NCBI RefSeq assembly: GCF_000420545.1
Contig: NZ_ATVD01000001.1
Coordinates: 868,001 to 932,000, forward strand
Direction of reading: 5' to 3'
Length of the DNA stretch: 64,000 bases
Origin: Arenimonas oryziterrae DSM 21050 = YC6267
Lineage (GTDB): Bacteria; Pseudomonadota; Gammaproteobacteria; Xanthomonadales; Xanthomonadaceae
Below the pieces are notes generated by a model, which did no database searches, was not told the origin of the DNA, and saw only the letters and a program-made list of their open reading frames with translations. A program made the position numbers and the translations under genes. How positions within the stretch are numbered: position 1 is the first letter of the stretch; every line of letters starts with the position of its first letter. This document shows, one piece after another, positions 1 to 64,000 of this stretch.

Positions 1-411
1 GTCGCGAATCGACTGTTCCAGTTCGTGCGCCGTGCGGCAGGGACCTTTCGGCGGACCCTCGGGAACTACCGGTGCAACGACCACGGGTGGCGGTGGCGGG
101 GCAGGCGGCGGCGTCTCCCGCGTGGTGCCGGCCATGATCGACAGGCTGCGTGCATCCGCGGATTCCTTCGCACGACGCGCTTCGGCCTGCTGCAGCTGTT
201 CGGGCGTGGGTTGCGGATCGGGCACGGACTCGCGTTTCCACACCTGCACCGAACCCTTGGGGCATCGATCCGACTGGATGCTGGTTACGCCGTTCGCGTC
301 CGTGCATTTGTACAGCGCGCCCGGGGCGGCTTCGCTGCGCGGCGGCAGCAGGCTCGCGAACGCGATCAGCGTGATCGCTCCGCCGACGGCGGCACGACTA
401 GCGGCGTTCAT
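1..411 (-). CDS. DUF4124 domain-containing exported protein (3' end outside the window)
   Basis: Reading frame open from an ATG at 411 to the window edge, 137 codons visible. The N-terminus has a hydrophobic stretch ending near SEAA that looks like a signal peptide. It is followed by a DUF4124-type motif (LYKCTDANGVTSIQSD, cysteine pair around residues 40 and 54) and a Pro/Glu-rich linker. DUF4124 proteins are small periplasmic proteins of unknown role, common in gammaproteobacteria. The start overlaps the stop of the upstream M28 peptidase gene by 14 nt in another frame, so the two are probably translated from one message. The C-terminal part is not visible, so the full architecture cannot be given. 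Confidence 0.75.
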   Translation of the reverse strand, partial: MNAASRAAVGGAITLIAFASLLPPRSEAAPGALYKCTDANGVTSIQSDRCPKGSVQVWKRESVPDPQPTPEQLQQAEARRAKESADARSLSIMAGTTRETPPPAPPPPPVVVAPVVPEGPPKGPCRTAHELEQSIRD

Positions 412-2050
412 TGGCACTCGCATCGCGCGCGGCGCGGAATTCCGAATCGGCGGCCCAGTTCGGCCAGCGCGAGGACTGCGCCAGATCGCGTCCGAACTCG
501 CCAAGCATGCGCAGATCGCGCGCCATGCCGGTGAAGGACCAATCGGCCCGCCACTCGTCGGCCGGCTGATGATAGGCATCGGTGTTGTAGGCCTTGTCCG
601 CGGCCTCGCCGGCTTCGACGCCGCCGTCGATCCAGTCGTTGCCCGAGCCATAGGAAATCGCCGGCACGCCGCGCTTGGCGAAGCTGAAGTGATCGGAGCG
701 GAAGAAATAGCCCGCTTCCGGGTGTCCGTCCGGCGTGTAGGTCAGACCCTCGGTCTTCGCTTTCGCGACCAGATCGTCGATGAGCTGCAGCTTCGCGGTA
801 CCCGAGATGCTGAAGTTGCGCGCCGGCCCGTGCGGATCGAGGGCATCGACATTGATCACGCCGACCGTCGTGGCCAGCGGATAGACCGGATTGGCCGAGT
901 AGTACTCCGACCCCAGCAAGCCCTTCTCCTCCGCCGTCACCGCCAGGAACACCACCGAACGCGCGCTGCGCGGCTGCTGCGCGAACCAGCGCCCCAATTC
1001 GATCAGGCTGGCGATGCCGGTGGCGTTGTCGATCGCGCCGTTGTAGATGCGATCGCCCTTGGCATCGGGTTCGCCGACGCCCAGATGGTCCCAATGCCCG
1101 CTGTAGATGACGGTTTCGTTGGGGCGGCGGCGGCCGTCGAGCCGGCCGAGCACGTTCTGCGAGGTGATCACCTGGGTGTCGACGGCGTAGTTCGCCGAGA
1201 AGGACACGTCTTTCAGCGTCACTGGCTGGAAATCGCGCGTCTGTGCCTGCTTCTTCAGCGCCTCGAAATCCAGGCCGGCGCGCTGGAACAGGTCCACCGC
1301 GAAATCGCGCTGCACCCAGGCCTCGAGCGCCGGATGTTTCGCGGTCGGATCCTGGCGCACGATGTCGAACATCGTGTTGGTGTTGGAATTTTTCACCGTC
1401 GCCCAACCGTAGGACGCGGGCGCGGTCTCGTGCACGATCAGCAGGCCGATCGCGCCCTGGCGCGCGGCTTCTTCAAACTTGTAGGTCCAGCGACCGTAGT
1501 AGGTCATGCCCTTGCCGCTGAAATCGCCGACGCCGGTTTCGAAATCGGGATCGTTGATCAGGGCAACCGCGATCTTGCCGCGCAGGTCGACGCCCTTGAA
1601 GTCGTCCCATTGCCGCTCGGGCGCCTTGACGCCATAACCGACGAACACCAGGGGCGCGTTCTCGATCGCCACCGAGGTGCTGCCGTTCATCGCGGCGCGA
1701 ATGGCGATTTGCTCGCCCTGGGTCAGCGCCTGCGTCTTGCCGGCGACCGTCACGCCGAGCGTCATCGGACCGCTGAACTGGAAGCGGCCCAGCGGCACCG
1801 CCTGCGTCCAGCCGCGCTTGCCATCGACCAGATCGCCGCCCGGCTGCAGGCCGGCGGCCTGGAATTGCGCGATGAGATAGTCGATGGTTTTTTTCTCGCC
1901 GGCCGTAGCCGGGCCGCGGCCTTCGTAAGCATCCGACGATAGCTCTTTCACTTCCGCCGACAGACGCTGCGGGTCGATCGACGGCGACTCGGCCGCGATC
2001 GCAGTCGCGGACAGAGACAAGGAGATCAGGACGAGAGACAGTGGTTTCAC
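398..2050 (-). CDS. M28 family zinc metallopeptidase, exported
   Basis: A 550-residue protein with a GTG start and an N-terminal signal peptide (about residues 1-20, ending SATAIAA). The first half contains a protease-associated (PA) type insert. The second half carries the M28 zinc ligand pattern in order: His in SGHWDHLG (about residue 318), Asp in IDNATG (about 341), the Glu-Glu pair in AEEKG (about 374), Asp in NVDAL (about 401) and His in RSDHFS (about 454). M28 enzymes of this layout are periplasmic or secreted aminopeptidases or carboxypeptidases releasing single residues from peptides; the exact specificity cannot be told. It is followed, with a 14-nt overlap, by the DUF4124 gene. Confidence 0.93.
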   Translation of the reverse strand: MKPLSLVLISLSLSATAIAAESPSIDPQRLSAEVKELSSDAYEGRGPATAGEKKTIDYLIAQFQAAGLQPGGDLVDGKRGWTQAVPLGRFQFSGPMTLGVTVAGKTQALTQGEQIAIRAAMNGSTSVAIENAPLVFVGYGVKAPERQWDDFKGVDLRGKIAVALINDPDFETGVGDFSGKGMTYYGRWTYKFEEAARQGAIGLLIVHETAPASYGWATVKNSNTNTMFDIVRQDPTAKHPALEAWVQRDFAVDLFQRAGLDFEALKKQAQTRDFQPVTLKDVSFSANYAVDTQVITSQNVLGRLDGRRRPNETVIYSGHWDHLGVGEPDAKGDRIYNGAIDNATGIASLIELGRWFAQQPRSARSVVFLAVTAEEKGLLGSEYYSANPVYPLATTVGVINVDALDPHGPARNFSISGTAKLQLIDDLVAKAKTEGLTYTPDGHPEAGYFFRSDHFSFAKRGVPAISYGSGNDWIDGGVEAGEAADKAYNTDAYHQPADEWRADWSFTGMARDLRMLGEFGRDLAQSSRWPNWAADSEFRAARDASANERR

Positions 2051-2137
2051 GAGGGCGACCCGTCGGAGGGAGAGCCCGATGCTAGTTCGGGGTTCCGGGC
2101 GCGTCCATAGGCCGGGCGCGCCCCGCTCAGGCGATGC

Positions 2138-2980
2138 TCACACCGTCGTGTGCCAGGACAGGGGCTCGGGATAACGACGCCCGGCGCGCAGTGGCCGGAA
2201 ACAGGGCTGCGTGCGGTAGAAAGCTTCATCCTGGATTTCGCGATGCCAGCCGGGAATGCCGGACAGCGGCAAGGGCCGCAATTCCTGCGGGTCGAGCAGG
2301 CAGGCGGACGCGAGAATCGCCTCGGCGATCCGCGCATCGATCGCAGCGCGCACGTCGCCGGCGGCGCCGTCATCGTCGAACAGCACCAGGGTCTTGGCGA
2401 CGAGCAGCATCTGCGGATGCAGCGCGTGTTCGGGCAAGGCATGCCCGATCACCGCGAGCACCAGGCGGCCGTCGTGCCAGGCCGCGCGCTCGCGCAGGAA
2501 TAGGCCCTCCCAGTCGTGCGCATCCCAGAGCGGCAACAAGCGACGATCGCGCAACAACAGCACCGCCCCGCCCTCGTCGAACTGCGTCAATGCATCTTGT
2601 GCGCGCGTGCGCTGTTGCGTTCCGACCCGGGCGATATCGGCGACCTGGCGGACGTTGAGCGCGGATTTGATCGCCGGATAATTGCGCCAGGCGAGCGCGT
2701 TGAACAAGTCGTGCCAGTTTTCCGCGCGCGTGGGAATCTCGCCGTGCTCGTGGATGCGCTGTTCGTAGGGCAACGGCGCGTCGTCCAGCGTCTGCTCGAC
2801 CAGGCGCAGCGCACGACCGGTGACGCGGTGCGTCAGTGGCTGCACCTGAGCGTCGAGCGCGGCGATCGTCGGCCACGCGTCCTGCGCAAGCAGTTCCCGT
2901 GCCGCGCGGTGTTCGTCGAAAACGGGCTGGGAAAACGTATCGGCGCGGAGCGTGCCGCGTTCGGGAGCTAGGAAGCGCAT
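2138..2980 (-). CDS. DUF3025 domain-containing protein
   Basis: A 280-residue soluble protein. The reading frame is open further upstream, but the ATG at 2980 (MRFLAPERG) gives the expected family length and sits 13 nt inside the end of the preceding EcsC-like gene, typical of coupled translation. Recognisable DUF3025 features are the WHDLFNALAW segment, the following RxxxxR-rich stretch, and FDEGGAVLL in the middle. The family is widespread in beta- and gammaproteobacteria and has no assigned biochemical role. No membrane segment or signal peptide is seen, so it is probably cytoplasmic. Confidence 0.82.
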   Translation of the reverse strand: MRFLAPERGTLRADTFSQPVFDEHRAARELLAQDAWPTIAALDAQVQPLTHRVTGRALRLVEQTLDDAPLPYEQRIHEHGEIPTRAENWHDLFNALAWRNYPAIKSALNVRQVADIARVGTQQRTRAQDALTQFDEGGAVLLLRDRRLLPLWDAHDWEGLFLRERAAWHDGRLVLAVIGHALPEHALHPQMLLVAKTLVLFDDDGAAGDVRAAIDARIAEAILASACLLDPQELRPLPLSGIPGWHREIQDEAFYRTQPCFRPLRAGRRYPEPLSWHTTV

Positions 2981-3699
2981 TCCCCGATTGTAGCGACCGG
3001 TGACGGCGACGGCAGCAAGGGAACCGGCGCGGGCAAACACTCCACGTCGCTCTCGAACAGCTCGACGGCGCTGCGCGCGACTTGCAGGGTGTCGTAGTAC
3101 GCGTATGCCGCCACGCCGGCCGCGCCGATCACAGGCAACCAGCGACTGATGCCGGCACCCAGGGCGCGTTGACTCACGCGCACGCCGATCTTGCGTGCGG
3201 CCAGCTGCAGCATTCGCACACTGGCCTGTTGCACCAGGAACCGCCCGCCCACCTGCACGACCAGATCGCGGACCGCCTGCGCCGCGGTATGGCGGAACAG
3301 GCAATACAGCATGCGCTCGCGATCGAGCGTGGCCTGCTTGCCGTAGACGCCGGCGATGTCGGCGACCATTTGCGCCTGCAGTGCCCAGACGGCGGCCAGC
3401 TCCGGCAGCACCGTCAGCCAGCCCAACGCGCCCGGCGGCAGCGCGAGCGCACCGGACGTCGTCGCAGCCCGGCGTGCGGCGGCGTGGGCGATCTGTCGCG
3501 CCTGCATGGCGGCCGCGCCGCTGAGCGCACGGTCGGTTGCGGGAATGCGGCCCAGCAGATCGAGCAGGGCATCACCGATGCGATGGCCGGGTGCGAGATC
3601 CTGTGCGGCGTCGCGGGCGGGCGAAAGACGAGACGGAGATCGGATGATGGCGGTCCGCAGTAGTGGAGACAGCACACAGCCTAGGACAGACGAGCGCAA
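2968..3699 (-). CDS. EcsC/DUF697-like protein
   Basis: About 235-243 residues, helical and alanine-rich. The stretch LPELAAVWALQAQMVADIAGVYGK, the following DRERMLYCLFRH segment, and the C-terminal WLPVIGAAGVAAYAYYDT resemble EcsC-type proteins (membrane-associated, function unclear). This is a family-level guess from pattern, not a firm match. The start is uncertain: the longest frame begins with TTG at 3699, while a GTG at 3675 is equally plausible and neither has a clear ribosome binding site. It overlaps the downstream DUF3025 gene by 13 nt, so the two form a unit. Confidence 0.6.
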   Translation of the reverse strand: MRSSVLGCVLSPLLRTAIIRSPSRLSPARDAAQDLAPGHRIGDALLDLLGRIPATDRALSGAAAMQARQIAHAAARRAATTSGALALPPGALGWLTVLPELAAVWALQAQMVADIAGVYGKQATLDRERMLYCLFRHTAAQAVRDLVVQVGGRFLVQQASVRMLQLAARKIGVRVSQRALGAGISRWLPVIGAAGVAAYAYYDTLQVARSAVELFESDVECLPAPVPLLPSPSPVATIGECAS

Positions 3700-3786
3700 C
3701 GGGCGTTAAATGTGCAGCCGCGAGAACCGGTTCGTCGGTTGCGCGACAGCGGGCGCGCCATCATTACGACGCGCCCGCGCTGTCGG

Positions 3787-4164
3787 CTACTTTTTCGGGT
3801 TCTGTTGATCGCTCATTTCTTTCTTCGCCGCTTCCGCAGCGGCGGCCGCCGCATCGGCTGCCTGCGCGGCTTCTTCCTTCACTTCCGCCGATGCCTGATG
3901 CGCAGCGGCGGCGAGGTTCTCGCCGGCTTCAGCAGAGGCGGCGGCGGCGGCATCAGCGCTGGCGCTGGCTGCGTCGGAAATCGCCGCACCGGCGTTGTCC
4001 ATCGCTGCATCGGCGCGCGCGGCCGTGGCATCCGCGGCGGGCGCCACCTCCGCCGCATCCGAACGCGCCGCTTCGGCCTGGGCCTCGTCGGTCCGGGCGG
4101 TGTCGCAAGCCGTCAGCGCCAAGCTCAGGCCTGCGGCAAGGAAAATCGTCGAAATTCGCTTCAT
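3787..4164 (-). CDS. Small alanine-rich lipoprotein
   Basis: A 125-residue protein. The frame is open upstream, but MKRISTIFLAAGLSLALTAC, starting at 4164, is a textbook lipoprotein signal with lipobox LTAC, which fixes the start. The mature part is almost entirely Ala, Asp, Glu and Ser (ADAAAAASAEAGE and similar repeats) and ends in a Lys-rich tail. It should form a long amphipathic helix or coiled coil anchored to the membrane, in the style of Lpp-like or LEA-like envelope proteins. No enzymatic domain is visible. Confidence 0.75.
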   Translation of the reverse strand: MKRISTIFLAAGLSLALTACDTARTDEAQAEAARSDAAEVAPAADATAARADAAMDNAGAAISDAASASADAAAAASAEAGENLAAAAHQASAEVKEEAAQAADAAAAAAEAAKKEMSDQQNPKK

Positions 4165-4352
4165 GGTCGTTGCTCCGGGAAGGTCTCGCTCTCCCGCGCA
4201 GGCCAGGGTGCCGGCGCGGCGCGGACGCCCAACGATCAGCAGGAACCATGCCACGCGCACCACCGCGCTGTGTCGAAGGATGGTGGCGGCAACAGCGCCT
4301 CGTCTCAGGCAAATCGCCCTGTCGACTCAGGCAGACTGCATGATGACCGCGA

Positions 4353-5045
4353 CTACTCGCCCGAGTACGCGCAGCCTTTCCACGACTTGCCATTGATCGT
4401 CGCCTGCGCGGTCCAGGCATACAGATGATCGGACATGCCGTCGTTGCAAGGCGTATGCGTGAGCGTCACGGCGATCGTCGTGTTGTCCGAGGAGACCTCG
4501 GCCTGCCGGGTATCGCCTTGCTCGGCAAATCCGGAGAACGCGACGGTGATCGCGGACGCATCGGGCTGCTCGAACGTCATCGCGCCGCCAGAAGCGGTCA
4601 GCGACCAGAACGGCTCGGTGCCATGGGCCTTGAACACGAACGGCGTGGGCGCCTCGTTGCAACCCGGCCCGTCGACATAGGCCAGCTCGATGCGCGAGAG
4701 GCTGCGCCCGGTGTCGGTATGCGCCGTGCCCCAGGCATCGACGAAGAATTCGCGCGGACCTTGCTTGAGGAAGGCTTCCACGAACGATTCCGCCGCCGGC
4801 GACAGGGCCGTGATGCGCTGGGTCTGCTCGCCGCACAAGGTGATGCCGTAGCCGTCCTTGCCCACGACCAGCTGCCCACGCAGGCGTTCTTCGGCCGGCG
4901 CCGCCGGTTCGCTGGTGACGTCGGGTGCAGTGACCGTCGTGGGCGTCGGCGTCGATGCCGGAACCGCCGGCGTCGCCTGCGGCTGGCAGGCCGCAAGCGT
5001 CAAGGTGGCGAACAACAGCGGCACGACGCGATGCGGGCGATTCAT
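4353..5045 (-). CDS. COG3650-type lipoprotein
   Basis: A 230-residue protein with a lipoprotein signal (LTLAAC, Cys at about residue 20), then a Pro/Thr-rich linker. A domain with GKDGYGITLCGEQTQRI follows, and the C-terminal part contains HGTEPFWSL and CNDGMSDHLYAWTAQATINGKSWKGC. The GxEPFWS and paired-Cys features match COG3650, a family of periplasmic proteins of unknown function often found with MliC/HslJ-like envelope proteins. Likely anchored in the outer membrane. The next gene upstream on the same strand, the exported protein beginning at 5787, ends only 19 nt away, suggesting co-transcription. Confidence 0.75.
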   Translation of the reverse strand: MNRPHRVVPLLFATLTLAACQPQATPAVPASTPTPTTVTAPDVTSEPAAPAEERLRGQLVVGKDGYGITLCGEQTQRITALSPAAESFVEAFLKQGPREFFVDAWGTAHTDTGRSLSRIELAYVDGPGCNEAPTPFVFKAHGTEPFWSLTASGGAMTFEQPDASAITVAFSGFAEQGDTRQAEVSSDNTTIAVTLTHTPCNDGMSDHLYAWTAQATINGKSWKGCAYSGE

Positions 5046-5064
5046 GGCATTCCTCGCAGTTTCG

Positions 5065-5787
5065 TCAGGGTTTGTTGGCGACGGCCAGCGTGCGCGTCAC
5101 CAGCGTGCCCAAGGTCTGGCGCACGCGCTCGAGATCGGCCGGAGCGTGATACTGCTGGTAGGTGTACACGAAAATGACTTTGTTGCGCACATGCAGGACG
5201 GCGCCAGCCGCCGCGAGTTTGACCTCGACCGTCTGCCCGGCCGTGCTGAAACTGACCGGCAGCACCATCATGAAGCGGATCGATTCGGCGTCGGTGCCGT
5301 ACACCATTGGCCGACCCATCTGGCCGAACACGATATCGACGTCTTGCTGCGACACGGCACGCACGCGCTGGTTCATGCCGGCGGCGTCGTCGCGCATGAG
5401 CGCATTCATGTCCAACGAACCCATCTGCGCAGCGAGACCCGGCTTGGCCTGCGCCCATTCGCCGGCGCTGATCTGCTTGCCTTCGAGTTCGCGGAACACC
5501 TGCACGGCGTAGAACACGTCTTCGGCCAGCGCACCGGAGGTCACGCGTCGCGCATCGGCCTGCGTGTAGAACGATTCGATCAGTCGGTTCTGCGTGCCGA
5601 CGGCGGCGGCTGTTACCGCGAACACTTCCGGCGTTTTCACGCTGGCGCGCACATAGCCGTTGCTGAGCGGGAAATTGACCGTCGTGCCGCCGACCGACAG
5701 CGGCACGGTCGTGTAGTCGGACTTGGTGGTGTTCTTGGCCAGCGCGAACGCCGGCAGCAGGGCAAGCAGCAGCAGAAAACGTTTCAT
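5065..5787 (-). CDS. Exported protein of unknown function
   Basis: A 240-residue protein. MKRFLLLLALLPAFALA at 5787 is a clear signal peptide and sets the start inside a slightly longer open frame. The mature protein has VPLSVGGTTVNFPLSNGYVRA near its N-terminus and a predicted beta-rich core ending VIFVYTYQQYH. I do not recognise a family with confidence. It lies 19 nt upstream of the COG3650 lipoprotein gene and probably shares its transcript, so a role in the cell envelope is a reasonable inference only. Confidence 0.7.
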   Translation of the reverse strand: MKRFLLLLALLPAFALAKNTTKSDYTTVPLSVGGTTVNFPLSNGYVRASVKTPEVFAVTAAAVGTQNRLIESFYTQADARRVTSGALAEDVFYAVQVFRELEGKQISAGEWAQAKPGLAAQMGSLDMNALMRDDAAGMNQRVRAVSQQDVDIVFGQMGRPMVYGTDAESIRFMMVLPVSFSTAGQTVEVKLAAAGAVLHVRNKVIFVYTYQQYHAPADLERVRQTLGTLVTRTLAVANKP

Positions 5788-5898
5788 GGCGGATTCCCCG
5801 GCAGGCGGTTCGGGCATGCTTCCCCTTTCCGCCGCCGCTGACAAGCCCCGTACGCCGCCGGAAACCCCGATGGCGCGCTCACGCGGCTTGTGCAGGCA

Positions 5899-8547
5899 TC
5901 AGCTCCGATGTTTCGCCAGCCAAGCATCGACCGCCGGCAGGCGTTCGCGACGGATCTTGATCCGGTACGTGATGCCGGCCACTGCCGTCTCGGCATCGCG
6001 GCGCGAGCCTTCGGCCAGATTCGCGGCCGCATACGCGCGAATCTTCGCGATCATCGCCGGATCGGCCGATCCACCGGCCAGGCCAGGGTAGTAGCGGCTG
6101 CGCGACGTGGAGTCGACGCGTTCGTTCACCGCCGCCATGTTCTCCAGCGCGAAATCGAACGCCAGGTCCGGGTGCAAACCGGCGACGTCGCCGATCATGC
6201 CGGCGCTGTTGGTCGCACCGGGCTCGTCGGTCAAGGCCAGGGCCAAGGCACGCTTGGCAAGCGTTTCGTCCTCGCTGAAGGCCAGCAACGAATACATCTG
6301 GTCCTTGATCAGTGGCGTTTTCTCGGCGACGGCCGCCGCGTGCAACGCGTCCCAGGTCCGCGCGTCGGCATGACGGGCCACCACGGCGAGAATGGTTTTT
6401 CGCAACGCGGCGGGGACGGCAGCCGGGTCGCTATCCTGCGCGGCGTAGCGACGACGGGCTTCGGCGATGACTTCGGCGTCGCCGAGCGCGCTCAAGGTGC
6501 CGATGAGATTGCTGCGCAGGATCGCGACGGTATCGAGTTCGCCAGGTTGCGCGATCCAACCCACACGCGTGAACACCGGCGAAAGACGCGTGATCGCAAA
6601 CTTGCGGAACGCCGCCTGCCGCGCCGGCTCGCCATCGTAATAGCCGTTGATGCTGTTGAAGACCCGGGAAATCTTGCCCCAGATCTGTGGATCGGCATCG
6701 ACGGGCGTGGCACTGGCGAGATCAAGGAAATCCGACGTTGGCTGCAGGCCCGCCACACCCAACGACCAGCTGTCGGACATGACACCCAACTGGTCGATCG
6801 GCGCCAGCGTCGCGAAACCGTTGCGGATGCCGGCAAACTGCGCCGGCGAATACAAAGTTCGGTAGTAACCGCTCTGCCCGGCATTGACGACGACCGGACC
6901 ACACCCGGGCACGCGCACCGAGCCTTTGCCGTCGCTGATGAGCGCGCGCACCGGCGCATTCGCGCCGAGACGGTCGACGATGACCGGCACCTGCCAGCGC
7001 AGCGGCGTCTTGTCGGGACGGTCGGTGGTGAATTCGCCCTGGCTCAGCTGCACGGTGGTCATGCCGTTCGCGCAGGTCGCGCTTTCGACCCGGATCATCG
7101 GCACGCCCGGCTGCAGGGTGAAATCGTGCGCGATCGCAGTGATCGGCTTGCCAGCCGCGGCTTCGACTTCCCGCCACAGATCATCGGACAGGGTGCTGCC
7201 ATAGGCGTGAGCCTTCATGTAGCGGCGCACGCCGTCGCGCCACGCGTCTTCGCCCACGTAGCTCTCGAGCATGCGGATGACCGCTTCGCCCTTGCCGTAG
7301 GTGATGCCGTCGAACGCCTGACTGGCCTGCTCGACAGTTTCAACGTGCTGCACCACCGGGTGCGTGGTCGCGAGTGCATCGCGGCCCATCGCCGACTCGC
7401 GCACGCCAACGGCCCCAAGCGCCGTGTTCCATTCCGGATGCAGCTTCTCGGTGGTGCGACCTTCCATCCACGAGGCGAAACCTTCGTTGAGCCACAGGTC
7501 GTCCCACCAGGCCATCGTCACCAGATCACCGAACCACTGGTGGGCGATTTCGTGGGCGGCGGTCGTGAAGATGTTCTGCTTGTCGTTCTCGGTGGAAATC
7601 GAAGGATCAAGCAGCATCGCGTATTCAAAGGTGTAGATCGCGCCCCAATTCTCCATCGCGCTGAAGAACTGGCTGCTGCCGGGCGAGGCGATGTTGTCGA
7701 GTTTGGGCAGCGGATAGGGCGTGGCGAAATAGTCGTTGTATTCCTGCAGGACGGCCTGCGACGAACTCAGGGCGAATGCCGCCTGCCCGCCCAGGCCCCT
7801 CTGCGTGACAACACCGACCTCGGTATCGCCTGCCTGCGCCGTCGCGCGCTCGAAATCGCCCAGGCCGAAGAACAGCAGGTAGGTCGACATGCGCGGCGAC
7901 ACGGCAAAACGCACCTTCGACAGGCCGCTGCCGACATCCGTGGCCTGTGCGATCGGCATGTTGCTTACGGCCATCTGCGTCTTGGGCACGGTGACTTCCA
8001 GCGCGAACGTGGCCTTGTAGGCCGGCTCGTCCCAGGACGGAATGAAACGACGCGCGTCGGAGTTCTCGAACTGCGTGTACAGGGCCCGCTGGTTGCCGGA
8101 CGCGGTGTCGTAGTCGATCGCGAACAGACCATTGGCCTGCGTGCCGATCTTGCCCGTGTAGTCCATCGCAAGCCGGTAACTTCCCGGTGCCAGCGGCTGA
8201 TCGAACGAGAACGTCGCCGTCTGCGCCTGGGCATCGACTCGCACGCTTGCGGTCAGGACGACGCCCACCGACGAGGTGAGCGAGACTTTCGAAAAGCGCA
8301 TGTCCAGGGCATTGAGGGTGATGCTGCGCGTGCTCTCCAGTACGTCGACGGTGATGACCACCTTGCCGTCGAAATCCAGGGTAGCGGCACGCGGAATGAT
8401 CGCGATGTCGTAGTGGGTGGGGCGCACCGTGCGTGGCAGTTGAGTCGTGTACAAACGCGCCGCGCTGGCTGCCGACGCAGCGTGGGCGGGCAGCGCGCCG
8501 GCGCCGGCAAGCGCGAGGGCAACGGCAGAGACCAGAAGACGATGCAT
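5899..8547 (-). CDS. M1 family zinc aminopeptidase, exported
   Basis: An 882-residue protein with a signal peptide (about 1-24, ending LPAHA). The M1 hallmarks are present: the exopeptidase motif in the form SAMENWGA (about residue 296) and the zinc site HEIAHQWFGD (about 333), with the third ligand Glu in LWLNEGFAS about 20 residues later. An N-terminal beta-saddle domain precedes the catalytic domain, and a long helical ERAP1-C-like domain forms the C-terminal 400 residues. It should remove N-terminal residues from peptides in the periplasm or outside. The gene stands alone; the neighbour on its 5' side is divergent. Confidence 0.95.
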   Translation of the reverse strand: MHRLLVSAVALALAGAGALPAHAASAASAARLYTTQLPRTVRPTHYDIAIIPRAATLDFDGKVVITVDVLESTRSITLNALDMRFSKVSLTSSVGVVLTASVRVDAQAQTATFSFDQPLAPGSYRLAMDYTGKIGTQANGLFAIDYDTASGNQRALYTQFENSDARRFIPSWDEPAYKATFALEVTVPKTQMAVSNMPIAQATDVGSGLSKVRFAVSPRMSTYLLFFGLGDFERATAQAGDTEVGVVTQRGLGGQAAFALSSSQAVLQEYNDYFATPYPLPKLDNIASPGSSQFFSAMENWGAIYTFEYAMLLDPSISTENDKQNIFTTAAHEIAHQWFGDLVTMAWWDDLWLNEGFASWMEGRTTEKLHPEWNTALGAVGVRESAMGRDALATTHPVVQHVETVEQASQAFDGITYGKGEAVIRMLESYVGEDAWRDGVRRYMKAHAYGSTLSDDLWREVEAAAGKPITAIAHDFTLQPGVPMIRVESATCANGMTTVQLSQGEFTTDRPDKTPLRWQVPVIVDRLGANAPVRALISDGKGSVRVPGCGPVVVNAGQSGYYRTLYSPAQFAGIRNGFATLAPIDQLGVMSDSWSLGVAGLQPTSDFLDLASATPVDADPQIWGKISRVFNSINGYYDGEPARQAAFRKFAITRLSPVFTRVGWIAQPGELDTVAILRSNLIGTLSALGDAEVIAEARRRYAAQDSDPAAVPAALRKTILAVVARHADARTWDALHAAAVAEKTPLIKDQMYSLLAFSEDETLAKRALALALTDEPGATNSAGMIGDVAGLHPDLAFDFALENMAAVNERVDSTSRSRYYPGLAGGSADPAMIAKIRAYAAANLAEGSRRDAETAVAGITYRIKIRRERLPAVDAWLAKHRS

Positions 8548-8797
8548 GGAGTTACCTCATGAAATGCCGGAGGGGCGCGGGACGTAAACGCGCCGCAAGA
8601 GCGGCGATCGCCGGGCGGAGTGCCGCGAATGGCGCGCGCTCCGTCCTCGGTCCAGCCGTGCAGCGAGCCTGAGGGGCCGCCCCCGATCGTCGACAGGGCC
8701 AGAAGTCATGACTCGCGCCTTGCCAGCACGAGGTATCCCAAGGATCATTCCCGCATCCAGGACGCGTCCTGTTGGCCCGCTCGCGCAAGGAAATCCG

Positions 8798-9193
8798 ATG
8801 TCCCGCCAGTCCAAGGCAAAACGCGACGCTCGCCGCAAACACCCGACGAAATCCGGCCCGGTGCGCGCCGGTCGACCGATCCAGGCCCATGCGCATCTGC
8901 TCGACGGCGATGGCAAGGTCATCGGCGGCGCCGGTCATCGCGACGAGCAGTGGTCGGTGATCTTCAACGGCAAGATCGTCGCCAATACCGACAGTCCCGG
9001 CATGGTCATCGCGATGCTCACGCACATCGCTGCGCTGCGTGAGCAGGCCGGCCATGCCGCGCAGACGAGCTATTCACCGGAGCTGCGCGAGCTCGCCACG
9101 GCCGAAGCGCAATTGCACGGCAAGACCCTGCCCGAATACCTGGACATGCTCGAAGCCGAGCGGCTGGAACGCGTGGCGGAGCGGGCCAGCTGA
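8798..9193 (+). CDS. Hypothetical cytosolic protein
   Basis: A 131-residue protein. The ATG at 8798 (MSRQSKAKRDARRKHP) is preceded by AAGGAAATCC, a better start than the upstream ATG of the open frame. The N-terminus is strongly basic, followed by a short beta-rich segment (LLDGDGKVIGGAGHRDEQWSVIFNGKIVAN) and a helical C-terminus. I do not recognise a named family. The basic N-terminus might bind nucleic acid, but this is only a guess from composition. It is divergent from the M1 peptidase gene. Confidence 0.7.
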   Translation: MSRQSKAKRDARRKHPTKSGPVRAGRPIQAHAHLLDGDGKVIGGAGHRDEQWSVIFNGKIVANTDSPGMVIAMLTHIAALREQAGHAAQTSYSPELRELATAEAQLHGKTLPEYLDMLEAERLERVAERAS

Positions 9194-9525
9194 GCGCGTC
9201 GCGGGGCATCATCCGTCCTTCACGCGGACAGGAATTTCATGTTCGGTAGGCCTGTTCAATTCGGCGTTCCGATTCAAAGCTTTACGCCAGCTATCTCGAA
9301 AAACCACGACGCGTCCACAGTCTGGGCCTGACCGGCCTCGTCCGTGTTGCCGTTTGCGGCACCAGATCACGTTATCGACGGATACCCCGGTGTAACTTTC
9401 GTGGCACTTGTCCTGCCCAAACTGAAACCGCCCCCCGGCAAAACAGACCAGGGTCATCAAGGGGATCATCGTCCTAGAGTGACGATGAAAACTTTTGCAC
9501 CAAGTCACCCATAAAGGGGATAGTC
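9194..9525. other. Intergenic region, 332 nt
   Basis: No gene that I can defend. A 99-codon minus-strand frame (9209-9508) exists but has no clear ribosome binding site or recognisable family. Base composition is somewhat lower in GC than the surroundings, as expected for a leader. AAGGGGAT at 9514-9521 is the likely ribosome binding site of the propeller-protein gene that follows. Confidence 0.5.
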
Positions 9526-11571
9526 ATGGTCGCTCAGCTGCAACGCATCGTTCGTTCTATTCTCGTCGCCACGGCCGCCTTCGTCGCGCTGCCAGCTTTG
9601 GCGCAGCCGTATGTCTATGTGCCGAATTCCTCCAGCGGCACCGTGTCGGTCGTCGATGGCACGACTCACGGCCTGGTCGCCACCATCACCGTGGGCAGTG
9701 CCACGTCGAGCCCCGTCAACGTCGCGGTCGCGGCGGACGGATCCAAGGTGTACGTGGTCAATCGTGGCAGCGCGGAAGTCGTGGCCATCGACACTGACAC
9801 CAACACGGTCGTGGCGAACATCGCGGTCGGAGCCAATCCTTTCGGCATCGTTTTCAGTCCCGATGGCACGCGCGTCTACGTGACCAACACGACCGGCAAC
9901 AGCATTTCCATCATCGACACGACCACCGATAGCCTGCTCGCGACTTTTGCTGTCGCGGTCAAACCGTATGGCGTCGCAATCAGCCCGACGGGCACCACGC
10001 TCTACGTCGGACACCAAGGCACGAACACGGTCTCGGTCGTGGACATCAACCGGGAGGCGACGTTGACGACGCTGACCGTGGGCACCAATCCGATCGCCGT
10101 AAAAATTGACGAGCAAGGCAATTTTGTCTACGTCGCCAACAGCCTGAGCAACGATGTATCCATCATTGATACCGCGACCAACACGGTCGTCGGCACGGTC
10201 GCCGTAGGTTCAAGCCCGTACGGCATCGCAGTCAATGCGACCGGGACCACGGTATTTGTCAGCAACTTCGCGAGCAGCACGGTTTCTGTCATCAACACCC
10301 TGTCGCAAGCGGTGACGGGAACCTTTCCGGTCATTGCGCCGCGTGGCATTTCGATTTCCCCCAACGGCTCTTTTCTCTACGTCGCGTCGCAATCAAAGAA
10401 GCGCGTATACACCCTCAATGCCAACACTGGCGCCACGCTCGGTTCCGCACTGGTGACTTCGCCCAACATCTCCATCGGCGGCTTCACGGCGCAGCCCCTG
10501 TTCGGCCAGGGCGCCATCGCCGCGGGCCAGGAACATACCTGTCGCTTGCGTGGCGACGGCAGCGTTTCGTGCTGGGGAAAGAACGGTGACGGCCAGCTCA
10601 GCGTGCCGTCGGGCGCCTACACCCAGATCGTCGCGGGCGACAAGCACACCTGCGGCGTGCACAACGACAACACCGTGACCTGCTGGGGCGACAACTCGGT
10701 CGGCCAAACTGCGTCGCCGATCGGAACCTTTTCCCGCCTTGCCAGCGCCGCCGACTACACCTGCGGCTTGCGCAGCGACGCGAGCATCGAATGCTGGGGC
10801 AACGGTCCGGAAGGCGAAACCGCTGCCCCCCCGGGCGCATTCACCCATGTCACGGCCGGCAGCACGCATGCCTGCGGCGTCTTGCGCGGCAGCAGCACCG
10901 TGGCGTGCTGGGGTCGCAATGCCGAGGGTCAGGGCACACCGCTTCCCGGCGTGTTCGTGAACCTCGCCGCCGGCAACCAATTCACCTGCGGTCTGCGCCA
11001 GAACGGCGTCGTCGAGTGCTGGGGCAGCAACGCTTCCGGCGCCGTGTCTCCGGCTCAAGCGGGCACCTTCAGTCAGATCGACACCAAGGGTGATCACGTC
11101 TGCGGTGTGCACACGGATGGCACAGTGAGCTGCTGGGGCGAGAACGGCAACGACCAGGCGACCGCACCTGCGGGTTCGTTCGAACAGGTCGCGCTCGGTA
11201 GCAGCCACAGCTGTGGCCTGCAGGCGCACGGCCTGATGCAGTGCTGGGGCTCGAACGAGGAAAACCAGGCGCCGCAGGTGGCCCTCGGCCCGTCCAGCCT
11301 CGACAGCGCGCCGGTCAATCAACCGTATTCGCAGATGGTGACGATGGTGGTCGGAAACGAAGGTCCCGGCTCGACGGTTTACGCGCCGGAAACGCCTGCT
11401 TTCGTGGTCGTGGCGGGCGCGCTGCCGCCGGGCCTGTCCTTCACGGCCAATGGTGAACTCAGCGGCTCGCCGACGGTGTTGGGCGACTATCACTTCACGA
11501 TCGAGAGCCAGGACAACAACGGCTTCCGCACCCAGACCGAATTCACCTTGACGGTGTTCCCGGGCGCCTGA
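9526..11571 (+). CDS. Exported YVTN propeller / RCC1-like repeat / putative Ig protein
   Basis: A 681-residue protein with a signal peptide ending PALAQ. Residues about 25-320 are YVTN-type beta-propeller repeats (YVPNSSSGTVSVVDG, VYVTNTTGNSISIIDT and similar). Residues about 325-585 hold seven or eight RCC1-like repeats, each with a pair of cysteines in the pattern HTCxL/V...VxCWGxNxxGQ. The C-terminus (PPGLSFTANGELSGSP...) is a putative Ig (He_PIG) domain. All three parts are binding scaffolds, so this is probably a surface or secreted protein mediating adhesion or ligand binding, without catalysis. The intergenic region beyond its stop holds a strong bidirectional terminator. Confidence 0.85.
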   Translation: MVAQLQRIVRSILVATAAFVALPALAQPYVYVPNSSSGTVSVVDGTTHGLVATITVGSATSSPVNVAVAADGSKVYVVNRGSAEVVAIDTDTNTVVANIAVGANPFGIVFSPDGTRVYVTNTTGNSISIIDTTTDSLLATFAVAVKPYGVAISPTGTTLYVGHQGTNTVSVVDINREATLTTLTVGTNPIAVKIDEQGNFVYVANSLSNDVSIIDTATNTVVGTVAVGSSPYGIAVNATGTTVFVSNFASSTVSVINTLSQAVTGTFPVIAPRGISISPNGSFLYVASQSKKRVYTLNANTGATLGSALVTSPNISIGGFTAQPLFGQGAIAAGQEHTCRLRGDGSVSCWGKNGDGQLSVPSGAYTQIVAGDKHTCGVHNDNTVTCWGDNSVGQTASPIGTFSRLASAADYTCGLRSDASIECWGNGPEGETAAPPGAFTHVTAGSTHACGVLRGSSTVACWGRNAEGQGTPLPGVFVNLAAGNQFTCGLRQNGVVECWGSNASGAVSPAQAGTFSQIDTKGDHVCGVHTDGTVSCWGENGNDQATAPAGSFEQVALGSSHSCGLQAHGLMQCWGSNEENQAPQVALGPSSLDSAPVNQPYSQMVTMVVGNEGPGSTVYAPETPAFVVVAGALPPGLSFTANGELSGSPTVLGDYHFTIESQDNNGFRTQTEFTLTVFPGA

Positions 11572-11615
11572 TCCCCACCACGTCGCCGGTACACCGGCGA
11601 CCTCTGCGCGACCTC

Positions 11616-11650
11616 TCGCCCTTGCCGGCTGTCCGGCAAGGGCGATTTTC
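11616..11650. terminator. Rho-independent terminator between convergent genes
   Basis: Perfect 13-bp stem (TCGCCCTTGCCGG / CCGGCAAGGGCGA) with a CTGT loop at 11616-11645, followed by TTTTC. It lies between the propeller gene and the convergent metallopeptidase-like gene, whose stop codon is immediately beyond, and probably serves both. Confidence 0.85.
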
Positions 11651-13360
11651 TTATCGCGGTCCCGACACCTTGGTATAGACCGACGTGACCGTACTGCCGC
11701 CACCCACCGGCGTGGTCACGCGCAACGAACTGCCGCTGCAGACATAGGGCTGCGAATACGGCTGTAACGCATTCACGGGCATCGGCGAGGTAATCGTTCG
11801 GCCATGGATCGTCGTCGTCACCGAGCCGGCGACGGCGCCCGCATCCGGGCACATATTGAAACGCCCACCCGCGGCCGACCACCGTCCGCTGACCTGCCCG
11901 GCCAACCGGGCCGTGCCGTGCGCGCGTGCACCGGGCGTGCTCATTTCGCCGCTGGCCGAGACGTGCGAAGAGCCGGTCATGAACGTCCGGTCCTCGTTCA
12001 AGGTCAGCGTATTGCCTTCGGTCGACGCGCGGGTGATGTGGAAGTTCGGCGCATGCTCGCGCACCCATTGCTGCATGCCGTCGGTGGTGAGTTGCCAAGT
12101 GCCGATCAGGCAGCGATCGATCTCGCGGCTCGCCTGGCATTCCTGACAGCTTGCCTCGCGCGTGGCCGCAACCTGCAAGGCGACATTGCTCGTGCCGGTG
12201 GCGATGCCGACAAAACGAAACTCGCGCGTCGTACCATCCATCGCGTCGATCGTGGTCGGGATGGGCGCCCAGGCATCACCGCTGGCCGGTTTGGCCGCGT
12301 GAAAACGACGCGGCTGTGGATCAAGCCGCCAACGTCCGCAGCGGAAGCTCAGGTTGGCGCGCTTGATCACAAACGGCAGCAACTCGATGCGCTGCGTCCG
12401 TGTCGCCTCCCAGTCGTAGGTCGGACCCACCTGGGGTGTGGATCCGATCGAGGCCCCGTGACCGTCGCGGATGCGCTGATCCCGGTAGTCCTGGGCGTAA
12501 CGCAGCCATTGATCGGCTGGCAGCGCGGCGCTCATCGCGCTGCGTTGCGCGGATTCCGCCGCACTCGATGCCATCGCACGCAGGAAGGGCACCACGCTGT
12601 TCGGCCCCCGCGCTCCGCCCAGCCACGCAAAGAACACATAAGCATCGTAGGACATGCGATTGAGCGGCGTGGTCGGGGAATCGGCATCGAAGGAGCGCAC
12701 GCGATCGGCCATGAAGCGCGGCGTGGTCGGGATCGCCAAGGTGACGAACCAGTCGGCCGATCCTTCCGTCCACCAGGTGCCGCCGCCCGCGACACCACCG
12801 CCGGACGAACTGCGTAACTGTGCATCGGACAGCGACGAGCGCTGCACGCAATGGAACAACTCATGGGCGACCACCGCCGCGCCGTAACTCGCCGTCGCGC
12901 CGGGCCCGAGCAACCAGACCGTGATGCGGCATTCGTCACCGCCATCGAAACTCGTCCACGCGGCGATGTCGCCGAATCGCTCGCTGCCGCCACCGGGTCC
13001 GAACCCGTCGACCAGCAGGATGCTCACGTCGGAAATGCGAAACCCGCCGAGTGCCGACATGGCGCGCGCGGATGAGGAAACGCCCTCTTTCAGCGACCGC
13101 ATCGCGCCCGGACGCGTGGCCCAGTCCGCGACCAGGTGCTGGATGATGCGCACATGCGTGGTGCCCGCATCGGAGGTGATCGGGACGTGCTCGCTTTCCA
13201 CGCACAGGAAGCCCGACTCGCGCGCCAATCGCGCATCGAACCGCGCCAGGTAGGCCGAATTGTTGCAATCGGGAAAGGAAGCCTGGGCCGGTGCGGCAGC
13301 GAAGGCTGTCAGCATCAGCAAGATCAAGAGCGAACCCATTCGCAGCAGGGAAAATTGCAC
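11651..13360 (-). CDS. Exported HExxH (gluzincin-like) protein of unknown family
   Basis: About 569 residues. The start is taken at a GTG at 13360 because GAGGTGA lies 5-11 nt upstream; an ATG at 13339 is the alternative. A hydrophobic signal peptide ends near APAQAS. The middle carries VVAHELFHCVQ, an HExxH zinc motif, followed about 35 residues later by WWTEGSADWF, which could supply the third Glu ligand, as in gluzincins. A cysteine-rich part (CQECQASREIDRC) precedes a C-terminal beta domain that resembles lipocalin-like exported domains. Probably a secreted protease, but I cannot place it in a named MEROPS family. Confidence 0.75.
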   Translation of the reverse strand: MQFSLLRMGSLLILLMLTAFAAAPAQASFPDCNNSAYLARFDARLARESGFLCVESEHVPITSDAGTTHVRIIQHLVADWATRPGAMRSLKEGVSSSARAMSALGGFRISDVSILLVDGFGPGGGSERFGDIAAWTSFDGGDECRITVWLLGPGATASYGAAVVAHELFHCVQRSSLSDAQLRSSSGGGVAGGGTWWTEGSADWFVTLAIPTTPRFMADRVRSFDADSPTTPLNRMSYDAYVFFAWLGGARGPNSVVPFLRAMASSAAESAQRSAMSAALPADQWLRYAQDYRDQRIRDGHGASIGSTPQVGPTYDWEATRTQRIELLPFVIKRANLSFRCGRWRLDPQPRRFHAAKPASGDAWAPIPTTIDAMDGTTREFRFVGIATGTSNVALQVAATREASCQECQASREIDRCLIGTWQLTTDGMQQWVREHAPNFHITRASTEGNTLTLNEDRTFMTGSSHVSASGEMSTPGARAHGTARLAGQVSGRWSAAGGRFNMCPDAGAVAGSVTTTIHGRTITSPMPVNALQPYSQPYVCSGSSLRVTTPVGGGSTVTSVYTKVSGPR

Positions 13361-13542
13361 GGCGATCACCTCGACGTTCAGCAGAACCAACGATCCCGAA
13401 AGGCTTCGGGAGGCTTCCGTGCCAACGATACGCCGTCGCGGCAACGGCCACCGCCGGTTCACCCGGCGACGTGAATGCAGCGGCGTCGGCCCGGGCGTAA
13501 GCTGGCCCTACCCCAATGACCCTTGGTCAGGGAGCGCCGCCC

Positions 13543-13953
13543 ATGTCGGAATCCACCCCCGCTCCGGATCGGGGCTATCGGCTCACTTTCCTGCTGCGCG
13601 ACGACATCCTCGAGGTCGGCGTGAGCGGCGACATCGATGCGCAGGCCATCCGCATCGCGTATTGGCAAGAGATCGTCGCGGTAGCCGTGGCGCGCGGTTG
13701 TCGCAAGCTGTTGGTTACCGATCGCAAGAAAGGCAAGCCAGCGCGTCCGGAAGAACTTGCCGAACTCGCGCGCCTGCTGCGCAGCGAGCGCGAACACTTC
13801 GACCGCGTCGCGGTCATCGAGCCGACCCCGGATTTCCTGCCGGCGATCGAGCACGCAGAAATTCTCGGCCTGGAGCAAGGCATCAATGTCCGGGTTTTCG
13901 GCCATTACGCACAGGCGGCGAGTTGGTTGCGCTATGGCTCGCCGGACGACTGA
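13543..13953 (+). CDS. Small STAS-like cytosolic protein
   Basis: A 136-residue acidic protein. ATG at 13543 follows GGGAGCG, so the slightly longer frame upstream is not used. The beta-alpha pattern YRLTFLLRDDILEVGVSGDIDAQ... ARGCRKLLVTDRKKGKP resembles SpoIIAA/STAS-like domains that act in protein-protein regulation, but the similarity is at the level of secondary structure pattern and the call is tentative. No membrane segment. No operon partner is evident. Confidence 0.65.
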   Translation: MSESTPAPDRGYRLTFLLRDDILEVGVSGDIDAQAIRIAYWQEIVAVAVARGCRKLLVTDRKKGKPARPEELAELARLLRSEREHFDRVAVIEPTPDFLPAIEHAEILGLEQGINVRVFGHYAQAASWLRYGSPDD

Positions 13954-14160
13954 ACGCGCTGGCGGACCCGGCGGAAAACGCCGCTGCGCCCAGGTGAAAG
14001 CCGGAGCGCCAGGACGTTACCGGCGCTATCGGAGTCATGACTTCCGCACATTCGTCGGCGCCTGACCTCCACTGGTCGGTTTTGTGTGGTGCAGCACCGT
14101 CTTTCCCCACGATTGCGGTAGGGTGCGAGCAGCGGTTACCAGCCAGGGGAGCGGGAAGTC

Positions 14161-14517
14161 ATGGGGAGCTATCGGTTCGAGCGCGACACCGACCAGGGTG
14201 CGGGCGAAAATGCCGGCGATTCGCTCGAAGACGATGTCGCCCGTGCGCTCGGCGAAATCGACTGGGTCGAGCGCTTCGCGATCCATGCCAACGAAGCCAA
14301 CGACCTGCAGGTCGTCGCCGACGTGATCTTCGACGAGGACTGGCCCGACCATTGCGCCGCCAATCCCGGTCACGTCGCGCAGGTGTTCCGTCGTTACGGC
14401 TTGCGCACGATTGGCGACTCGGCCAATTCGAAAATCGTCGCCAACGATCCGCTGAGCGCCGATCCCGCGACCGGCGACGATGCCGAGGGGCTGGATCTGT
14501 TCCTGATGGAAGATTGA
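14161..14517 (+). CDS. Small acidic hypothetical protein
   Basis: 118 residues, strongly acidic (DDVARALGEIDWVERF, DVIFDEDWPDH, ending LFLMED). The start is well supported by GGGGAGCGGGAAGTC just upstream of the ATG. No recognised domain, signal peptide or membrane helix. It stands alone, convergent with the VIT/VWA gene. Function unknown. Confidence 0.65.
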   Translation: MGSYRFERDTDQGAGENAGDSLEDDVARALGEIDWVERFAIHANEANDLQVVADVIFDEDWPDHCAANPGHVAQVFRRYGLRTIGDSANSKIVANDPLSADPATGDDAEGLDLFLMED

Positions 14518-14569
14518 TTCCCGGCGGTCGCCGAAGCGACCGCCGAGACGTTGCCGCCGCACGCCTGAT

Positions 14570-17521
14570 TCAGGGCTTGACCTCGAATTCCCCGACGAAC
14601 ACGGTTTCGCTGCTGTCCTTCAGGCGCAGGGTGACCCACTGGTCCTTCGCCGCGCGCGTGCCGAACGCGGTCGTCAATCGCACCTGCAAGGTGGTCGCAC
14701 CGGCGACGACCTGCTGACGATCACCGAAATAGTTGACCTCGACCTTGTACTTGCCGGGTTTCGCCGCGCGCAGCGAGAATTCCTCCGGACCGTAGCCACC
14801 GGTGAAGTCGTCGGAGATGCGACCGCCCTGATAGGTCAGCGTATTGCTGTAGAAGCACTTCTCGCCGTTGGGATCGGTCACCCACAAGTCCATGTCGCTG
14901 TTGTCGGCATCCCAGGTCAGCACGACGCGCAGGTCCAGCGGCAGGTTCTTGAGCAGGCGCGGATCCATCTGCGAGGTGTCCAGCGCTTTCGCCGAGCGGG
15001 CTACTATGGCGTTGAGATCGGCGAGCGTGATCAGTTCGATCTCGGCGAAACGATTGTCCCAAGGACGCTGCACGACCTCGTACAGCTGGCCGATCGCTTC
15101 CTGGTCCCGACCAGCGGCGGCCAGCGCCAGACCCAGATCGCGGAAAGACTGCGGTTCGTCCTCCGCGAGCCAGCGCACTTTCTCGAACACGGGGATGGCC
15201 AGTTCCGGCGCGCCGGCCTGCACCAGGCGATAGCCGAGGATGCGCAGCACCTGGCGATTCTCCAGGTCCATTTCGGCGAGGTTGGACAACACGCGCAGGG
15301 CGAGGTCGCGCTGCTTGTTGTCGAGCAGGACGTCGGCGACGTCGAGATAGAACGCGCTGCTGTTGGTGTAAGCGGGTTTCTCGTCGAGATAGATCGCGTA
15401 CAGGTCTTCGGCGCGCGCGGATTGCATGCGCGAGATGTAGGGGGCGTCGGCGGTCCATTTTTTCAACGTCATACCCAGGCCTTCACCATTGGCGCGCCCG
15501 GAAGGATCGGCGGCGGCCATTCCTGTCACGTTCCGCCCCACAGGAACACGTGCGACCTGAGCCTCGGTGAGTAGGGTGTTGGATTCGACACTGGTCGCCA
15601 TATCGACTGGACTGACCGCACCGTCGCCTGCCGCGGCGACAGAGTCGCGAGCGGCCTCGGCTGCGGGTGACGGCGGCGCGCTCACCATCGCCGGTGCCGG
15701 TGCACTCATCGATCGCTCACTCTCGCGGCGGCGTTCGGGCTTGGGCTTCGGCGGCGCATTCTTGGGGAAGGACTTTTCCCACCAGGCGACCTTGCTGGCG
15801 TAAGCGTCAGCGATGTCATTGATGTGCTCGTCGCGATTCTTCTTGCGCGTGCCCTCTTCCTCGGCGCGCAGGCGCGCGTATTCGGCCTGCAGCTCCGCTG
15901 GCGGTGTGATGTCGTGCCGCACATAGTCCTCGACGCGATCGAGGACGATCAGCGAGGTCTCGCGCGTGGCGATGCCGAAACGCTGGCCGAGGCGACGAAT
16001 CTGCGCGCGCTGCAGCTCATGATCCGCCTCCAGCGCCGCCAGACGGTAGCTTGCCCACAGACGCGCCGCCATCGGGTGTTCGGGCGCTTCTGCCGACACG
16101 GGCACCATCACCGTGCTGCGACGGCCGTCGCTGGTCAACTGCACGGCGACCGTCGCGTTCGGAGCCAGGAGGCGACCGGCGATACGCACCAGACCGTTCT
16201 CAGGATGGGCCGACTCGAACTGCAAGTCGGCGACGCCGGTGCCTCGCAGGCTGTCCAGGTGCGGACCTTCCGTCAGCAGCGAGCGTGCGGCGGCGCCGGG
16301 CGACTGCGCCGACACCTGCACGAGACGACCGCCGCTGCGCTCGGCCAGCGCGCGCAAGCGTCCGGTGTCGGCACTCGCGGAGGAGTTGATCGCATACAGG
16401 CGCTGTCCGCTCGCGAGAACCGGGAAGGCCTGCGTGCCGTAGTTGATCAGGCCATCGCTGACCAGCAAGTATTCGCCGACATCGGACTGCGGTTTCCAGT
16501 CAGCCAGGGCGCTGGCGCCATCGTAGACGGTGGTCTCCAGCGCTTTGCGCAGCGCACTCCAGTCGCCGTTGACGATCTTGAAGGACGTCGTCGGTTCCGC
16601 GCGGTCGCGCAGGCGCGTCAACCGTACTTCGCCGTGATCCAGGGCGCGGAAGTAGATATCGAGCTCTGCCAGTTCCGCCGCCAGCTGACGTCCCGCGCCG
16701 GAACCCGAACTGTCCCAAAGCAGTCCGACCACCCGCGGCAAGGTTCGCGCAGAGCGTGCACCTTCCACCGGCACCTCGGCGACGAAGAACACATCGCCGT
16801 CCTGCGTTTGCGTAAACGTCTGGGCTTCCCGCGTGGCCGGCAACAGGATCTGCAGTCCTTCGGTCGCCGCAAACTGGTGGCGAGCCACCTGAGCCGACCA
16901 GCCGCTGCGGTCTCTCTCAAAGATCAGCTTGCCCAGACTCTGGTTTGCCCGCGGCCGGGCCGCGCCACCAGCCAGATGCAGGCTCAGCGCAAAATCGTCG
17001 GCACCGCCGCCGTAGGCCAGTGGCAAGCGGTACGACCAGTCGTCACCGACGCGCGCGAGCGACTCGCTATAGACCAGTTCGACCGTACGCGTGCCCTGCG
17101 CCGCGATCGGGTAGATGCGCAGGCGGAAGTTGTTGCCCTGTGTGCGCTCAAGCAGGGCCGGGTCGATGCGCTGGCGTTCGACTTCGTCGAACACCTGGCG
17201 GCCCTTGGCTTTGTCGACCGGCACCGCCGAACGCATCTTGCCGTTGATATCGAGCGCGAAGCCGGTGACATCCTGACCATCCAGCAGCGGAAACTGCAGA
17301 TTTCCTTCAAGTTGCCGGGCATTGGGATTGAAAAAAACCATGCGCACGGTGGTCTGCGCCAGACCGCCGCGCACCTGGGAGGAAATATGCAGGCTGCGTA
17401 GCTGGATCGGCTTTTCGCCCTTGAGCGTTTCGATCAGCGGCGGGTTCGCCGCGTCCGCCGGCATCGCGCCGAGGACGAGGAACGTGGCGGCCAGGAGTGC
17501 CAGCAAGCGATGACGGAGCAT
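14570..17521 (-). CDS. Exported VIT / VWA / TPR / DUF2135 protein
   Basis: A 983-residue protein with a signal peptide (about 1-24). Order of parts: a VIT domain (about 30-170, with AQTTVRMVFFNPNARQLEG); a von Willebrand factor A-like region (about 265-420), in which the expected DxSxS appears as LLWDSSGSG; a Pro/Ser/Lys linker; TPR-like helices (about 690-840); and a C-terminal DUF2135 domain (LTWDADNSDMDLWVTDPNGE, about residue 880). The last resembles domains of YfaP-type proteins. VIT/VWA proteins bind divalent metal and protein partners. Located in the periplasm or secreted; the partner is unknown. Transcribed separately from the DUF3667 gene upstream, 79 nt away on the same strand. Confidence 0.85.
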   Translation of the reverse strand: MLRHRLLALLAATFLVLGAMPADAANPPLIETLKGEKPIQLRSLHISSQVRGGLAQTTVRMVFFNPNARQLEGNLQFPLLDGQDVTGFALDINGKMRSAVPVDKAKGRQVFDEVERQRIDPALLERTQGNNFRLRIYPIAAQGTRTVELVYSESLARVGDDWSYRLPLAYGGGADDFALSLHLAGGAARPRANQSLGKLIFERDRSGWSAQVARHQFAATEGLQILLPATREAQTFTQTQDGDVFFVAEVPVEGARSARTLPRVVGLLWDSSGSGAGRQLAAELAELDIYFRALDHGEVRLTRLRDRAEPTTSFKIVNGDWSALRKALETTVYDGASALADWKPQSDVGEYLLVSDGLINYGTQAFPVLASGQRLYAINSSASADTGRLRALAERSGGRLVQVSAQSPGAAARSLLTEGPHLDSLRGTGVADLQFESAHPENGLVRIAGRLLAPNATVAVQLTSDGRRSTVMVPVSAEAPEHPMAARLWASYRLAALEADHELQRAQIRRLGQRFGIATRETSLIVLDRVEDYVRHDITPPAELQAEYARLRAEEEGTRKKNRDEHINDIADAYASKVAWWEKSFPKNAPPKPKPERRRESERSMSAPAPAMVSAPPSPAAEAARDSVAAAGDGAVSPVDMATSVESNTLLTEAQVARVPVGRNVTGMAAADPSGRANGEGLGMTLKKWTADAPYISRMQSARAEDLYAIYLDEKPAYTNSSAFYLDVADVLLDNKQRDLALRVLSNLAEMDLENRQVLRILGYRLVQAGAPELAIPVFEKVRWLAEDEPQSFRDLGLALAAAGRDQEAIGQLYEVVQRPWDNRFAEIELITLADLNAIVARSAKALDTSQMDPRLLKNLPLDLRVVLTWDADNSDMDLWVTDPNGEKCFYSNTLTYQGGRISDDFTGGYGPEEFSLRAAKPGKYKVEVNYFGDRQQVVAGATTLQVRLTTAFGTRAAKDQWVTLRLKDSSETVFVGEFEVKP

Positions 17522-17600
17522 GGGTGGATCCTTCGGGGCATTGGAGTCGAGAGTACAACGCCTCAGCGACTCCTACGGGGTGGAGGTCTGCGACCTGCGC

Positions 17601-18449
17601 CTAAGTCGTGGCGTAAAGCGTGATCAGGAACAAGGCGAACCGGTAACCAAGCACGACAGCGGCCGCGCCCATCGCCAGCAGGATCGCCTGCAGCACTCGC
17701 CAGCCCCCGCGCACCTCGTACACCGGCCCTACCGCGCAGTAGAAATAGAAGGCCGTGATCGCCAGCAGGCTGATCGACAGAACATCGTCCAGCCGCTGCG
17801 AGCCCAGACCCACGCCGCCAAACCACTTGTCGACCGTCGGCACCAGCAGTGCAGCACTGAAAAGCAGCAGCACGAAGGCATGAAAGTGCAGGGAGAACGC
17901 CAGGTTCGCCACGAAGGGTCGGTGCCGGCGATAGAACACCAGCGCCGCCAGGAGAGCGAGCGGCGGCACCATCATGAAGACGAAGGACTGCGCATTGGTG
18001 TTCACGGCCTGGTTGAAGATCGGCGCATACCCGGCCAAGGTCGTATTCGCCGCCAGCAGGTGCTGCGCGACCTGCTCCTGCGCCCAGGGGCTCCAGGGCT
18101 GCCGGTGCAGGTGGTTTTCCAGGGTCGGCGAGAAGATGTGCGAGTCCGACAAGGATTCCATCGCGACGAACACGACGTTGGCCAGCAGAAACAGCGCGAA
18201 CGGCCCGATGAAGGGCTTGCGCGGGCCCTTGAGATACAACTGAGTCAGCATGCCCGGACGTGCGATCAGGCAGCGCACGGTGCGCAGCAGGCGCGCGTCG
18301 AGATTGGTGAAGGCATGCAAGCCCTGGCTGATGACGCCACGCAGGGACAATTCCCGCGGATCGAGCGGCCGTTCGCCGCATTGCGGGCAATACGGCGTGG
18401 TCGCCGGAAGATGGCAGGCCGGACAGGTCCAGGACTTGGTGCTGCTCAT
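17601..18449 (-). CDS. DUF3667 family membrane protein
   Basis: A 282-residue protein. ATG at 18449 is chosen because it places a zinc-ribbon (C9-x2-C12...C21-x2-C24) at the N-terminus, as in the DUF3667 family. The ribbon is followed by LRGVISQGLHAFTNLDARLLRTVRCLIARPG, the family's characteristic amphipathic segment, and then five or so transmembrane helices. Function is unknown; members are inner-membrane proteins with a cytosolic zinc finger. The longer frame upstream runs into the phosphatase gene's promoter region and is not used. Confidence 0.85.
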   Translation of the reverse strand: MSSTKSWTCPACHLPATTPYCPQCGERPLDPRELSLRGVISQGLHAFTNLDARLLRTVRCLIARPGMLTQLYLKGPRKPFIGPFALFLLANVVFVAMESLSDSHIFSPTLENHLHRQPWSPWAQEQVAQHLLAANTTLAGYAPIFNQAVNTNAQSFVFMMVPPLALLAALVFYRRHRPFVANLAFSLHFHAFVLLLFSAALLVPTVDKWFGGVGLGSQRLDDVLSISLLAITAFYFYCAVGPVYEVRGGWRVLQAILLAMGAAAVVLGYRFALFLITLYATT

Positions 18450-18547
18450 CGCCACCCCCGCTTGCCAGGTGCGGTCCAGCATATCCCAGGCTTGACCGCC
18501 TGTCGGACCGCCACCACGATGCCTCGTCCACCTTCGATGCAGGCGCC

Positions 18548-19009
18548 ATGCCCGACATCCTTTTTGTCTGCCTCGGCAACATCTGCCGCTCGCCCTTGAT
18601 GGAAGGTCTGGTGCGCGCGCACTGGACGACGCGCAGGCCGGACACCCGACTCGATTCCGCCGGCCTCGGCGACTGGCATGCGGGCGAACCGCCCGACCCG
18701 CGTGCGATCGCGGTTGCACACCGGCACGGCATCGACATTTCCGGTCAGCGCGCGCGAGCCTTGCGGCCCGACGACTTCCACCGCTTCGACCTGATCTTAT
18801 GCGCGGACCGCAGCAACCTCATGCAATTGCGCCAACGCAGTCCGCGCGACGCCAAAGCCGAATGCGCACTTTTCCTTGAATGGTCCGACGTACAGGCCGG
18901 CGGCGAGGTCCCCGACCCCTACACCGGTGGCGTCCGCGAGTTCGAGGCGGCGTTTTCGCTCGTCGAAACAGGCGCCCTGGGCCTGGTCCGACGCCTGTCT
19001 GGGGCTTAG
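18548..19009 (+). CDS. Low molecular weight protein-tyrosine-phosphatase
   Basis: A 153-residue cytosolic enzyme. The phosphate-binding loop C8-LGNIC-R14-S is at the N-terminus, exactly where LMW-PTPs carry CX5RS. The general acid is in VPDPYTGG (about residue 119). Length and ends fit the family. In bacteria these enzymes dephosphorylate tyrosine kinases of capsule synthesis or other phosphotyrosine proteins; no exopolysaccharide gene is next to it here, so a specific substrate cannot be inferred. Confidence 0.93.
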   Translation: MPDILFVCLGNICRSPLMEGLVRAHWTTRRPDTRLDSAGLGDWHAGEPPDPRAIAVAHRHGIDISGQRARALRPDDFHRFDLILCADRSNLMQLRQRSPRDAKAECALFLEWSDVQAGGEVPDPYTGGVREFEAAFSLVETGALGLVRRLSGA

Positions 19010-19033
19010 CCGATAAATACCGCTTGCTATTCA

Positions 19034-19045
19034 ATAGCGCGCTAT
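19034..19045. promoter_or_regulatory. Probable OhrR operator upstream of ohrR
   Basis: Perfect 12-bp palindrome ATAGCGCGCTAT, 15 nt before the ohrR start codon. It overlaps the only promoter-like sequence there (TATATT at 19047-19052). The identical palindrome lies in front of ohr, as expected for an autoregulated OhrR regulon. Confidence 0.65.
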
Positions 19046-19060
19046 GTATATTGCCGACCC

Positions 19061-19528
19061 ATGACCAGCAAACGCCCTGCCGCCAAGACCGGAACCCCGC
19101 GCGTCCTCCCGCTCGAGGACCAGCTGTGTTTTGCGCTGTACTCGACCGGACTGGCGATGAGCAAGGTCTATCGCAAGCTGCTTGGCGACTTGGGCCTGAC
19201 CTATCCGCAGTATCTGGTCATGCTCGTGCTCTGGGCCGGCGACGAGCTCACCGTGTCAGAAATCGGCGAACGCCTGTTCCTCGACTCGGCCACGCTCACG
19301 CCCTTGCTCAAGCGCCTGGAAGCGGCGCAGCTGATCACTCGCACGCGCGCTGTCAGCGACGAACGCCAGGTCGTCATCGCCCTGACCGCTGCCGGGCGCG
19401 CGCTCAAGAGCAAAGTACACAAGGTACAGAACGGCATTTTCTGCGCAACCGATTGTTCGATGAAGGAACTGTCGGAAACCAAGGCGCGGCTGGAAGCCTT
19501 GCGCTCGAGCCTGCTGGCGAACACCTGA
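19061..19528 (+). CDS. ohrR: OhrR, MarR-family organic peroxide sensor/repressor
   Basis: A 155-residue MarR-type winged-helix protein. The N-terminal reactive cysteine is C23 in [10 protein letters not shown], and a further pair is at C128 and C132. The positions match the two-cysteine OhrR of Xanthomonas (C22/C127), in which peroxide forms an inter-subunit disulfide and releases DNA. The recognition region is [25 protein letters not shown]. It is followed by ohr on the same strand, 121 nt away, with matching operators in front of both genes. The gene should repress ohr and itself until organic hydroperoxides appear. Confidence 0.93.
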
Positions 19529-19562
19529 CCGGCCGGACAATCCAACCACACATCCCACATAC

Positions 19563-19574
19563 ATAGCGCGCTAT
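19563..19574. promoter_or_regulatory. Probable OhrR operator upstream of ohr
   Basis: Same perfect palindrome ATAGCGCGCTAT as in front of ohrR, followed directly by TTAATAT, a candidate -10 element. It gives ohr its own OhrR-controlled promoter in addition to any read-through from ohrR. Confidence 0.65.
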
Positions 19575-19649
19575 TTAATATCACACAACTTACATGGATC
19601 GGACTGCGCTGGCCGATCCTGTGAAACCCACCCACCACGGAGATCCACC

Positions 19650-20075
19650 ATGTCTGTCGAAAAAGTCCTCTACCGCGCCACCGCCACTGCCTCGGGTGGC
19701 CGCGACGGCCGCGCCGCATCCTCCGATGGCGCGCTTGACGTCAAACTGAGCACGCCACGCGAACTCGGCGGCGCCGGCGGCGACGGCACCAATCCCGAGC
19801 AGCTGTTCGCGGCGGGCTATTCGGCCTGCTTCATCGGTGCGATGAAGGTCGTCGCCGGTCGCACAAAGGTCGCGCTGCCCGCCGACACCGCGATCACGGC
19901 CCTGGTCGGCATCGGCCCGATCCCGGCCGGTTTCGGCATCGAAGTCGAGCTGCAGGTGTCGCTGCCCGGCCTCGATCGCGCCGTTGCTGAGCAACTGGTC
20001 CACGCCGCACATGGCGTCTGCCCCTACTCCAATGCCACGCGCAACAACATCGACGTGACCCTGACGATCGTCTGA
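19650..20075 (+). CDS. ohr: Ohr, organic hydroperoxide reductase
   Basis: A 141-residue OsmC/Ohr-fold enzyme. The two redox cysteines are C60 ([10 protein letters not shown]) and C124 ([13 protein letters not shown]). Length and motifs match the Ohr branch (not OsmC). It reduces organic and lipid hydroperoxides using lipoylated protein as electron donor in the cytosol. A good ribosome binding site (GGAGATCCACC) precedes the ATG. Regulated by the OhrR encoded just upstream. Confidence 0.95.
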
Positions 20076-20099
20076 TCGTCATCCGCAGGTCGATACAAG

Positions 20100-20134
20100 A
20101 ACCCCGGTGTCGCAAGACGCCGGGGTTTGTTTTT
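20100..20134. terminator. Rho-independent terminator after ohr
   Basis: ACCCCGGTGTC-GCAA-GACGCCGGGGT hairpin (11 bp including one T-G pair, GCAA tetraloop) at about 20101-20126, then TTGTTTTT. It lies between ohr and the convergent NUDIX gene, whose stop is at its edge. Confidence 0.85.
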
Positions 20135-20553
20135 CAGTCCGCCGCCGGCACGTAACCCGAACGACGCAAGGTCTCCAGCGGCGCAAACAATGGCGCGGGG
20201 AAGTCTGTCCAACGGAACCAGTCCCAGCGCAGACATTTTTCGGGCTCGCTAAGGACCGGCTCGCCATCGGCGCTGTGCGCCACGACGAACAAGGTCACGT
20301 AATGCTTGCCTTCGGCCGCGAACAGATCGTTGGCATACGGCGCCGCGCGAAGCGTGCCCAGCACCAGACCCGTCTCTTCCCGCACCTCGCGACGCGCACA
20401 GTCCTCGACCGACTCGCCGAATTCCAAATGTCCGCCCGGCAAGGCCCAGGTCCCTGCCCCATGCGAACCAATGCGCTCGCCGAGCAACACCTTGCCGTCG
20501 CGCATCACGATGACGCCGACGCCGACGCGCGGAGAATCGCCGCCGACACTCAC
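20134..20553 (-). CDS. NUDIX hydrolase
   Basis: A 139-residue protein with a full Nudix box, GHLEFGESVEDCARREVREETGL (GX5EX7REUXEEXGU pattern). It starts with GTG at 20553, overlapping the TGA stop of the diguanylate cyclase gene by GTGA, so it is translationally coupled to it. The family hydrolyses nucleoside diphosphates linked to another group; sequence around the box (LLGERIGSHGAGTWALPGG) resembles MutT/NTP-pyrophosphatase-like members, but the substrate cannot be named. Confidence 0.92.
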   Translation of the reverse strand: MSVGGDSPRVGVGVIVMRDGKVLLGERIGSHGAGTWALPGGHLEFGESVEDCARREVREETGLVLGTLRAAPYANDLFAAEGKHYVTLFVVAHSADGEPVLSEPEKCLRWDWFRWTDFPAPLFAPLETLRRSGYVPAAD

Positions 20554-22163
20554 CCCGACGACACCACACCATTGCGCCCGCCTTCCTTGGCCCGGTACAG
20601 GGCCTGGTCGGCGCTCTGCATGAGGTCTTCGAAATCGGCGGTCTGCGGCGGTGTGCGCGTGGAAATGCCCATCGACACCGTGACGCGGCTACCGTCGGGA
20701 TTGCCCGCGTGCGCGATGCCGAGCGATTCGACCCGGCGGCGCAGGGACTCGGCGACTTCCTGCGCGGCAGCCGTATCGGTGCGCGGCAGGATCACCGCGA
20801 ATTCTTCGCCGCCGTAGCGCGCGACGAGCGCGCCCTCGCGGCGCACGCCGGCCGCGATCGCGGTCGCGACCTGCTGCAGGCAACGATCGCCCGCGCCATG
20901 GCCGTAGAGATCGTTGTAGGGTTTGAAATGGTCGATGTCGATCATGATCAGCGACACCGGCTCGCCATGCCGCGTCGCCAGATGCCATTCGCGTTCCAGC
21001 GCTTCGTCGAAGCTGCGACGGTTGGCGAGCAGGGTCAGGCCATCGGTCGCCGACAATTCGCGCAGACGGTCCTCGAGCTGCTTTTGCACCGTCACGTCGC
21101 GGAACACCATCACGTAGTGCTGCACGCGGCCATCGCCGTCGTGCACGCGGTCGACGCTGGCCTCGAGCGGAAAACGATCGCCGTTCGCGCGACGCGCCAG
21201 CAAGGTGCCGTCCCAGTGCGTACCGGCCTGCAGGCGCGTCCTTACCTGCTGCAGCGCGTCGGCATCGTCATCGAACAGCGGCGCAACCTTGCCGATCGCC
21301 TCGTCGGCAGGATGGCCGGTGATGCGCACGAATCCGGGATTGGCGCTGACCACGCGCAACTCCGGATCCAGCACCAGGATGCCCTCGCCGGTATGACGCA
21401 CGACGACATCGGCCAGACGCAGGCCTTCCTGCGCGCGCTCGAGTTCGGCGAGCTTTTCCTGCAGCTGGTCGTTGACCACCGCCAGGCGTTCGCCGGCGCG
21501 TTTTTGCAGATGCAGGCCCAGCGTGAACAACACGATCAGGGCCAGGATCAAGCCGCAGATCGCCCAGGCGAAGGCTTGATAGCGCGCCTGTGTCGCCAGC
21601 CAGGTGTCGGCCCGGATATCCATGCCAAGAATCGCGACCATCGTGCCGTTCGCGTTGCGCACCGGCGCGATCGAGGTGACCCAATAGCCCCACTTGTCGC
21701 GATACGGCGGCTGAATCTCCGGAATGCCGGTGCTGAATACGCGCCACAGTTCCAGCGACGGGCCGTCGTAGATGTCGCCGGGCGCGGAATAGTCCGACGA
21801 CTCCGCGGCTTCGGCATCGGCGAGGAATACCATCTTGCGCTGGCCGTCGGCGGCCGGCCGCATCAGGTAGACGAAACGGAAGTCGGGATTGACGTCGCGC
21901 ACGCGGCGCAGCTCGTCGCGGATCGCATCGAAGTCATGCGTGCCGATGTCGGCGGTGCTGCCCTTGAGCATGCCGATGCGACCGGACTCGAGTGTGGCCG
22001 CCGCCGTGCGCGCGAGCGACTGCACGCGCTCGCGTTCGAGACGATCGCCGGTGCTGGCGACGAAGCCGACGAAATACCAGGAGCCCAGCGCCGCCAGAAC
22101 GAACATCGCCAGTCCCAGCCAGAGATGGGAAGCATCGGAACGGGGCGACGCGGGCACGGTCAT
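20550..22163 (-). CDS. Membrane-bound PAS-GGDEF diguanylate cyclase
   Basis: A 537-residue protein. A transmembrane helix (about 14-36) starts a periplasmic sensor region to about 205, Cache-like in pattern (GMDIRADTW at its end). A second helix (about 207-228) and coiled coil follow, then a PAS domain (about 255-370) and a GGDEF domain (about 375-537) with the active motif RYGGEEF (about 451). The residues where the inhibitory I-site RxxD should be read R-E-G-A, so product feedback inhibition is probably absent. It should make cyclic di-GMP in response to an extracytoplasmic signal. Its stop overlaps the NUDIX start. Confidence 0.92.
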   Translation of the reverse strand: MTVPASPRSDASHLWLGLAMFVLAALGSWYFVGFVASTGDRLERERVQSLARTAAATLESGRIGMLKGSTADIGTHDFDAIRDELRRVRDVNPDFRFVYLMRPAADGQRKMVFLADAEAAESSDYSAPGDIYDGPSLELWRVFSTGIPEIQPPYRDKWGYWVTSIAPVRNANGTMVAILGMDIRADTWLATQARYQAFAWAICGLILALIVLFTLGLHLQKRAGERLAVVNDQLQEKLAELERAQEGLRLADVVVRHTGEGILVLDPELRVVSANPGFVRITGHPADEAIGKVAPLFDDDADALQQVRTRLQAGTHWDGTLLARRANGDRFPLEASVDRVHDGDGRVQHYVMVFRDVTVQKQLEDRLRELSATDGLTLLANRRSFDEALEREWHLATRHGEPVSLIMIDIDHFKPYNDLYGHGAGDRCLQQVATAIAAGVRREGALVARYGGEEFAVILPRTDTAAAQEVAESLRRRVESLGIAHAGNPDGSRVTVSMGISTRTPPQTADFEDLMQSADQALYRAKEGGRNGVVSSG

Positions 22164-22370
22164 GGGCTTTCGGGGACGGCGGCAGGACCGGGCCAGCTTA
22201 CTAGGGTTGGCCGCGGACTGAAGGGCCGGAAGGCAGGGGCCCGGAAATCACGGTTCCCCGGACCCGGTGCACCCGCCCCGGACCGGTCCTGGACGCCCGC
22301 CGGTCGCCCGCTGACGCGCCGGCCCCGCTGCTAGACTGGCCGCCACGCTCCCGAACGGTCGAGGCGGACG

Positions 22371-23453
22371 GTGCCCGATATTTTCGTCAGTTATGCCAGT
22401 GCCGACCGCGATGTCGCGTTCCGCATCGTCGGTTTCCTCGAAGGCCAGGGCATCAGCTGCTGGGTCGCACCGCGCGATGTCTCGCCGGGCGTCGAATACG
22501 GACAGGCGATCATCGACGCGATCGAGCAGGCCCGCGCGCTCGTGCTCGTGCTCTCGGACCAGTCCAACGACTCGCAGTTCGTGCGCAAGGAAGTCGAACG
22601 CGCGGTCAGCAAGACCAAGCCGGTGTTGCCGGTGCGCATCCGCGAAGTGAATCCGTCGGGTGCGTTGGAGTTCTACATCTCCTCTGCGCAATGGGTCGAC
22701 GCGTGGAAGTCGCCGATGGAGCAGCACCTCATGCCCTTGGTCGCGGCGATCAAGGCGATGTCCGTGCCGGGCGCAGCACCGGTGCGGTCGACGACGCCGA
22801 TGCCGGCACCGACGCCGGCCGTCGCACGCACGCATTCGCCAGTGTTGCTGGGCCTGCTGGGCCTGGCGGTCGTCGCCCTGGCGATCGCCGGCACCTGGAT
22901 CGTCAGTCAGCGCAATGCCGTGCCCGCACCCGTCGCGACGGCCACGACGGCGCCTGCGGTCGCGGCACCCAGCGACGTCGCCACGACGACGCCCGTGCTT
23001 GCACCGACCCCGACGACTACCGCACCTGCCACGACCACACCCGCACCGGCACCTGCAGTTGCGGCACCACCGCCGGTCGCTTCCGCCCCGGCTCCCGCAC
23101 CGGTTGCCGCCGCGGCGCCCGTTGCCCGCGCGCCCAAGCGCAGCGACATCGCCTTCCTCGTGGGCCACTGGTGCCAGCCCTACAACGGCCTGACGATCCG
23201 CTACGAAATCCTGCGCACCGGTCCCGACACCATCCTTACGCGCGTGAACCATCCGCAGACCTCGAACTGGGACGTTCCCTCGCGCGCCATCGCCGCCGGC
23301 GACGGTTTTGACTTCCTGCCCGAAGACAAACAAGCCGATCAGACCGACAGCTACCACCTGCAGATCGTCGACGACAACCTGATGAAACTCACGCGCTCGC
23401 GCGGCGAAGTCGAAGACGGTTCGATCATCCGTGTCCGCTGCGCGGCCGAATAA
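22371..23453 (+). CDS. TIR domain protein with membrane helix and unknown C-terminal domain
   Basis: A 360-residue protein; GTG start preceded by GAGG. Residues 1-130 form a TIR domain (DIFVSYASADRDVAF, CWVAPRDVSPG, VLVLSDQSNDSQFVRKEVERA). One transmembrane helix follows at about 158-182 (SPVLLGLLGLAVVALAIAG), then a Pro/Ala/Thr-rich linker to about 245 and a C-terminal domain of about 105 residues (IAFLVGHWCQPYNGLTIRYE...) that I cannot assign. By topology this last domain lies in the periplasm and the TIR in the cytosol. At the position where NAD-cleaving TIRs carry Glu I read Gln45, with Glu42 nearby, so activity is uncertain. Followed after 9 nt by the TPR/SLOG/cyclase gene. Confidence 0.85.
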   Translation: MPDIFVSYASADRDVAFRIVGFLEGQGISCWVAPRDVSPGVEYGQAIIDAIEQARALVLVLSDQSNDSQFVRKEVERAVSKTKPVLPVRIREVNPSGALEFYISSAQWVDAWKSPMEQHLMPLVAAIKAMSVPGAAPVRSTTPMPAPTPAVARTHSPVLLGLLGLAVVALAIAGTWIVSQRNAVPAPVATATTAPAVAAPSDVATTTPVLAPTPTTTAPATTTPAPAPAVAAPPPVASAPAPAPVAAAAPVARAPKRSDIAFLVGHWCQPYNGLTIRYEILRTGPDTILTRVNHPQTSNWDVPSRAIAAGDGFDFLPEDKQADQTDSYHLQIVDDNLMKLTRSRGEVEDGSIIRVRCAAE

Positions 23454-23462
23454 CCCGCGCGC

Positions 23463-25226
23463 ATGAACGGTCCCGAAGACTGGCTCGCGCGCGTCCGCCA
23501 ACTCGAAGCCCGCGGCGAACTGCTGCTCGCCTACGACACCGCCCTGCAAGGGCTGGAAGCGCATCCGGGCCATCTGCGCCTGGGCCACCGCGCCGTGCTC
23601 AATCTCGCCAAGGCCGGAGCCACCGCGCAGGCAGACGCGGAGTTTCGGCGCCTCGGCCTGGCCACTGCGAAGGATGGCGACATCGCCGCGCTCGCCGCGC
23701 GCATCGCCAAGGATCGCGCGCTCACGGCGCCGGCGAACGAACGCCCCGCCCTGCTCGCGCAAGCCGCCGACCGGTATGAAGCGATCTATCGCGACGGCGG
23801 CGACTACTACCCAGGCATCAATGTCGCGACCTTACGATTGCTCGCCGGCGATGTCCGGGCCGCGGAAGTGATGGCGAACGCGGTCCGGCCGCTGTGCCGG
23901 GCGGCGGGCGCCAGCGTCGAAGACAATTACTATCGCGCCGCTTCGCTCGCGGAAGCGGAGCTGGTGCTGGGGCATGTCGATGCGGCCGCGGGCGCCCTCG
24001 AACACGCCGCGCACCAGGGCCACGATCTCGCCGCGCGCGCCGCCACGCGCCGGCAACTCCGCCTGATCTGCCGGCAGCGTGGCATCGACGATGCCGTGCT
24101 GGCGCCGCTCGCGCCGCCGACCGTGATCCACTACACCGGCCATATGATCGCCGCACCCGGTGCGCGCGGCCGCTTCCCCGCGAATGAGGAAGCGGGTGTC
24201 GCCGACGCGATCGGCAAACAACTTGCCGAACGACAGGTCGGCTTTGGTTATGGCGGCCTCGCCTCTGGCGCCGACATCCTGTTCGCCGAAGCCCTGCTTG
24301 CGCGCGGCGCCGAGTTGCATGTGGTACTGCCATTCTCGCGCGACGAGTTCACCGGCATCTCGGTCGCGCCCGCCGGCGCGCCCTGGCTCGCGCGGTTCGA
24401 GCACTGTCTGCAGCACGCGAGCTCGATCACCTTCGCTACCGACGATCGCTTTCTGGGCCACGACTGGATTTTCTCGTACGGCTCCTTCGTCGCGATGGGC
24501 CTGGCAATCCTGCGCGCACGTTTTCTGGACGGTGACGTGCAGCAGATCGCGGTCTGGGACGGCGTGGTCACCGGCGGCGTCGCCGGCACCGGCTTCGACG
24601 TCAGTACCTGGCGCGAAACGGGTCGCACCACGACCGTGATCGCGAGCCCGGGCAATGCGCCCGCCGCGAACACACGCTCGCCCTTGCCCGCGCCCTCCGA
24701 ACGCCAGCTCAAGGCGATGCTGTTCGGCGACGTGAAAGGCTTCAGCAAATTGCAGGAAGCGCAGATCCCCGCCTTCGTCACCCATGTGCTCGGCGCGATC
24801 GGCGGCGTACTCGCGAACTACGGTGCGCATCTGAGTTATCGCAACACCTGGGGCGACGGCCTGTTTCTCGTGCTCGACGACGCCGTCGCCGCCGCGCGCT
24901 GCGCGCTCGACCTGCAAACTGCGATGAAAGCGCTAGACCTGCACGCCTGCGGTCTGCCGGACACGCTCGCCCTGCGCCTGGGCGGCCACTACGGCCCGGT
25001 GTTCGAAGCGACCGATCCGGTGCTCGGCCTGACCAATTATTTCGGCGCGCATGTCAGCCGCACGGCGCGCATCGAACCAGTCACGCCGCCGGGCGAGGTA
25101 TTCGTGACCGAACAATTCGCCGCCCGCCTCGCACTCGCCCCGGACGGCTATGCCTGCGACTATGTCGGCCAGGTCCCCGCCGCGAAGAATTTCGGCACGC
25201 TGCGCATGTACCACCTGCGCGCATAA
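23463..25226 (+). CDS. TPR (TRAFs-binding type) - SLOG-like - class III nucleotide cyclase fusion
   Basis: 587 residues in three parts. Residues 1-205 are TPR-like helices with GGDYYPGINVATLRLLAGD, the signature of the TRAFs-binding/DUF4071 domain. Residues about 210-400 have a Rossmann-like region with GYGGLASGADILFAEALL and GAELHVVLPF, which resembles SLOG/DprA-type nucleotide-binding domains. Residues about 415-587 are a class III cyclase: the metal Asp residues are in FGDVKGFS and NTWGDGLF, and the transition-state Arg is in SRTARIE. The base-selecting Lys/Glu position is Asn and the usual Asn before the Arg is Ser, so the product cannot be predicted. No signal or membrane helix. Coupled to the TIR gene. 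Confidence 0.82.
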   Translation: MNGPEDWLARVRQLEARGELLLAYDTALQGLEAHPGHLRLGHRAVLNLAKAGATAQADAEFRRLGLATAKDGDIAALAARIAKDRALTAPANERPALLAQAADRYEAIYRDGGDYYPGINVATLRLLAGDVRAAEVMANAVRPLCRAAGASVEDNYYRAASLAEAELVLGHVDAAAGALEHAAHQGHDLAARAATRRQLRLICRQRGIDDAVLAPLAPPTVIHYTGHMIAAPGARGRFPANEEAGVADAIGKQLAERQVGFGYGGLASGADILFAEALLARGAELHVVLPFSRDEFTGISVAPAGAPWLARFEHCLQHASSITFATDDRFLGHDWIFSYGSFVAMGLAILRARFLDGDVQQIAVWDGVVTGGVAGTGFDVSTWRETGRTTTVIASPGNAPAANTRSPLPAPSERQLKAMLFGDVKGFSKLQEAQIPAFVTHVLGAIGGVLANYGAHLSYRNTWGDGLFLVLDDAVAAARCALDLQTAMKALDLHACGLPDTLALRLGGHYGPVFEATDPVLGLTNYFGAHVSRTARIEPVTPPGEVFVTEQFAARLALAPDGYACDYVGQVPAAKNFGTLRMYHLRA

Positions 25227-25275
25227 GCCTCGACCGAGGCACAGCGGGCATCACCGCCCGGAGGCAGCAGCGTGA

Positions 25276-26121
25276 TTACGGGGCGACGGTGTCGGACGGA
25301 ATCACTTCGCCGATCCGGTCAAACTTTCGTTTTATCTCCAGAGTGCCGTCGCGATCGCGATCCATTTCTTCGGTGTCTAGCACGCCGTGGACATACAGGC
25401 GCTGCTTGAAGACAGACGAATCGCGTGGGTCCAGATATTGATCGCGCCAAATCACCCCGTCCACATAGTCGCTGCGCTGCTCGAAGAATCCGTCGCCGTC
25501 ATCATCGACGGCATACGAATTCAGGAGATTCTTCTTGTAGATCATCACGCCCTCAAACCGTCCGTCGAAATCATCATCGACCTGGACTTCGGCCGCGCCA
25601 CTCCAAGGATTGAGCGTGATCTGATCCGGCTTGGAATCGCCATTGCGATCGTCGACGATCTTCTTGAGGACCTCGCCTTCATAAGTCTCACGGGAATCGA
25701 CGAGATTGTTGTGGTCGTAGTCGAGTTCATCCACCTGCACCGGCACATGCATGCGCCAGTAGGTCAGGCCGGCGCCAAGGAGCAGACCGACCGCCAGCCC
25801 GATCCAGCCACGCCCTCCCGATACGACGGGCGCCGCCGTGGCAGAGCCCGGCGACGCTTCTGTTACTTCGGCTTCGACGTCAGCTTCGTCCCAGTCGTCG
25901 CCCTCGGCCGAGTTCTGCGCCTCACGCTCAGCCAGGCAGGCACGCGCTGCCGCTTCGTCGTCATCGGCCACCCATACACGCACCATTTCCCCGATCGGCA
26001 GTTCGCCGATCGCACCGGACAGATAATTGCCCTGCACATGCGCGTCGATGCCTTCGGCGGCCAGCCAATCGACTACGAGTTGCGCATCAAGCGGGCTGGC
26101 GGCGCGGTAGACGGTTTTCAT
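25276..26121 (-). CDS. DUF2007 membrane protein with EF-hand-like Asp-rich loops
   Basis: A 281-residue protein. ATG at 26121 (MKTVYRAASPLDAQLVVDWL) is the normal start of a DUF2007 domain, here about residues 1-70. An acidic linker leads to one transmembrane helix (about 112-132). The C-terminal, probably periplasmic, half contains five Asp-rich loops such as DDRNGDSKPD, DDDFDGRFEG, DDDGDGFFE and DRDRDGTLE. They look like EF-hand/dockerin-type calcium loops arranged in a repeated array. Function unknown; DUF2007 is thought to be a signal-transducing or regulatory PII-like module. The longer open frame upstream is not used. Confidence 0.78.
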   Translation of the reverse strand: MKTVYRAASPLDAQLVVDWLAAEGIDAHVQGNYLSGAIGELPIGEMVRVWVADDDEAAARACLAEREAQNSAEGDDWDEADVEAEVTEASPGSATAAPVVSGGRGWIGLAVGLLLGAGLTYWRMHVPVQVDELDYDHNNLVDSRETYEGEVLKKIVDDRNGDSKPDQITLNPWSGAAEVQVDDDFDGRFEGVMIYKKNLLNSYAVDDDGDGFFEQRSDYVDGVIWRDQYLDPRDSSVFKQRLYVHGVLDTEEMDRDRDGTLEIKRKFDRIGEVIPSDTVAP

Positions 26122-26296
26122 GAGGTTCCGGCGGCGATTTACCAAGGCCGATGCTAACCCGTCGGCCAGACGGTTGGCGGTGCGCCAAACCGGTGCCTGC
26201 ATCACGCTCACCCCCCACCAATGGCAGGGGGGCGACGCGCCCGGCGACTTCTAGAATAGGCACCCGCTGCCGCAACACCTGCCAGGCCACGCCCGC

Positions 26297-28549
26297 ATGA
26301 TCTCGTCTCCGCCCTCGCTGCTCGCCCGCGCCCTCTTCGCCGCCCTGCTCTCGGGCAGTGCATTCGCCGCCCACGCACAGTCGATCACGGTCGACGGCAA
26401 GCTCGACGAACCGGAGTGGGCGCAGGCGCGCGTGTTCAAGGACTTCAAGGTCACGCAGCCGTATTCGCTGGCCACGCCCGATCCGGCGCTCGCGACCGAA
26501 GCGCGCATGATCTCGACGCCGCAGGGCATCGCGGTGGGCTTCACCGTCGCGCATCCGGCGAACGTGCCGCGCGTCAAGCCGCGCCTGGAACGCGATCAGG
26601 GCCGTCCGAGCGATCGCGTCAACTTCATGATCGACTTCGACGCCGACGGCCGCACCGCCTACAACTTCACCGTCGGCCTGTCCGGTTCGATCCAGGACGT
26701 CGTCGTTACCAACGAAAACTATTTCAACTCCGACTGGGACACCGACTGGTCCTGGGCGGTCACCGAAACCGAGACCGGCTGGTACGTGGAAATGCTGATC
26801 CCGTGGTCGGTCGCGCCGATGCGCGGCTCGGACACGCCCACACGCACGGTCGCGGTGTATTTCGATCGCGTCATGGGCGGCAACGGCGAACGCTATGCCA
26901 CGCCCGCCGCGTCGTACGAGCGCCCGCGCTTCGTCTCCGATTTCGAGAAGGTGGAAATTCCGCAGTACCGCAAAGCGCTGTTCCATGTCTGGCCCTACGT
27001 CACGGTGCTGCACGACCTCATCGACGGCAGCACCGACTACAAGGTCGGCGCCGACCTGTTCTGGAAGCCTTCACCGACCTTCCAGCTCAGCGCGACGATC
27101 AATCCCGACTTCGGCCAGGTCGAAGCCGACGAACTCGTCGTCAATTTCGATGCGGTCGAAACCTTCTACACCGACAAGCGCCCGTTCTTCACCGAGAACC
27201 AGGGCTTCTTCGATCTGCGCACGCCCGACAACGGCCAGCTGATCTACACGCGCCGCATCGGCGCGAATGCCGACGACGGCTCGGGCGCGGCCGATATCGA
27301 CGCGGCAGTGAAGCTCAACGGTTCGGTCGGCGAGCTCGGCTACGGCCTGCTCGCAGCCGCCGAACACGACGATGCCGGCCGTGATTTCTACGCCGCGCGT
27401 CTGCTCTACCCGGTCACGCCGAAGCTCAGCCTCGGCTGGCTGGGCACCGACACCGAGCGGCCGTTCCGCGATCGCACGGCGCAGGTGCAGGCCTTCGACC
27501 TGCGCTGGCGCCCGAGCGATACGCTGACGGTGAACGCGCAGATCCTCGCGAGCTTCATCGATCAGGCCGGCCTGTCGAAGGACGGCACCGGCGGCTGGTT
27601 CCGCATCAACTACGCGCCCTCGCAGTCCTGGACTTACGAAGCCGAAGCGACGCATTTCGATCGCCGCCTGGACTTCAACGACCTCGGCTTCCTGCGCCGC
27701 GCCAGTCTCAACGAGCTCGAGCTCACCGCCAACTACACCCGCCGCGCGACCAGCGACACCTCGCGCATCCGCAGCTCCGGTTTCTCCGTCGAAACCCAGC
27801 ATCGCAGCAACGATACCGGTGATCGTCTGCCGACCTGGCTCCTGCTGAACGGCGAACTCGAACTGCGCAGCGGCGGCAACATCGAAATCGGTCACAACCT
27901 CATCAGTGCCGGTTGGAACGATCTGATCTCGCGCGGTCATGGCCTATGGCGCGTGTCCGGCCGCAGCAACTCTTTCGCGGAATTCAATTCCGCGCGGCAT
28001 GGCCAGTGGCAGTTCTCTGTCTACGGCGAGCTGGCCCCGCAGGGCCTGGAGAACGGCGACGCGAAAGTGCTCTACCTCACCACGAACTGGTATCCGAGCG
28101 ACACACTCAATGCCCAGCTCGAGCTCGGCCGGCAGAAAGCCAGCGACTGGCTGATCTGGGAAGGCGGCACCGACTTCGGCCGCTACCACAAGGATCTGCG
28201 CGAGATGTCGCTCAATCTGGGCTGGTTCCCGAGCAGCAAGCACGAGTTCCGGGTGAAAACGCAGTGGCTGGCGATCGGCGCTGACCGCGGCGAACGCTAT
28301 CTGCTGCAGCCCGACGGCCGCATGAGCAACGGCGCCCTCGCCTTGCCCGCGTTCGAGATCAACAGCTTCGGCGTGCAGCTGCGCTACCGCTACCTGCTCG
28401 GTCCGCAGTCGGACATCTATCTGGTGTATTCGCGCGGCGGCTATCTGGAAGAGAACCGCGAACTGCGCTCGACCGGCGACCTGTTCGACGAAGCGCTCGG
28501 CCTGCGCGATTCCGATCAGATCCTGGCGAAGATCCGCTACCGCTTCTGA
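26297..28549 (+). CDS. DUF5916 outer-membrane protein with CBM9-like N-terminal domain
   Basis: A 750-residue protein with a signal peptide ending AAHAQS. Residues about 28-215 are a carbohydrate-binding family 9-like domain (ITVDGKLDEPEWAQA), followed by a DUF5916 region (NPDFGQVEADELVVNFDAVETFYTDKRPFFTENQGFFDL). It closes with alternating beta-strand sequence ending in IRYRF, the C-terminal Phe expected for outer-membrane barrels. Family members are outer-membrane proteins sometimes linked to polymer uptake; the ligand is unknown. Single gene. Confidence 0.88.
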   Translation: MISSPPSLLARALFAALLSGSAFAAHAQSITVDGKLDEPEWAQARVFKDFKVTQPYSLATPDPALATEARMISTPQGIAVGFTVAHPANVPRVKPRLERDQGRPSDRVNFMIDFDADGRTAYNFTVGLSGSIQDVVVTNENYFNSDWDTDWSWAVTETETGWYVEMLIPWSVAPMRGSDTPTRTVAVYFDRVMGGNGERYATPAASYERPRFVSDFEKVEIPQYRKALFHVWPYVTVLHDLIDGSTDYKVGADLFWKPSPTFQLSATINPDFGQVEADELVVNFDAVETFYTDKRPFFTENQGFFDLRTPDNGQLIYTRRIGANADDGSGAADIDAAVKLNGSVGELGYGLLAAAEHDDAGRDFYAARLLYPVTPKLSLGWLGTDTERPFRDRTAQVQAFDLRWRPSDTLTVNAQILASFIDQAGLSKDGTGGWFRINYAPSQSWTYEAEATHFDRRLDFNDLGFLRRASLNELELTANYTRRATSDTSRIRSSGFSVETQHRSNDTGDRLPTWLLLNGELELRSGGNIEIGHNLISAGWNDLISRGHGLWRVSGRSNSFAEFNSARHGQWQFSVYGELAPQGLENGDAKVLYLTTNWYPSDTLNAQLELGRQKASDWLIWEGGTDFGRYHKDLREMSLNLGWFPSSKHEFRVKTQWLAIGADRGERYLLQPDGRMSNGALALPAFEINSFGVQLRYRYLLGPQSDIYLVYSRGGYLEENRELRSTGDLFDEALGLRDSDQILAKIRYRF

Positions 28550-28556
28550 GCCGCGC

Positions 28557-28871
28557 CTAGTCGCCCAAGCCGATGCCGGCCAGCAGCTGCCGGATCGCGT
28601 CGGCTTGCACGGGCGCGAACTGCACGCCCATGTGATCGACTGCGAGCCGCGTGACGCGGCCATTGAGCATGACCACGTGTTCGGGATCGAGCTGGAAGTA
28701 CAGACGCAACGCGGTGCCCGCATGCGCCTCCCAGTCGTCGGCCAGACCAAGCCGCGCACCACTCTCGGACAAGTCGTAGACCACGACGCGGTGTTCGCTG
28801 CCATTGGGCGAAATCATGATGGCGAGAAACACGTTCTCGCGCGGATGCTCGCGTTTTTCGGCGGCGGCCAT
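28557..28871 (-). CDS. PilZ domain protein (cyclic di-GMP receptor)
   Basis: A 104-residue single-domain PilZ protein. The c-di-GMP binding motifs are present: RxxxR as REHPR near residue 7, and D/NxSxxG as DLSESG near residue 34. The cytosolic protein probably responds to c-di-GMP made by the diguanylate cyclases encoded elsewhere in the window. Its target is unknown. Confidence 0.9.
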   Translation of the reverse strand: MAAAEKREHPRENVFLAIMISPNGSEHRVVVYDLSESGARLGLADDWEAHAGTALRLYFQLDPEHVVMLNGRVTRLAVDHMGVQFAPVQADAIRQLLAGIGLGD

Positions 28872-28947
28872 GGCGGCATTGTGCTCGCGAAAACGGCCGG
28901 AGGCGAATCGGCCGCCGTCGCGTGGAAACGCGTCTCCGCGTACCCGT

Positions 28948-29682
28948 CTAATCGGTCTTTTCGGCGGGTGCGACCTGGACGGGTGCGTCGCCAGTCAGGG
29001 GATCGAGGTCCACGAGATGCACGGTGTTGAGGCGCCGGGCGTTGCCGAGCGAGAAGGTCGCGTCCGGGCCCAGGGCCAGCGTCGCCGATGCGATGGTCCC
29101 GGCCTGCTCGAGCGACACGCTGCCGTCGCGCGTGGCCACCGTCAGCGCCTGGATCGTGCCGCTGCGAATGGTGATCATGTTCGCGCACTTGCCTTTGCAA
29201 CCGGCCGGCTCACGCGTATCGATCACGCGCAGCTGCTGGACGTCGCCCTGCAGGAACACCGGCCCCGAACTGCGCACGTCGAGCGAGGGCATTGGCGTTT
29301 TCACCTCGATTTCGCTGCCGCGCAGGATGAGATGGCGGACGCGGGTCGGCAGGGAGACTTTCAATTCCCGGTAGCGCAGCGTCGGATTTTCTTCGGTGGG
29401 CTCTGGCAAGGCACGCGTCGCGATGATCAGGGTGCTGCCGCGTCGGGAAACCTGCACGTCGCGGATATCCTCGTGCACGCTCGGCGAGTCGACACGGACT
29501 TCATGGGCCTGGCCGTCGGCAAAGGTGAGCGAGAAATTGTCTTTGGAGGCCACCTCGACGGTATCGATCCCGGTGAAATCCAGGGCGACGCGACTGGTTT
29601 CGTCCGGTGGCCGTTGCGAAAACGCGATCGCGCTCAAGAACAGTGCCATGGCGACAGCGAAAGTGGCGGCAGTGCGTTTCAT
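28948..29682 (-). CDS. Exported protein with DUF2807/GIN-like beta-helix pattern
   Basis: A 244-residue protein. ATG at 29682 begins a signal peptide (MKRTAATFAVAMALFLSAIA). The start overlaps the stop of the ABC permease gene by one base (TGATG), showing that it belongs to the same operon. The mature part has the repetitive short-strand pattern of GIN/DUF2807 proteins (FTGIDTVEVASKDNFSLTF, SEIEVKTPMPSLDVRSSGPVFLQGDV). Such proteins are often found beside ABC transporters or PspC-like membrane proteins. Function unknown. Confidence 0.75.
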   Translation of the reverse strand: MKRTAATFAVAMALFLSAIAFSQRPPDETSRVALDFTGIDTVEVASKDNFSLTFADGQAHEVRVDSPSVHEDIRDVQVSRRGSTLIIATRALPEPTEENPTLRYRELKVSLPTRVRHLILRGSEIEVKTPMPSLDVRSSGPVFLQGDVQQLRVIDTREPAGCKGKCANMITIRSGTIQALTVATRDGSVSLEQAGTIASATLALGPDATFSLGNARRLNTVHLVDLDPLTGDAPVQVAPAEKTD

Positions 29683-30485
29683 CAGGCGATCTCCCGTTCC
29701 CGCAGCGCAAACAGGCAGGCGATCCACAACAGGACCGGCACGCCGACCCAGGCGGCGGCGAACAGCGTGCTTTGCCAGGTGGGCAGCTCCCACACGCTGC
29801 TCCAGTATCCGAAGAAGAGATCGGGCTGGGTGCTGAGTACGGAGGCCAGGAAGATCACCGCCAGCAGGACGAAAAAGGCGGCAAGAATGGTCTTGATGAA
29901 AGGCATCGCACGAAAATACAGGCTGCCGAGCACGGCGAAGCCCTGCAGCGCGCCGAGCGACAGGATCACCATCCACAGATACGCCCGGTCGATGTGCTCC
30001 CAGACGAAATACAGCTCGAAATTCTCCGGCTTCAGGAGATATCCGAGGTTGTCGTTGCCCGCCGCGGCGCTCAGCACATAGGCGTTGTGCGCCTGGGCCG
30101 CAGCGATCAGACCGGCGGGAATATTGCAGACGTTGTAGGCCAGGATATAGGCCAGCGGATAGGCCACTGCGACAACGAGAAATGCCAGCAGCCATTTCTC
30201 GAACGAAGAGGCGGGCCGCATCAGCAGCACCAGGCTCGACTCCGGCCGCGTCATCGCCTGGAAGTAGCGACCAGCGAAAATCGGCGCGGTCAGGTACAGC
30301 CCCGTGTAGAAGAACGCCGCCTGGCCACCGGTGCTCAGCGCGCGGAAGCCGTCATCGGGCAGGAGCAGGATCAGCACCAGCACGAAGTGCACGATCACAC
30401 CGATGCCAAGGAACCAGGCGTACGTGCGCCATTGTTCGGCCCAATGCGCTGCCGCCAGACGCCGGAATCTCGTCAGCTTAAACAT
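29682..30485 (-). CDS. ABC transporter permease (ABC-2 type)
   Basis: A 267-residue integral membrane protein with about six transmembrane helices. It is encoded directly after, and overlapping by 8 nt, an ABC ATPase gene. It has no solute-binding partner nearby, so it is likely an exporter. The substrate cannot be told. The next gene in the operon is the exported GIN-like protein. Confidence 0.85.
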   Translation of the reverse strand: MFKLTRFRRLAAAHWAEQWRTYAWFLGIGVIVHFVLVLILLLPDDGFRALSTGGQAAFFYTGLYLTAPIFAGRYFQAMTRPESSLVLLMRPASSFEKWLLAFLVVAVAYPLAYILAYNVCNIPAGLIAAAQAHNAYVLSAAAGNDNLGYLLKPENFELYFVWEHIDRAYLWMVILSLGALQGFAVLGSLYFRAMPFIKTILAAFFVLLAVIFLASVLSTQPDLFFGYWSSVWELPTWQSTLFAAAWVGVPVLLWIACLFALREREIA

Positions 30486-31344
30486 GCGCGCTCTCCTGGT
30501 CGGTCGCCTGCAGGGCCGCGAGCACGCCGGCCTTGTTGCGGCTCAACGCCTTGTACAGCAGCTCCAGATGCACGGCACCCGGCGTCGAAGAGGCATTTTC
30601 GGCGACGAACGCCCATTGCTCGCCCATCGCCTCGTGGTAAATCAGCCCGTCGACCTCCGCCAGCGCCTCCGCGTCCGCCGCCACGCCCATGGTCATGGCC
30701 GCCGCGAGTTCGGGCAAGGTCGCCGACAGCGCCAGCGTCGCCGAATCGACGAACAGGATATGGCTCATGATGCGTTCCAGATCGTGCGCCTGGTGCGTGC
30801 TGATCAGGATCGTGCGGCTGCGCTGTTCGGGACGGGCGACGATGTTCTTGAACTGGTCGCGACCCAGGATATCCAGGCCATTGGTGGGCTCGTCGAGCAG
30901 CAGCACCGGGGTGAACGTCGCAAGCGCGAAGGCCATCGCCGCTTTTTTCTTCTGGCCCAGGCTCATCTGACCGAAGGTCTGCTGCGCCGACAGCTCGAAG
31001 ATGTCGAGATATTCGGCAAAAGCCTCGGCCGAAAACGCCGCATAGAACCCCGCCTGCGTCTGCGCAAGCCGCGTCGCGCTCAGGTCGGGCAGATGGAATT
31101 CCTCCGGGACGATGTAAACCTGCGCCAGGAAGTCCGGATGCCGCCGGCGCGGTTCGAAACCCCGCACCTCGATGCGACCCCGACGTGGAAACAGCAGCCC
31201 GGCCAACAGCTTGAGCAGGGTCGACTTGCCGCTGCCATTGCGCCCGAAGACACCGTAAACGCCCGGCTCGTCGATCTGAAGATTGAAACGCTCGTAAAGC
31301 TTGTTCTTCCGGTAGGCAAAGGAAAGATCGTTTACGCGGATCAC
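30478..31344 (-). CDS. ABC transporter ATP-binding protein
   Basis: A 288-residue protein with GTG start at 31344. Walker A is GRNGSGKST (about residue 34), signature MSLGQKKK (about 127), Walker B VLLLDEPTNGLD (about 147), and the switch His is in ISTHQ. The C-terminal 70 residues are a domain of the kind found in exporter ATPases. First gene of a three-gene operon (ATPase, permease, exported protein). Confidence 0.93.
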   Translation of the reverse strand: MIRVNDLSFAYRKNKLYERFNLQIDEPGVYGVFGRNGSGKSTLLKLLAGLLFPRRGRIEVRGFEPRRRHPDFLAQVYIVPEEFHLPDLSATRLAQTQAGFYAAFSAEAFAEYLDIFELSAQQTFGQMSLGQKKKAAMAFALATFTPVLLLDEPTNGLDILGRDQFKNIVARPEQRSRTILISTHQAHDLERIMSHILFVDSATLALSATLPELAAAMTMGVAADAEALAEVDGLIYHEAMGEQWAFVAENASSTPGAVHLELLYKALSRNKAGVLAALQATDQESAHV

Positions 31345-31391
31345 AAGCGCCCCTCGCTGGTTGCTGCCGGCATTCTAGGCACAACCCGCGG

Positions 31392-32264
31392 TCAGAGCAC
31401 ACCATTCTCGCGCAGGGATTTCGCCGCCAGATCGATCGCCGCCTCGGCGGGCGTGTCCTCGTCGCCGATCACGCAGCTGACGAAGAGATAGGAACTGCCT
31501 TCGCGACGCACGCGCCCGACCAGCCAGCGCACGGTGCGACCGTCGGCATCGGTGCCGCTGCCGGTTTTCGCCGCGACGGACGTACCCGCCGGCCACGGCG
31601 CGTCGAACGGATGCTCGCCCAGCGAATTGACGACCACGCCTGGCGGCTGCAGCAGCATCGACATCACCGTCGTCATCGATTCGAACTTCACCGGCAGCTT
31701 GCCGTCGTAGAAGCGGCGCAGGAAATCCAGCTGCTCCTCGGGGGTGATCTGCAGCGAACCGCCGAGCCAGAACGTGGTCAGCCCGCTCTCGCTGTCGGCA
31801 TTGCCGTAGGCGAATTTGCGCAGGTACGCGGCTTCCTTTTTCTCGCCGACGCGTTCGGCGACCTTCTGGTAGTACCAGACCACCGAGTTCTGCAAGGCGC
31901 TGGCCAGGGTGTGATCGCGCTTGGACGATTCGGGCCAGTTGCCACTGCCGTCGTAGGGGATGACCTCGTCGGGCCCGGACACGGCGCCGGTGTCGAGCGC
32001 GATCAGCGAATGCGGAATCTTGAACGTCGACGCCGGCGTGACGCGCGAGTCGCAGACCTCGTCCGGTGCGCGGCGAACCTCGCCCTTGCCCACTTCGAAC
32101 AACAGGAAGCACGAACCAACGGCCGGCTTCTTGTCCGCCTTCCACGGCAACTCGATCGCCGCCGCACTGCCCACCCACAGCAGGCCCGTCAGCGCGGCCA
32201 GAGACAGGCCCCGGCGCCAACGCAGCGCCCACGCGGCGTGTCCCGACATTCTTTCTTGATGCAT
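31392..32264 (-). CDS. Class D (OXA-type) beta-lactamase
   Basis: A 290-residue exported serine beta-lactamase. Motifs are complete: S79-T-F-K82 (nucleophile and the lysine that is carboxylated), S127-V-V, Y153-G-N, Trp166 in FWLGGS, and K233-T-G. A signal peptide of about 36 residues ends near GSAAA. A ribosome binding site (AGGAGT) precedes the ATG at 32264; a second ATG five codons on is possible. Hydrolyses penicillins and perhaps other beta-lactams in the periplasm. No mobile element or resistance gene is next to it, so it looks like a resident chromosomal gene. Confidence 0.93.
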   Translation of the reverse strand: MHQERMSGHAAWALRWRRGLSLAALTGLLWVGSAAAIELPWKADKKPAVGSCFLLFEVGKGEVRRAPDEVCDSRVTPASTFKIPHSLIALDTGAVSGPDEVIPYDGSGNWPESSKRDHTLASALQNSVVWYYQKVAERVGEKKEAAYLRKFAYGNADSESGLTTFWLGGSLQITPEEQLDFLRRFYDGKLPVKFESMTTVMSMLLQPPGVVVNSLGEHPFDAPWPAGTSVAAKTGSGTDADGRTVRWLVGRVRREGSSYLFVSCVIGDEDTPAEAAIDLAAKSLRENGVL

Positions 32265-32441
32265 GGTCCCATTACTCCTGAAAACGCACGAATTAACGGC
32301 ATTTTAGCCGTGTGGCGGCGTTTATGACCCCGCCGGAAGGCAGGGGTTCAGGCCAGGTTCGTCGAAGGTCGGCGCGTTCAGGGTATTCGGTCGGCGACGC
32401 CGCGATTGCGAGGGGTGAAGCTTCGCCCCTATGCTCGGGTC

Positions 32442-32873
32442 ATGACCGATGCCCACGCCCCTGCCGCCGATTTCGCCGACCGTGTCCGTGCCTGCTTCGA
32501 TCTGCAACCCGCGATGCACCTCATCGGCGCCGAACTGACGCGTGTGGACGCGGGCGAGGTGGAGATCGCGATGGCGCATCGCGACACGCTGACGCAGCAA
32601 CATGGCTTCATCCATGCCGGTATCGTCACGACCCTGGTCGACAGCGCCTGCGGCTTCGCGGCGCTATCGCTGATGCCGGCCGGCTCGGATGTGCTGAGCG
32701 TGGAATTCAAACTCAACTTGCTGCGCCCGGCGGCCGGCACGCGCTTCCGCGCCGTCGGCACGGTGCTCAAACCGGGCCGCACCCTGATGATCACGCGCGG
32801 CGATATCTTCGCCGACCAGGAAGGCACGTCGGTCCTGGTCGCGACGATGCTGGCGACGATGATCCGCCGCTGA
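32442..32873 (+). CDS. PaaI-type hotdog thioesterase
   Basis: A 143-residue single hotdog-fold protein. The PaaI-type active-site segment QQHGFIHAGIVTTLVDSACG (residues about 46-65) holds the conserved Gly-x-x-His and the Asp. It should hydrolyse acyl- or aryl-CoA thioesters. The ATG at 32442 is preferred over the longer frame because it gives the usual family length. No pathway neighbour identifies the substrate. Confidence 0.9.
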   Translation: MTDAHAPAADFADRVRACFDLQPAMHLIGAELTRVDAGEVEIAMAHRDTLTQQHGFIHAGIVTTLVDSACGFAALSLMPAGSDVLSVEFKLNLLRPAAGTRFRAVGTVLKPGRTLMITRGDIFADQEGTSVLVATMLATMIRR

Positions 32874-32901
32874 GCGGCCGCGTCGCAACGATCGATCGGG
32901 T

Positions 32902-33270
32902 CTACAGCGGCCGCAGCTGATCGGCAATCGACCGCGTCTTGTCGGTGACCTGGTCGCCGGTATGCAGGGTCGATTTGCGCTCGATGAGCATCACCAGGCA
33001 TTCGCCGGCGGCGCTCGGATTGTGCCGCACGCCCTTGGGCACGACGTACAACTCGCCCTCGCCCAGTTCGACCGCGCCACTGTCCATGTCGATGCGCAGG
33101 CGCCCCTGCAGCACCAGAAACATTTCGTCTTCGTGCTCGTGGCTGTGCCAGCCGAACGTGCCCTCTACCCGCGCAACCTTGACGTAGGAATCGTCGACGT
33201 CGGCGATCACGCGTGGAGACCAAAGTTCGGCGAGGTTGGCAGCGATTTGCCGCGGCGATACCACGCTCAT
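32902..33270 (-). CDS. Cupin domain protein
   Basis: A 122-residue small cupin. The first metal motif is GTFGWHSHEHEDEMFLVLQG, with two His and a Glu, and the second motif is GELYVVPKGVRHNPSA. It probably binds a divalent metal. The role (isomerase, dioxygenase or sugar-related) is not evident. The start overlaps the stop of the CPBP gene by ATGA, so the two are one operon. Confidence 0.9.
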   Translation of the reverse strand: MSVVSPRQIAANLAELWSPRVIADVDDSYVKVARVEGTFGWHSHEHEDEMFLVLQGRLRIDMDSGAVELGEGELYVVPKGVRHNPSAAGECLVMLIERKSTLHTGDQVTDKTRSIADQLRPL

Positions 33271-34199
33271 GGGCTTTCCTCCGTTCGTATGCCGACGCCA
33301 GCTGCGGCCGCCGCCTCGCGCGCTCTGCGACGCCAGATCATGAGCGCGATCGCGACGACAAAAAACACGCTGCACAGGACACTGCCTTCCGGCCCTTCCG
33401 TGCCGCCGGTCAGGAGATCCGGACCGTGCGGACGCAAGGCCACCAGCAAGGCCGGAAGGTTCGCATCGATGCCGGTGACGGGCAACTCGAACCCGGTCGA
33501 GAGCAGCCAGTTCCAGCCCGTGTGCCAACCCATCACGCCCCAAATGCTCTTGGCGTGCAACGCCCAGACGCAGGCGAACACCGAGAACAGGAACGAGCAG
33601 CTCACGATACGCAGCGGCTGGTGCGGGCTGTAGTGCAAGAACGTGAAGGCCAGCGACACCAGCAACACCGCGATCGCGACATTGAACTTGCGCGCGACCG
33701 CCGACAACAGCCAGCCGCGGAAAATGATTTCTTCCGTGCCGGCCTGCAGCACGAAACTCGCCAGCAACAGCACCACATGCATCAAGCTCATCGGCGACCG
33801 CCATGCCGCGAAAAAACCACCGGCCTGCAGGCCGCCCGCGATCCAGATCGAAATCACCACGATCGATACCGTGCCGGCGCCGATGGCGATGCCGTGCAGA
33901 AACTTGTGCAGGGGCTGCGGACCGACCAGGCCGATCGTCGTGAACGGACGGCGTTCGACCCAGCGCACCCAGGCGAGAACTTCCAGCAGGTTCAGCGCGA
34001 AGGGAATGGTCAGCAGGGCGTAGAAGCCGCGCAACCCGATCGGCGCGCCCATCGGCTCGAGGAAATGATTCGCCTGCATCCATCCGTCCGTCGCCAGCAC
34101 CGGCGCCGCCACGAACACGATCAGCAGGATGGGAGCGAGCAGACCCCAGGGCAGCCAGCCGCGGGCAGGTTCGGGCGAATACAGGGAGACGGGGGTCAT
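33267..34199 (-). CDS. CPBP family intramembrane metalloprotease
   Basis: A 310-residue polytopic membrane protein. The Abi/CPBP motif GTEEIIFRGWL (EExxxR) lies in the middle, followed by FTFLHYS and a GWHTGWNW segment supplying the conserved His residues. The family includes CAAX-processing and bacteriocin-immunity proteases, and this one could process a membrane peptide. ATG at 34199 is chosen over the upstream frame because of the family N-terminus. A LysR gene is divergent; the CPBP-cupin operon is therefore a candidate target of that regulator. Confidence 0.88.
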   Translation of the reverse strand: MTPVSLYSPEPARGWLPWGLLAPILLIVFVAAPVLATDGWMQANHFLEPMGAPIGLRGFYALLTIPFALNLLEVLAWVRWVERRPFTTIGLVGPQPLHKFLHGIAIGAGTVSIVVISIWIAGGLQAGGFFAAWRSPMSLMHVVLLLASFVLQAGTEEIIFRGWLLSAVARKFNVAIAVLLVSLAFTFLHYSPHQPLRIVSCSFLFSVFACVWALHAKSIWGVMGWHTGWNWLLSTGFELPVTGIDANLPALLVALRPHGPDLLTGGTEGPEGSVLCSVFFVVAIALMIWRRRAREAAAAAGVGIRTEESP

Positions 34200-34321
34200 A
34201 CGGGGCTCCGGGCCGGTGAAGCGCCAATCTAGCTCACGTAAATTCGCATGGGAACCGACGACGATGAACACCTTCCATGCATACTTGCATGACGCTGTCC
34301 GGCGTCATCCGAGGGTCCGGC

Positions 34322-35185
34322 ATGGAATGGAGCGACCTGCGCGTGTTTCTCGCGATTGCGCGCGAAGGCACGCTCGGCGCGGCCGCGCGTCGGCTCGAGC
34401 AGACGCAGCCGACGATGGGTCGGCGCCTGCGCGCGCTCGAAGACGCGGTGGGCCACAAACTTTTCCAGCGCACGAGCGCGGGCTTCGTGCTGACCGACGA
34501 AGGCAGCGCGGTGCTCGCGCATGCCGAGCGCATGGAAGAAGAAGCGCTGGCGATCGCGCGTCGGCTCACCGGCCAGGAACAGCATCTCGAAGGCGGCCTG
34601 CGCGTGACTTCGTCGGACTGGTTCGGAGCGACGGTGCTCACGCCCCTGCTCGCCGAGTTCGCGCAGACGCATCCGCGCATCACCGTCGAGTTGCTCACCG
34701 AGGCGCGCTTTCTCAGTCTGTCGCGCCGCGAAGCCGATCTGGCTTTCCGCATCCGCCCCTTCGACGAACCCGACGTGATCTCACGCAAGCTGTTGCATAC
34801 CCCGTACGCGGTGTATGCGCGGCGCGGCGGCGCATTTTCCGATGTCGGCGAGGGCGAGGACACCGCCCTGCTCGCGCTCGATTCCGCGTTCGCCGGTTTT
34901 CCCGATGACAGCTGGCTGCAGACGCGCTTGCCGAAGGCGCGCATCGCGTTTCGCAGCAACAGCCGTCTGGTGCAGGCACGCATGTGCGCACAGGGCCTGG
35001 GACTGGCCGTGTTGCCCGTACCGCTAGGCGACAGCCTCGGCGAACTGATGCGCGTGGATCTCGGCGAGCCACCGCCCGGCCGCGATACCTGGATCGGTTA
35101 TCACCGCGATCTGCGCCGGCTCGCGCGCCTGCGTGCCTTGCTTGATCTGGTCGCGTTGCGGTTGGGGGCCTCGGGGCAGGCCTGA
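34322..35185 (+). CDS. LysR family transcriptional regulator
   Basis: A 287-residue LysR protein. The N-terminal helix-turn-helix is WSDLRVFLAIAREGTLGAAARRLEQTQPTMGRRLRALE and the C-terminal part is the periplasmic-binding-like effector domain. ATG at 34322 is the family start. It is divergently transcribed from the CPBP/cupin operon with about 120 nt between, the usual layout for a LysR and its target. The 3' end overlaps the convergent lysoplasmalogenase gene by 162 nt on the opposite strand. Confidence 0.92.
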   Translation: MEWSDLRVFLAIAREGTLGAAARRLEQTQPTMGRRLRALEDAVGHKLFQRTSAGFVLTDEGSAVLAHAERMEEEALAIARRLTGQEQHLEGGLRVTSSDWFGATVLTPLLAEFAQTHPRITVELLTEARFLSLSRREADLAFRIRPFDEPDVISRKLLHTPYAVYARRGGAFSDVGEGEDTALLALDSAFAGFPDDSWLQTRLPKARIAFRSNSRLVQARMCAQGLGLAVLPVPLGDSLGELMRVDLGEPPPGRDTWIGYHRDLRRLARLRALLDLVALRLGASGQA

Positions 35186-35830
35186 CTCACGACTAACCGA
35201 CAGCGCGATCAGACACTGCGCGATCCAGTACGTCGTCAGCACCGCCGCCATCGCCATGGCGAACGGCGCGCGGAAACGATCGAGGGCGAGCATTGCGTCG
35301 GAGGCGACGAAGCACAGTCCGCCGATCGCTGCGAATGCACTCACGCAGTCGCGCTGTCGCCACCACATGCCGGCCGCCTGCGCAGCCATCGCCGCCAGCA
35401 CCGAGACATAGACCACGACGGGCACGGCCAGCGCTGACGGCAGGGCCGGCCACAGCAGTGAGAGCACGGCGGCTGCGAGCGCTGCATAAACGAGCACTGG
35501 CCAGATCACGGCGAACAATCGCGCACGCTGTGAGAACGCGAACAGATAGGCCAGATGCGCGAACAGAAAACTCGCCAGGCCGAACACGAAGGCGTCAACC
35601 GGCAGCATCAGCAGCACGTCGCCGAGCGTCGACAGCCCCAGGCCGGCAAGGATGCCGGCGCGATAACGCGGTTCGGTCGCCGGCAGGCGCCAGACCATCG
35701 CCACGATGAGCCACGTTGTCACGGGCTTGGCGAGGTAGTGCAGCCAGGGCACTCCGCCATAGACCCCGGCGATGGCCAACAACGCCGCCATCGCCACCGC
35801 CGCGAGCCAGCGCGCGCGCTTCGCTTCCAT
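35024..35830 (-). CDS. YhhN/TMEM86-type lysoplasmalogenase
   Basis: A 268-residue membrane protein with about eight helices. The family motif is recognised in LAKPVTTWLIVAM and LGDVLLMLP...FLFAHLAYLFAF, with the second Asp in VASDAMLALDRF. These are the conserved acidic residues of YhhN-type proteins, which hydrolyse lysoplasmalogen or a related ether lipid. The protein ends in a tail of about 50 residues, hydrophilic and antisense to the LysR 3' end. Normal members are about 210-230 residues long, so the tail may be an extension made when an original stop was lost. Confidence 0.85.
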   Translation of the reverse strand: MEAKRARWLAAVAMAALLAIAGVYGGVPWLHYLAKPVTTWLIVAMVWRLPATEPRYRAGILAGLGLSTLGDVLLMLPVDAFVFGLASFLFAHLAYLFAFSQRARLFAVIWPVLVYAALAAAVLSLLWPALPSALAVPVVVYVSVLAAMAAQAAGMWWRQRDCVSAFAAIGGLCFVASDAMLALDRFRAPFAMAMAAVLTTYWIAQCLIALSVSRESGLPRGPQPQRDQIKQGTQAREPAQIAVITDPGIAAGRWLAEIHAHQFAEAVA

Positions 35831-35864
35831 CGATGTCTCGCCTCAAGCCGGTGTCGGAGCGAGC

Positions 35865-36806
35865 TTACGAGGTCAGGCCAGCCCAGTACACGTCTTTTTG
35901 CTGGCTCAACGCGATGTCGGCCCGCAGGAAAACGGATTCGACGCGCTCGTTAGCAGCCTCCGAATCGGCATGCCCCGACAGCACATGCAGGCCGGTCTCG
36001 CGTTCGAAGGCGAAGACGCGTTCCTGCAAGCGTTGCAGTGCGTCGCCGACGTCCTTGCCGTGCAGCACCACGATGACTTCCGCACTGCCGGTCGCACGAC
36101 TGGCGCTGTCGCCCGAGCCCGGGCGCAGGCCATCGTGCAACGCATTCTCCAGATCGAGCACCACGCGTTCGGCGGCACGTTCGCCCAGGCGCGCACCGGC
36201 ACCGGCGAGATCCTGCACTTCGAAGATCGCCACCGTGAAGGCGCTGTGGTCGATCGACGGCGCCACGGGCACGGGCTCGGGCACGGCCGATGCAAGAAAC
36301 GCCGCCCGCTCGAGCTCGCGTTCGCGATGTCGGGCTTCCATGAGATTCATCGTCAGGCGCGCGAGCGATGCCAGACCTTCGCGCTGCGCCTCGTTGAGCT
36401 CCCGCGGTTCGCGGTCGATCACGCAGACCGTACCGATCGGCGCGCCGCCCGGCGTCACCAGGGGCATGCCGGCATAGAAGCGAATGCCCAACTCCCCGGT
36501 CACCAGCGGATTGTCGACAAACCGCGCGTCGCCGAGGGCATCGGGGACTTCCATGAGCCGGTCCGGCTCGCGGATGGCGTGATCGCAGAACGCCTCATCG
36601 CGCCGCGTCTGCGTCGCCGCCAGACCCGTGCGCGCCTTGAACCACTGCCGGTCACGATCGATCAGCGAGATCAACGCGATCGGCACGCCGCACAGGGCCG
36701 AGGCCACGCGCGTGATGTCGTCGTACGCCGCCTCGGGCAGGCTGTCGACCAGGTGATAGGTGTCCAGGGCGCGTTGTCTTGCCAACTCATCCACGAAAAC
36801 CGACAT
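35865..36806 (-). CDS. GAF domain protein with degenerate GGDEF domain
   Basis: A 313-residue protein. The start is taken at ATG 36806 because GGAGGA lies 5 nt upstream; a longer frame begins at 36818. Residues about 20-165 are a GAF domain with the family's CDHAI and GTVCVIDREPREL motifs. The C-terminal half (about 195-313) follows GGDEF order, but the active motif is replaced by ATGSAEVIVVL, so it is catalytically dead. It is probably a sensory or regulatory partner for a c-di-GMP pathway. Confidence 0.78.
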   Translation of the reverse strand: MSVFVDELARQRALDTYHLVDSLPEAAYDDITRVASALCGVPIALISLIDRDRQWFKARTGLAATQTRRDEAFCDHAIREPDRLMEVPDALGDARFVDNPLVTGELGIRFYAGMPLVTPGGAPIGTVCVIDREPRELNEAQREGLASLARLTMNLMEARHRERELERAAFLASAVPEPVPVAPSIDHSAFTVAIFEVQDLAGAGARLGERAAERVVLDLENALHDGLRPGSGDSASRATGSAEVIVVLHGKDVGDALQRLQERVFAFERETGLHVLSGHADSEAANERVESVFLRADIALSQQKDVYWAGLTS

Positions 36807-36920
36807 GCATTCCTCCATGGCAGGCGCTGATGGGAAGCTCGATGCTGCCACGCCCGGAGTGAATGAAAACCTGCGACAAGCGCATGTGAAGAAGCGCTTC
36901 ACTGCCTCCCGTCGGTTTGT

Positions 36921-37775
36921 TTACCGCGCATCACTCGGCGAGGGCCGCTCAGCAGCGGCCGAGGCCTTGAGCGCGGCGGTACTCGCTTCCAAACGCTTGG
37001 ACGCAGCATCGAAACGACCCGCCAGTCGCTGGAAGGTCTCGCCGGCCGCCTGGTCGGAAAAGATCACGCCGACGCCGTTGGCATCGAGATGCCAGTCCGA
37101 CCGGTGCGCGTCCAGGTGCAGCAGCAAGGCATCGAGCGCGGCCATCTGCGCGCCGATATCGGCGACCACGCCCTGCAGATGTTGCAGATGCAGCGGCTGT
37201 TTCGCCCCGCTGACCCGGCGCACCAGCACGGCGGCATCGCCATCGAGATCGGCGAGCAGGGCATCGAAGGGCGCGGCGGCGGCTTCCTGTTGCGCCAGAT
37301 AAGCCGGACTGCGCTCGCGCACCTCGCGAATGCGCGCACGCATGTCGGCGAGTTCGCGCACGCTGCTGACCGGACCGAGCCCGTCGACGATGCGTCCGTT
37401 CACGCGCTGCAAGGCAACGGCGAAAGAAATTTCGTTGCGCATCTGCGCGGCGACGACCTCGCGCAGGCGCTGCAAGTCGGCGCGACGCGCGACGAACGCG
37501 GGGTCCTTCATCGTCGCGTCCAGCGGCACCAGACCAGCCTCGACGATGGGCCCGACCTGCGCCTGCTCGTAAGGCGGATTCGCCGTGTGGTAGTCCATCG
37601 TGTCGAGCGCCGCCTGCAGCGCCGATTGCAGCCGGTTGCTCGGCGCGTGATCGGCCGAGAACCAGCGCCAGGCAACGAACCCGCCAGCCAGCAGCAGCAC
37701 GACCAGCAGCGCCAGCATCGCGCGCGCGCGACGGCGGCCCGAGGGGGAAGAAGACGAGGCGTTCGACGGTGACAT
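36921..37775 (-). CDS. Membrane-anchored helical protein of unknown function
   Basis: A 284-residue protein with a Ser-rich, basic N-terminus, one transmembrane helix (about 20-38) and a helical, probably periplasmic remainder with regular charged heptads (EVVAAQMRNEISFAVALQRVNGRIV, FQRLAGRFDAASKRLEAST). The pattern suggests coiled coils. No recognised family. Transcribed on the minus strand with the glycine-zipper gene upstream, but a strong terminator separates them. Confidence 0.68.
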   Translation of the reverse strand: MSPSNASSSSPSGRRRARAMLALLVVLLLAGGFVAWRWFSADHAPSNRLQSALQAALDTMDYHTANPPYEQAQVGPIVEAGLVPLDATMKDPAFVARRADLQRLREVVAAQMRNEISFAVALQRVNGRIVDGLGPVSSVRELADMRARIREVRERSPAYLAQQEAAAAPFDALLADLDGDAAVLVRRVSGAKQPLHLQHLQGVVADIGAQMAALDALLLHLDAHRSDWHLDANGVGVIFSDQAAGETFQRLAGRFDAASKRLEASTAALKASAAAERPSPSDAR

Positions 37776-37878
37776 GCGACGATCCCGGGGAGCGACGCGC
37801 GCAGTCTAGCAGCGGCCTGCCGGGCCCGAAGAACGGCCCGCGCGCAGCCGCACCGGCACGACTGGGCACGGCCCGGCG

Positions 37879-37911
37879 AAAAAAAGAGCCGTCGCGCGAA
37901 CGCGACGGCTC
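37879..37911 (-). terminator. Rho-independent terminator after the glycine-zipper gene
   Basis: Perfect 11-bp stem GAGCCGTCGCG / CGCGACGGCTC with a CGAA loop at 37886-37911. On the minus strand it is followed by seven T residues (37879-37885). Confidence 0.85.
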
Positions 37912-37931
37912 CGGTCACTCACACCGCAGGA

Positions 37932-38378
37932 TCACAGGACGGCGGACTTGCCGTTCTCGACATACGTCCAGCCATCATGCACCGCGCCGCGGGCATCGAC
38001 CCAGGCCAGTTTCGACGTGCCGCGCGTGGATTCCCAATTGCGCTGCAGTTCGGCCTCGATGTCGTCGAACTTGCGGCCCTGCGAACTCGCGTACGAGCTG
38101 TAGCCCAGATCGTAGGCCGGCTGGTAGTCGCTCCACTCGCGACCGGCCTGGTAGTAGGGCTTGGCGAGATAGTTTTCTCTCCAGTAGTCGGCATAGACCG
38201 TCGGGTTCACGACTTCGGCGAGGCTGTTGCCCGCACCGGCGCCCAGCATGCTGCCGACCACCGCACCGGCCGCCATACCGATCGGTCCGGCGAGAACGCC
38301 GACCGCCGCGCCTGCGACCGCACCGGCGACCGCGCCCGTGCCGGTTCCGATGACATGTTCTTTTTTGATATCAGACAT
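37932..38378 (-). CDS. Glycine-zipper protein
   Basis: A 148-residue protein. Residues about 10-50 form a glycine-zipper hydrophobic segment (GTGTGAVAGAVAGAAVGVLAG, MAAGAVVGSMLGAGAGN). The C-terminal part is hydrophilic with many Tyr and Trp residues (DYWRENYLAKPYYQAG). Glycine-zipper proteins of this size are common in Lysobacterales and associate with membranes. The exact role is unknown. A terminator follows. Confidence 0.75.
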   Translation of the reverse strand: MSDIKKEHVIGTGTGAVAGAVAGAAVGVLAGPIGMAAGAVVGSMLGAGAGNSLAEVVNPTVYADYWRENYLAKPYYQAGREWSDYQPAYDLGYSSYASSQGRKFDDIEAELQRNWESTRGTSKLAWVDARGAVHDGWTYVENGKSAVL

Positions 38379-38793
38379 AGGTTTTGCTCCTGAAGAGTTG
38401 CCGTCCGCATCCGATGCGTCGTTCCCTGAGAGGGAGTGGATACGTTGCGCTTGTCGAAGTTACGGCACGGGGAGCGGCGCGTGAGCCACGCGTGATTCGG
38501 GCGATGCGTTTCCGCAAAGTGCCCGATGAGACTGAACCCCTGTCCACCCGGATCCAGGATTCCTGCAATACGCCCTCGAGCTTTACGCGCGGGTCCCGTC
38601 ACCGCGCGAAACGAGAAGGCGATCCAGGCCAGCGGCTATTTCATGCGTGCTTCCGAGGCCGGGCACCCAATGGCCGCAGGCCGCCGCCGCGCGCCGGCAG
38701 TAGTGCAGCGCACTGATTCTTGCTATGAAGATCGCGATGCGGCCCGGATCGAATCGCCCGGCCGTCCGGGGACGACAAGGCAGACAGGCCAGC
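38379..38793. other. Intergenic region, 415 nt
   Basis: Divergent promoter region of the glycine-zipper gene and the alpha/beta hydrolase gene. No defensible gene, repeat or clear promoter was found. Open frames on both strands have no ribosome binding site or recognised family. Confidence 0.5.
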
Positions 38794-39699
38794 ATGAGTT
38801 TCCACGTGGGTTGCCGACGGCGACAGGTCGCGGACGCGACGCAGGGCGTGGCCTTGCCGCTGACCCTGTTGTATCCGACGAGCGCGCCAGTGTCGCCGCA
38901 TCGTTTCGGCCCCTACCCGCTCGAATTGGCGATGGACGCGCCGGTCACCGGCACGAACCTGCCGCTGGTGCTGTTTTCGCATGGCAACGGCAGCACGCCG
39001 CTGACACATCGCGGCCTCGCGAAGCATCTGGCGCGATCCGGTTTCGTCGTGGCGCTGGTCGAACACGTCGGCAATACGCGCGGCGACAACCGGCTGGCCG
39101 GGACGGCGGCGAATCTCCAGAACCGGCCGCGCCACGTGTCGCTCGCGCTCGATGCGGCCTTCGCCGATCCCGATCTCGGCGCAGCGATCGCGCCCGGGCG
39201 CGCGGGACTCATCGGCGAATCCCTCGGTGGCTACACCGTGCTCGCCGCGGCGGGCGGCAAACCCTGGTGCGGACCGCAGGAATCGCCCGATGGCAAACCG
39301 CAACCGATCGCCGTGACCGCCGATCCGCGCGTGCACGCTCTCGTGCTGTTCTCGCCGGCGACGCCCTGGTATCTGCCGGAAGGCTCACTCGCGAACGTGA
39401 CGGTGCCGATCCTCATGCGCACTGGCGACCGCGACGACATCACCCCCGCCTGGCACGGCGACCTGGTGCATCGCGATATCGACCGCACGCGCATCGATCA
39501 CCGGATCGTGGCGAACGCCGGTCATTTCTCGTTCCAGACCCCGTTTCCCGACGAGATGGTGCGCCCGGATTTCCCACCCTCGCAGGATCCGCCGGGCTTC
39601 GATCGCGCGGGCTATCAGACGGTGTTGCTGGCGGATGTTGAGAGGTTTCTGAGGAAAAACATCTGTTGCGACGGCGACGATGGATCGGCTTCCTTCTGA
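38794..39699 (+). CDS. Alpha/beta hydrolase (PAF-acetylhydrolase/dienelactone hydrolase-like)
   Basis: A 301-residue protein. ATG at 38794 is chosen over a longer frame. The oxyanion segment is VLFSHGNGS, the nucleophile elbow GESLGG (about residue 143), the acid near TGDRDD and the catalytic His in NAGHFSF (about 240). Layout matches PAF-acetylhydrolase-like or dienelactone hydrolase-like predicted esterases. No signal peptide is obvious. Substrate unknown. Confidence 0.85.
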   Translation: MSFHVGCRRRQVADATQGVALPLTLLYPTSAPVSPHRFGPYPLELAMDAPVTGTNLPLVLFSHGNGSTPLTHRGLAKHLARSGFVVALVEHVGNTRGDNRLAGTAANLQNRPRHVSLALDAAFADPDLGAAIAPGRAGLIGESLGGYTVLAAAGGKPWCGPQESPDGKPQPIAVTADPRVHALVLFSPATPWYLPEGSLANVTVPILMRTGDRDDITPAWHGDLVHRDIDRTRIDHRIVANAGHFSFQTPFPDEMVRPDFPPSQDPPGFDRAGYQTVLLADVERFLRKNICCDGDDGSASF

Positions 39700-39704
39700 G
39701 GATC

Positions 39705-40184
39705 TCAGAAACTCCATTTGCGCCGCAGACGAAAGAACTCGTCAACCGCGTCTTCTATTTTTTGTACTTCTGACCGCAAGTCATCCAACGAAAGCCGGAT
39801 CTCATCTGTCTCGGGCGATCCAGGAATCGACATCGTCAGATTGACGACTTCGTTTTCCTTGCCATCGACAATCCAATAGCCGTGAATAAAGCGATTCCGC
39901 TTCTCTCGAATCGGGGTCATGGTCACGTGCCACGCATCCAAGCTAGCGATCAGCTCTCGGTCATCCGCGAAATTCGTCGCAACTTCTTTTCGCCATCGAT
40001 CGATCCGGTCTTTCAGATTCATGTTTGACACCTGAATCTCGCTGTCTTCTCCAAGCTTTTCCTTGAGAAGTCCTCGGAGACTGAGGTTGAGGTTGATCTC
40101 AAAGCGAGACATGACCAAGACCATCTTTCCGATGAGGCTCGCGATTTCTGATTCCAGTGCAGCATGTTTTTCGCGGGTGAGCAT
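39705..40184 (-). CDS. HEPN-like helical protein
   Basis: A 159-residue all-helical protein with lower GC than its neighbours. It carries R96-N-R-F-I-H101-G-Y103, which fits the Rx4HxY motif of HEPN ribonucleases, including the polar residue after the Arg. The remainder is amphipathic helices (EIASLIGKMVLVMSRFEINLNL). No nucleotidyltransferase (MNT) partner is adjacent. If active it would cut RNA; equally it could be a catalytic remnant. The longer open frame upstream is not used. Confidence 0.65.
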   Translation of the reverse strand: MLTREKHAALESEIASLIGKMVLVMSRFEINLNLSLRGLLKEKLGEDSEIQVSNMNLKDRIDRWRKEVATNFADDRELIASLDAWHVTMTPIREKRNRFIHGYWIVDGKENEVVNLTMSIPGSPETDEIRLSLDDLRSEVQKIEDAVDEFFRLRRKWSF

Positions 40185-40297
40185 GGTGGACCGACGGCCG
40201 GAGTTGTTAGCCCAGATATTGGCAGAACTCAGGCAATAAGAAGGCGCCGAAGAAGGCGATACCCCGCCCTCCTCGACGCCCGGGTGCCGCAAGCGTC

Positions 40298-40516
40298 TTA
40301 CTTCTGCATCTGACCCGAGAACAGGCAGGTCAGGTACTGGATGCCGCTCATCGTGTACCACGGGTCCTTGCAGGACGTGGCGAGCTGGATCGACTTGCCG
40401 CCGCCGACCTGTTTGGCCGGACCAGCGGTGTTGGACTTGGCGTCGACGGGGGCGGCGAACGCGGCGACAGCGATGACGAGCGCGGCCGAGCCGAGCAGGT
40501 TGGCAATACGGGACAT
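40298..40516 (-). CDS. Small exported protein
   Basis: A 72-residue protein with a signal peptide (MSRIANLLGSAALVIAVAAFAAPVDA) and a mature part of about 46 residues with two cysteines (TSCKDPW, YLTCLF) that could form a disulfide. Ribosome binding site AAAGGA precedes the ATG. No recognised family. The leader contains a strong hairpin (40543-40578). Confidence 0.7.
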   Translation of the reverse strand: MSRIANLLGSAALVIAVAAFAAPVDAKSNTAGPAKQVGGGKSIQLATSCKDPWYTMSGIQYLTCLFSGQMQK

Positions 40517-40542
40517 CGAGAATCCTTTCTGTGATTGAGAAA

Positions 40543-40578
40543 GAACGAAGACACGGGCGGGGGCCCGTGCCTTCGTTC
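40543..40578 (-). promoter_or_regulatory. Terminator-like hairpin in the leader of the small exported protein gene
   Basis: Inverted repeat GAACGAAGACACGGGC / GCCCGTGCCTTCGTTC, 15 of 16 pairs, separated by 4 nt. On the minus strand the stem is followed by TTTCTC and lies about 30-60 nt before the start codon. It could be an attenuator, the terminator of a small upstream RNA, or a stabilising leader hairpin. Confidence 0.6.
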
Positions 40579-40606
40579 ACCCGGGGGGCGGACCAAGCTT
40601 AGCGAG

Positions 40607-40636
40607 CGCCGACCTGCGATCGCACACCGGTCGGCG
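40607..40636. repeat. Nested palindromes upstream of the small exported protein gene
   Basis: Inverted repeat CGCCGACC / GGTCGGCG (8 bp) that encloses a second perfect 10-bp palindrome TGCGATCGCA. Lies in the divergent region between the small exported protein and the SnoaL-like gene. May be an operator or RNA structure. Confidence 0.5.
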
Positions 40637-40782
40637 ACTTGTTCGGTGCTGCTCACGGGGCAAGTGGACCGTGCATCCCGGGCCCGGGGCGATCATGTCC
40701 GAAAACGGCGAGCGGTCCCCATCGGCCGGGCGGAAAATGGCGTCCAGCGGGCCGTTTACTGCGCCCGGACCGGAGCCCACCC

Positions 40783-41223
40783 ATGTCGCCCCACGAGACC
40801 GATCTCGCCACCTTGCGCGCCTTGAATGCGCGCTTCATCCACAACTTCGTCACGAACGACGCTGCCGGCCATTCGACGATCCTGCATCCGGACTTCATCG
40901 AGATCGGCACGACCGGCGCACGTCAGGACCGCGCGGCCTATCTGCTGGAATGGGCGTCGGCCTTCGATCCGGCAGTCATCACCTATTGGGACATGCGCGA
41001 CGAGAACATCGCCGTGTACGGCGACGTCGCCCTGGTGCGCGCGGCGACGAAATGGGTCCGCCACGGCGTCACCGGCATGACCTGCTACACCGACACCTAT
41101 CTGCGCGTCGGCGCGCAATGGTTGTGCGTGCAGGCGCAGCTGACGCCGGTCGCCGAGAAAAACTATCCGCCCGACCGCACGATCGTGTGCGAATACCACG
41201 ACGGCGTGCAGGTCGCCCGCTAG
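40783..41223 (+). CDS. SnoaL-like / NTF2-like (DUF4440-type) protein
   Basis: A 146-residue protein of the NTF2-like fold. The alpha/beta pattern LRALNARFIHNFVTNDAAGHSTILHPDFIEIGTTG, WASAFDPA and WVRHGVTGMTCYTDTYLRVGAQWLCVQAQLTPV matches SnoaL/DUF4440 proteins. These are small enzymes or binding proteins with varied roles. ATG at 40783 is preferred over the longer upstream frame. Substrate unknown. Confidence 0.82.
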   Translation: MSPHETDLATLRALNARFIHNFVTNDAAGHSTILHPDFIEIGTTGARQDRAAYLLEWASAFDPAVITYWDMRDENIAVYGDVALVRAATKWVRHGVTGMTCYTDTYLRVGAQWLCVQAQLTPVAEKNYPPDRTIVCEYHDGVQVAR

Positions 41224-41230
41224 GTCGGAC

Positions 41231-41890
41231 TCAGTCCCGATCCGGGGCGCCGAGGGGGAAATACGACCGGTACGGTCGCGCCTCGTCCACCGCGCGTGCG
41301 AACGAGGGCCGCGCGAGCAGACGTTGGCGATAGGCGGTGAGGTTCGGCCGCGACGGCCCGATCGCATGCGTCCAGTCGGCGTAGAACAGGAAGGGCGCCG
41401 CAGCGCAATCGGCGAGACTGAAACCCGCGTCCGTCGCCCATTCGCGCGTGGCCATGCGTTTTTCCAGCCAGTCGTAGGACGTGTCGAGCATGTCGCGTGC
41501 TTGCTGCACGTCGGCAGGATTGCGATGCTCGGGCGGACGCAGCGCGTTGAACACGATGCGCTGCTGCGGCGTCGAGATGTAGTTGTCGAAGAACCGGTCG
41601 AGCATGCGCACGTCCAGCGCGGCGTCCGCGTTCTCGGGAATCAGGCGCACCGGGCCAGGCCGGTGCACGCCGAGGTAGTCGATGATGCTCGTCGCTTCGA
41701 AAATCGTCCGCTCCCCATCGACGAGCACGGGGAATTTCTTGATGGGCCACAGCTCGGCGAGCTCGCGCATGGCCGGGTTGTCGCGTCCGTCGAGGGACCG
41801 CGGCTCGAACGCGATCGCGTTCTCGTACAACGCGATCAGCACCTTCTGGCAGTACGAGGAAAACGGATGGAAGTACAGCTGCAATGCCAT
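41231..41890 (-). CDS. Glutathione S-transferase family protein
   Basis: A 219-residue protein with an N-terminal thioredoxin-like GST domain (LYFHPFSSYCQKVLIALYE; Pro in KKFPVLVD; EATSIIDYL) and a helical C-terminal GST domain. Cytosolic conjugation or binding of electrophiles is the family role. A catalytic Ser or Cys is present in FSSYC at about residues 10-14. No pathway neighbours. Confidence 0.9.
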   Translation of the reverse strand: MALQLYFHPFSSYCQKVLIALYENAIAFEPRSLDGRDNPAMRELAELWPIKKFPVLVDGERTIFEATSIIDYLGVHRPGPVRLIPENADAALDVRMLDRFFDNYISTPQQRIVFNALRPPEHRNPADVQQARDMLDTSYDWLEKRMATREWATDAGFSLADCAAAPFLFYADWTHAIGPSRPNLTAYRQRLLARPSFARAVDEARPYRSYFPLGAPDRD

Positions 41891-41962
41891 GACAATCGTC
41901 CAGGACGAAACCGGCGATCAGAGTACCGTTTCAGTGAACGCTGATGCCACCCCGCCCTGGAT

Positions 41963-42541
41963 CTAAAGCACGATCGCCACAGCCAGCGCGACGACCGATC
42001 CGACCAGCGCCAGGGTCGCAAGCGTTCGCGCCCGATGCGCGATGGCCAGCGCGTCTTCGCCGCCGGCGGGACTCGCCCTGTCCTGGCGGTCGCTGACCTG
42101 GGCGTCGCGCCCGCTCAGCAACAGACCGATCATGTCGGTCATCATCGCCGGCGTGAATCGATACGGATCGAACACATTCTGTCCGTGCCGGTCGAGCAGC
42201 TCACGAACCACGGACGCATTGGGCACGTACTTCATCGACCACCCGGAGAAGGCCGGTTGTCGGATGGGTTCGCGGCTGAGCACCGTCAAGTCGCGATGGC
42301 GTGGGTCTGCGGGCAGTCGGGCGTAGAGCGCGTCGACCGCGTCTGCGGGGCCTTCGAGGCACTGGAAGAAGCAGCCGTCGCCGAAGTACAAGGCGCCCAC
42401 GAGTCCATTCGCCGGATTGTTCCGGCGCGACTGCATCAGTATCCGCGCGACGTCGGAATTCAGGCTGAGCGCGTCCTGGCTCGCGGGAAAGGTGGCCCGG
42501 CTCGCATAGACGAGCCTGACGAAATTCGTGGGAAATTCCAT
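41963..42541 (-). CDS. BLUF domain photoreceptor with C-terminal membrane helix
   Basis: A 192-residue protein. The BLUF domain covers residues about 7-100. The photocycle residues are Tyr12 (LVYAS), Asn45 (NPANGLVG), Gln60 (FFQCLEG), Trp101 and Met103. The flavin-binding signature is complete, so it should sense blue light. Unusually, the C-terminus (about 173-192, LATLALVGSVVALAVAIVL) is a hydrophobic helix, so the sensor is probably anchored in the membrane. No effector domain is fused. Confidence 0.88.
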   Translation of the reverse strand: MEFPTNFVRLVYASRATFPASQDALSLNSDVARILMQSRRNNPANGLVGALYFGDGCFFQCLEGPADAVDALYARLPADPRHRDLTVLSREPIRQPAFSGWSMKYVPNASVVRELLDRHGQNVFDPYRFTPAMMTDMIGLLLSGRDAQVSDRQDRASPAGGEDALAIAHRARTLATLALVGSVVALAVAIVL

Positions 42542-42628
42542 GGCGGATCCGCTCGTGTCCGGGTTTGACCGGGCGGCACGATAGGCAAGCACCTGTGTAC
42601 GGCGCGTCAGCGCCGCAGGGCCTGGCCG

Positions 42629-42646
42629 AAATTCTACTCTGACCCC
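42629..42646. repeat. Half copy of dispersed palindrome family A
   Basis: GAAATTCTACTCTGACCCC, the right half of the family A repeat. The minus-strand TAG of the DUF4130 gene lies inside it. Confidence 0.75.
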
Positions 42647-43479
42647 TTTTTTTGCTTCGTCGCCGCTATCGCGCGCTCCACCATGCGCGGCTTCGCCGGT
42701 GCCTGCGCATCGCGCTCAGCCATCTCCCGCACGCGCACGCCGGCGTTGCGGATCATCTCGGGCAGGCGGTGCGTTTCCGGCAGATGCTTCCAGTATTTCT
42801 GCGGCATCTCCTGCCGCATCATGCGCGGGTTCAGCCGTGCCGGATTGAAAATGTTTGCGTAGTAGGTCTGCCACATCGTCTCGCTCGCATCCTCGGCGGG
42901 CGCGTCCGAGCGCAGTCCGCCCTCGCCCATCGCCAGCGCATCGCCGTCCCACACCGCGCTGCGGTAGGGCGTGAGGATCGCCCAGCGCATGCCGGCGAAA
43001 CGGCGCACGAAGAACGGCACGACGAGGTCGAGGATGTGGTGCTCGGGCTCGAACCAGGCAACGAAATCGTCCGTCGTTCCCGGCACCGCGCGAAAGCGCA
43101 CGAAAGCCTTCATCTTGTGCAGATCGCGTCCGATGGTTTTCGCGAGCGTGCGCGCCCGATGCACGTCTGCGTCGATCGGGTCGGACAGCAGACGCTTCTC
43201 CCCATGCGTCAAGCGCCACAGCAGGCGGTACAACAACGCGTGACGCTGCGGCTCGCGGTGCGCGATGACGCCGGCGGCCAATCCCAGAAACTCGGCAGAC
43301 ACGGACGGGGTACGCGCGGGCACCGGCAAACTGTCCACCAACTCGCTGCCGAACAAATCGCCGTCGTTGGCATCGCCCCAGGACAACTGGTCCGGTGCGA
43401 TGCCGGCGCCGAGCGCCTTGCGTGCCTGCTCACGCCAGGCGGTGAAACTCCACGGCGGATCCACGCGGGCGAGGTACAT
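42634..43479 (-). CDS. DUF4130 (TIGR03915) DNA-metabolism protein, without UdgX domain
   Basis: A 281-residue protein of the TIGR03915/DUF4130 family, recognised from RTLAKTIGRDLHKMKAFVRFRAV, WFEPEHHILDLVVPFFVRRFAGMRWAI and the C-terminal MPQKYWKHLPETHRLPEMI. The family is predicted to act in DNA metabolism together with the radical SAM protein TIGR03916, the gene just upstream (8 nt away). In many proteobacteria this domain is fused to a UdgX uracil-DNA glycosylase domain, which is absent here. The protein ends KKGSE and its stop codon belongs to a family A repeat, so the fusion may have been truncated by repeat insertion. Confidence 0.82.
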   Translation of the reverse strand: MYLARVDPPWSFTAWREQARKALGAGIAPDQLSWGDANDGDLFGSELVDSLPVPARTPSVSAEFLGLAAGVIAHREPQRHALLYRLLWRLTHGEKRLLSDPIDADVHRARTLAKTIGRDLHKMKAFVRFRAVPGTTDDFVAWFEPEHHILDLVVPFFVRRFAGMRWAILTPYRSAVWDGDALAMGEGGLRSDAPAEDASETMWQTYYANIFNPARLNPRMMRQEMPQKYWKHLPETHRLPEMIRNAGVRVREMAERDAQAPAKPRMVERAIAATKQKKGSE

Positions 43480-43487
43480 GCGCGGGC

Positions 43488-44753
43488 TCAGTCGAACAGC
43501 CCGGCCTGCCGGGGCGGCGGCGCGAGCAACGTGCGCAGCCGATCCGGGCGATCCAGGGCGCCGTGCGGGTGATGGTCGGGCAACTGGACGAAGGGCAGCA
43601 TCTTCTTCACCGGCGCGCGCAGTCGCGCGAGATCGTCCAGACGCAGGCGCCGGTGGCCGCGCGCGCTCAGGATCTTGTCGACGTTGCGTGTACCCAGCCC
43701 CGGCACCCGCAACAGGGTCTCGCGTGGCGCGGTATTGAGGTCGACCGGGAAGCAGGCCGGATTGCGCAGCGCCCAGGCGAGTTTCGGATCGATGTCCAGA
43801 TCGAGCAGGGTCGCGCTGCCGTCGGCCGCCCGTGGCGCGATCTCGTCGACCTCGAATTCGTAGAAGCGCAGCAGCCAGTCGGCCTGGTACAGGCGGTGCT
43901 CGCGCACGAGCGGTGGCGATTTCAGCGGCAGGACTTTCGAGGCGTCGGGGATCGGGCTGAAGGCCGAGTAGTACACCCGCTTGAGATGGTAGTCGCCGTA
44001 CAGTCGCACGCTGGTATCGAGTACATCACGATCATCGGCGGCGTCGGCGCCGACGATCATCTGCGTGCTCTGCCCGGCCGAAGCAAAGGTCGGCGCACGG
44101 GCCAGGCGCTTCGCACCCGGCTTCGGTCGCGCCTGCTTGGCTTCCTCGATGCGCCAGCGCAGCTGACCCATGGCATCGCGGATTCCACCGGCATCTTTCT
44201 GCGGCGCCAGCTGCTGCAGACCGGCTTCGGTGGGCAATTCGACATTGATGCTGAGGCGATCGGCATAGCGCCCGGCCAGCGCGAGCAGTTCGGGCGAGGC
44301 CTCGGGAATCGTCTTGAGATGGATGTAGCCGCGGAACTGGTGATCCTCGCGCAGGCAGCGCGCGACTTCCACGAGCTGCTCCATCGTGTAGTCGCCGTTG
44401 CGGATGATGCCGCTCGACAGGAACAGGCCCTCGATGTAGTTGCGCTTGTAGAAGTCCAGCGTCAGCGCCACGACCTCCCCGGTCCGGAAGCGGGCCCGCG
44501 GCACATTACTCGACACGCGATTGACGCAATAGGCGCAGTCGTACACGCAGAAGTTGGTCAGCAGGATCTTCAGCAGCGATACGCAGCGGCCGTCCGGCGT
44601 ATACGAATGGCAGATACCCATGCCGCCGGTACTGCCGATGCCGCCGCCCTTGCCGAGCGAATCCTGCTTGCGCGCGCCGCTCGACGCGCAGGACGCATCG
44701 TATTTGGCGGCATCGGCGAGGATGGCGAGTTTTTCGAGGGTGGACACGGTCAT
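43488..44753 (-). CDS. Putative DNA modification/repair radical SAM protein (TIGR03916)
   Basis: A 421-residue protein. The iron-sulfur motif is C69-x3-C73-x2-C76 (FCVYDCAYC), matching TIGR03916. The C-terminal part (VDLNTAPRETLLRVPGLGTRNVDKIL) is a helix-hairpin-helix of the DNA-binding type. The neighbour downstream is its known partner DUF4130 protein. The pair is predicted to repair or modify DNA; the reaction has not been established in anything visible here. Confidence 0.92.
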   Translation of the reverse strand: MTVSTLEKLAILADAAKYDASCASSGARKQDSLGKGGGIGSTGGMGICHSYTPDGRCVSLLKILLTNFCVYDCAYCVNRVSSNVPRARFRTGEVVALTLDFYKRNYIEGLFLSSGIIRNGDYTMEQLVEVARCLREDHQFRGYIHLKTIPEASPELLALAGRYADRLSINVELPTEAGLQQLAPQKDAGGIRDAMGQLRWRIEEAKQARPKPGAKRLARAPTFASAGQSTQMIVGADAADDRDVLDTSVRLYGDYHLKRVYYSAFSPIPDASKVLPLKSPPLVREHRLYQADWLLRFYEFEVDEIAPRAADGSATLLDLDIDPKLAWALRNPACFPVDLNTAPRETLLRVPGLGTRNVDKILSARGHRRLRLDDLARLRAPVKKMLPFVQLPDHHPHGALDRPDRLRTLLAPPPRQAGLFD

Positions 44754-44837
44754 GGTTCCGCCGAGAGTATCCGACAGTTTTCCGCGTCGCCTGTGTTGGG
44801 ACTGAGAAGGACCCGACCCCTGGCCCGGTATGGAAAA

Positions 44838-44886
44838 CCGGGGTCAGAGTACGTTTTCGATGCCTGTAAATACTACTCTGACCCCC
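44838..44886. repeat. Full copy of dispersed palindrome family A
   Basis: CCGGGGTCAGAGTACG...AATACTACTCTGACCCCC with arms of about 11 bp and a 25-nt centre. It lies between the unknown protein gene 44912-45880 and the radical SAM gene. Confidence 0.8.
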
Positions 44887-44911
44887 TTTTCACCCTTTTC
44901 AAGCAGGGCGG

Positions 44912-45880
44912 TCAGTCAGGCGTTCCGATGCGATAGACCTCGGCAAACCCGGAGGGAATGCCTAATAGCTCGTCCTGCAGCTCGGCATGATTCTTCATGG
45001 CATCCAACCAGGAGAAGTAGCGCTCGATGGTGACCGTCTCGGCAACCGCACGGAGGATGGCGGCGCGATTCTCTGCCGGAAGGAAGGGCCTGCCAGCCTT
45101 GTTTCGTTCCAGATAGGACGTTTTGTAGTCACCACGTAACACGTGGTGCCATGCCCAGGTCACGTTTGGCCAGGACGATGATTTCCATCCGACCGGGCTC
45201 ACCACATCGCCGATGAGCATGCCATGCGCGCCGTACAGCCATTGCATCACCTGAGCATTCCAATGTGCGGAGTCGATCGTCAGCATCGACTTCATCCAAG
45301 GCCCGATCTCCTCGGGCAGCAGGTATTTCGCGCAAAAAAAGGCTGCCGCGGAAAACTCGCGACTGAGTAGGGTCCAGGCCCAACGACCGTCTTGATGGGC
45401 ACCGGGGCGAAGCAGGATTTCACCGGCAAGGCGCTGTGATTCACTCCAGCGTTCCGCACCCATGAGGTAACGGCCCATCGTCGCGAAGACATCGTCGCGG
45501 TACCCCGGATAGGGCTCTGCAATCTGTCCCGGATAGGTGACGAAGAATCCCGATGCCAGGTATTCGAAGAGAGATTCGTAGTCGCTTTCGTGGCCACGCG
45601 GCAACAGCTCAGCCAACAGATAGTGGTACCACTGCGTCCACTCCGGCTGCGGGCCGAACGAGCTGGTGCCGCTGATGATTTCTTCGAGCGGAGGCCTCAG
45701 TTCTGTAATAGACAGGTTGGCCACGCCGGGTAGGAGCTCGTCGAACATCCTCCTCTCTTCACTCGTGAACCACGCCTCACCCATGGCCTCCTTGGGCCGG
45801 CGAAAATGAGCCCTCAGACGCGCGAGAGCATCGGTGTCGATGCCCTCGCCCGGAATCCAGCGGTGGTTTGGCGTGCTCAT
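44912..45880 (-). CDS. Hypothetical protein
   Basis: A 322-residue soluble protein rich in Trp (WTQWYHYLLAELL, WKSSSWPNVTWAWHHVL), with no signal peptide or transmembrane helix. I do not recognise a family. GC content is lower than in neighbouring core genes, consistent with an accessory origin. Repeat family A lies just beyond its stop. Confidence 0.65.
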   Translation of the reverse strand: MSTPNHRWIPGEGIDTDALARLRAHFRRPKEAMGEAWFTSEERRMFDELLPGVANLSITELRPPLEEIISGTSSFGPQPEWTQWYHYLLAELLPRGHESDYESLFEYLASGFFVTYPGQIAEPYPGYRDDVFATMGRYLMGAERWSESQRLAGEILLRPGAHQDGRWAWTLLSREFSAAAFFCAKYLLPEEIGPWMKSMLTIDSAHWNAQVMQWLYGAHGMLIGDVVSPVGWKSSSWPNVTWAWHHVLRGDYKTSYLERNKAGRPFLPAENRAAILRAVAETVTIERYFSWLDAMKNHAELQDELLGIPSGFAEVYRIGTPD

Positions 45881-45959
45881 GGCCGTCGGTAGGTAGGCGA
45901 ATAGAGACGAGAATACGCGAAGGTCGCCGCACTTCCTTCCACATCACGCATCGCGCGGT

Positions 45960-46496
45960 TTATCCCCGCCGCGCGGGCAAAATCCGCGGATTGCACAACA
46001 GTCCTGCCGAAACCAGCGACACCAGCACGCCGACCGGGAAGATTTCGACGAAAGTCATCGGCAGGCGGAACATCGGATCCGCGTATTGGACCTTGAAGGC
46101 ATCCAGTTCTGCAGTCAGTTTCGCGATAGCCTCGGCGCTCGCGCCGTTCGCCTTTTCGCTCGCGATGATCGCCTGCGCGTAGCTGCTGGCGAAGTCCATG
46201 TGGGTGATGGCCTGCACGATTTCCCAGGCGACCACGTAGAAAATCCCGGCGATGAAACTCACGCCCAGACCGACGCCGAGCGCCCGCCAGAACCCGATCA
46301 CCCCGCCCCGGTCCACATCCCGGTGCCGCTTGATGCCCACGAAGACCGCACTGAGCGCGATCAGCATGGTCGTGTAACCGATGACCATGCCGTACTTCAG
46401 CGGCGGCAGGCCGCTGAAGGCGGTGAAGGTCAGAATCTCGAATCCGCCGACGACCAGACCCGCGATCAGGCCGAACTTCAGGATGGTGCGCCACAT
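45960..46496 (-). CDS. DUF4199 membrane protein
   Basis: A 178-residue protein with four transmembrane helices. The LKYGMVIGYTTMLIALSAVFVGIKRHRD segment fits DUF4199. ATG at 46496 is supported by GGAGATT just upstream. The gene is 106 nt downstream of a LuxR-type regulator on the same strand, a common pairing in related bacteria. Function unknown. Confidence 0.7.
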   Translation of the reverse strand: MWRTILKFGLIAGLVVGGFEILTFTAFSGLPPLKYGMVIGYTTMLIALSAVFVGIKRHRDVDRGGVIGFWRALGVGLGVSFIAGIFYVVAWEIVQAITHMDFASSYAQAIIASEKANGASAEAIAKLTAELDAFKVQYADPMFRLPMTFVEIFPVGVLVSLVSAGLLCNPRILPARRG

Positions 46497-46602
46497 GGTG
46501 AATCTCCTCAGGAGGTTGGGAGCCGCCATTGACCGCGATCGGACCCCGTCGGGCAATCGCCCGAACGGGTGATTTTGCCGCAATCACCCCGAATCCGCGG
46601 CC

Positions 46603-47016
46603 TCAGGGCACGATGCCGAGCTCGCGTGCCCGGCGGATCGCGTCGGTGCGCCGCTTCGCCTCGAGTTTCTCGAACACGCGCGCGATATGCGTCTTCACCG
46701 TGTTCGGCGACACGTGTAGGCGCGCCGCGATCTCCTTGTTGGAATGACCGGCGGCCAGCTCCTGCAGGACCTCGAGCTCGCGCTCGCTCAGGCCTAGCGC
46801 CTCCAGCGCTTTCGGGTTGCCATCGAAGGCCGCCGGTGCCGGCGCGGCGAAGACCCGCACGCCCAGCACAATGCCCAGCACCAGGAAGGCCACGGCAATC
46901 AGGAACAGTGTGATGTCGGTCGAATGCGTGCGCGCCAGGCGCTGATAGTCGAGCCACTGCAGGGCGAGCGTGCCCGCCGCCAGCAGCGCGCCGTAGCCGA
47001 CTATCCGCTTCCACAT
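46603..47016 (-). CDS. LuxR-type regulator with N-terminal membrane helices
   Basis: A 137-residue protein. Two transmembrane helices (about 6-24 and 36-56) are followed by a LuxR/GerE helix-turn-helix (LSERELEVLQELAAGHSNKEIAARLHVSPNTVKTHIARVFEKL). There is no receiver domain. Membrane-bound one-component regulators of this size are unusual. ATG at 47016 with GGAGG upstream. Probably regulates, or senses state for, the downstream DUF4199 gene. Confidence 0.8.
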   Translation of the reverse strand: MWKRIVGYGALLAAGTLALQWLDYQRLARTHSTDITLFLIAVAFLVLGIVLGVRVFAAPAPAAFDGNPKALEALGLSERELEVLQELAAGHSNKEIAARLHVSPNTVKTHIARVFEKLEAKRRTDAIRRARELGIVP

Positions 47017-47202
47017 GATCGCCTCCGACGGCCGTGCCCACCGACATTTTAGCGCCGCGGCGCGGGTCGCAAGCAGCGGCCTTCCAGACCGATGAAACCC
47101 TACACCGACGCCTTTCACTCCGGCTTCTCCCACGCGCGGTCAACCTGCCGCCTTGGGCAACGTTGTGGTTTCTCAACGCGGTGCAGACAGGGGAAGAGCG
47201 GC

Positions 47203-48117
47203 ATGAACTTCGGCAGAGCCATATTCACGATTGTCCTGACCGCCGCGACGAGCCTGACCGCGCTCGCCGCCGGCGCCCATGAGCTGCCCGTCGGCGATGG
47301 CCATATCAGCCAGGCGCCCCTTCGCGGCAACGTGTTTGCCTGCCAGACCACGTTCCGTGGCGGCGGCGCGCGCCATGTCGGCGACTGGTTTCATGGCGAT
47401 ACCTGGAACCCGCTGGAAAAACCCCACGTCGCCGGCCGCGTGATGTGGCCGCAGGCCGCGCTGACCATTCGCGCGGGCGCCGATGCCGTGTCGATCCGGA
47501 GCAATGGCCTGCCCGTCGGCCAACCGACCGGCACCTTCCCGATTTCTCCGCGTGACCCGGTGTATCAATACGACACCAATCCCAATGCGATCGCCGAGCA
47601 GTCGCTGTCTTTCGACATTCCACGCGTGCCGGCACGTGCGGCGCAGCCGGGCTGCCTGCCGATGGGCATGATCGGTTACACCACCACCGGCGTCGCGCTC
47701 TACAACGCACTGGACGCGGCCGGTCGCGATGCCGCCGCGCATGAAGTGCAGGACCTGTGCGACGGACATCCGCAAGGCAAGGGCCAATACCACTATCACA
47801 GCGCCTCGCCCTGCTTGCCCGGTGCCAATGCAAATGTCGCGGTGGGCTGGGCCCTGGACGGCTATCCGATTCTTGGCAAGCGCGACGCCAAGGGCGTGCT
47901 CCTCACCAATGCCGATCTCGACGCCTGCCATGGCCGCGCGGAAACGGTGACGGTCGACGGCCGCCGCTACGACTATGCGTACCGGCTGACCGAGGAATAT
48001 CCCTATGTACTCGGCTGCTATGCCGGTACGGTCTTGCCGCAGACACAACAGGCGATTCGCCAGTCGATGGGGCCGCCGCGCGACGGGCCGCCGGGACCTG
48101 GACGGCCGCGGCGATAG
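47203..48117 (+). CDS. YHYH-motif exported protein
   Basis: A 304-residue protein with a signal peptide (about 1-25). The motif GKGQYHYHSASPC (about residue 194) is the hallmark of the YHYH family, with conserved cysteines around it. The C-terminus is a Pro/Gly/Arg tail. The family is exported and of unknown biochemical function. A family A repeat follows the stop. Confidence 0.85.
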   Translation: MNFGRAIFTIVLTAATSLTALAAGAHELPVGDGHISQAPLRGNVFACQTTFRGGGARHVGDWFHGDTWNPLEKPHVAGRVMWPQAALTIRAGADAVSIRSNGLPVGQPTGTFPISPRDPVYQYDTNPNAIAEQSLSFDIPRVPARAAQPGCLPMGMIGYTTTGVALYNALDAAGRDAAAHEVQDLCDGHPQGKGQYHYHSASPCLPGANANVAVGWALDGYPILGKRDAKGVLLTNADLDACHGRAETVTVDGRRYDYAYRLTEEYPYVLGCYAGTVLPQTQQAIRQSMGPPRDGPPGPGRPRR

Positions 48118-48128
48118 CCGAAGAAAAC

Positions 48129-48166
48129 CAGGGTCAGAGTGCCATTTCGAAAAACTGTTCTGACCG
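48129..48166. repeat. Copy of dispersed palindrome family A
   Basis: CAGGGTCAGAGTGCCATTTCGAAAAACTGTTCTGACC with slightly imperfect arms, between the convergent YHYH and 48181-49014 genes. May act as a terminator or mRNA stabiliser for both. Confidence 0.75.
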
Positions 48167-48180
48167 CGAAATTTCGACCG

Positions 48181-49014
48181 TTACTTCTTCGCCGGCACCC
48201 GCCGCAACCCCTGCAATTGTGCCGCCGCCTTGGCATCGCCCAGCGCTTTTGCCCGCTCCAGCAAGGCAAGCGCAGCTGCACGATCGCCGGCCTGATTGCG
48301 ACTCAGCCTGACCTGGGCGGCGTTGTAGGCGGCGATGGCGCTACCCATCTTCGCGCCGGCTTCGAAGTCGGCGAGTGCGCCATCCGGGCACAGGAGAAAA
48401 ACGTCGTTGCCGACACCGGCGAGCAACATCATCTCGGCATCTTCCGGACCGAAGCGATCTTCCAGGCCGGCCGCCCACCCGACGGTCAACGGCACCAGGA
48501 CTTCCTTGCCGGTAGGCACGAAGTAGCGCCCGGCGCCACGGCGCACCGTGAACGCCTGCCGCGTCGTACGCATGCCGCCCTTGCTGTCCATCCAGAGAAA
48601 ACCATCCATGCCGGTCACCGGGAATCCCTTGAGCTGCCGCGACAGCTGCGTGGCGAGCGAGGGCGTTGTCGTCGAAGGCGCCACCCCGGTCCACGACCCG
48701 TGCAGCTCGACCCGCTTGTGTTTCGGCTCCAGCTGCGGGCGCAGCATGCCGGCGAGCTCTGCCACCGTCAGGATGCGCAAATCCGCGCCATACATGCGCC
48801 AAGGACTGCTCTGCAACGCGATTCCAAAGGTGAGCGGATCATCCGGCTGCGCCTGCGTGTACTCGTAGAGCACCTCGGTCGCCGAGCGGCAACCGGGTCC
48901 CTCGCGCTCGCAGACCGGGACGTTGGCGGAGCCAGACAAGGGCAAGGAGTTTTCGCAGGCGCTTGCGACTTGCGTGGCGGCGAGCAGGATCAGCAGAGGG
49001 AAAGCGTTCTTCAA
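48181..49014 (-). CDS. Exported protein of unknown function
   Basis: A 277-residue protein beginning with a TTG start supported by AAGGAAA 6 nt upstream. The signal peptide ends QVASAC, so it could be a lipoprotein. The mature part has four early cysteines and a C-terminal Sel1-like/TPR-like helical segment (AALALLERAKALGDAKAAAQL). Function unknown. No operon partner. Confidence 0.65.
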   Translation of the reverse strand: MKNAFPLLILLAATQVASACENSLPLSGSANVPVCEREGPGCRSATEVLYEYTQAQPDDPLTFGIALQSSPWRMYGADLRILTVAELAGMLRPQLEPKHKRVELHGSWTGVAPSTTTPSLATQLSRQLKGFPVTGMDGFLWMDSKGGMRTTRQAFTVRRGAGRYFVPTGKEVLVPLTVGWAAGLEDRFGPEDAEMMLLAGVGNDVFLLCPDGALADFEAGAKMGSAIAAYNAAQVRLSRNQAGDRAAALALLERAKALGDAKAAAQLQGLRRVPAKK

Positions 49015-49035
49015 TGTTGTTTCCTTGGGCGAAAA

Positions 49036-49056
49036 CCAGGGTCAGTGTGCCATTCA
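49036..49056. repeat. Half copy of dispersed palindrome family A
   Basis: CCAGGGTCAGTGTGCCATTC, the left half only, immediately followed by a second copy. Confidence 0.65.
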
Positions 49057-49063
49057 AAAAAAA

Positions 49064-49104
49064 CCGGGGTCCGAGTGCCATTACGAAATAGGGCTTTGAC
49101 CCAG
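49064..49104. repeat. Copy of dispersed palindrome family A
   Basis: CCGGGGTCCGAGTGCCATTACG...CTTTGACCC, diverged but with recognisable arms. Between 48181-49014 and 49134-49781. Confidence 0.65.
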
Positions 49105-49133
49105 TCTTCACCATTCTTGCTGACTCCACCTCT

Positions 49134-49781
49134 TTAATCTGACTCCGGCCTCCGCGAGGAGGGAGGCAGACAGCCCGCATACCTCATTTGCAGTGCCGGC
49201 AGCTGAGGCGACGGAACCCCAGAATTCATCCGTACGAGATTGGTGGCAACCACGAGCATCAGATTTGCATTCATTATCACTCCAGCAACTTCATGCTCTG
49301 GGAATCTAGCCAGACTTTGAATGACAGGTCGAATGCCCCCGTGGACGAATGAATGCATGGCTCTCCATGTCTCCCGTTTCAGCTCGAGAAGAGATTGGTG
49401 GATATGACTGGGTTCTTTTGCTTCTATTTGATCCAACATTCTTTGTACGTTCGGGCCCATTTCAGTCTCGCCATCGGACTGCACCGCGTCGGGGTTGGGA
49501 GTGACGAACCTAGCAATCCAGCTTTCATTTGCTGCTCGACTGCACCAGATAGCGCGAACGAGCGACTCAAAGGCAGGTCGAACCAAAGTCGTGGCTGGGA
49601 CGTCCAACCCAGCTCGCGCAAGAACAACCTGGCCGAATACATGTTGTCTGACCAACAGGCAATAGCCATGGACGACCATGGAACGACGAGAAGCTGGTTG
49701 CGGCAGATTCGCCCAGAGCGTCTCCACTTCAACGTGAAACTTCTCCGTCTCTTCGACAACTGGCTGCAGACGTCGTTGCAT
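49134..49781 (-). CDS. Helical hypothetical protein
   Basis: A 215-residue, helical, soluble protein. GC is lower than in the core genes. Segment RAMHSFVHGGIRPVIQ is reminiscent of conserved His segments of small accessory helical families (DUF6988-like or HEPN-like, Rx6H), but this is weak. The ATG at 49781 is preceded by GGATAGG. Lies between two family A repeats. Function unknown. Confidence 0.6.
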   Translation of the reverse strand: MQRRLQPVVEETEKFHVEVETLWANLPQPASRRSMVVHGYCLLVRQHVFGQVVLARAGLDVPATTLVRPAFESLVRAIWCSRAANESWIARFVTPNPDAVQSDGETEMGPNVQRMLDQIEAKEPSHIHQSLLELKRETWRAMHSFVHGGIRPVIQSLARFPEHEVAGVIMNANLMLVVATNLVRMNSGVPSPQLPALQMRYAGCLPPSSRRPESD

Positions 49782-49810
49782 GGCCTATCCAAAGAAGATG
49801 AAGAAATTAA

Positions 49811-49851
49811 ACTGGGAGAAGGGTGCCATGTCGAAGCACTACTCCGAACCA
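49811..49851. repeat. Diverged copy of dispersed palindrome family A
   Basis: On the minus strand GGTTCGGAGTAGTGCTTCG...GGCACCCTTCTCCCAG. It contains the stop codon of the DUF6438 gene. Confidence 0.6.
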
Positions 49852-50852
49852 ATTTTAGTCTTCTCCGCCGACCCCTGGATCACCGACTTCTGCAGCTCCA
49901 GCAACTCACGCTTAGCCTCATCATCCGTCGAGTAGGGGTTCTCCGACGCGCGGGCCAGGATATCGGCGGCCTCCTGCGCATGGAAATCGAATCCCTCCGC
50001 GCGTAACGTCGCGATGGCGTCGCCTGACAGGTTGATCCACATCGCCGAGCGCGCGACCTTGTCTACCTCGCGCTCGAACTCGCTCGCGGCCGGGGGCATA
50101 CCCTTGCGCTGGCCAATGTAGTCGACGAGCTCTTTTTTCTGGTCGCCCAGGGTCATCGTCAGTTTATAAGTTGGATGGTCGGTCCAGCCGCCGCGATAGC
50201 TCTCGCGCAGGGACCAGATATCCTTTTCCCGCAGGCTGTCGACGAGACGCCTGACTTCTTCGACGGGCACGCGGTAGGCATGGGTTCCGCGGACATCCAC
50301 GAAGTCGTCGCCCTGGTAGACCACGCGGCCATCGCCATGAATCTCGACCTGGTAGATCGGGCAGGTTCCATAACAGCCGCTCCGGCTCAACGCGATCACG
50401 ACCTGATCCAGAGGTACCTGCGGAAGAGGAACGTGCTTCTCCACCGCCTCGACTTCCGCGATCTGCTCAACGACAACGGCAGGGACCGCTTTGCCCTCTT
50501 GTTCGAAGGGCTGGTAGCGCCAGTCTTTCAGCGTGCCGATCACGGCACGCTGCCTGGGAGTGAGCACCTGGACTCGATCGAGGCGGTCGCGATCTCCGTA
50601 GCAGGCGACCCGACCCGACGCATCTATTCTTAGTGTCAAGTTGAAGCCCCAATCTCCCTCAATCTCGGTGCCGAACGGATAGGTGATCACCGGCAAGGGC
50701 GTGCGGCGATGCGCGGCGGCCACATCCAGATCGACGGCTTGTGCGTCGTTGGGCTTTACGCTGCAAACGCCGACCTGCGGGGCCGGCGGCGTGCCGCAGG
50801 AGGCGCAGAGTCCGGAAAACAGTAGAACGATGATCGTGGTGAGAACGCGCAT
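49839..50852 (-). CDS. DUF6438 lipoprotein
   Basis: A 337-residue protein with a lipoprotein signal (GLCASC, Cys at about residue 19). The middle has the DUF6438 signature LSRSGCYGTCPIYQVEIHGDGRVVYQG with its two cysteines. The helical C-terminus (GDAIATLRAEGFDFHAQEAADILARA) looks like the beginning of ankyrin-type repeats, which often follow DUF6438, and ends soon after as KIGSE. The stop is within a family A repeat, so the C-terminus may be shortened. Confidence 0.78.
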   Translation of the reverse strand: MRVLTTIIVLLFSGLCASCGTPPAPQVGVCSVKPNDAQAVDLDVAAAHRRTPLPVITYPFGTEIEGDWGFNLTLRIDASGRVACYGDRDRLDRVQVLTPRQRAVIGTLKDWRYQPFEQEGKAVPAVVVEQIAEVEAVEKHVPLPQVPLDQVVIALSRSGCYGTCPIYQVEIHGDGRVVYQGDDFVDVRGTHAYRVPVEEVRRLVDSLREKDIWSLRESYRGGWTDHPTYKLTMTLGDQKKELVDYIGQRKGMPPAASEFEREVDKVARSAMWINLSGDAIATLRAEGFDFHAQEAADILARASENPYSTDDEAKRELLELQKSVIQGSAEKTKIGSE

Positions 50853-50904
50853 CCGCTGTTTCCTCGGTGCAGAACTGTTTCAGGAGGACCAGAATCCGTC
50901 CGCG

Positions 50905-50930
50905 ATTGCGAAATACTACTCTGACCCCCT
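50905..50930. repeat. Half copy of dispersed palindrome family A
   Basis: ATTGCGAAATACTACTCTGACCCCC, right half only, in the divergent region between the DUF6438 and DUF418 genes. Confidence 0.7.
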
Positions 50931-51005
50931 TTGAGGATTCCCGGACGGGGGCTTTCGCGGCACGCATGCGCTAGTCTTCCAGCCAGCTTATCGGTGGGGA
51001 ACCGT

Positions 51006-52202
51006 ATGGCAACGATGCAGGGAAGTCCGCTCGCCCGCGAGGAGCGCCTGGACGTGGTGGATGCGCTGCGCGGGTTTGCGCTGTTCGGCATCCTGCTCGC
51101 CAATATTCTTTACTGGTCGGGCTGGGGCATGGTGACCGACGAACAACGGATCGCCTGGGGTGGCGCCTCGGGAGATCTATGGCAATACCGCTTCCACCAT
51201 CTGTTCGTGGACGGCAAGTTCTACACGATCTTCTCGTTCCTGTTCGGCGCCGGGTTTGCGCTGCAACTCGAGCGCCTGCTGCGTCGCGGGCAGGACGGAC
51301 TGCGAATCTACCGCCGTCGCGCCCTGGTGTTGCTGGCGATCGGTGTCGTGCACAACTTCCTGATCTGGGACGGCGACATTCTGCTTTTGTACGCGCTGCT
51401 GGGCTTGCTGCTGCCGCTGTTCCATCGCTGGTCGTCGCGGGCCCTGGTGTGGACGGGGCTGGTGCTCGTGTTCGTGGTGCCGTTCGCGGGCATCGCGTTG
51501 TTCGACGCGCTGGGCTGGAAACCGCAGGACGTTTTCTATTCCCTGAGCAATGACATCGCCCAAGCGCAGGGCGTGAACACCGCACCGGAGCAGATCCTGG
51601 CCTGGATGCAGCGCGAGGATTGGCGCGGCTGGTTCGCCTGGATAAGCAGCGGTCCCGCTTACAGCCTGGGGCTGCGGCTCGAGACGTGGCGCATCCCGAA
51701 GGTGCTCGGCATCATGCTGATCGGCATGGCAGCCGGTCGCGGCTTGACCGATGGAAGTTTGTTGGCGAACCGCGCGTTGTTGCAGCGCGTAGCGATCGGC
51801 GGCTTGCTGATCGGCGTACCGGCATCGCTGGCCTACGCATTTCGCCCCGGGCAAGGCCAAGCCGACTGGCCAGCGCTCATCGGCACGATGCCGCTCGGCA
51901 TGGCCTATGCCGCGGCGTTCGCGCTTGCCTGGCCGTGGGCCTCACGCTGGCTGGGCGTGTTCAGCGCGCCCGGGCGCATGGCGCTGACCAATTACCTCAC
52001 GCAGTCGGTGCTGGGCGTGGTGCTGTTCTACGGTGTGGGTTTTGGACTGGTGGGGCGACTGCCGATCTGGGGTTTCTACGGGTACGCCGTCTTGCTGTTT
52101 GTCGCCCAAGTGGTGTTCTCGCGCTGGTGGCTTGCGCGGCATGAGCAAGGGCCGATGGAAGCGCTGTGGCGTCGTTGGACGTATGGGAAACAGCCGGCGT
52201 AA
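51006..52202 (+). CDS. DUF418 family membrane protein
   Basis: A 398-residue polytopic membrane protein. RLDVVDALRGFALFGILLANI at the N-terminus and ALTNYLTQSVLGVVLFYG...RWWLARHEQGPMEALWRRWTYG at the C-terminus are the hallmarks of the DUF418/YeiB family. ATG at 51006 follows GGTGGGGA. Function is unassigned; likely inner membrane. A family A repeat follows the stop directly. Confidence 0.9.
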   Translation: MATMQGSPLAREERLDVVDALRGFALFGILLANILYWSGWGMVTDEQRIAWGGASGDLWQYRFHHLFVDGKFYTIFSFLFGAGFALQLERLLRRGQDGLRIYRRRALVLLAIGVVHNFLIWDGDILLLYALLGLLLPLFHRWSSRALVWTGLVLVFVVPFAGIALFDALGWKPQDVFYSLSNDIAQAQGVNTAPEQILAWMQREDWRGWFAWISSGPAYSLGLRLETWRIPKVLGIMLIGMAAGRGLTDGSLLANRALLQRVAIGGLLIGVPASLAYAFRPGQGQADWPALIGTMPLGMAYAAAFALAWPWASRWLGVFSAPGRMALTNYLTQSVLGVVLFYGVGFGLVGRLPIWGFYGYAVLLFVAQVVFSRWWLARHEQGPMEALWRRWTYGKQPA

Positions 52203-52206
52203 AACT

Positions 52207-52244
52207 GGGGTCAGAGTGCCAATTCGAAATACTACTCTGACCCC
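52207..52244. repeat. Full copy of dispersed palindrome family A
   Basis: Near-consensus GGGGTCAGAGTGCC-AATTCGAAAT-ACTACTCTGACCCC, just after the DUF418 stop. Perfect 9-bp GGGTCAGAGT-type arms. Confidence 0.85.
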
Positions 52245-52252
52245 TAAAACCA

Positions 52253-52302
52253 AAAACTACTCTGACCCTGCTTTCGGTGTGCCATTTCGCAATACTACTC
52301 GG
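52253..52302. repeat. Second copy of family A, carrying a stop codon
   Basis: ACTACTCTGACCC followed by GTGCCATTTCGCAATACTACTC, i.e. two adjacent half copies. The TAG stop of the large exported protein gene on the minus strand is in the latter half. Confidence 0.75.
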
Positions 52303-54421
52303 CGTCCGTTTTTACCTTGCGCGCGCGTAGTCCATACCAGTCACGCTCGGAGGTTCTCTCTTTCCTAGCTACTGGATAGCGCGGGTCATGCATGAGGAAC
52401 GGTTCCGAATAGATCGCGCCGGGATAGTTGTTGATCCACAGACGGTGAAGCCGTCCTTCGTAATTCTGAAGGTAGTCGTACGAGCCTAGCGGATACAGAA
52501 CCTCGCGGCTCTCGCCCGGCTTGATCTCCAGACGCGTCGACGGCGACCAGCCGTGCTCGATGATCCGGTTGCTACTCCACTGGGTGCCCCTGCGCATCCG
52601 GGTCTCGAAATGGGATTCCATATCCAGACTGCCGAGCAGATAGTCGCCGCCTTCGGCCCACGCTGGTAGCGCGAAGGTCTTGTCCGAACCATTGCCAACT
52701 GCGAAACGCGCATAAACCGTTTCGCCATCGGGATACCATTCCACGAGGTAGCCGCGAAATTCCGAGCTGATCGGGTTATGCGTCTTCTCTGCAGCCGCAA
52801 GCAAGGCGTCCAACCGCGCCTGCAGCGTCGGGTCGGCGGCGACCTCGCGAGCGTAGTGCGGCGCCCACCTCAGGCGATACGGATTTGCCCCCTGTTCGAG
52901 CAGTATCTTGGCGACCTCCAGTGCCTGCTCACCCCGCTCGGCGAGCGAGTCTTTCACCGCCTGCAAAGGCAGTACGGGTGGGGGCAGGAAGGGCGCAGTG
53001 TCGGGCGACTCGACCTGGGTTCGCTGCCAGATCCGCGGCGTACCCAGGTTCACGTCGTAACCGGCCTCCAGCAGCCGGCGGACGTTGTCGACGCGGCCAG
53101 CGCGGATCTGTTCGATCAGTGCGCTGTCTCCGTCGCGTTCAAAGCGATCATCCGCCAGGCCAAAGTCCGCGAGCAATTCCAGCGCACGTGTATTGATCGT
53201 TCGCTGACGCGCGAACTGGTCGTAGACATCCGTTCGCTCATAGCCGACCACGCTGACGCGGCTGTCGATCAGCTGTGTCATTCGCCGCTTTGTTTCTTCC
53301 TTCGCATCCGCCGGCAACTCGGCGATTTCGCAGACCTCGATGCCCTCCGTGAGCGTCCGATTGTGCCGCAGGAACAACGTTTGCTTGTCCTGCGGGAGGA
53401 AGTCGAGATTGCAGTTTCCCCGTTCGAAGACCCAGTAAGACGCCATGTCCTCGGTTTCATTGGACATGAACCGGTGGCCCATGCGTTTGGCCATGGTCAT
53501 CACCAACGCATCCGCGAGCTCATAGTCGCCCGCCTCACGCGCGGCGCTGAAGCGGGCGCCGAGTTCTCTCAGGCTCTCGCCTGGCGATGCGTCTGACGAA
53601 GGCAACGGGAGATTTTTGGTGGGCATGTGCGCTTGCTCGAACTTCGTTATCCAGTCCCATCGGCTTTTCTCCGAGGACGCGGGCAGCACGTAAAAATCGC
53701 CATCCAGCGATCCCGTCGGCCCTTCATAGTTGTGCGACTCGGACGAATAGCGAAAGACGGCTTTCGGAATCAGAACGCTGTTCACCAGCGGCCCGATCTG
53801 GATTTCCGGCGTGCCGTCGCCATCCAGATCGCGCGCGCGCCAGCTCCATTCCACCGGGGCAGGCGCGCCCTCTTGCTTCCGGGGCGCACCGACCAGAATT
53901 GCCAGGATTGGCCGCTGGTCGGTGGTCGCGGGCACGACATAAATGCCATCGACGTCCCAATCGGAACGTGTGCTGTAGCCGATCTTCTGCACCACCGCGA
54001 GTGCGCCGCTGGACTGGTATGGGATGACCGCATCGCTCGCATCCAGCGAATTGGATCGTTCGAACACCGGCACCCTGCGTCCCGCCGCATCGAACAGCAG
54101 AAAGTGACCGCCGGGTTGTTTATCTTCCCGCTCTTCCTCCGACCAGCGGGAGCCGAGGAAGACACCCATCACGCCGTTGGGCTGCGCGGTGTTATCGAAC
54201 GTGCCCGTGACGCGGCAGCCGATGTTGGGAACGGTTTCTCGATATGCCGGCTCGCCAACGACGTCGCCGCGCAGGATCAGGGCACACAGGGCTTCGTCGC
54301 GACGGGCGGGGTCCCGAAGCGCGGACACCCAATAGGATCCGTCGTGCGGCGGCGGAAGATCGGCGTAAGCGGACGTGGCCGCCAAGACCAGAAGCAATGC
54401 GGGATGGATCAGCTTTCTCAT
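52295..54421 (-). CDS. Large exported ankyrin-repeat-containing protein
   Basis: A 708-residue protein with a signal peptide (MRKLIHPALLLVLAATSAYA) from ATG 54421. The N-terminal half is beta-rich with an Asp-rich LDGDGTPEIQIG loop. The middle has two ankyrin-like repeats (IEQIRAGRVDNVRRLLEAGYDVNLGTP and ALEVAKILLEQGANPYRL). The C-terminus is beta-rich and ends KTDAE, with the stop in a family A repeat. No catalytic motif recognised. Function unknown. It is in a row of exported genes (to 56555). Confidence 0.7.
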   Translation of the reverse strand: MRKLIHPALLLVLAATSAYADLPPPHDGSYWVSALRDPARRDEALCALILRGDVVGEPAYRETVPNIGCRVTGTFDNTAQPNGVMGVFLGSRWSEEEREDKQPGGHFLLFDAAGRRVPVFERSNSLDASDAVIPYQSSGALAVVQKIGYSTRSDWDVDGIYVVPATTDQRPILAILVGAPRKQEGAPAPVEWSWRARDLDGDGTPEIQIGPLVNSVLIPKAVFRYSSESHNYEGPTGSLDGDFYVLPASSEKSRWDWITKFEQAHMPTKNLPLPSSDASPGESLRELGARFSAAREAGDYELADALVMTMAKRMGHRFMSNETEDMASYWVFERGNCNLDFLPQDKQTLFLRHNRTLTEGIEVCEIAELPADAKEETKRRMTQLIDSRVSVVGYERTDVYDQFARQRTINTRALELLADFGLADDRFERDGDSALIEQIRAGRVDNVRRLLEAGYDVNLGTPRIWQRTQVESPDTAPFLPPPVLPLQAVKDSLAERGEQALEVAKILLEQGANPYRLRWAPHYAREVAADPTLQARLDALLAAAEKTHNPISSEFRGYLVEWYPDGETVYARFAVGNGSDKTFALPAWAEGGDYLLGSLDMESHFETRMRRGTQWSSNRIIEHGWSPSTRLEIKPGESREVLYPLGSYDYLQNYEGRLHRLWINNYPGAIYSEPFLMHDPRYPVARKERTSERDWYGLRARKVKTDAE

Positions 54422-54479
54422 GGCAAGGCATGGCTCCGAAGACCGTCCACGACGAGCATCCCGACTACCTTCGACGGCG

Positions 54480-55340
54480 TCAATGCGTTTCGGATGTCTC
54501 GGCCGGGGCGGCATCCTCACCACCCTTTCCGCCCTGCATCTGCCGGGCAATCGCCGCATTCATTTCCTGGAACTGGCGCATCAGATCGTCGCAGGCGGCC
54601 TTGCTGGCTTCGCACAGCGCGGACATGCCCAGCGACACAGCGCCGTTGCTCTCGACGGTGTAGCGCTTCACTGCCGCGGGATAGGCCGCATGACCTGGTG
54701 GCGTGAACGACCAGATCGCGTTCTCCGACGGCACAACGACGACGAACCAGCCACCCTCCATCGGCCGCAACGTGACATCCGTGCGCGCCGACAACGCCGC
54801 CCGCGCTTCGCGGACCGAGGTGTAGCCAATTGAATTGCCGCGGCTCTCCGGTAGCGGAGCCGGCGCAGGCTCCGGGGGCCCGGACGCCGGCTGCAGGTCG
54901 GCGGTCTGCTCATGACGCATCAGCTGGAACGACGTCTCTCCCGGCGCGCGATACCAGACCAGGTATTCCTTCGCATCGACGACCGTCACATGCTGCGCGA
55001 CAAAGTCGACCGCGACATACAACCCCGGCGCCTGCGCATTCGGCGGATCGAGATACCAGGTAACGCCCGTGCGCGTGCGCGCCTTCACCGGTCCGCGTCC
55101 AGCCGCGCCGTCCCGGTTCATCGCCTCGAACTGCGCGAAGCTCATCATCGCTTTCAGGCCGGGCGTCTGCATCGCGTACGCGGCGCGATAGTTTCCGGTA
55201 TCCAGAGCGTGATAGTAGTCGCCGGTGAGGCGATCGATCTCCGCGAAGTCGGCAGGCGTGGGGGAATAGTCGGCGGCGCGCGCGGGCACGGGCGCGAAAG
55301 ACAGGAGGAGTTGCAGGGCGAGAAGAAGGGCGAGGCGCAT
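54480..55340 (-). CDS. Exported DUF4019-like protein
   Basis: A 286-residue protein with a signal peptide. ATG at 55340 (MRLALLLALQLLLSF) is preferred to an in-frame GTG 9 nt earlier. The stretch YYHALDTGNYRAAYAMQTPGLKAMMSFAQFEAMNRD resembles DUF4019. The remainder is a Pro/Ala linker and a beta-rich C-terminal part with two cysteines (LCEASKAACDDLM). Probably periplasmic; function unknown. Confidence 0.65.
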   Translation of the reverse strand: MRLALLLALQLLLSFAPVPARAADYSPTPADFAEIDRLTGDYYHALDTGNYRAAYAMQTPGLKAMMSFAQFEAMNRDGAAGRGPVKARTRTGVTWYLDPPNAQAPGLYVAVDFVAQHVTVVDAKEYLVWYRAPGETSFQLMRHEQTADLQPASGPPEPAPAPLPESRGNSIGYTSVREARAALSARTDVTLRPMEGGWFVVVVPSENAIWSFTPPGHAAYPAAVKRYTVESNGAVSLGMSALCEASKAACDDLMRQFQEMNAAIARQMQGGKGGEDAAPAETSETH

Positions 55341-55478
55341 GGGGATCACTTCGGCAGGACTAGCCCTAGGTTACAGCGCTCAAGTCGGTAAAGACCCGCC
55401 TCGCGAAGTGTTTCTACTGTTTCTGCGGAGCAATCCACAGTCGCGATGTGGAAATCGCCCTGCGACCGCTACCTCGCC

Positions 55479-56555
55479 TCAATTCCAACTCAACAGATGG
55501 CAGGTGTACTTTTCACCATTGCTGCCATCGTCGAATCCGCCGCCGTTGCGACCTTTGCAGGCGCCCCAGCGCAGGTCCTGACCACCTTCCTGGATCGACC
55601 ACGAGTTTCCCGCCCCAATGGTCCACGTGCCCCCGTTCTTGCATTGACCGTCCGGACTGACAACACACCAGAACGCCTCGATCGGCACGCCGCAATGGTT
55701 GGCCAGTTGCCAGCCGCCGCGGGTGCTGATGGCCGCCATCTGTCCATTGCCGGTAATGACGGTGCAGGACTTGGCGTCGGCGGCCGGGTTATGAACCTTA
55801 CGCGTGCGACTGGAATCGCGTGATGCCGTCGCATTGCCCGATGATGCCAGCGGCAACACCCCACCTCCGGCGCCGTCCGGATTGCCGCCATACCCGATCA
55901 TGCGGTTGGCGCTGGCGATATACGCCGCGGCCTCGGGGTGGCCCGCGCATCGCCCCTCAAACAAGGCCTTCTGGAACTGCCCCAACTTCGCGGCCACGTC
56001 ATCGCTGCTACCAGACCACTGCTGCGAGCTGATTTGTACCTTCTGAATCTCTTCCGAGCACGCGGCGGCATTCGTTTGACCCGATTCTTCCGTCGGCCGA
56101 CTCGGACTGACTGGAGCAACGGGCGACGACGTTCGCTGGCTGGCGTTTTCGGTCCTTGCTCTCGATTCCACGCGTGCCAGTGCGTTCGAAAAGATCATCC
56201 AGTGGGCGCGAGCACCGTCCGGATTCCCAATGCCATTCTGCACCTGGAAGCCTCGTGTCGCGGCAACACAGGCCCGAATCAAGCCGGCAGAACGCGCCAC
56301 GTTCCCCTCGGTGATGGCCTGCAGTGCGGCTCCGCGATGTTGGGCAAGCATCTCCACGTCGCTTCGGGTGGGCAAGATGCCGATGACATTGTCGGTCAAC
56401 CCGTCCTTCGGACCGGCCTCATAGGCCGCGAACTCGGCGGCGCATACCTGTCTGATTTCCTGGCGACTGCGATCGGTCTCTGACTGGGAATGCACGATCG
56501 GCGCGAACAAAAAGCCCAGACAAGCCAGTGAGTAAGCGATGGTGGTTGCTTTCAT
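55479..56555 (-). CDS. Exported Cys-rich-tailed protein of unknown function
   Basis: A 358-residue protein with a signal peptide (MKATTIAYSLACLGFLFAPIVHS) from ATG 56555. The helical N-terminal part and a Ser/Thr linker are followed by a C-terminal domain of about 100 residues with six cysteines and many Gly/Trp residues (CTVITGNGQM, HCGVPIEAFWCVV, CKNGGTWTIG, WGACKG, YTCHLLSW). It looks like a disulfide-stabilised binding domain. GC slightly lower than the core. No recognised family. Confidence 0.65.
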   Translation of the reverse strand: MKATTIAYSLACLGFLFAPIVHSQSETDRSRQEIRQVCAAEFAAYEAGPKDGLTDNVIGILPTRSDVEMLAQHRGAALQAITEGNVARSAGLIRACVAATRGFQVQNGIGNPDGARAHWMIFSNALARVESRARTENASQRTSSPVAPVSPSRPTEESGQTNAAACSEEIQKVQISSQQWSGSSDDVAAKLGQFQKALFEGRCAGHPEAAAYIASANRMIGYGGNPDGAGGGVLPLASSGNATASRDSSRTRKVHNPAADAKSCTVITGNGQMAAISTRGGWQLANHCGVPIEAFWCVVSPDGQCKNGGTWTIGAGNSWSIQEGGQDLRWGACKGRNGGGFDDGSNGEKYTCHLLSWN

Positions 56556-57057
56556 AAACCTTCCTTTTTGAATCTTCATGAGAGGTTTACTGGCGATGCC
56601 ATTTAAAGCGGAACAAATGAGCAATTCGCCAGGAAGAAAAGACACGGCAATTCCGCAGCGCGAATCTGGTCGCTGGAACAGGGGTCTAGGACAGGACTCA
56701 GTGTGCCATTTCGAAATACTACTCTGCCCGCTTTTTCGGCGGCGGAGCAGTCAACGGCCCCCATTTGCAAACGCGATTGAAGTGAGGTTCAATTCGCACA
56801 ACGTCGGAAAATCCGGCGCAGTTGGGGCGACTGGGCTGAGCCCGTTGCCACCCGGACCTCTTTAGAGCAACCGGGAGATGTCGGGCGGTTTGCCGACATC
56901 GTGCCAGGCGGGATAGAACCCCTGGTGTCTGCGGCATAGGCCGCCTGACGTTGGGCTTAGCCGGCGTCGTTGGGCCAGTACGGCAGAAGCCGACTGGTAC
57001 CCGTCATGCACCCTAAGGGGCATCGGGATCCATTTTTCTTTCTCATGGATCTTCGAT
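56556..57057. other. Intergenic region, 502 nt, with family A copy
   Basis: Contains the family A copy at 56693-56731. A 72-codon minus-strand frame (56719-56937) ends in the repeat but lacks a ribosome binding site and family, so I do not call it. Sequence around 56930-56975 (GCCTGACGTTGGGC) hints at recombination-site-like palindromes but does not match an attC site. Confidence 0.45.
56693..56731. repeat. Copy of dispersed palindrome family A
   Basis: GGACTCAGTGTGCCATTTCGAAATACTACTCTGCCC, with centre identical to consensus and imperfect arms. Confidence 0.75.
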
Positions 57058-57387
57058 ATGTCAAACAAGAGACTAGTGAATCGACGCTTTGCCGCGTTCC
57101 AAGGACAGCACGGCCGTTGCTATTACTGCGATCACCCGATGTGGCTACAGGACCTGCCCGCATTTGCCAAGCAGCTGGCAATTCCGTTAAACAAGGCACG
57201 GTTGCGTCAATGCACGGCCGAACACTTACTCGCCCGATGCGATGGCGGTGGCGACCTCTCAGAGAACATTGTCGCCGCTTGCGCTTTCTGCAATAAGCAA
57301 AGGCACAGGCGCCGACAAGCCCCTGATCCGTCTGCCTTCAAAGAACTAGTCCAACGACGGATCGCAGCGGGGCGATGGCTGCACTGA
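57058..57387 (+). CDS. HNH endonuclease-like protein
   Basis: A 109-residue zinc-binding HNH protein. Zinc pairs are C21-x2-C24 and C75-x2-C78. The catalytic positions are His56 (AEHLLARCDGG), Asn70 (SENIVAACAFCN) and His83. The whole is a free-standing HNH domain, probably a nicking or cleaving nuclease. There is no adjacent methyltransferase or terminase, and the location in a repeat-rich region suggests an accessory gene. The repeats follow its stop. Confidence 0.88.
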   Translation: MSNKRLVNRRFAAFQGQHGRCYYCDHPMWLQDLPAFAKQLAIPLNKARLRQCTAEHLLARCDGGGDLSENIVAACAFCNKQRHRRRQAPDPSAFKELVQRRIAAGRWLH

Positions 57388-57406
57388 CGAGAATATGGCG
57401 ACAACA

Positions 57407-57479
57407 GTGGTCAGAGTGCGGCTATCAAATACCACTCTGACCACTGATTTCGCAACTATGAAATATCTCTCTGACCCCT
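57407..57479. repeat. Tandem family A repeat with compensatory base changes
   Basis: First unit GTGGTCAGAGTG...CACTCTGACCAC (12 perfect pairs, 57407-57446) carries a paired change relative to the consensus GGGG...CCCC. A second partial unit, AAATATCTCTCTGACCCC, ends at 57479. Follows the HNH gene. Confidence 0.8.
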
Positions 57480-57505
57480 GTTGCGGCTCGTGAAATTGGA
57501 GAGCC

Positions 57506-57551
57506 GCCCCTCACCCCTACCCTCTCCCCGCAGCGCGGGGAGAGGGGGTCG
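57506..57551. repeat. REP palindrome, family B
   Basis: GCCCCTCACCCCTACCCTCTCCCC-GCAGCGC-GGGGAGAGGG. This is the type common in Xanthomonas/Lysobacter genomes. Confidence 0.8.
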
Positions 57552-57604
57552 GCTGGCGAGGCGATTGTTTGATTCGGGAGGCGCTGCGCTGAATTTGTTC
57601 TACA

Positions 57605-57632
57605 AAGAAAAGGCGGCCAATAGGCCGCCTTT
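57605..57632. terminator. Rho-independent terminator after nrdJb
   Basis: AAGGCGGCC-AATA-GGCCGCCTT stem with A-run before and TTTCT after. It serves the minus-strand nrdJb gene, ending at 57654. Confidence 0.85.
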
Positions 57633-57653
57633 CTGGTCACAAGTACGGGGCAA

Positions 57654-58445
57654 TCACCCGCACTTCGAATACCCACAATTCAAACAAGTCTGACACCCAT
57701 CCATCAACACGAGCGCCTTGGTATTGCACTTGTGGCACAGGGTGGCGGTCGCGGGAAAAGAGGCGCCCTCGCCGGCTTCGGATACCGCCTCGTCAGCGCG
57801 TGACGCGCTGTCGGCACCGGCACCGGCGAGGTCGCCGCTCAACTCGTTGTCAGGCTTTTTTTTTGACTTGTTCTCGTACGCGGCGCGCTTTTCGGCGAGC
57901 ATCGCGCGGGTGGCGTCGCTCATCTCGGGGTCGACGATCATGCCGATCGACTTGAGATGTTCCTCAACCACCGAGCCGATCTCGGCAACGATCGACGGCA
58001 TGTACACGCCGCCCGACTTGAAGTAACCACCGCGCGGATCGAACACGGCCTTCATCTCGTCGACCAGGAAGGTGACGTCGCCGCCCTTGCGGAACACGGC
58101 GGACATGATGCGGGTCAGGGCCACGATCCACTGGAAGTGGTCCATGTTCTTGGAGTTGATGAACACCTCGAACGGACGGCGCAGCTCGTGCTCGGTACCG
58201 TGGTTGAGCACGATGTCGTTGATGGTGACGTACATCGCGTGCTCGACCAGCGGCGACTTGATCTTGTACGTGGAGCCGATCAGCACCTCGGGGCGCTCGA
58301 CCTTCTCGTGCATCTGGATGATGTCGGCGCTCGGCAACGCGATGGGCGTGGGCGCGACAACGATGGGTCCAGCGGTCTCGCGGGCCTTGTCTTCCGGCTT
58401 CTGAACGCTGTAACCCTTGATTTTCTTGGTGATCTTGATGGCCAT
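57654..58445 (-). CDS. nrdJb: Class II ribonucleotide reductase subunit NrdJb (TSCPD domain protein)
   Basis: A 263-residue protein. The first 170 residues match the TSCPD-type C-terminal part of class II reductases (MAIKITKKIKGYSV, ALTRIMSAVFRKGGDVTFLVDEMKAVFDPRGGYFK). The C-terminus has six cysteines (CHKCNTKALVLMDGCQTCLNCGYSKC) as expected of the zinc-ribbon or swinging-arm redox cysteines. In many Lysobacterales and Pseudomonas the AdoCbl-dependent reductase is split like this into NrdJa and NrdJb, and both are needed for deoxynucleotide synthesis. The catalytic gene is upstream, separated by the histone-like gene. A longer upstream frame is not used. Confidence 0.85.
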   Translation of the reverse strand: MAIKITKKIKGYSVQKPEDKARETAGPIVVAPTPIALPSADIIQMHEKVERPEVLIGSTYKIKSPLVEHAMYVTINDIVLNHGTEHELRRPFEVFINSKNMDHFQWIVALTRIMSAVFRKGGDVTFLVDEMKAVFDPRGGYFKSGGVYMPSIVAEIGSVVEEHLKSIGMIVDPEMSDATRAMLAEKRAAYENKSKKKPDNELSGDLAGAGADSASRADEAVSEAGEGASFPATATLCHKCNTKALVLMDGCQTCLNCGYSKCG

Positions 58446-58600
58446 CGGCCGTGCTCCTGGGCTTTGCTTTATTAGTTGCCGACGACCTTCCGGGACGTCG
58501 TGCTGTTGCGGGTGACTCACCGGATCCGGACGCTCGGCCGGGGTGGGCGCGAGGAAGGGGCGGATTCGGCGATGGACGCTTTGCCTGGCTAACTCTTTTG

Positions 58601-58636
58601 GCCCTCGCCCTCCCCGCGAACGGGGAGGGCTCGGGT
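58601..58636. repeat. REP palindrome, family B, with terminator-like tail
   Basis: GCCCTCGCCCTCCCCGCGAACGGGGAGGGC followed by TCGGGTTTTTT. Confidence 0.75.
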
Positions 58637-58731
58637 TTTTTCGTCGGGGCAGCTTGTTTTTAGTCCGGCCCCTCTCTGCTGCCGTGGAGGGGTTCGGTGG
58701 TGCAACTTTTTTGGGCTGAGGCGAATGGAGC

Positions 58732-58768
58732 TGCCCTCACCCTGCCCTCTCCCGGAGGGAGAGGGGTA
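58732..58768. repeat. REP palindrome, family B
   Basis: GCCCTCACCCTGCCCTCTCCC-GGA-GGGAGAGGGG, a few bases past the stop of the histone-like gene (minus strand), where it may protect or terminate the message. Confidence 0.8.
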
Positions 58769-58773
58769 TTGCG

Positions 58774-59235
58774 TTATTTACGGCGACTGGTCTTCTTTGC
58801 GGCCTTTTTCGCCGGGCGGCGTGCGACTTTCTTCGCGGCCTTTTTCGGTGCGGCTTTGCGGGCGGCCTTCTTCGGAGCTGCCTTGCGGGCGGCTTTCTTC
58901 GGTGCGGCTTTCTTGGCGGCTTTCTTTGGTGCGGCCTTCTTCTTCGCGGCCGGCTTCTTGGCGGCGGCAACGCGGGCCTTCACGGCTTTCACGGCGGCGC
59001 TGCCTTTCTTCTTGGCACCGGCGACGGCTTTCTTGACGGCCTTGCCGGCGCGCGACTTCTCGGCTTCCGATACTTTCTTGGCGACTGCCTTGCGGGCGGC
59101 GGCGGTGCGCTTCTTGACGGCCTTGACGACCGGGCTGGCCTTCTTGGCGATCGCGTTGCCGATCTCGGTGGCTTTTTCGCTGACGCTGTCCATGGCGTTG
59201 GACAGGGTCTTGCTTACCCCATTGCCGTTGCTCAT
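58774..59235 (-). CDS. Histone H1-like (HC2-type) DNA-binding protein
   Basis: A 153-residue protein of Lys, Ala and Pro with tandem KKAAPKKAA-type units (AKKKAAPKKAAKKAAPKKAARKA and so on), as in bacterial HC2-like histones. The N-terminus (1-60) is less repetitive and includes a possible helix. It should condense or organise DNA. It lies between the two halves of the class II reductase. The DNA of the tail is a minisatellite-like run of 'gcggctttcttcggtgcg' units. Confidence 0.88.
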   Translation of the reverse strand: MSNGNGVSKTLSNAMDSVSEKATEIGNAIAKKASPVVKAVKKRTAAARKAVAKKVSEAEKSRAGKAVKKAVAGAKKKGSAAVKAVKARVAAAKKPAAKKKAAPKKAAKKAAPKKAARKAAPKKAARKAAPKKAAKKVARRPAKKAAKKTSRRK

Positions 59236-59298
59236 TTGGTCACTCCTCGTTTAGTGATATTGCGTCGCGGTTATCGCACAAAAATTTGGGTGTCGCAC

Positions 59299-59342
59299 TT
59301 GCCCCTCACCCCGGCCCTCTCCCCGGTGGGGAGAGGGAGTCA
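59299..59342. repeat. REP palindrome, family B
   Basis: TTGCCCCTCACCCCGGCCCTCTCCCC-GGT-GGGGAGAGGGAG, between the histone-like gene and nrdJa. Confidence 0.8.
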
Positions 59343-59377
59343 TCGGGTGCGACGAGTGGGGGCGAAGGCGACGTGCA

Positions 59378-61540
59378 TCAGAATTTGCCGTAGTAGCCTT
59401 CTTTCAGGGCGTCGAACAGGTTCGCGGCGCTGTGCATCTCGCCGTCGTATTCGATTTCCTCGTTGCCCTTGGCTTCCACGATCGTGCCGTCTTCGAGTTC
59501 GAAGCGGTAGGTCGTGTTCTCCAGGTCCGCTTCCTTCACCAGCACGCCCTGGAACGCGGCGGGGTTGAAGCGGAACGTCGTGCAGCCCTTCAAGCCCTGC
59601 TTGTGGGCGTACATGTAGATGTCCTTGAAGTCCTCGTACGGGTAGTCCGTCGGCACGTTCGCGGTCTTGGAGATCGACGAGTCGATCCACTTCTGCGAGG
59701 CGGCCTGGATGTCCACGTGCGCCTTCGGCGTGATGTCGTCGGCCGAGATGAAATAGTCGGGCAGGCGGCCCTTGTCGTCGGTCGCGAACGGCATCGCGTC
59801 GGCATTGACCAGGGTGCGGTAGGCGAGCAGCTCGTAGCTGAACACCTCGACCTTTTCCTTGGACTTCTTGCCTTCGCGGATCACGTTGCGGCTGTAATGG
59901 TGCGCGAAGCTGGGCTCGATGCCGTTGGAGGCATTGTTGGCCAGGCTCAGCGAAATCGTGCCCGTGGGCGCGATCGAGCTGTGGTGGGTGAAGCGCGCGC
60001 CCACGTCGGCGATCTCTTCGACCAGCTCCGGCGCCACGGTGGCGACCCGCTGCATGTAGCGGCTGTACTTGGCGTGCAGCACGCGGCCCTTGATCTTGTG
60101 GCCGAGCTTGTAACCGTCGACCTTCATCTCCGGGCGCTGGCGCAGCATTGCGGCGGTGACGGTGAAGTCCTCGTCCATGATCGGGGCCGGGCCCTTTTCC
60201 TTGGCGAGCGAGACCGCGACTTCCCAACCGGCGATCGCCATCTCGCGCGACACGTCTTCGGTGAAGCTGCAGCTCTCGGGCGAGCCGTATTTCATCTTCA
60301 GCATCGTCACCGTCGAACCCAGGCCCAGGAAGCCCATGCCGTGGCGGCGCTTGCGCATGATTTCCTGGCGCTGCTGCTCGAGCGGCAGGCCGTTCACTTC
60401 GACGACGTTGTCGAGCATGCGGGTGAACACGCGCACGACTTCCTTGTATTCCTCCCAGTCGAAACGCGCCTGGTCGGTGAACGGGTCGCGCACGAAGGTG
60501 GTCAGGTTGATCGAGCCGAGCAGGCAGGCGCCGTACGGCGGCAACGGCTGCTCGCCGCAGGGGTTGGTCGCGCGGATGTTTTCGCACCACCAGTTGTTGT
60601 TCATCTCGTTGACGCGGTCGATGAGGATGAAACCGGGCTCGGCGAAGTCGTAGGTCGACGCCATGATGCGGTTCCACAACTGCTGCGCGCGGATATGACC
60701 GAACACCTTGCAGGCCACGAGCCCGTCTTCGCGGGTCACGTACGGGGCCGTGGTCGGCCATTCGCGCCAGACCACCTGTTTCGGGTCGTTGAGATCGACC
60801 TCGTCTTTCTCTTTGATGTTCACCGGGAAAACCAGCGGCCAGTCGGTGTCTTTCTCGACCGCAGCCATGAATTCGTCGGTGATGAGCAGGGACAAATTGA
60901 ACTGACGCAGACGACCGTCTTCGCGCTTGGCGCCGATGAATTCCTTCACGTCCGGATGGCTGACGTCGAAGGTACCCATCTGCGCGCCGCGGCGACCACC
61001 GGCCGAGGACACGGTGAAACACATCTTGTCGTAGATATCCATGAAGCTCAGCGGGCCGCTGGTGTAGGCACCGGCGCCGCTGACGTACGCGCCGCGCGGA
61101 CGCAGCGTGGAGAACTCATAGCCGATGCCGCAGCCGGCCTTCAGGGTCAGGCCCGCTTCGTGGACCTTGTCCAGGATGCCGTCCATCGAGTCGGTGATCG
61201 TGCCCGAGACGGTGCAGTTGATCGTCGAGGTCGAGGGCTTGTGCTCGAGGGCACCGGCATTGGAGGTGATGCGGCCGGCCGGGATCGCGCCGCGGCGCAG
61301 GGCCCAGAGGAAGCGCTCGTACCAGTATTTCTGCTTCTCGGTGCCGGTTTCGGCGTCCGACAGGGCGCGGGCGACGCGCTGGTAGGTCTCGTCGATGGTG
61401 GCATCGACCGGTTCGCCCTTTTTGGTCTTGAGGCGGTACTTCTTATCCCAGATGTCGTAGGACGCGGGCTGCATGGCAATGCCTTGCGCCGACTCCGTCC
61501 CTGCTTCCTTCTTTACCGCCTCCAGGCGAACCGTGCTCAT
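59378..61540 (-). CDS. nrdJa: Class II (AdoCbl-dependent) ribonucleotide reductase, catalytic subunit NrdJa
   Basis: A 720-residue protein. A strong ribosome binding site (GGAGGATTC) precedes the ATG. The reductase motifs are present: redox Cys109 (STSTINCTVSG), the radical-site loop NPCGEQPL with Cys at about residue 328 and the adjacent Glu, a GxGIGYEFS segment and SLINL-like region (GSINLT). It lacks the ATP-cone of class I enzymes. It reduces ribonucleotides to deoxyribonucleotides with adenosylcobalamin and needs no oxygen. The C-terminal redox cysteines are supplied by NrdJb, encoded after the histone-like gene. Confidence 0.93.
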   Translation of the reverse strand: MSTVRLEAVKKEAGTESAQGIAMQPASYDIWDKKYRLKTKKGEPVDATIDETYQRVARALSDAETGTEKQKYWYERFLWALRRGAIPAGRITSNAGALEHKPSTSTINCTVSGTITDSMDGILDKVHEAGLTLKAGCGIGYEFSTLRPRGAYVSGAGAYTSGPLSFMDIYDKMCFTVSSAGGRRGAQMGTFDVSHPDVKEFIGAKREDGRLRQFNLSLLITDEFMAAVEKDTDWPLVFPVNIKEKDEVDLNDPKQVVWREWPTTAPYVTREDGLVACKVFGHIRAQQLWNRIMASTYDFAEPGFILIDRVNEMNNNWWCENIRATNPCGEQPLPPYGACLLGSINLTTFVRDPFTDQARFDWEEYKEVVRVFTRMLDNVVEVNGLPLEQQRQEIMRKRRHGMGFLGLGSTVTMLKMKYGSPESCSFTEDVSREMAIAGWEVAVSLAKEKGPAPIMDEDFTVTAAMLRQRPEMKVDGYKLGHKIKGRVLHAKYSRYMQRVATVAPELVEEIADVGARFTHHSSIAPTGTISLSLANNASNGIEPSFAHHYSRNVIREGKKSKEKVEVFSYELLAYRTLVNADAMPFATDDKGRLPDYFISADDITPKAHVDIQAASQKWIDSSISKTANVPTDYPYEDFKDIYMYAHKQGLKGCTTFRFNPAAFQGVLVKEADLENTTYRFELEDGTIVEAKGNEEIEYDGEMHSAANLFDALKEGYYGKF

Positions 61541-61766
61541 TGTTCTTGAATCCTCCGCTGGTGCCCTGGCCTGGGCTTGTTGTTGTATGTGATTGCGTTT
61601 GTGACCGGGGTCTACTTCCGGGGCCCGAAAGACAGGTAAGCGCGCTGGGAGGCAGGGCCTCGAAGCGTTCTAGCTGTCCTCTGGTTCAAACCCATGCCGT
61701 AGCGCTCGTCGCGTCGTGCAGGCTTCATGCCGGACCCCAAGGCTTGGGGCCTCCCCCGGGCTCCCC

Positions 61767-61782
61767 ACACAACATGTTGGGT
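61767..61782 (-). promoter_or_regulatory. NrdR-box-like palindrome
   Basis: ACACAACATGTTGGGT matches 13 of 16 positions of the NrdR box consensus acaCwAtATaTwGtgt. It lies downstream of the candidate promoter, about 8-23 nt after the expected start of the nrdJa message. NrdR is the usual repressor of reductase genes, but a second box at a regular spacing was not found, so this is tentative. Confidence 0.4.
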
Positions 61783-61797
61783 GAGGGCCGGGGGTCA

Positions 61798-61826
61798 AAA
61801 CTACGCGCCGTCCGGGGTGCTGTCAA
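61798..61826 (-). promoter_or_regulatory. Promoter of nrdJa
   Basis: On the minus strand a perfect -35 TTGACA (61821-61826), a 17-bp spacer and a -10 TAGTTT (61798-61803). Predicted start near 61791, giving a leader of about 250 nt. Confidence 0.65.
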
Positions 61827-62126
61827 CCACAAATTTTACCTGATTTCCGGTCTGAATTCTCTTTTCACATCAGTCAGTTAGCTGAATATCCTGCGGTTTT
61901 GGCCGACTTCTTCCGCGGCCTGCGTAACCGGGCCGCGGTGAGCGATTCTGCCCTCCCCTGTTGTGCCGCCGGGCGGGTTTAACTTTCTGTTCAATCGGGG
62001 CTTGGGATAGTCGCTCGCCGTCATCGGCAACCGGACGGCCCGTCCGGGCATCCGAACTTGCGTGGGGCGGGGACTGCCCCAACGCTGGTCTGAACGACCC
62101 CACCGACCCCGACCCGAGCCGCCCTC

Positions 62127-63569
62127 ATGCGCAAGTTGACCGCCTTCTCCTGCCTGCTGCTGGCCGCCCTCGGCGGCGGCGTCACCGCCCGCCTGCTGAC
62201 CGCCGTACCGGGCGAAGCACCGATCGCGCAAAGCCCGGGCGGGGAATTCGCCGGCTCGGCCGCCGACGCCGCGATCGCACCCGCCGAAGCCGCCTTGCCG
62301 GCCCAGGTCGGCTCGCCGGTGCCCTCGCTGGCGCCGATGCTGGAAAAGGTCACCCCGGCGGTCGTGAACATCTACACCAAGCAGGTCGTGCGCGTGCGCA
62401 ACCCGATGGCCGAGTTCTTCGGCGGCGGACGCTTCCCGCAGGAACGCGTGCAGCAGTCGCTGGGTTCGGGCGTCATCGTCGACGCGACACGCGGCCTGAT
62501 CCTGACCAACAACCATGTCGTCGAAGGCGCGGATGCGGTCTCGGTCACGCTCAGCGACGGCCGCACCTTCGAAGCGCAGCCGGTGGGCTCGGACGCCGAC
62601 ACCGACATCGCGGTGATCCGCATCACTGCGCCCAACCTCACCGCCCTGCCGCTCGCGGACACCAACAGCCTGCGCGTGGGCGATTTCGTCGTCGCCGTCG
62701 GCAATCCGTTCGGCCTGGGCCAGACGGTGACCAGCGGCATCGTGTCGGCGGTCGGCCGCAGCGGCCTGACCGGTTTCGGCTACCAGAATTTCATCCAGAC
62801 CGATGCCTCGATCAATCCGGGCAATTCCGGCGGCGCGCTGGTCAACCTCAACGGCCAGCTGATCGGCATCAATGCCGCGAGCTTCAATCCGCAGGGCAGC
62901 GCGGCGGGCAACATTGGCCTCGGCTTCGCGATTCCGGCGAACCTGGCCAAGGAAATCATGCGCCAGCTCATGGCCTACGGCGAAGTACGCCGCGGCTCGC
63001 TGGGCCTGGACAGCATCGACATCACGCCGGCGACAGCGCAGCAGCTCAAGCTGGCGAATGTGCGCGGCGCGCTGGTCAACCGCGTGTACAACACCTCGCC
63101 GGCCGCCGCGGCGGGCATCCGTCCGGGCGACGTGATCACCCAGGTCAATGGCCAGCGCATCGACAGCGCCGAGGGCCTGCACAATCTCGAGGGCCTGCTG
63201 CCGGTCGGTTTGCCGGTCACGCTGCAGCTGCTGCGCGATGGCAAGGCGCAGACCGTGCAGGCGACGCTGAAAGCACAGGCGCGCGAGATCGACGGCGCGC
63301 AGATCGACCCGCGCCTGACCGGCGCGAGCTTCAGCGAATTGCCCGAGCGCTATCGCAGCGAAGGCCTGCGCGGCGTGGTCGTGAGCAAGATCGCGCGCGG
63401 CAGCCGCGCGATGCAGAACGAACTCGCGCCGGGCGACCTGGTGCTGGCGATCAACCGCCGTGGCATCGAGGATATGAATGCGTTCCGCGCCCAGCTGGGC
63501 CAGCCGCCGCAGCGATTGATCCTGCTGCTGCAGCGGGGTAGCGCGCGGGGTGAGTTGGAGATGCGCTGA
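62127..63569 (+). CDS. DegQ/MucD-type periplasmic serine protease
   Basis: A 480-residue HtrA-family protein with a signal peptide (MRKLTAFSCLLLAALGGGVTA). The catalytic triad is His130 (TNNHVV), Asp161 (DADTDIAV) and Ser234 (NPGNSGGAL), all approximate positions. Two PDZ domains follow (about 275-370 and 390-475). It degrades or chaperones misfolded periplasmic proteins. Position and length fit DegQ/MucD-type members of Lysobacterales. Divergent from nrdJa. Confidence 0.94.
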   Translation: MRKLTAFSCLLLAALGGGVTARLLTAVPGEAPIAQSPGGEFAGSAADAAIAPAEAALPAQVGSPVPSLAPMLEKVTPAVVNIYTKQVVRVRNPMAEFFGGGRFPQERVQQSLGSGVIVDATRGLILTNNHVVEGADAVSVTLSDGRTFEAQPVGSDADTDIAVIRITAPNLTALPLADTNSLRVGDFVVAVGNPFGLGQTVTSGIVSAVGRSGLTGFGYQNFIQTDASINPGNSGGALVNLNGQLIGINAASFNPQGSAAGNIGLGFAIPANLAKEIMRQLMAYGEVRRGSLGLDSIDITPATAQQLKLANVRGALVNRVYNTSPAAAAGIRPGDVITQVNGQRIDSAEGLHNLEGLLPVGLPVTLQLLRDGKAQTVQATLKAQAREIDGAQIDPRLTGASFSELPERYRSEGLRGVVVSKIARGSRAMQNELAPGDLVLAINRRGIEDMNAFRAQLGQPPQRLILLLQRGSARGELEMR

Positions 63570-63573
63570 GAGC

Positions 63574-63623
63574 TACCCCCTCATCCGCCCTGCGGGCACC
63601 TTCTCCCCGGTGGGGAGAAGGGA
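63574..63623. repeat. REP palindrome, family B
   Basis: TACCCCCTCATCCGCCC...CTTCTCCCC-GGT-GGGGAGAAGG, just past the protease stop. Confidence 0.75.
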
Positions 63624-63641
63624 ATCTCACCGCGGCAGACG

Positions 63642-63686
63642 ACTCCCTCTCCCGCTTGCGGGAGAGGGCCGGGGTGAGGGCAGCCC
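63642..63686. repeat. REP palindrome, family B, opposite orientation
   Basis: CTCCCTCTCCCGCTTGCGGGAGAGGGCCGGGGTGAGGG, ending next to the stop codon of the GGDEF gene. Together with the preceding copy it makes a converging pair between convergent genes. Confidence 0.75.
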
Positions 63687-64000
63687 TTAAGCCGCCGGCG
63701 CGTAAGTCTCGACCCGATTCCGCCCCAGTTCTTTCGCGCGATACAGCGCGCCATCGGCCGCTTCGAAGAACTCCGCTTCGTTGATGAACCGATGCTCGGC
63801 CGTGCTCGCCAGGCCGATCGACACCGTCACCGGCAAGCGGCCGGCGAAGCGCTTCTCCACCGCCGCGCGGATATTGCCGGCCACACGCTGCGCATCAGCC
63901 AGGCTCGACGACGGCAGGATGATCGAGAATTCTTCGCCGCCATAACGGCAGACCGTCGCGCCCGCCGGCACCTGCGTGCGCAGCAGGCGGCTGAGTTCGA
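63687..64000 (-). CDS. GGDEF domain protein, 5' part outside the window
   Basis: Reading frame open to the window edge; 104 codons visible. It is the C-terminal half of a GGDEF domain: RYGGEEFSIILP, VTVSIGLAS and ALYRAKELGRNRV. The residue at the I-site Asp position is Ala, so the I-site RxxD is absent. Probably a diguanylate cyclase; the sensory N-terminus is not visible. Confidence 0.88.
   Translation of the reverse strand, partial: ELSRLLRTQVPAGATVCRYGGEEFSIILPSSSLADAQRVAGNIRAAVEKRFAGRLPVTVSIGLASTAEHRFINEAEFFEAADGALYRAKELGRNRVETYAPAA

Follow-up and report, generated by a model that had tools for sequence, protein, structure and literature searches.

The window, a stretch of 64,000 nucleotides, carries two adjoining genes: P0001, for a membrane protein with a TIR domain, and P0002, for a protein predicted to run from a TPR-S region through a SLOG/LOG-like Rossmannoid domain to a class III nucleotide cyclase. 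Relatives of P0002 lie beside varied TIR genes far more often than chance predicts, which suggests a two-messenger alarm circuit. It is quite possible, at a little under an even chance, that the pair forms a two-gene alarm circuit, in which a TIR signal or TIR assembly would act on the TPR-S/SLOG part of P0002, this part on the cyclase, and the cyclase product on a cyclic-nucleotide receptor. An immune role of the pair is putative.

P0001 (22371-23453, plus strand, 360 aa, GTG start) is separated by 9 nt from P0002 (23463-25226, plus strand, 587 aa, ATG start) in the open reading frame list of the window. Minus-strand open reading frames flank the pair (20550-22163 and 25276-26211), in agreement with the isolated plus-strand arrangement described in the earlier note.

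Of 28 genomes with a TPR-S/SLOG gene, 17 have a TIR gene no more than 5 kb away from it, where 0.16 would be expected, and a chance neighbourhood of the two is rejected; without the window's own genome, which belongs to the 28, the count is 16 of 27. The earlier note had tied its proposal to the two genes recurring together, and this recurrence was found. The 28 genomes are those with matches covering the TPR-S/SLOG region, and they leave aside 20 of the 29 matches of one search (short, mostly cyclase-only) and five further cyclase-only matches. They include close relatives, which are not independent, and the P values calculated for the counts of TIR genes, like those for the cyclic-nucleotide-binding-domain (CNBD) genes given below, are therefore too small. 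In 12 of the 17 genomes, no TIR_2 match other than the nearby TIR was present at E up to 1e-4. No TIR was seen nearby in the other 11, two of which had no TIR_2 match whatsoever at the same threshold, so that a P0002-type protein can probably work without a TIR. Several of the 40 loci stop at contig ends, among them L035, L037, L041, L042 and L057, where the apparent lack of a TIR is uncertain because the contig end cuts the locus.

The nearby TIR proteins fall into three architectures, TIR-TM-CTD, TIR-TPR and TIR-FGE, CTD being the new C-terminal domain of P0001. Eight proteins of the other kinds were scanned, and carried a TPR in seven cases and FGE in one. The TIR-TM loci form one clade on the tree (5 rows, support 100/98), and the remaining TIR loci require 7 label changes, of which branches with good support impose at least 4. 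Since three architectures fill the same place across loci, the coupling appears to be to TIR chemistry rather than to one TIR protein.

P0001 itself begins with its TIR domain, followed by a single membrane helix, a linker of low complexity and the CTD. The TIR domain (22377..22712, plus strand, residues 3-114) matches Pfam TIR_2 at E 2.3e-22; its Glu74, within FVRKEVE, aligns with a Glu found in 26 of 26 aligned TIR sequences, which we take to be the NADase Glu. The single membrane helix (22842..22907, plus strand, about residues 158-179), in a hydrophobic segment at about residues 154-180, was placed by hydropathy, by alignment and by a helix in a low-confidence model. An Arg/Lys-rich stretch stands on its TIR side in the alignment of L032 and L033, hence a probable N-in/C-out topology, with P0001 anchored in the inner membrane and the CTD outside. 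Between helix and CTD lies a linker (22908..23135, plus strand) in which Pro, Ala, Thr, Val and Ser make up 91% of residues 180-256. The CTD (23136..23450, plus strand, about 105 aa) is predicted to lie outside the membrane, and is beta-rich in a poor AlphaFold model of P0001 built from four sequences (pLDDT 53.0, pTM 0.34); Cys268 and Cys357 are invariant in four sequences. The earlier description of P0001 as a TIR protein with a membrane helix and an unfamiliar outer domain is upheld by the TIR_2 match and the one hydrophobic segment, the outer placement being the deduced part. Among 149 relatives, three had the CTD, each time encoded directly beside the cyclase gene, and it also adjoins the cyclase gene in L032 and L033. 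Four loci besides that of the window (L032, L033, L034 and L036) pair a TIR gene of this kind, with a CTD, with the relative of P0002. The L036 gene is split by a frame change. Kinship of the CTD with the secreted proteins encoded beside TIR/cyclase genes in L046, L047, L049 and L050 was considered and rejected (profile probability 0.5%).

In P0002, the helical TPR region (23472..24110, plus strand, residues 4-216, Pfam and model) includes TPR-S PF20308 at residues 24-124, with E 1.8e-11 and 45 bits against a cut-off of 27.6, which places it in the TPR-S family. The stretch GGDYYPGINVATL begins at residue 112. MAP3K_TRAF_bd PF13281 matched the same region at E 0.003, below its cut-off. The TPR domain proposed earlier therefore stands, and its label as TRAFs-binding-type gives way to TPR-S.

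The middle domain (24111..24656, plus strand, residues 217-398) bears the motifs GHM, GYGGLASGAD...E and ELHVVLPF; the stretch GYGGLASGADILFAEALL begins at residue 262. Its predicted model has a Rossmannoid topology with a glycine-rich loop after the second strand. With the whole P0002 model, Foldseek retrieved a viral DprA-like protein (E 1.2e-4, TM 0.76 by target), a match that we infer to belong to this domain. Compared with LOG proteins, the middle-domain profile scored 28.5 with a probability of 21%, the out-of-domain row L113 being excluded (with L113: probability 50%, score 34.9); controls reached at most 21.5 in 100 column shuffles, 16.7 with TIR and 20.2 with CNBD. A single-sequence phmmer search aligned residues 234-295 with a LOG protein at E 0.013. 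None of 39 members scanned matched a SLOG-type Pfam family, the matches being to three unrelated families, one member each, and PDB sequences gave the middle-domain profile two implausible matches and no credible one. By predicted topology, by the DprA-like match and by the weak LOG profile match, the domain is predicted to be SLOG-like, as the earlier note had it, albeit without a match to a curated SLOG profile.

Within the glycine-rich loop, Gly269 is invariant in 39 of 39 sequences and Asp271 is kept in at least 90%, in an alignment from which L036 was left out. This conservation points to a ligand site, and it counts against a reading in which the two proteins communicate by contact. The TPR-S scaffold would then hold the TIR, and triggered assembly would activate both the TIR, whose depletion of NAD+ would be the killing step, and the cyclase; no diffusible NAD product would be sensed, and the SLOG domain would bind another nucleotide or be structural. 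TPRs are usually protein-binding scaffolds, one docking surface could be common to the differing TIR architectures, and the Glu is kept in the TIRs; each architecture would, however, need to retain an identical interface. We regard this reading as unlikely.

The third part of P0002, its class III nucleotide cyclase domain (24693..25220, plus strand, residues 411-586), matches Guanylate_cyc PF00211 over the cut-off (E 1.6e-6), and Foldseek returned CyaB, Cya2 and Rv1900c. Both metal Asp (Asp423 and Asp465) and the catalytic Arg536 are kept in 32 of 32 aligned family domains. By fold and by the two metal Asp, P0002 thus belongs with the class III nucleotide cyclases, with a predicted activity, as had been claimed from the sequence at the outset. 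The alignment comprises 32 of the 40 rows of the family: L036 (frame-shifted), L041 (cut) and, for want of an intact cyclase, L059 and L104-L108 were dropped. L058 and L060 fell under the threshold for the 40-row family itself. Four residues before the second Asp lies what we take to be the adenine-reading position, placed by alignments of the cyclase profile with solved sequences. The Lys that is the signature of class III adenylate cyclases was absent there in all 32 domains, which had Asn (23), Glu (5), Ala (3) or Asp (1). P0002 has Asn461 at this site, and Trp463, shortly before Asp465, is invariant in the family.

A class III cyclase gene beside a TIR gene is also the layout of Pycsar with PycTIR, as given in PMC11224242, and this layout favours an alternative order of events, in which the cyclase would be the sensor and its cyclic nucleotide would trigger the TIR as NADase effector. 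P0001 however showed no match to the cyclic-nucleotide-binding domain PF00027, the eight other TIR proteins carry TPR or FGE, and P0002 has TPR-S and SLOG parts in addition. P0002 had no match at E up to 1 in PADLOC, whose library includes PycC models, and of 57 solved sequences that the cyclase profile retrieved (E up to 0.001), none had a pyrimidine-cyclase name. According to the same paper (PMC11224242), Arg142 and Gln144 read the base in EaPycC; judged by their distance from the second Asp, their counterparts in P0002 are Asn461 and Trp463. Membership in Pycsar is rejected on the PF00027, PycC and pyrimidine-cyclase results, and the Pycsar-like order appears very improbable. Stand-alone CNBD neighbours of two relatives matched the PycTIR model (3.6e-11 and 1.4e-13), which indicates a CNBD and nothing further.

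CNBD genes lay within 3.5 kb of the TPR-S/SLOG gene in 9 of the 28 genomes against 0.87 expected, the count coming from a profile built on the neighbours and the expectation from PF00027 counts; four of the nine (G537, G622, G762 and G795) are also among the PF00027 matches listed. The neighbours with such a domain were of several kinds: Crp-type regulators (identified by Pfam in L059 and in L093), a small domain standing alone, in some cases accompanied by patatin, one protein with a hydrophobic N-terminal part, and an ABC transporter. L035 has a Crp-type gene farther off, at 4.5 kb. In L041 and L043, patatin and a cyclic-nucleotide-binding gene precede the cyclase. No such gene was found in the examined flanks of the five TIR-TM loci, P0001/P0002 included, and the nearest cyclic-nucleotide-binding match in the window's genome is about 77 kb from the pair. 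The predicted nucleotide synthetase pNTSase1 (PF20301) stands between the TIR and TPR-S/SLOG genes in L059, L096 and L106; the second protein of L059 and L106 has no recognisable cyclase.

Part of this context would suit a housekeeping role in envelope or redox stress rather than immunity, the outer domain sensing the periplasm and the cyclase feeding a Crp-type regulator. The deduced membrane topology, the two invariant Cys of the CTD and the Crp-type neighbours speak for such a role. So do the surroundings of the pair: reading by eye recognised no defence gene in the adjoining open reading frames, and no relatives were found in phage records or in viral contigs, the latter by short-pattern scans in which only close relatives are detectable. 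Partial matches occurred on ten plasmid records, none spanning 80% of the query, and mobile carriage of the pair is rejected on these results. Base composition gave no sign of recent import (GC3 of 0.82 for both genes, 0.71-0.87 in nine neighbours). In an empty-site comparison, the upstream GGDEF gene was retained in stretches lacking the pair from 3 genomes of the genus, but the downstream side was not syntenic, and the comparison thus gives no support for an insertion. Against a housekeeping role stand the patchy spread, with the CTD in 3 genomes of the 27 examined in one genus, and the conflict-type partners of relatives (TIR, patatin, pNTSase1 and nSTAND1). We consider it quite unlikely.

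In the alarm circuit that we favour, a trigger would reach the outer CTD of P0001 or TIR assembly, and the TIR would cut NAD+ into an ADP-ribose-type signal, a step suggested by TIR family membership and by the conserved Glu. In P0002, the TPR-S/SLOG part would bind this signal or the assembled TIR, and turn on the fused cyclase, which, judging from fold and catalytic residues, should make a 3',5'-cyclic mononucleotide. A CNBD protein, encoded next door in some relatives, would read it; in the window's genome any such receptor would sit elsewhere. The order of the steps, the messenger, the trigger and a use against phage are all conjectural. A relay from TIR through SLOG/TPR to cyclase is consistent with the TIR neighbourhood and the varied TIR architectures. 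A more detailed version is rather doubtful: a TIR-made NAD+ derivative would be sensed by TPR-S/SLOG and amplified, by a cyclase of new base specificity with an Asn/Trp pocket, into a cyclic mononucleotide for interchangeable receptors, the outer domain of the transmembrane TIR bringing in a periplasmic cue in the window's clade.

To our knowledge, the outputs of known TIR circuits are NADases, proteases, membrane proteins or death effectors. A TIR circuit feeding a nucleotide cyclase would unite NAD-derived and cyclic mononucleotide alarm chemistries, the two main bacterial ones, in a two-gene unit. The conserved Asn/Trp pocket marks the cyclase out as a candidate for a base as yet unassigned, and with the receptors encoded next door in relatives both messengers could be tested directly in vitro.

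Burroughs and Aravind reportedly defined TPR-S in 2020 and predicted TPR-S/TIR systems, and are said to have proposed that the TPR scaffold recognises NAD+-derived signals. In these systems a TIR reportedly recurs beside the TPR-S gene, as it does here in 17 of 28 genomes and not in 11. P0002 shares the TPR-S region, and its relatives the TIR, pNTSase1 and Crp-type neighbours; P0002 would differ by the cyclase fused behind a SLOG-like domain, and P0001 by its membrane anchor and its new outer domain. The pair is probably a variant of these predicted systems.

Thoeris (ThsB TIR and ThsA Sir2-SLOG) likewise has a TIR gene adjoining a gene with a SLOG-type domain, and the ThsB_TIR profile matched P0001 above its cut-off of 21.2 bits (E 2.5e-5, 25 bits). 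In P0002, however, the output is a predicted cyclase and not Sir2, and the TIR of P0001 would be membrane-anchored. P0002 matched neither Sir2 (Pfam) nor ThsA (PADLOC), and type III Thoeris ThcB4 matched the TIR part only, its 15.6 bits falling below the cut-off of 220. Membership is thus rejected, and Thoeris serves as an analogy only.

The TPR region of P0002 also recalls the animal ASK/MAP3K signalosome through its weak MAP3K_TRAF_bd match, but P0002 had no kinase match and a bacterial cyclase as its predicted output; parts of the ASK signalosome are of bacterial origin, according to PMC8195603. In the predicted ternary conflict systems of PMC7159879, cNMP cyclases are the commonest messenger-making domains, with TIR or SLOG-type domains as alternatives. 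The pair has these domain types in common with them, but it has TIR and cyclase together rather than as alternatives, and lacks the vWA/MoxR/VMAP core. Among the relatives, L100 alone carries a fused vWA domain.

Relatives of P0002, the TPR-S/SLOG-like/class III cyclase fusion (23463-25226), were counted as matches spanning both its TPR-S and SLOG parts. Of the genomes searched, 9 among 149 relatives, 3 among 369 from the class and 18 among 398 from the phylum had one, the window's own included each time; a further 20 of the 149 gave short, mostly cyclase-only matches, and five more in the phylum matched in the cyclase only. Pooling the three sets left 28 distinct genomes, again including the window's own. 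A TIR_2 match lay within 3 kb of the relative in 17 of these 28, and in the same number within 5 kb, while 0.11 and 0.16, respectively, were expected from TIR number and genome size. Without the window's own genome the ratio is 16/27. In a wider set of 40 proteins, the flank examined held a TIR gene in 24 cases and none in 16, some of the latter being cut by contig ends. The named-genome collection yielded 13 loci with a relative, two of them from genomes also counted as G003 and G004.

In the window, P0002 and the TIR membrane protein P0001 (22371-23453) are both encoded on the + strand with a gap of 9 nt, and minus-strand genes lie on either side. The TIR domain of P0001 (TIR_2, E 2.3e-22) is followed by one membrane helix, a linker in which Pro, Ala, Thr, Val and Ser account for 91% of residues, and a C-terminal domain (CTD) of about 105 aa for which the Pfam scan gave no match. 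The Glu of its FVRKEVE motif, presumably the NADase residue, is matched by Glu in 26 of 26 aligned TIR sequences. The CTD occurs in 3 of the 149 relatives, all Arenimonas and all next to the cyclase gene, and two named bins, L032 and L033, have it too; the Arenimonas genome G017 has a cyclase relative at 46% identity and no such CTD. Two Cys residues are invariant in four CTD sequences, a pattern that would fit a periplasmic disulfide.

TIR-TM-CTD proteins were found at five loci (the window, L032, L033, L034 and L036), whose TPR-S/SLOG parts form one clade in the tree (support 100/98). At L036, from the A. daejeonensis assembly, frame changes split both genes of the pair (6989-9769), by assembly error or decay. 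Elsewhere the TIR neighbour differs: by Pfam it is TIR-FGE at L044 and TIR-TPR in the seven others scanned, the remaining eleven having been recognised with our own TIR profile only. The tree requires 7 changes of the other-TIR label, and well-supported branches force at least 4 of these. This variety of TIR architectures in one neighbouring place is the main new argument of the analysis, and suggests that what is coupled to P0002 is TIR chemistry rather than one protein surface. A contact model, in which the TPR-S scaffold would physically hold the TIR, may also apply. On a Tolypothrix plasmid (L060, 5857-9599), a 145-aa stand-alone cyclase piece precedes a 1072-aa TIR protein by 92 bp. Related proteins with a signal-like N-terminus adjoin the TIR or cyclase gene at four loci (L046, 8882-9529; L047, 4022-4672; L050, 3444-4298; L049, 10048-11940).

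P0002 itself scores 45 bits for TPR-S (PF20308; cut-off 27.6) and, C-terminally, matches the class III cyclases (PF00211, E 1.6e-6); its middle region has no Pfam match. The AlphaFold model (12 sequences; pLDDT 89.8, pTM 0.89) is helical over residues 4-216, followed by a Rossmannoid domain with strands at 220-226, 259-264, 284-289, 321-324, 359-365 and 390-394 and helices between, then by the cyclase. Foldseek against the PDB was uninformative on the middle domain because the matches listed (the best 50 of 133, E up to 0.001) were all cyclases, including CyaB (E 4.6e-9), Cya2 and Rv1900c. Against viral models, the matches listed included cyclases, TPR proteins, glycosyltransferases and others; the seventh was a 153-aa DprA-like protein (E 1.2e-4, TM 0.76 by target, for the whole P0002 model), which probably covers the middle domain, since DprA belongs to the SLOG superfamily. 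A 39-sequence profile of this domain matched LOG proteins with a score of 28.5 and a probability of 21%; controls reached at most 21.5 (100 column shuffles), 16.7 (TIR profile) and 20.2 (profile of the cyclic-nucleotide-binding domain, CNBD). An earlier profile alignment had paired GYGGLASGAD...ELHVVLPF of P0002 with YGGGNVGLMG...EVIGVIPK of LOG proteins. Fold and motif support a SLOG identity, and sequence does so only moderately, given the low probability of the LOG match.

In the cyclase, the metal residues Asp423 and Asp465 and Arg536 are kept in all 32 family domains aligned. At the site aligned to Lys of 3mr7 and Glu of 3et6, Asn prevails (23 of the 32), followed by Glu (5), Ala (3) and Asp (1); a Trp two residues ahead of the second metal Asp is invariant. 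According to an extract of PMC11224242, the cytidylate cyclase EaPycC has its metal Asps at 102 and 146 and uses Phe100, Arg142 and Gln144; by spacing, the last two are equivalent to Asn461 and Trp463 of P0002. On these residues, no adenine, guanine or known pyrimidine pocket can be claimed.

Possible receptors of the product were found nearby. A CNBD protein lay within 3.5 kb of the P0002 relative in 9 of the 28 genomes (L093, L094, L095, L096, L099 and L105-L108), against 0.87 expected; none was found in the sequence flanking the five TIR-TM loci. Crp-type regulators are present at L059 and L093, an ABC transporter with a CNBD at L099, a small stand-alone CNBD overlapping the cyclase gene at L038 and, by eye, a CNBD with a hydrophobic N-terminal part at L039. 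In two bins labelled Marinimicrobia, a patatin gene and a stand-alone CNBD gene lie in tandem upstream of the TPR-S/SLOG/cyclase gene (L041, 6563-8004; L043, 3298-4776), a candidate cyclic mononucleotide-triggered phospholipase effector.

The order that accounts for these neighbours with the fewest assumptions would be that the TIR makes an NAD derivative, which would act on the TPR-S/SLOG part of P0002; this part would then switch the fused cyclase, and the cyclic mononucleotide would reach a receptor protein. Against a TIR-first order stand the 11 of 28 genomes with no TIR nearby (G017, G066, G185, G487, G515, G537, G552, G622, G653, G681 and G856); G653 and G856 had no TIR_2 match genome-wide at E up to 1e-4. 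The pair may instead serve non-immune envelope signalling: inspection by eye of the genes adjoining it (window positions of about 18 to 30 kb) picked out no defence gene, and no P0002 relative was found in phage records or viral contigs.

The Pfam names TPR-S and pNTSase1 (PF20301, a predicted nucleotide synthetase) reportedly originate from Burroughs & Aravind 2020, who are said to have predicted a TPR scaffold that senses NAD+-derived signals. A passage of PMC8195603 cites that work for TIR-made NAD+-derived signals and, among others, for the bacterial origin of ASK signalosome parts. In a portion of PMC7159879, cyclic mononucleotide cyclases and TIR/SLOG-type domains are described as components that make the messengers in predicted conflict systems, and TIR, SLOG and NAD+ signalling are reviewed in PMC9503650, judging from an excerpt. 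As no description of a TIR plus TPR-S/SLOG/cyclase pair was found in the portions of the open-licence literature searched, the pair is filed as a new variant within the already predicted TPR-S/TIR kind.

Other loci depart from this arrangement. At L059 and L106, where no cyclase is recognisable in the TPR-S/SLOG protein, pNTSase1 lies between this protein and the TIR. It is possible that pNTSase1 and cyclase replace each other, not strictly, since L096 has both, its pNTSase1 being just above the cut-off. At L056 (2310-9290), which has no TIR gene, the cyclase gene and that of a 1700-aa nSTAND1-WD40 protein are neighbours with the same orientation. A single 1252-aa protein at L100 (4038-7796) combines vWA, a weak, below-cut-off TPR-S, SLOG-like and cyclase parts. 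Finally, in the TPR-S/SLOG protein of L104 (6989-8617) the cyclase is reduced to a remnant that has no metal Asp motifs and may be a pseudo-cyclase.
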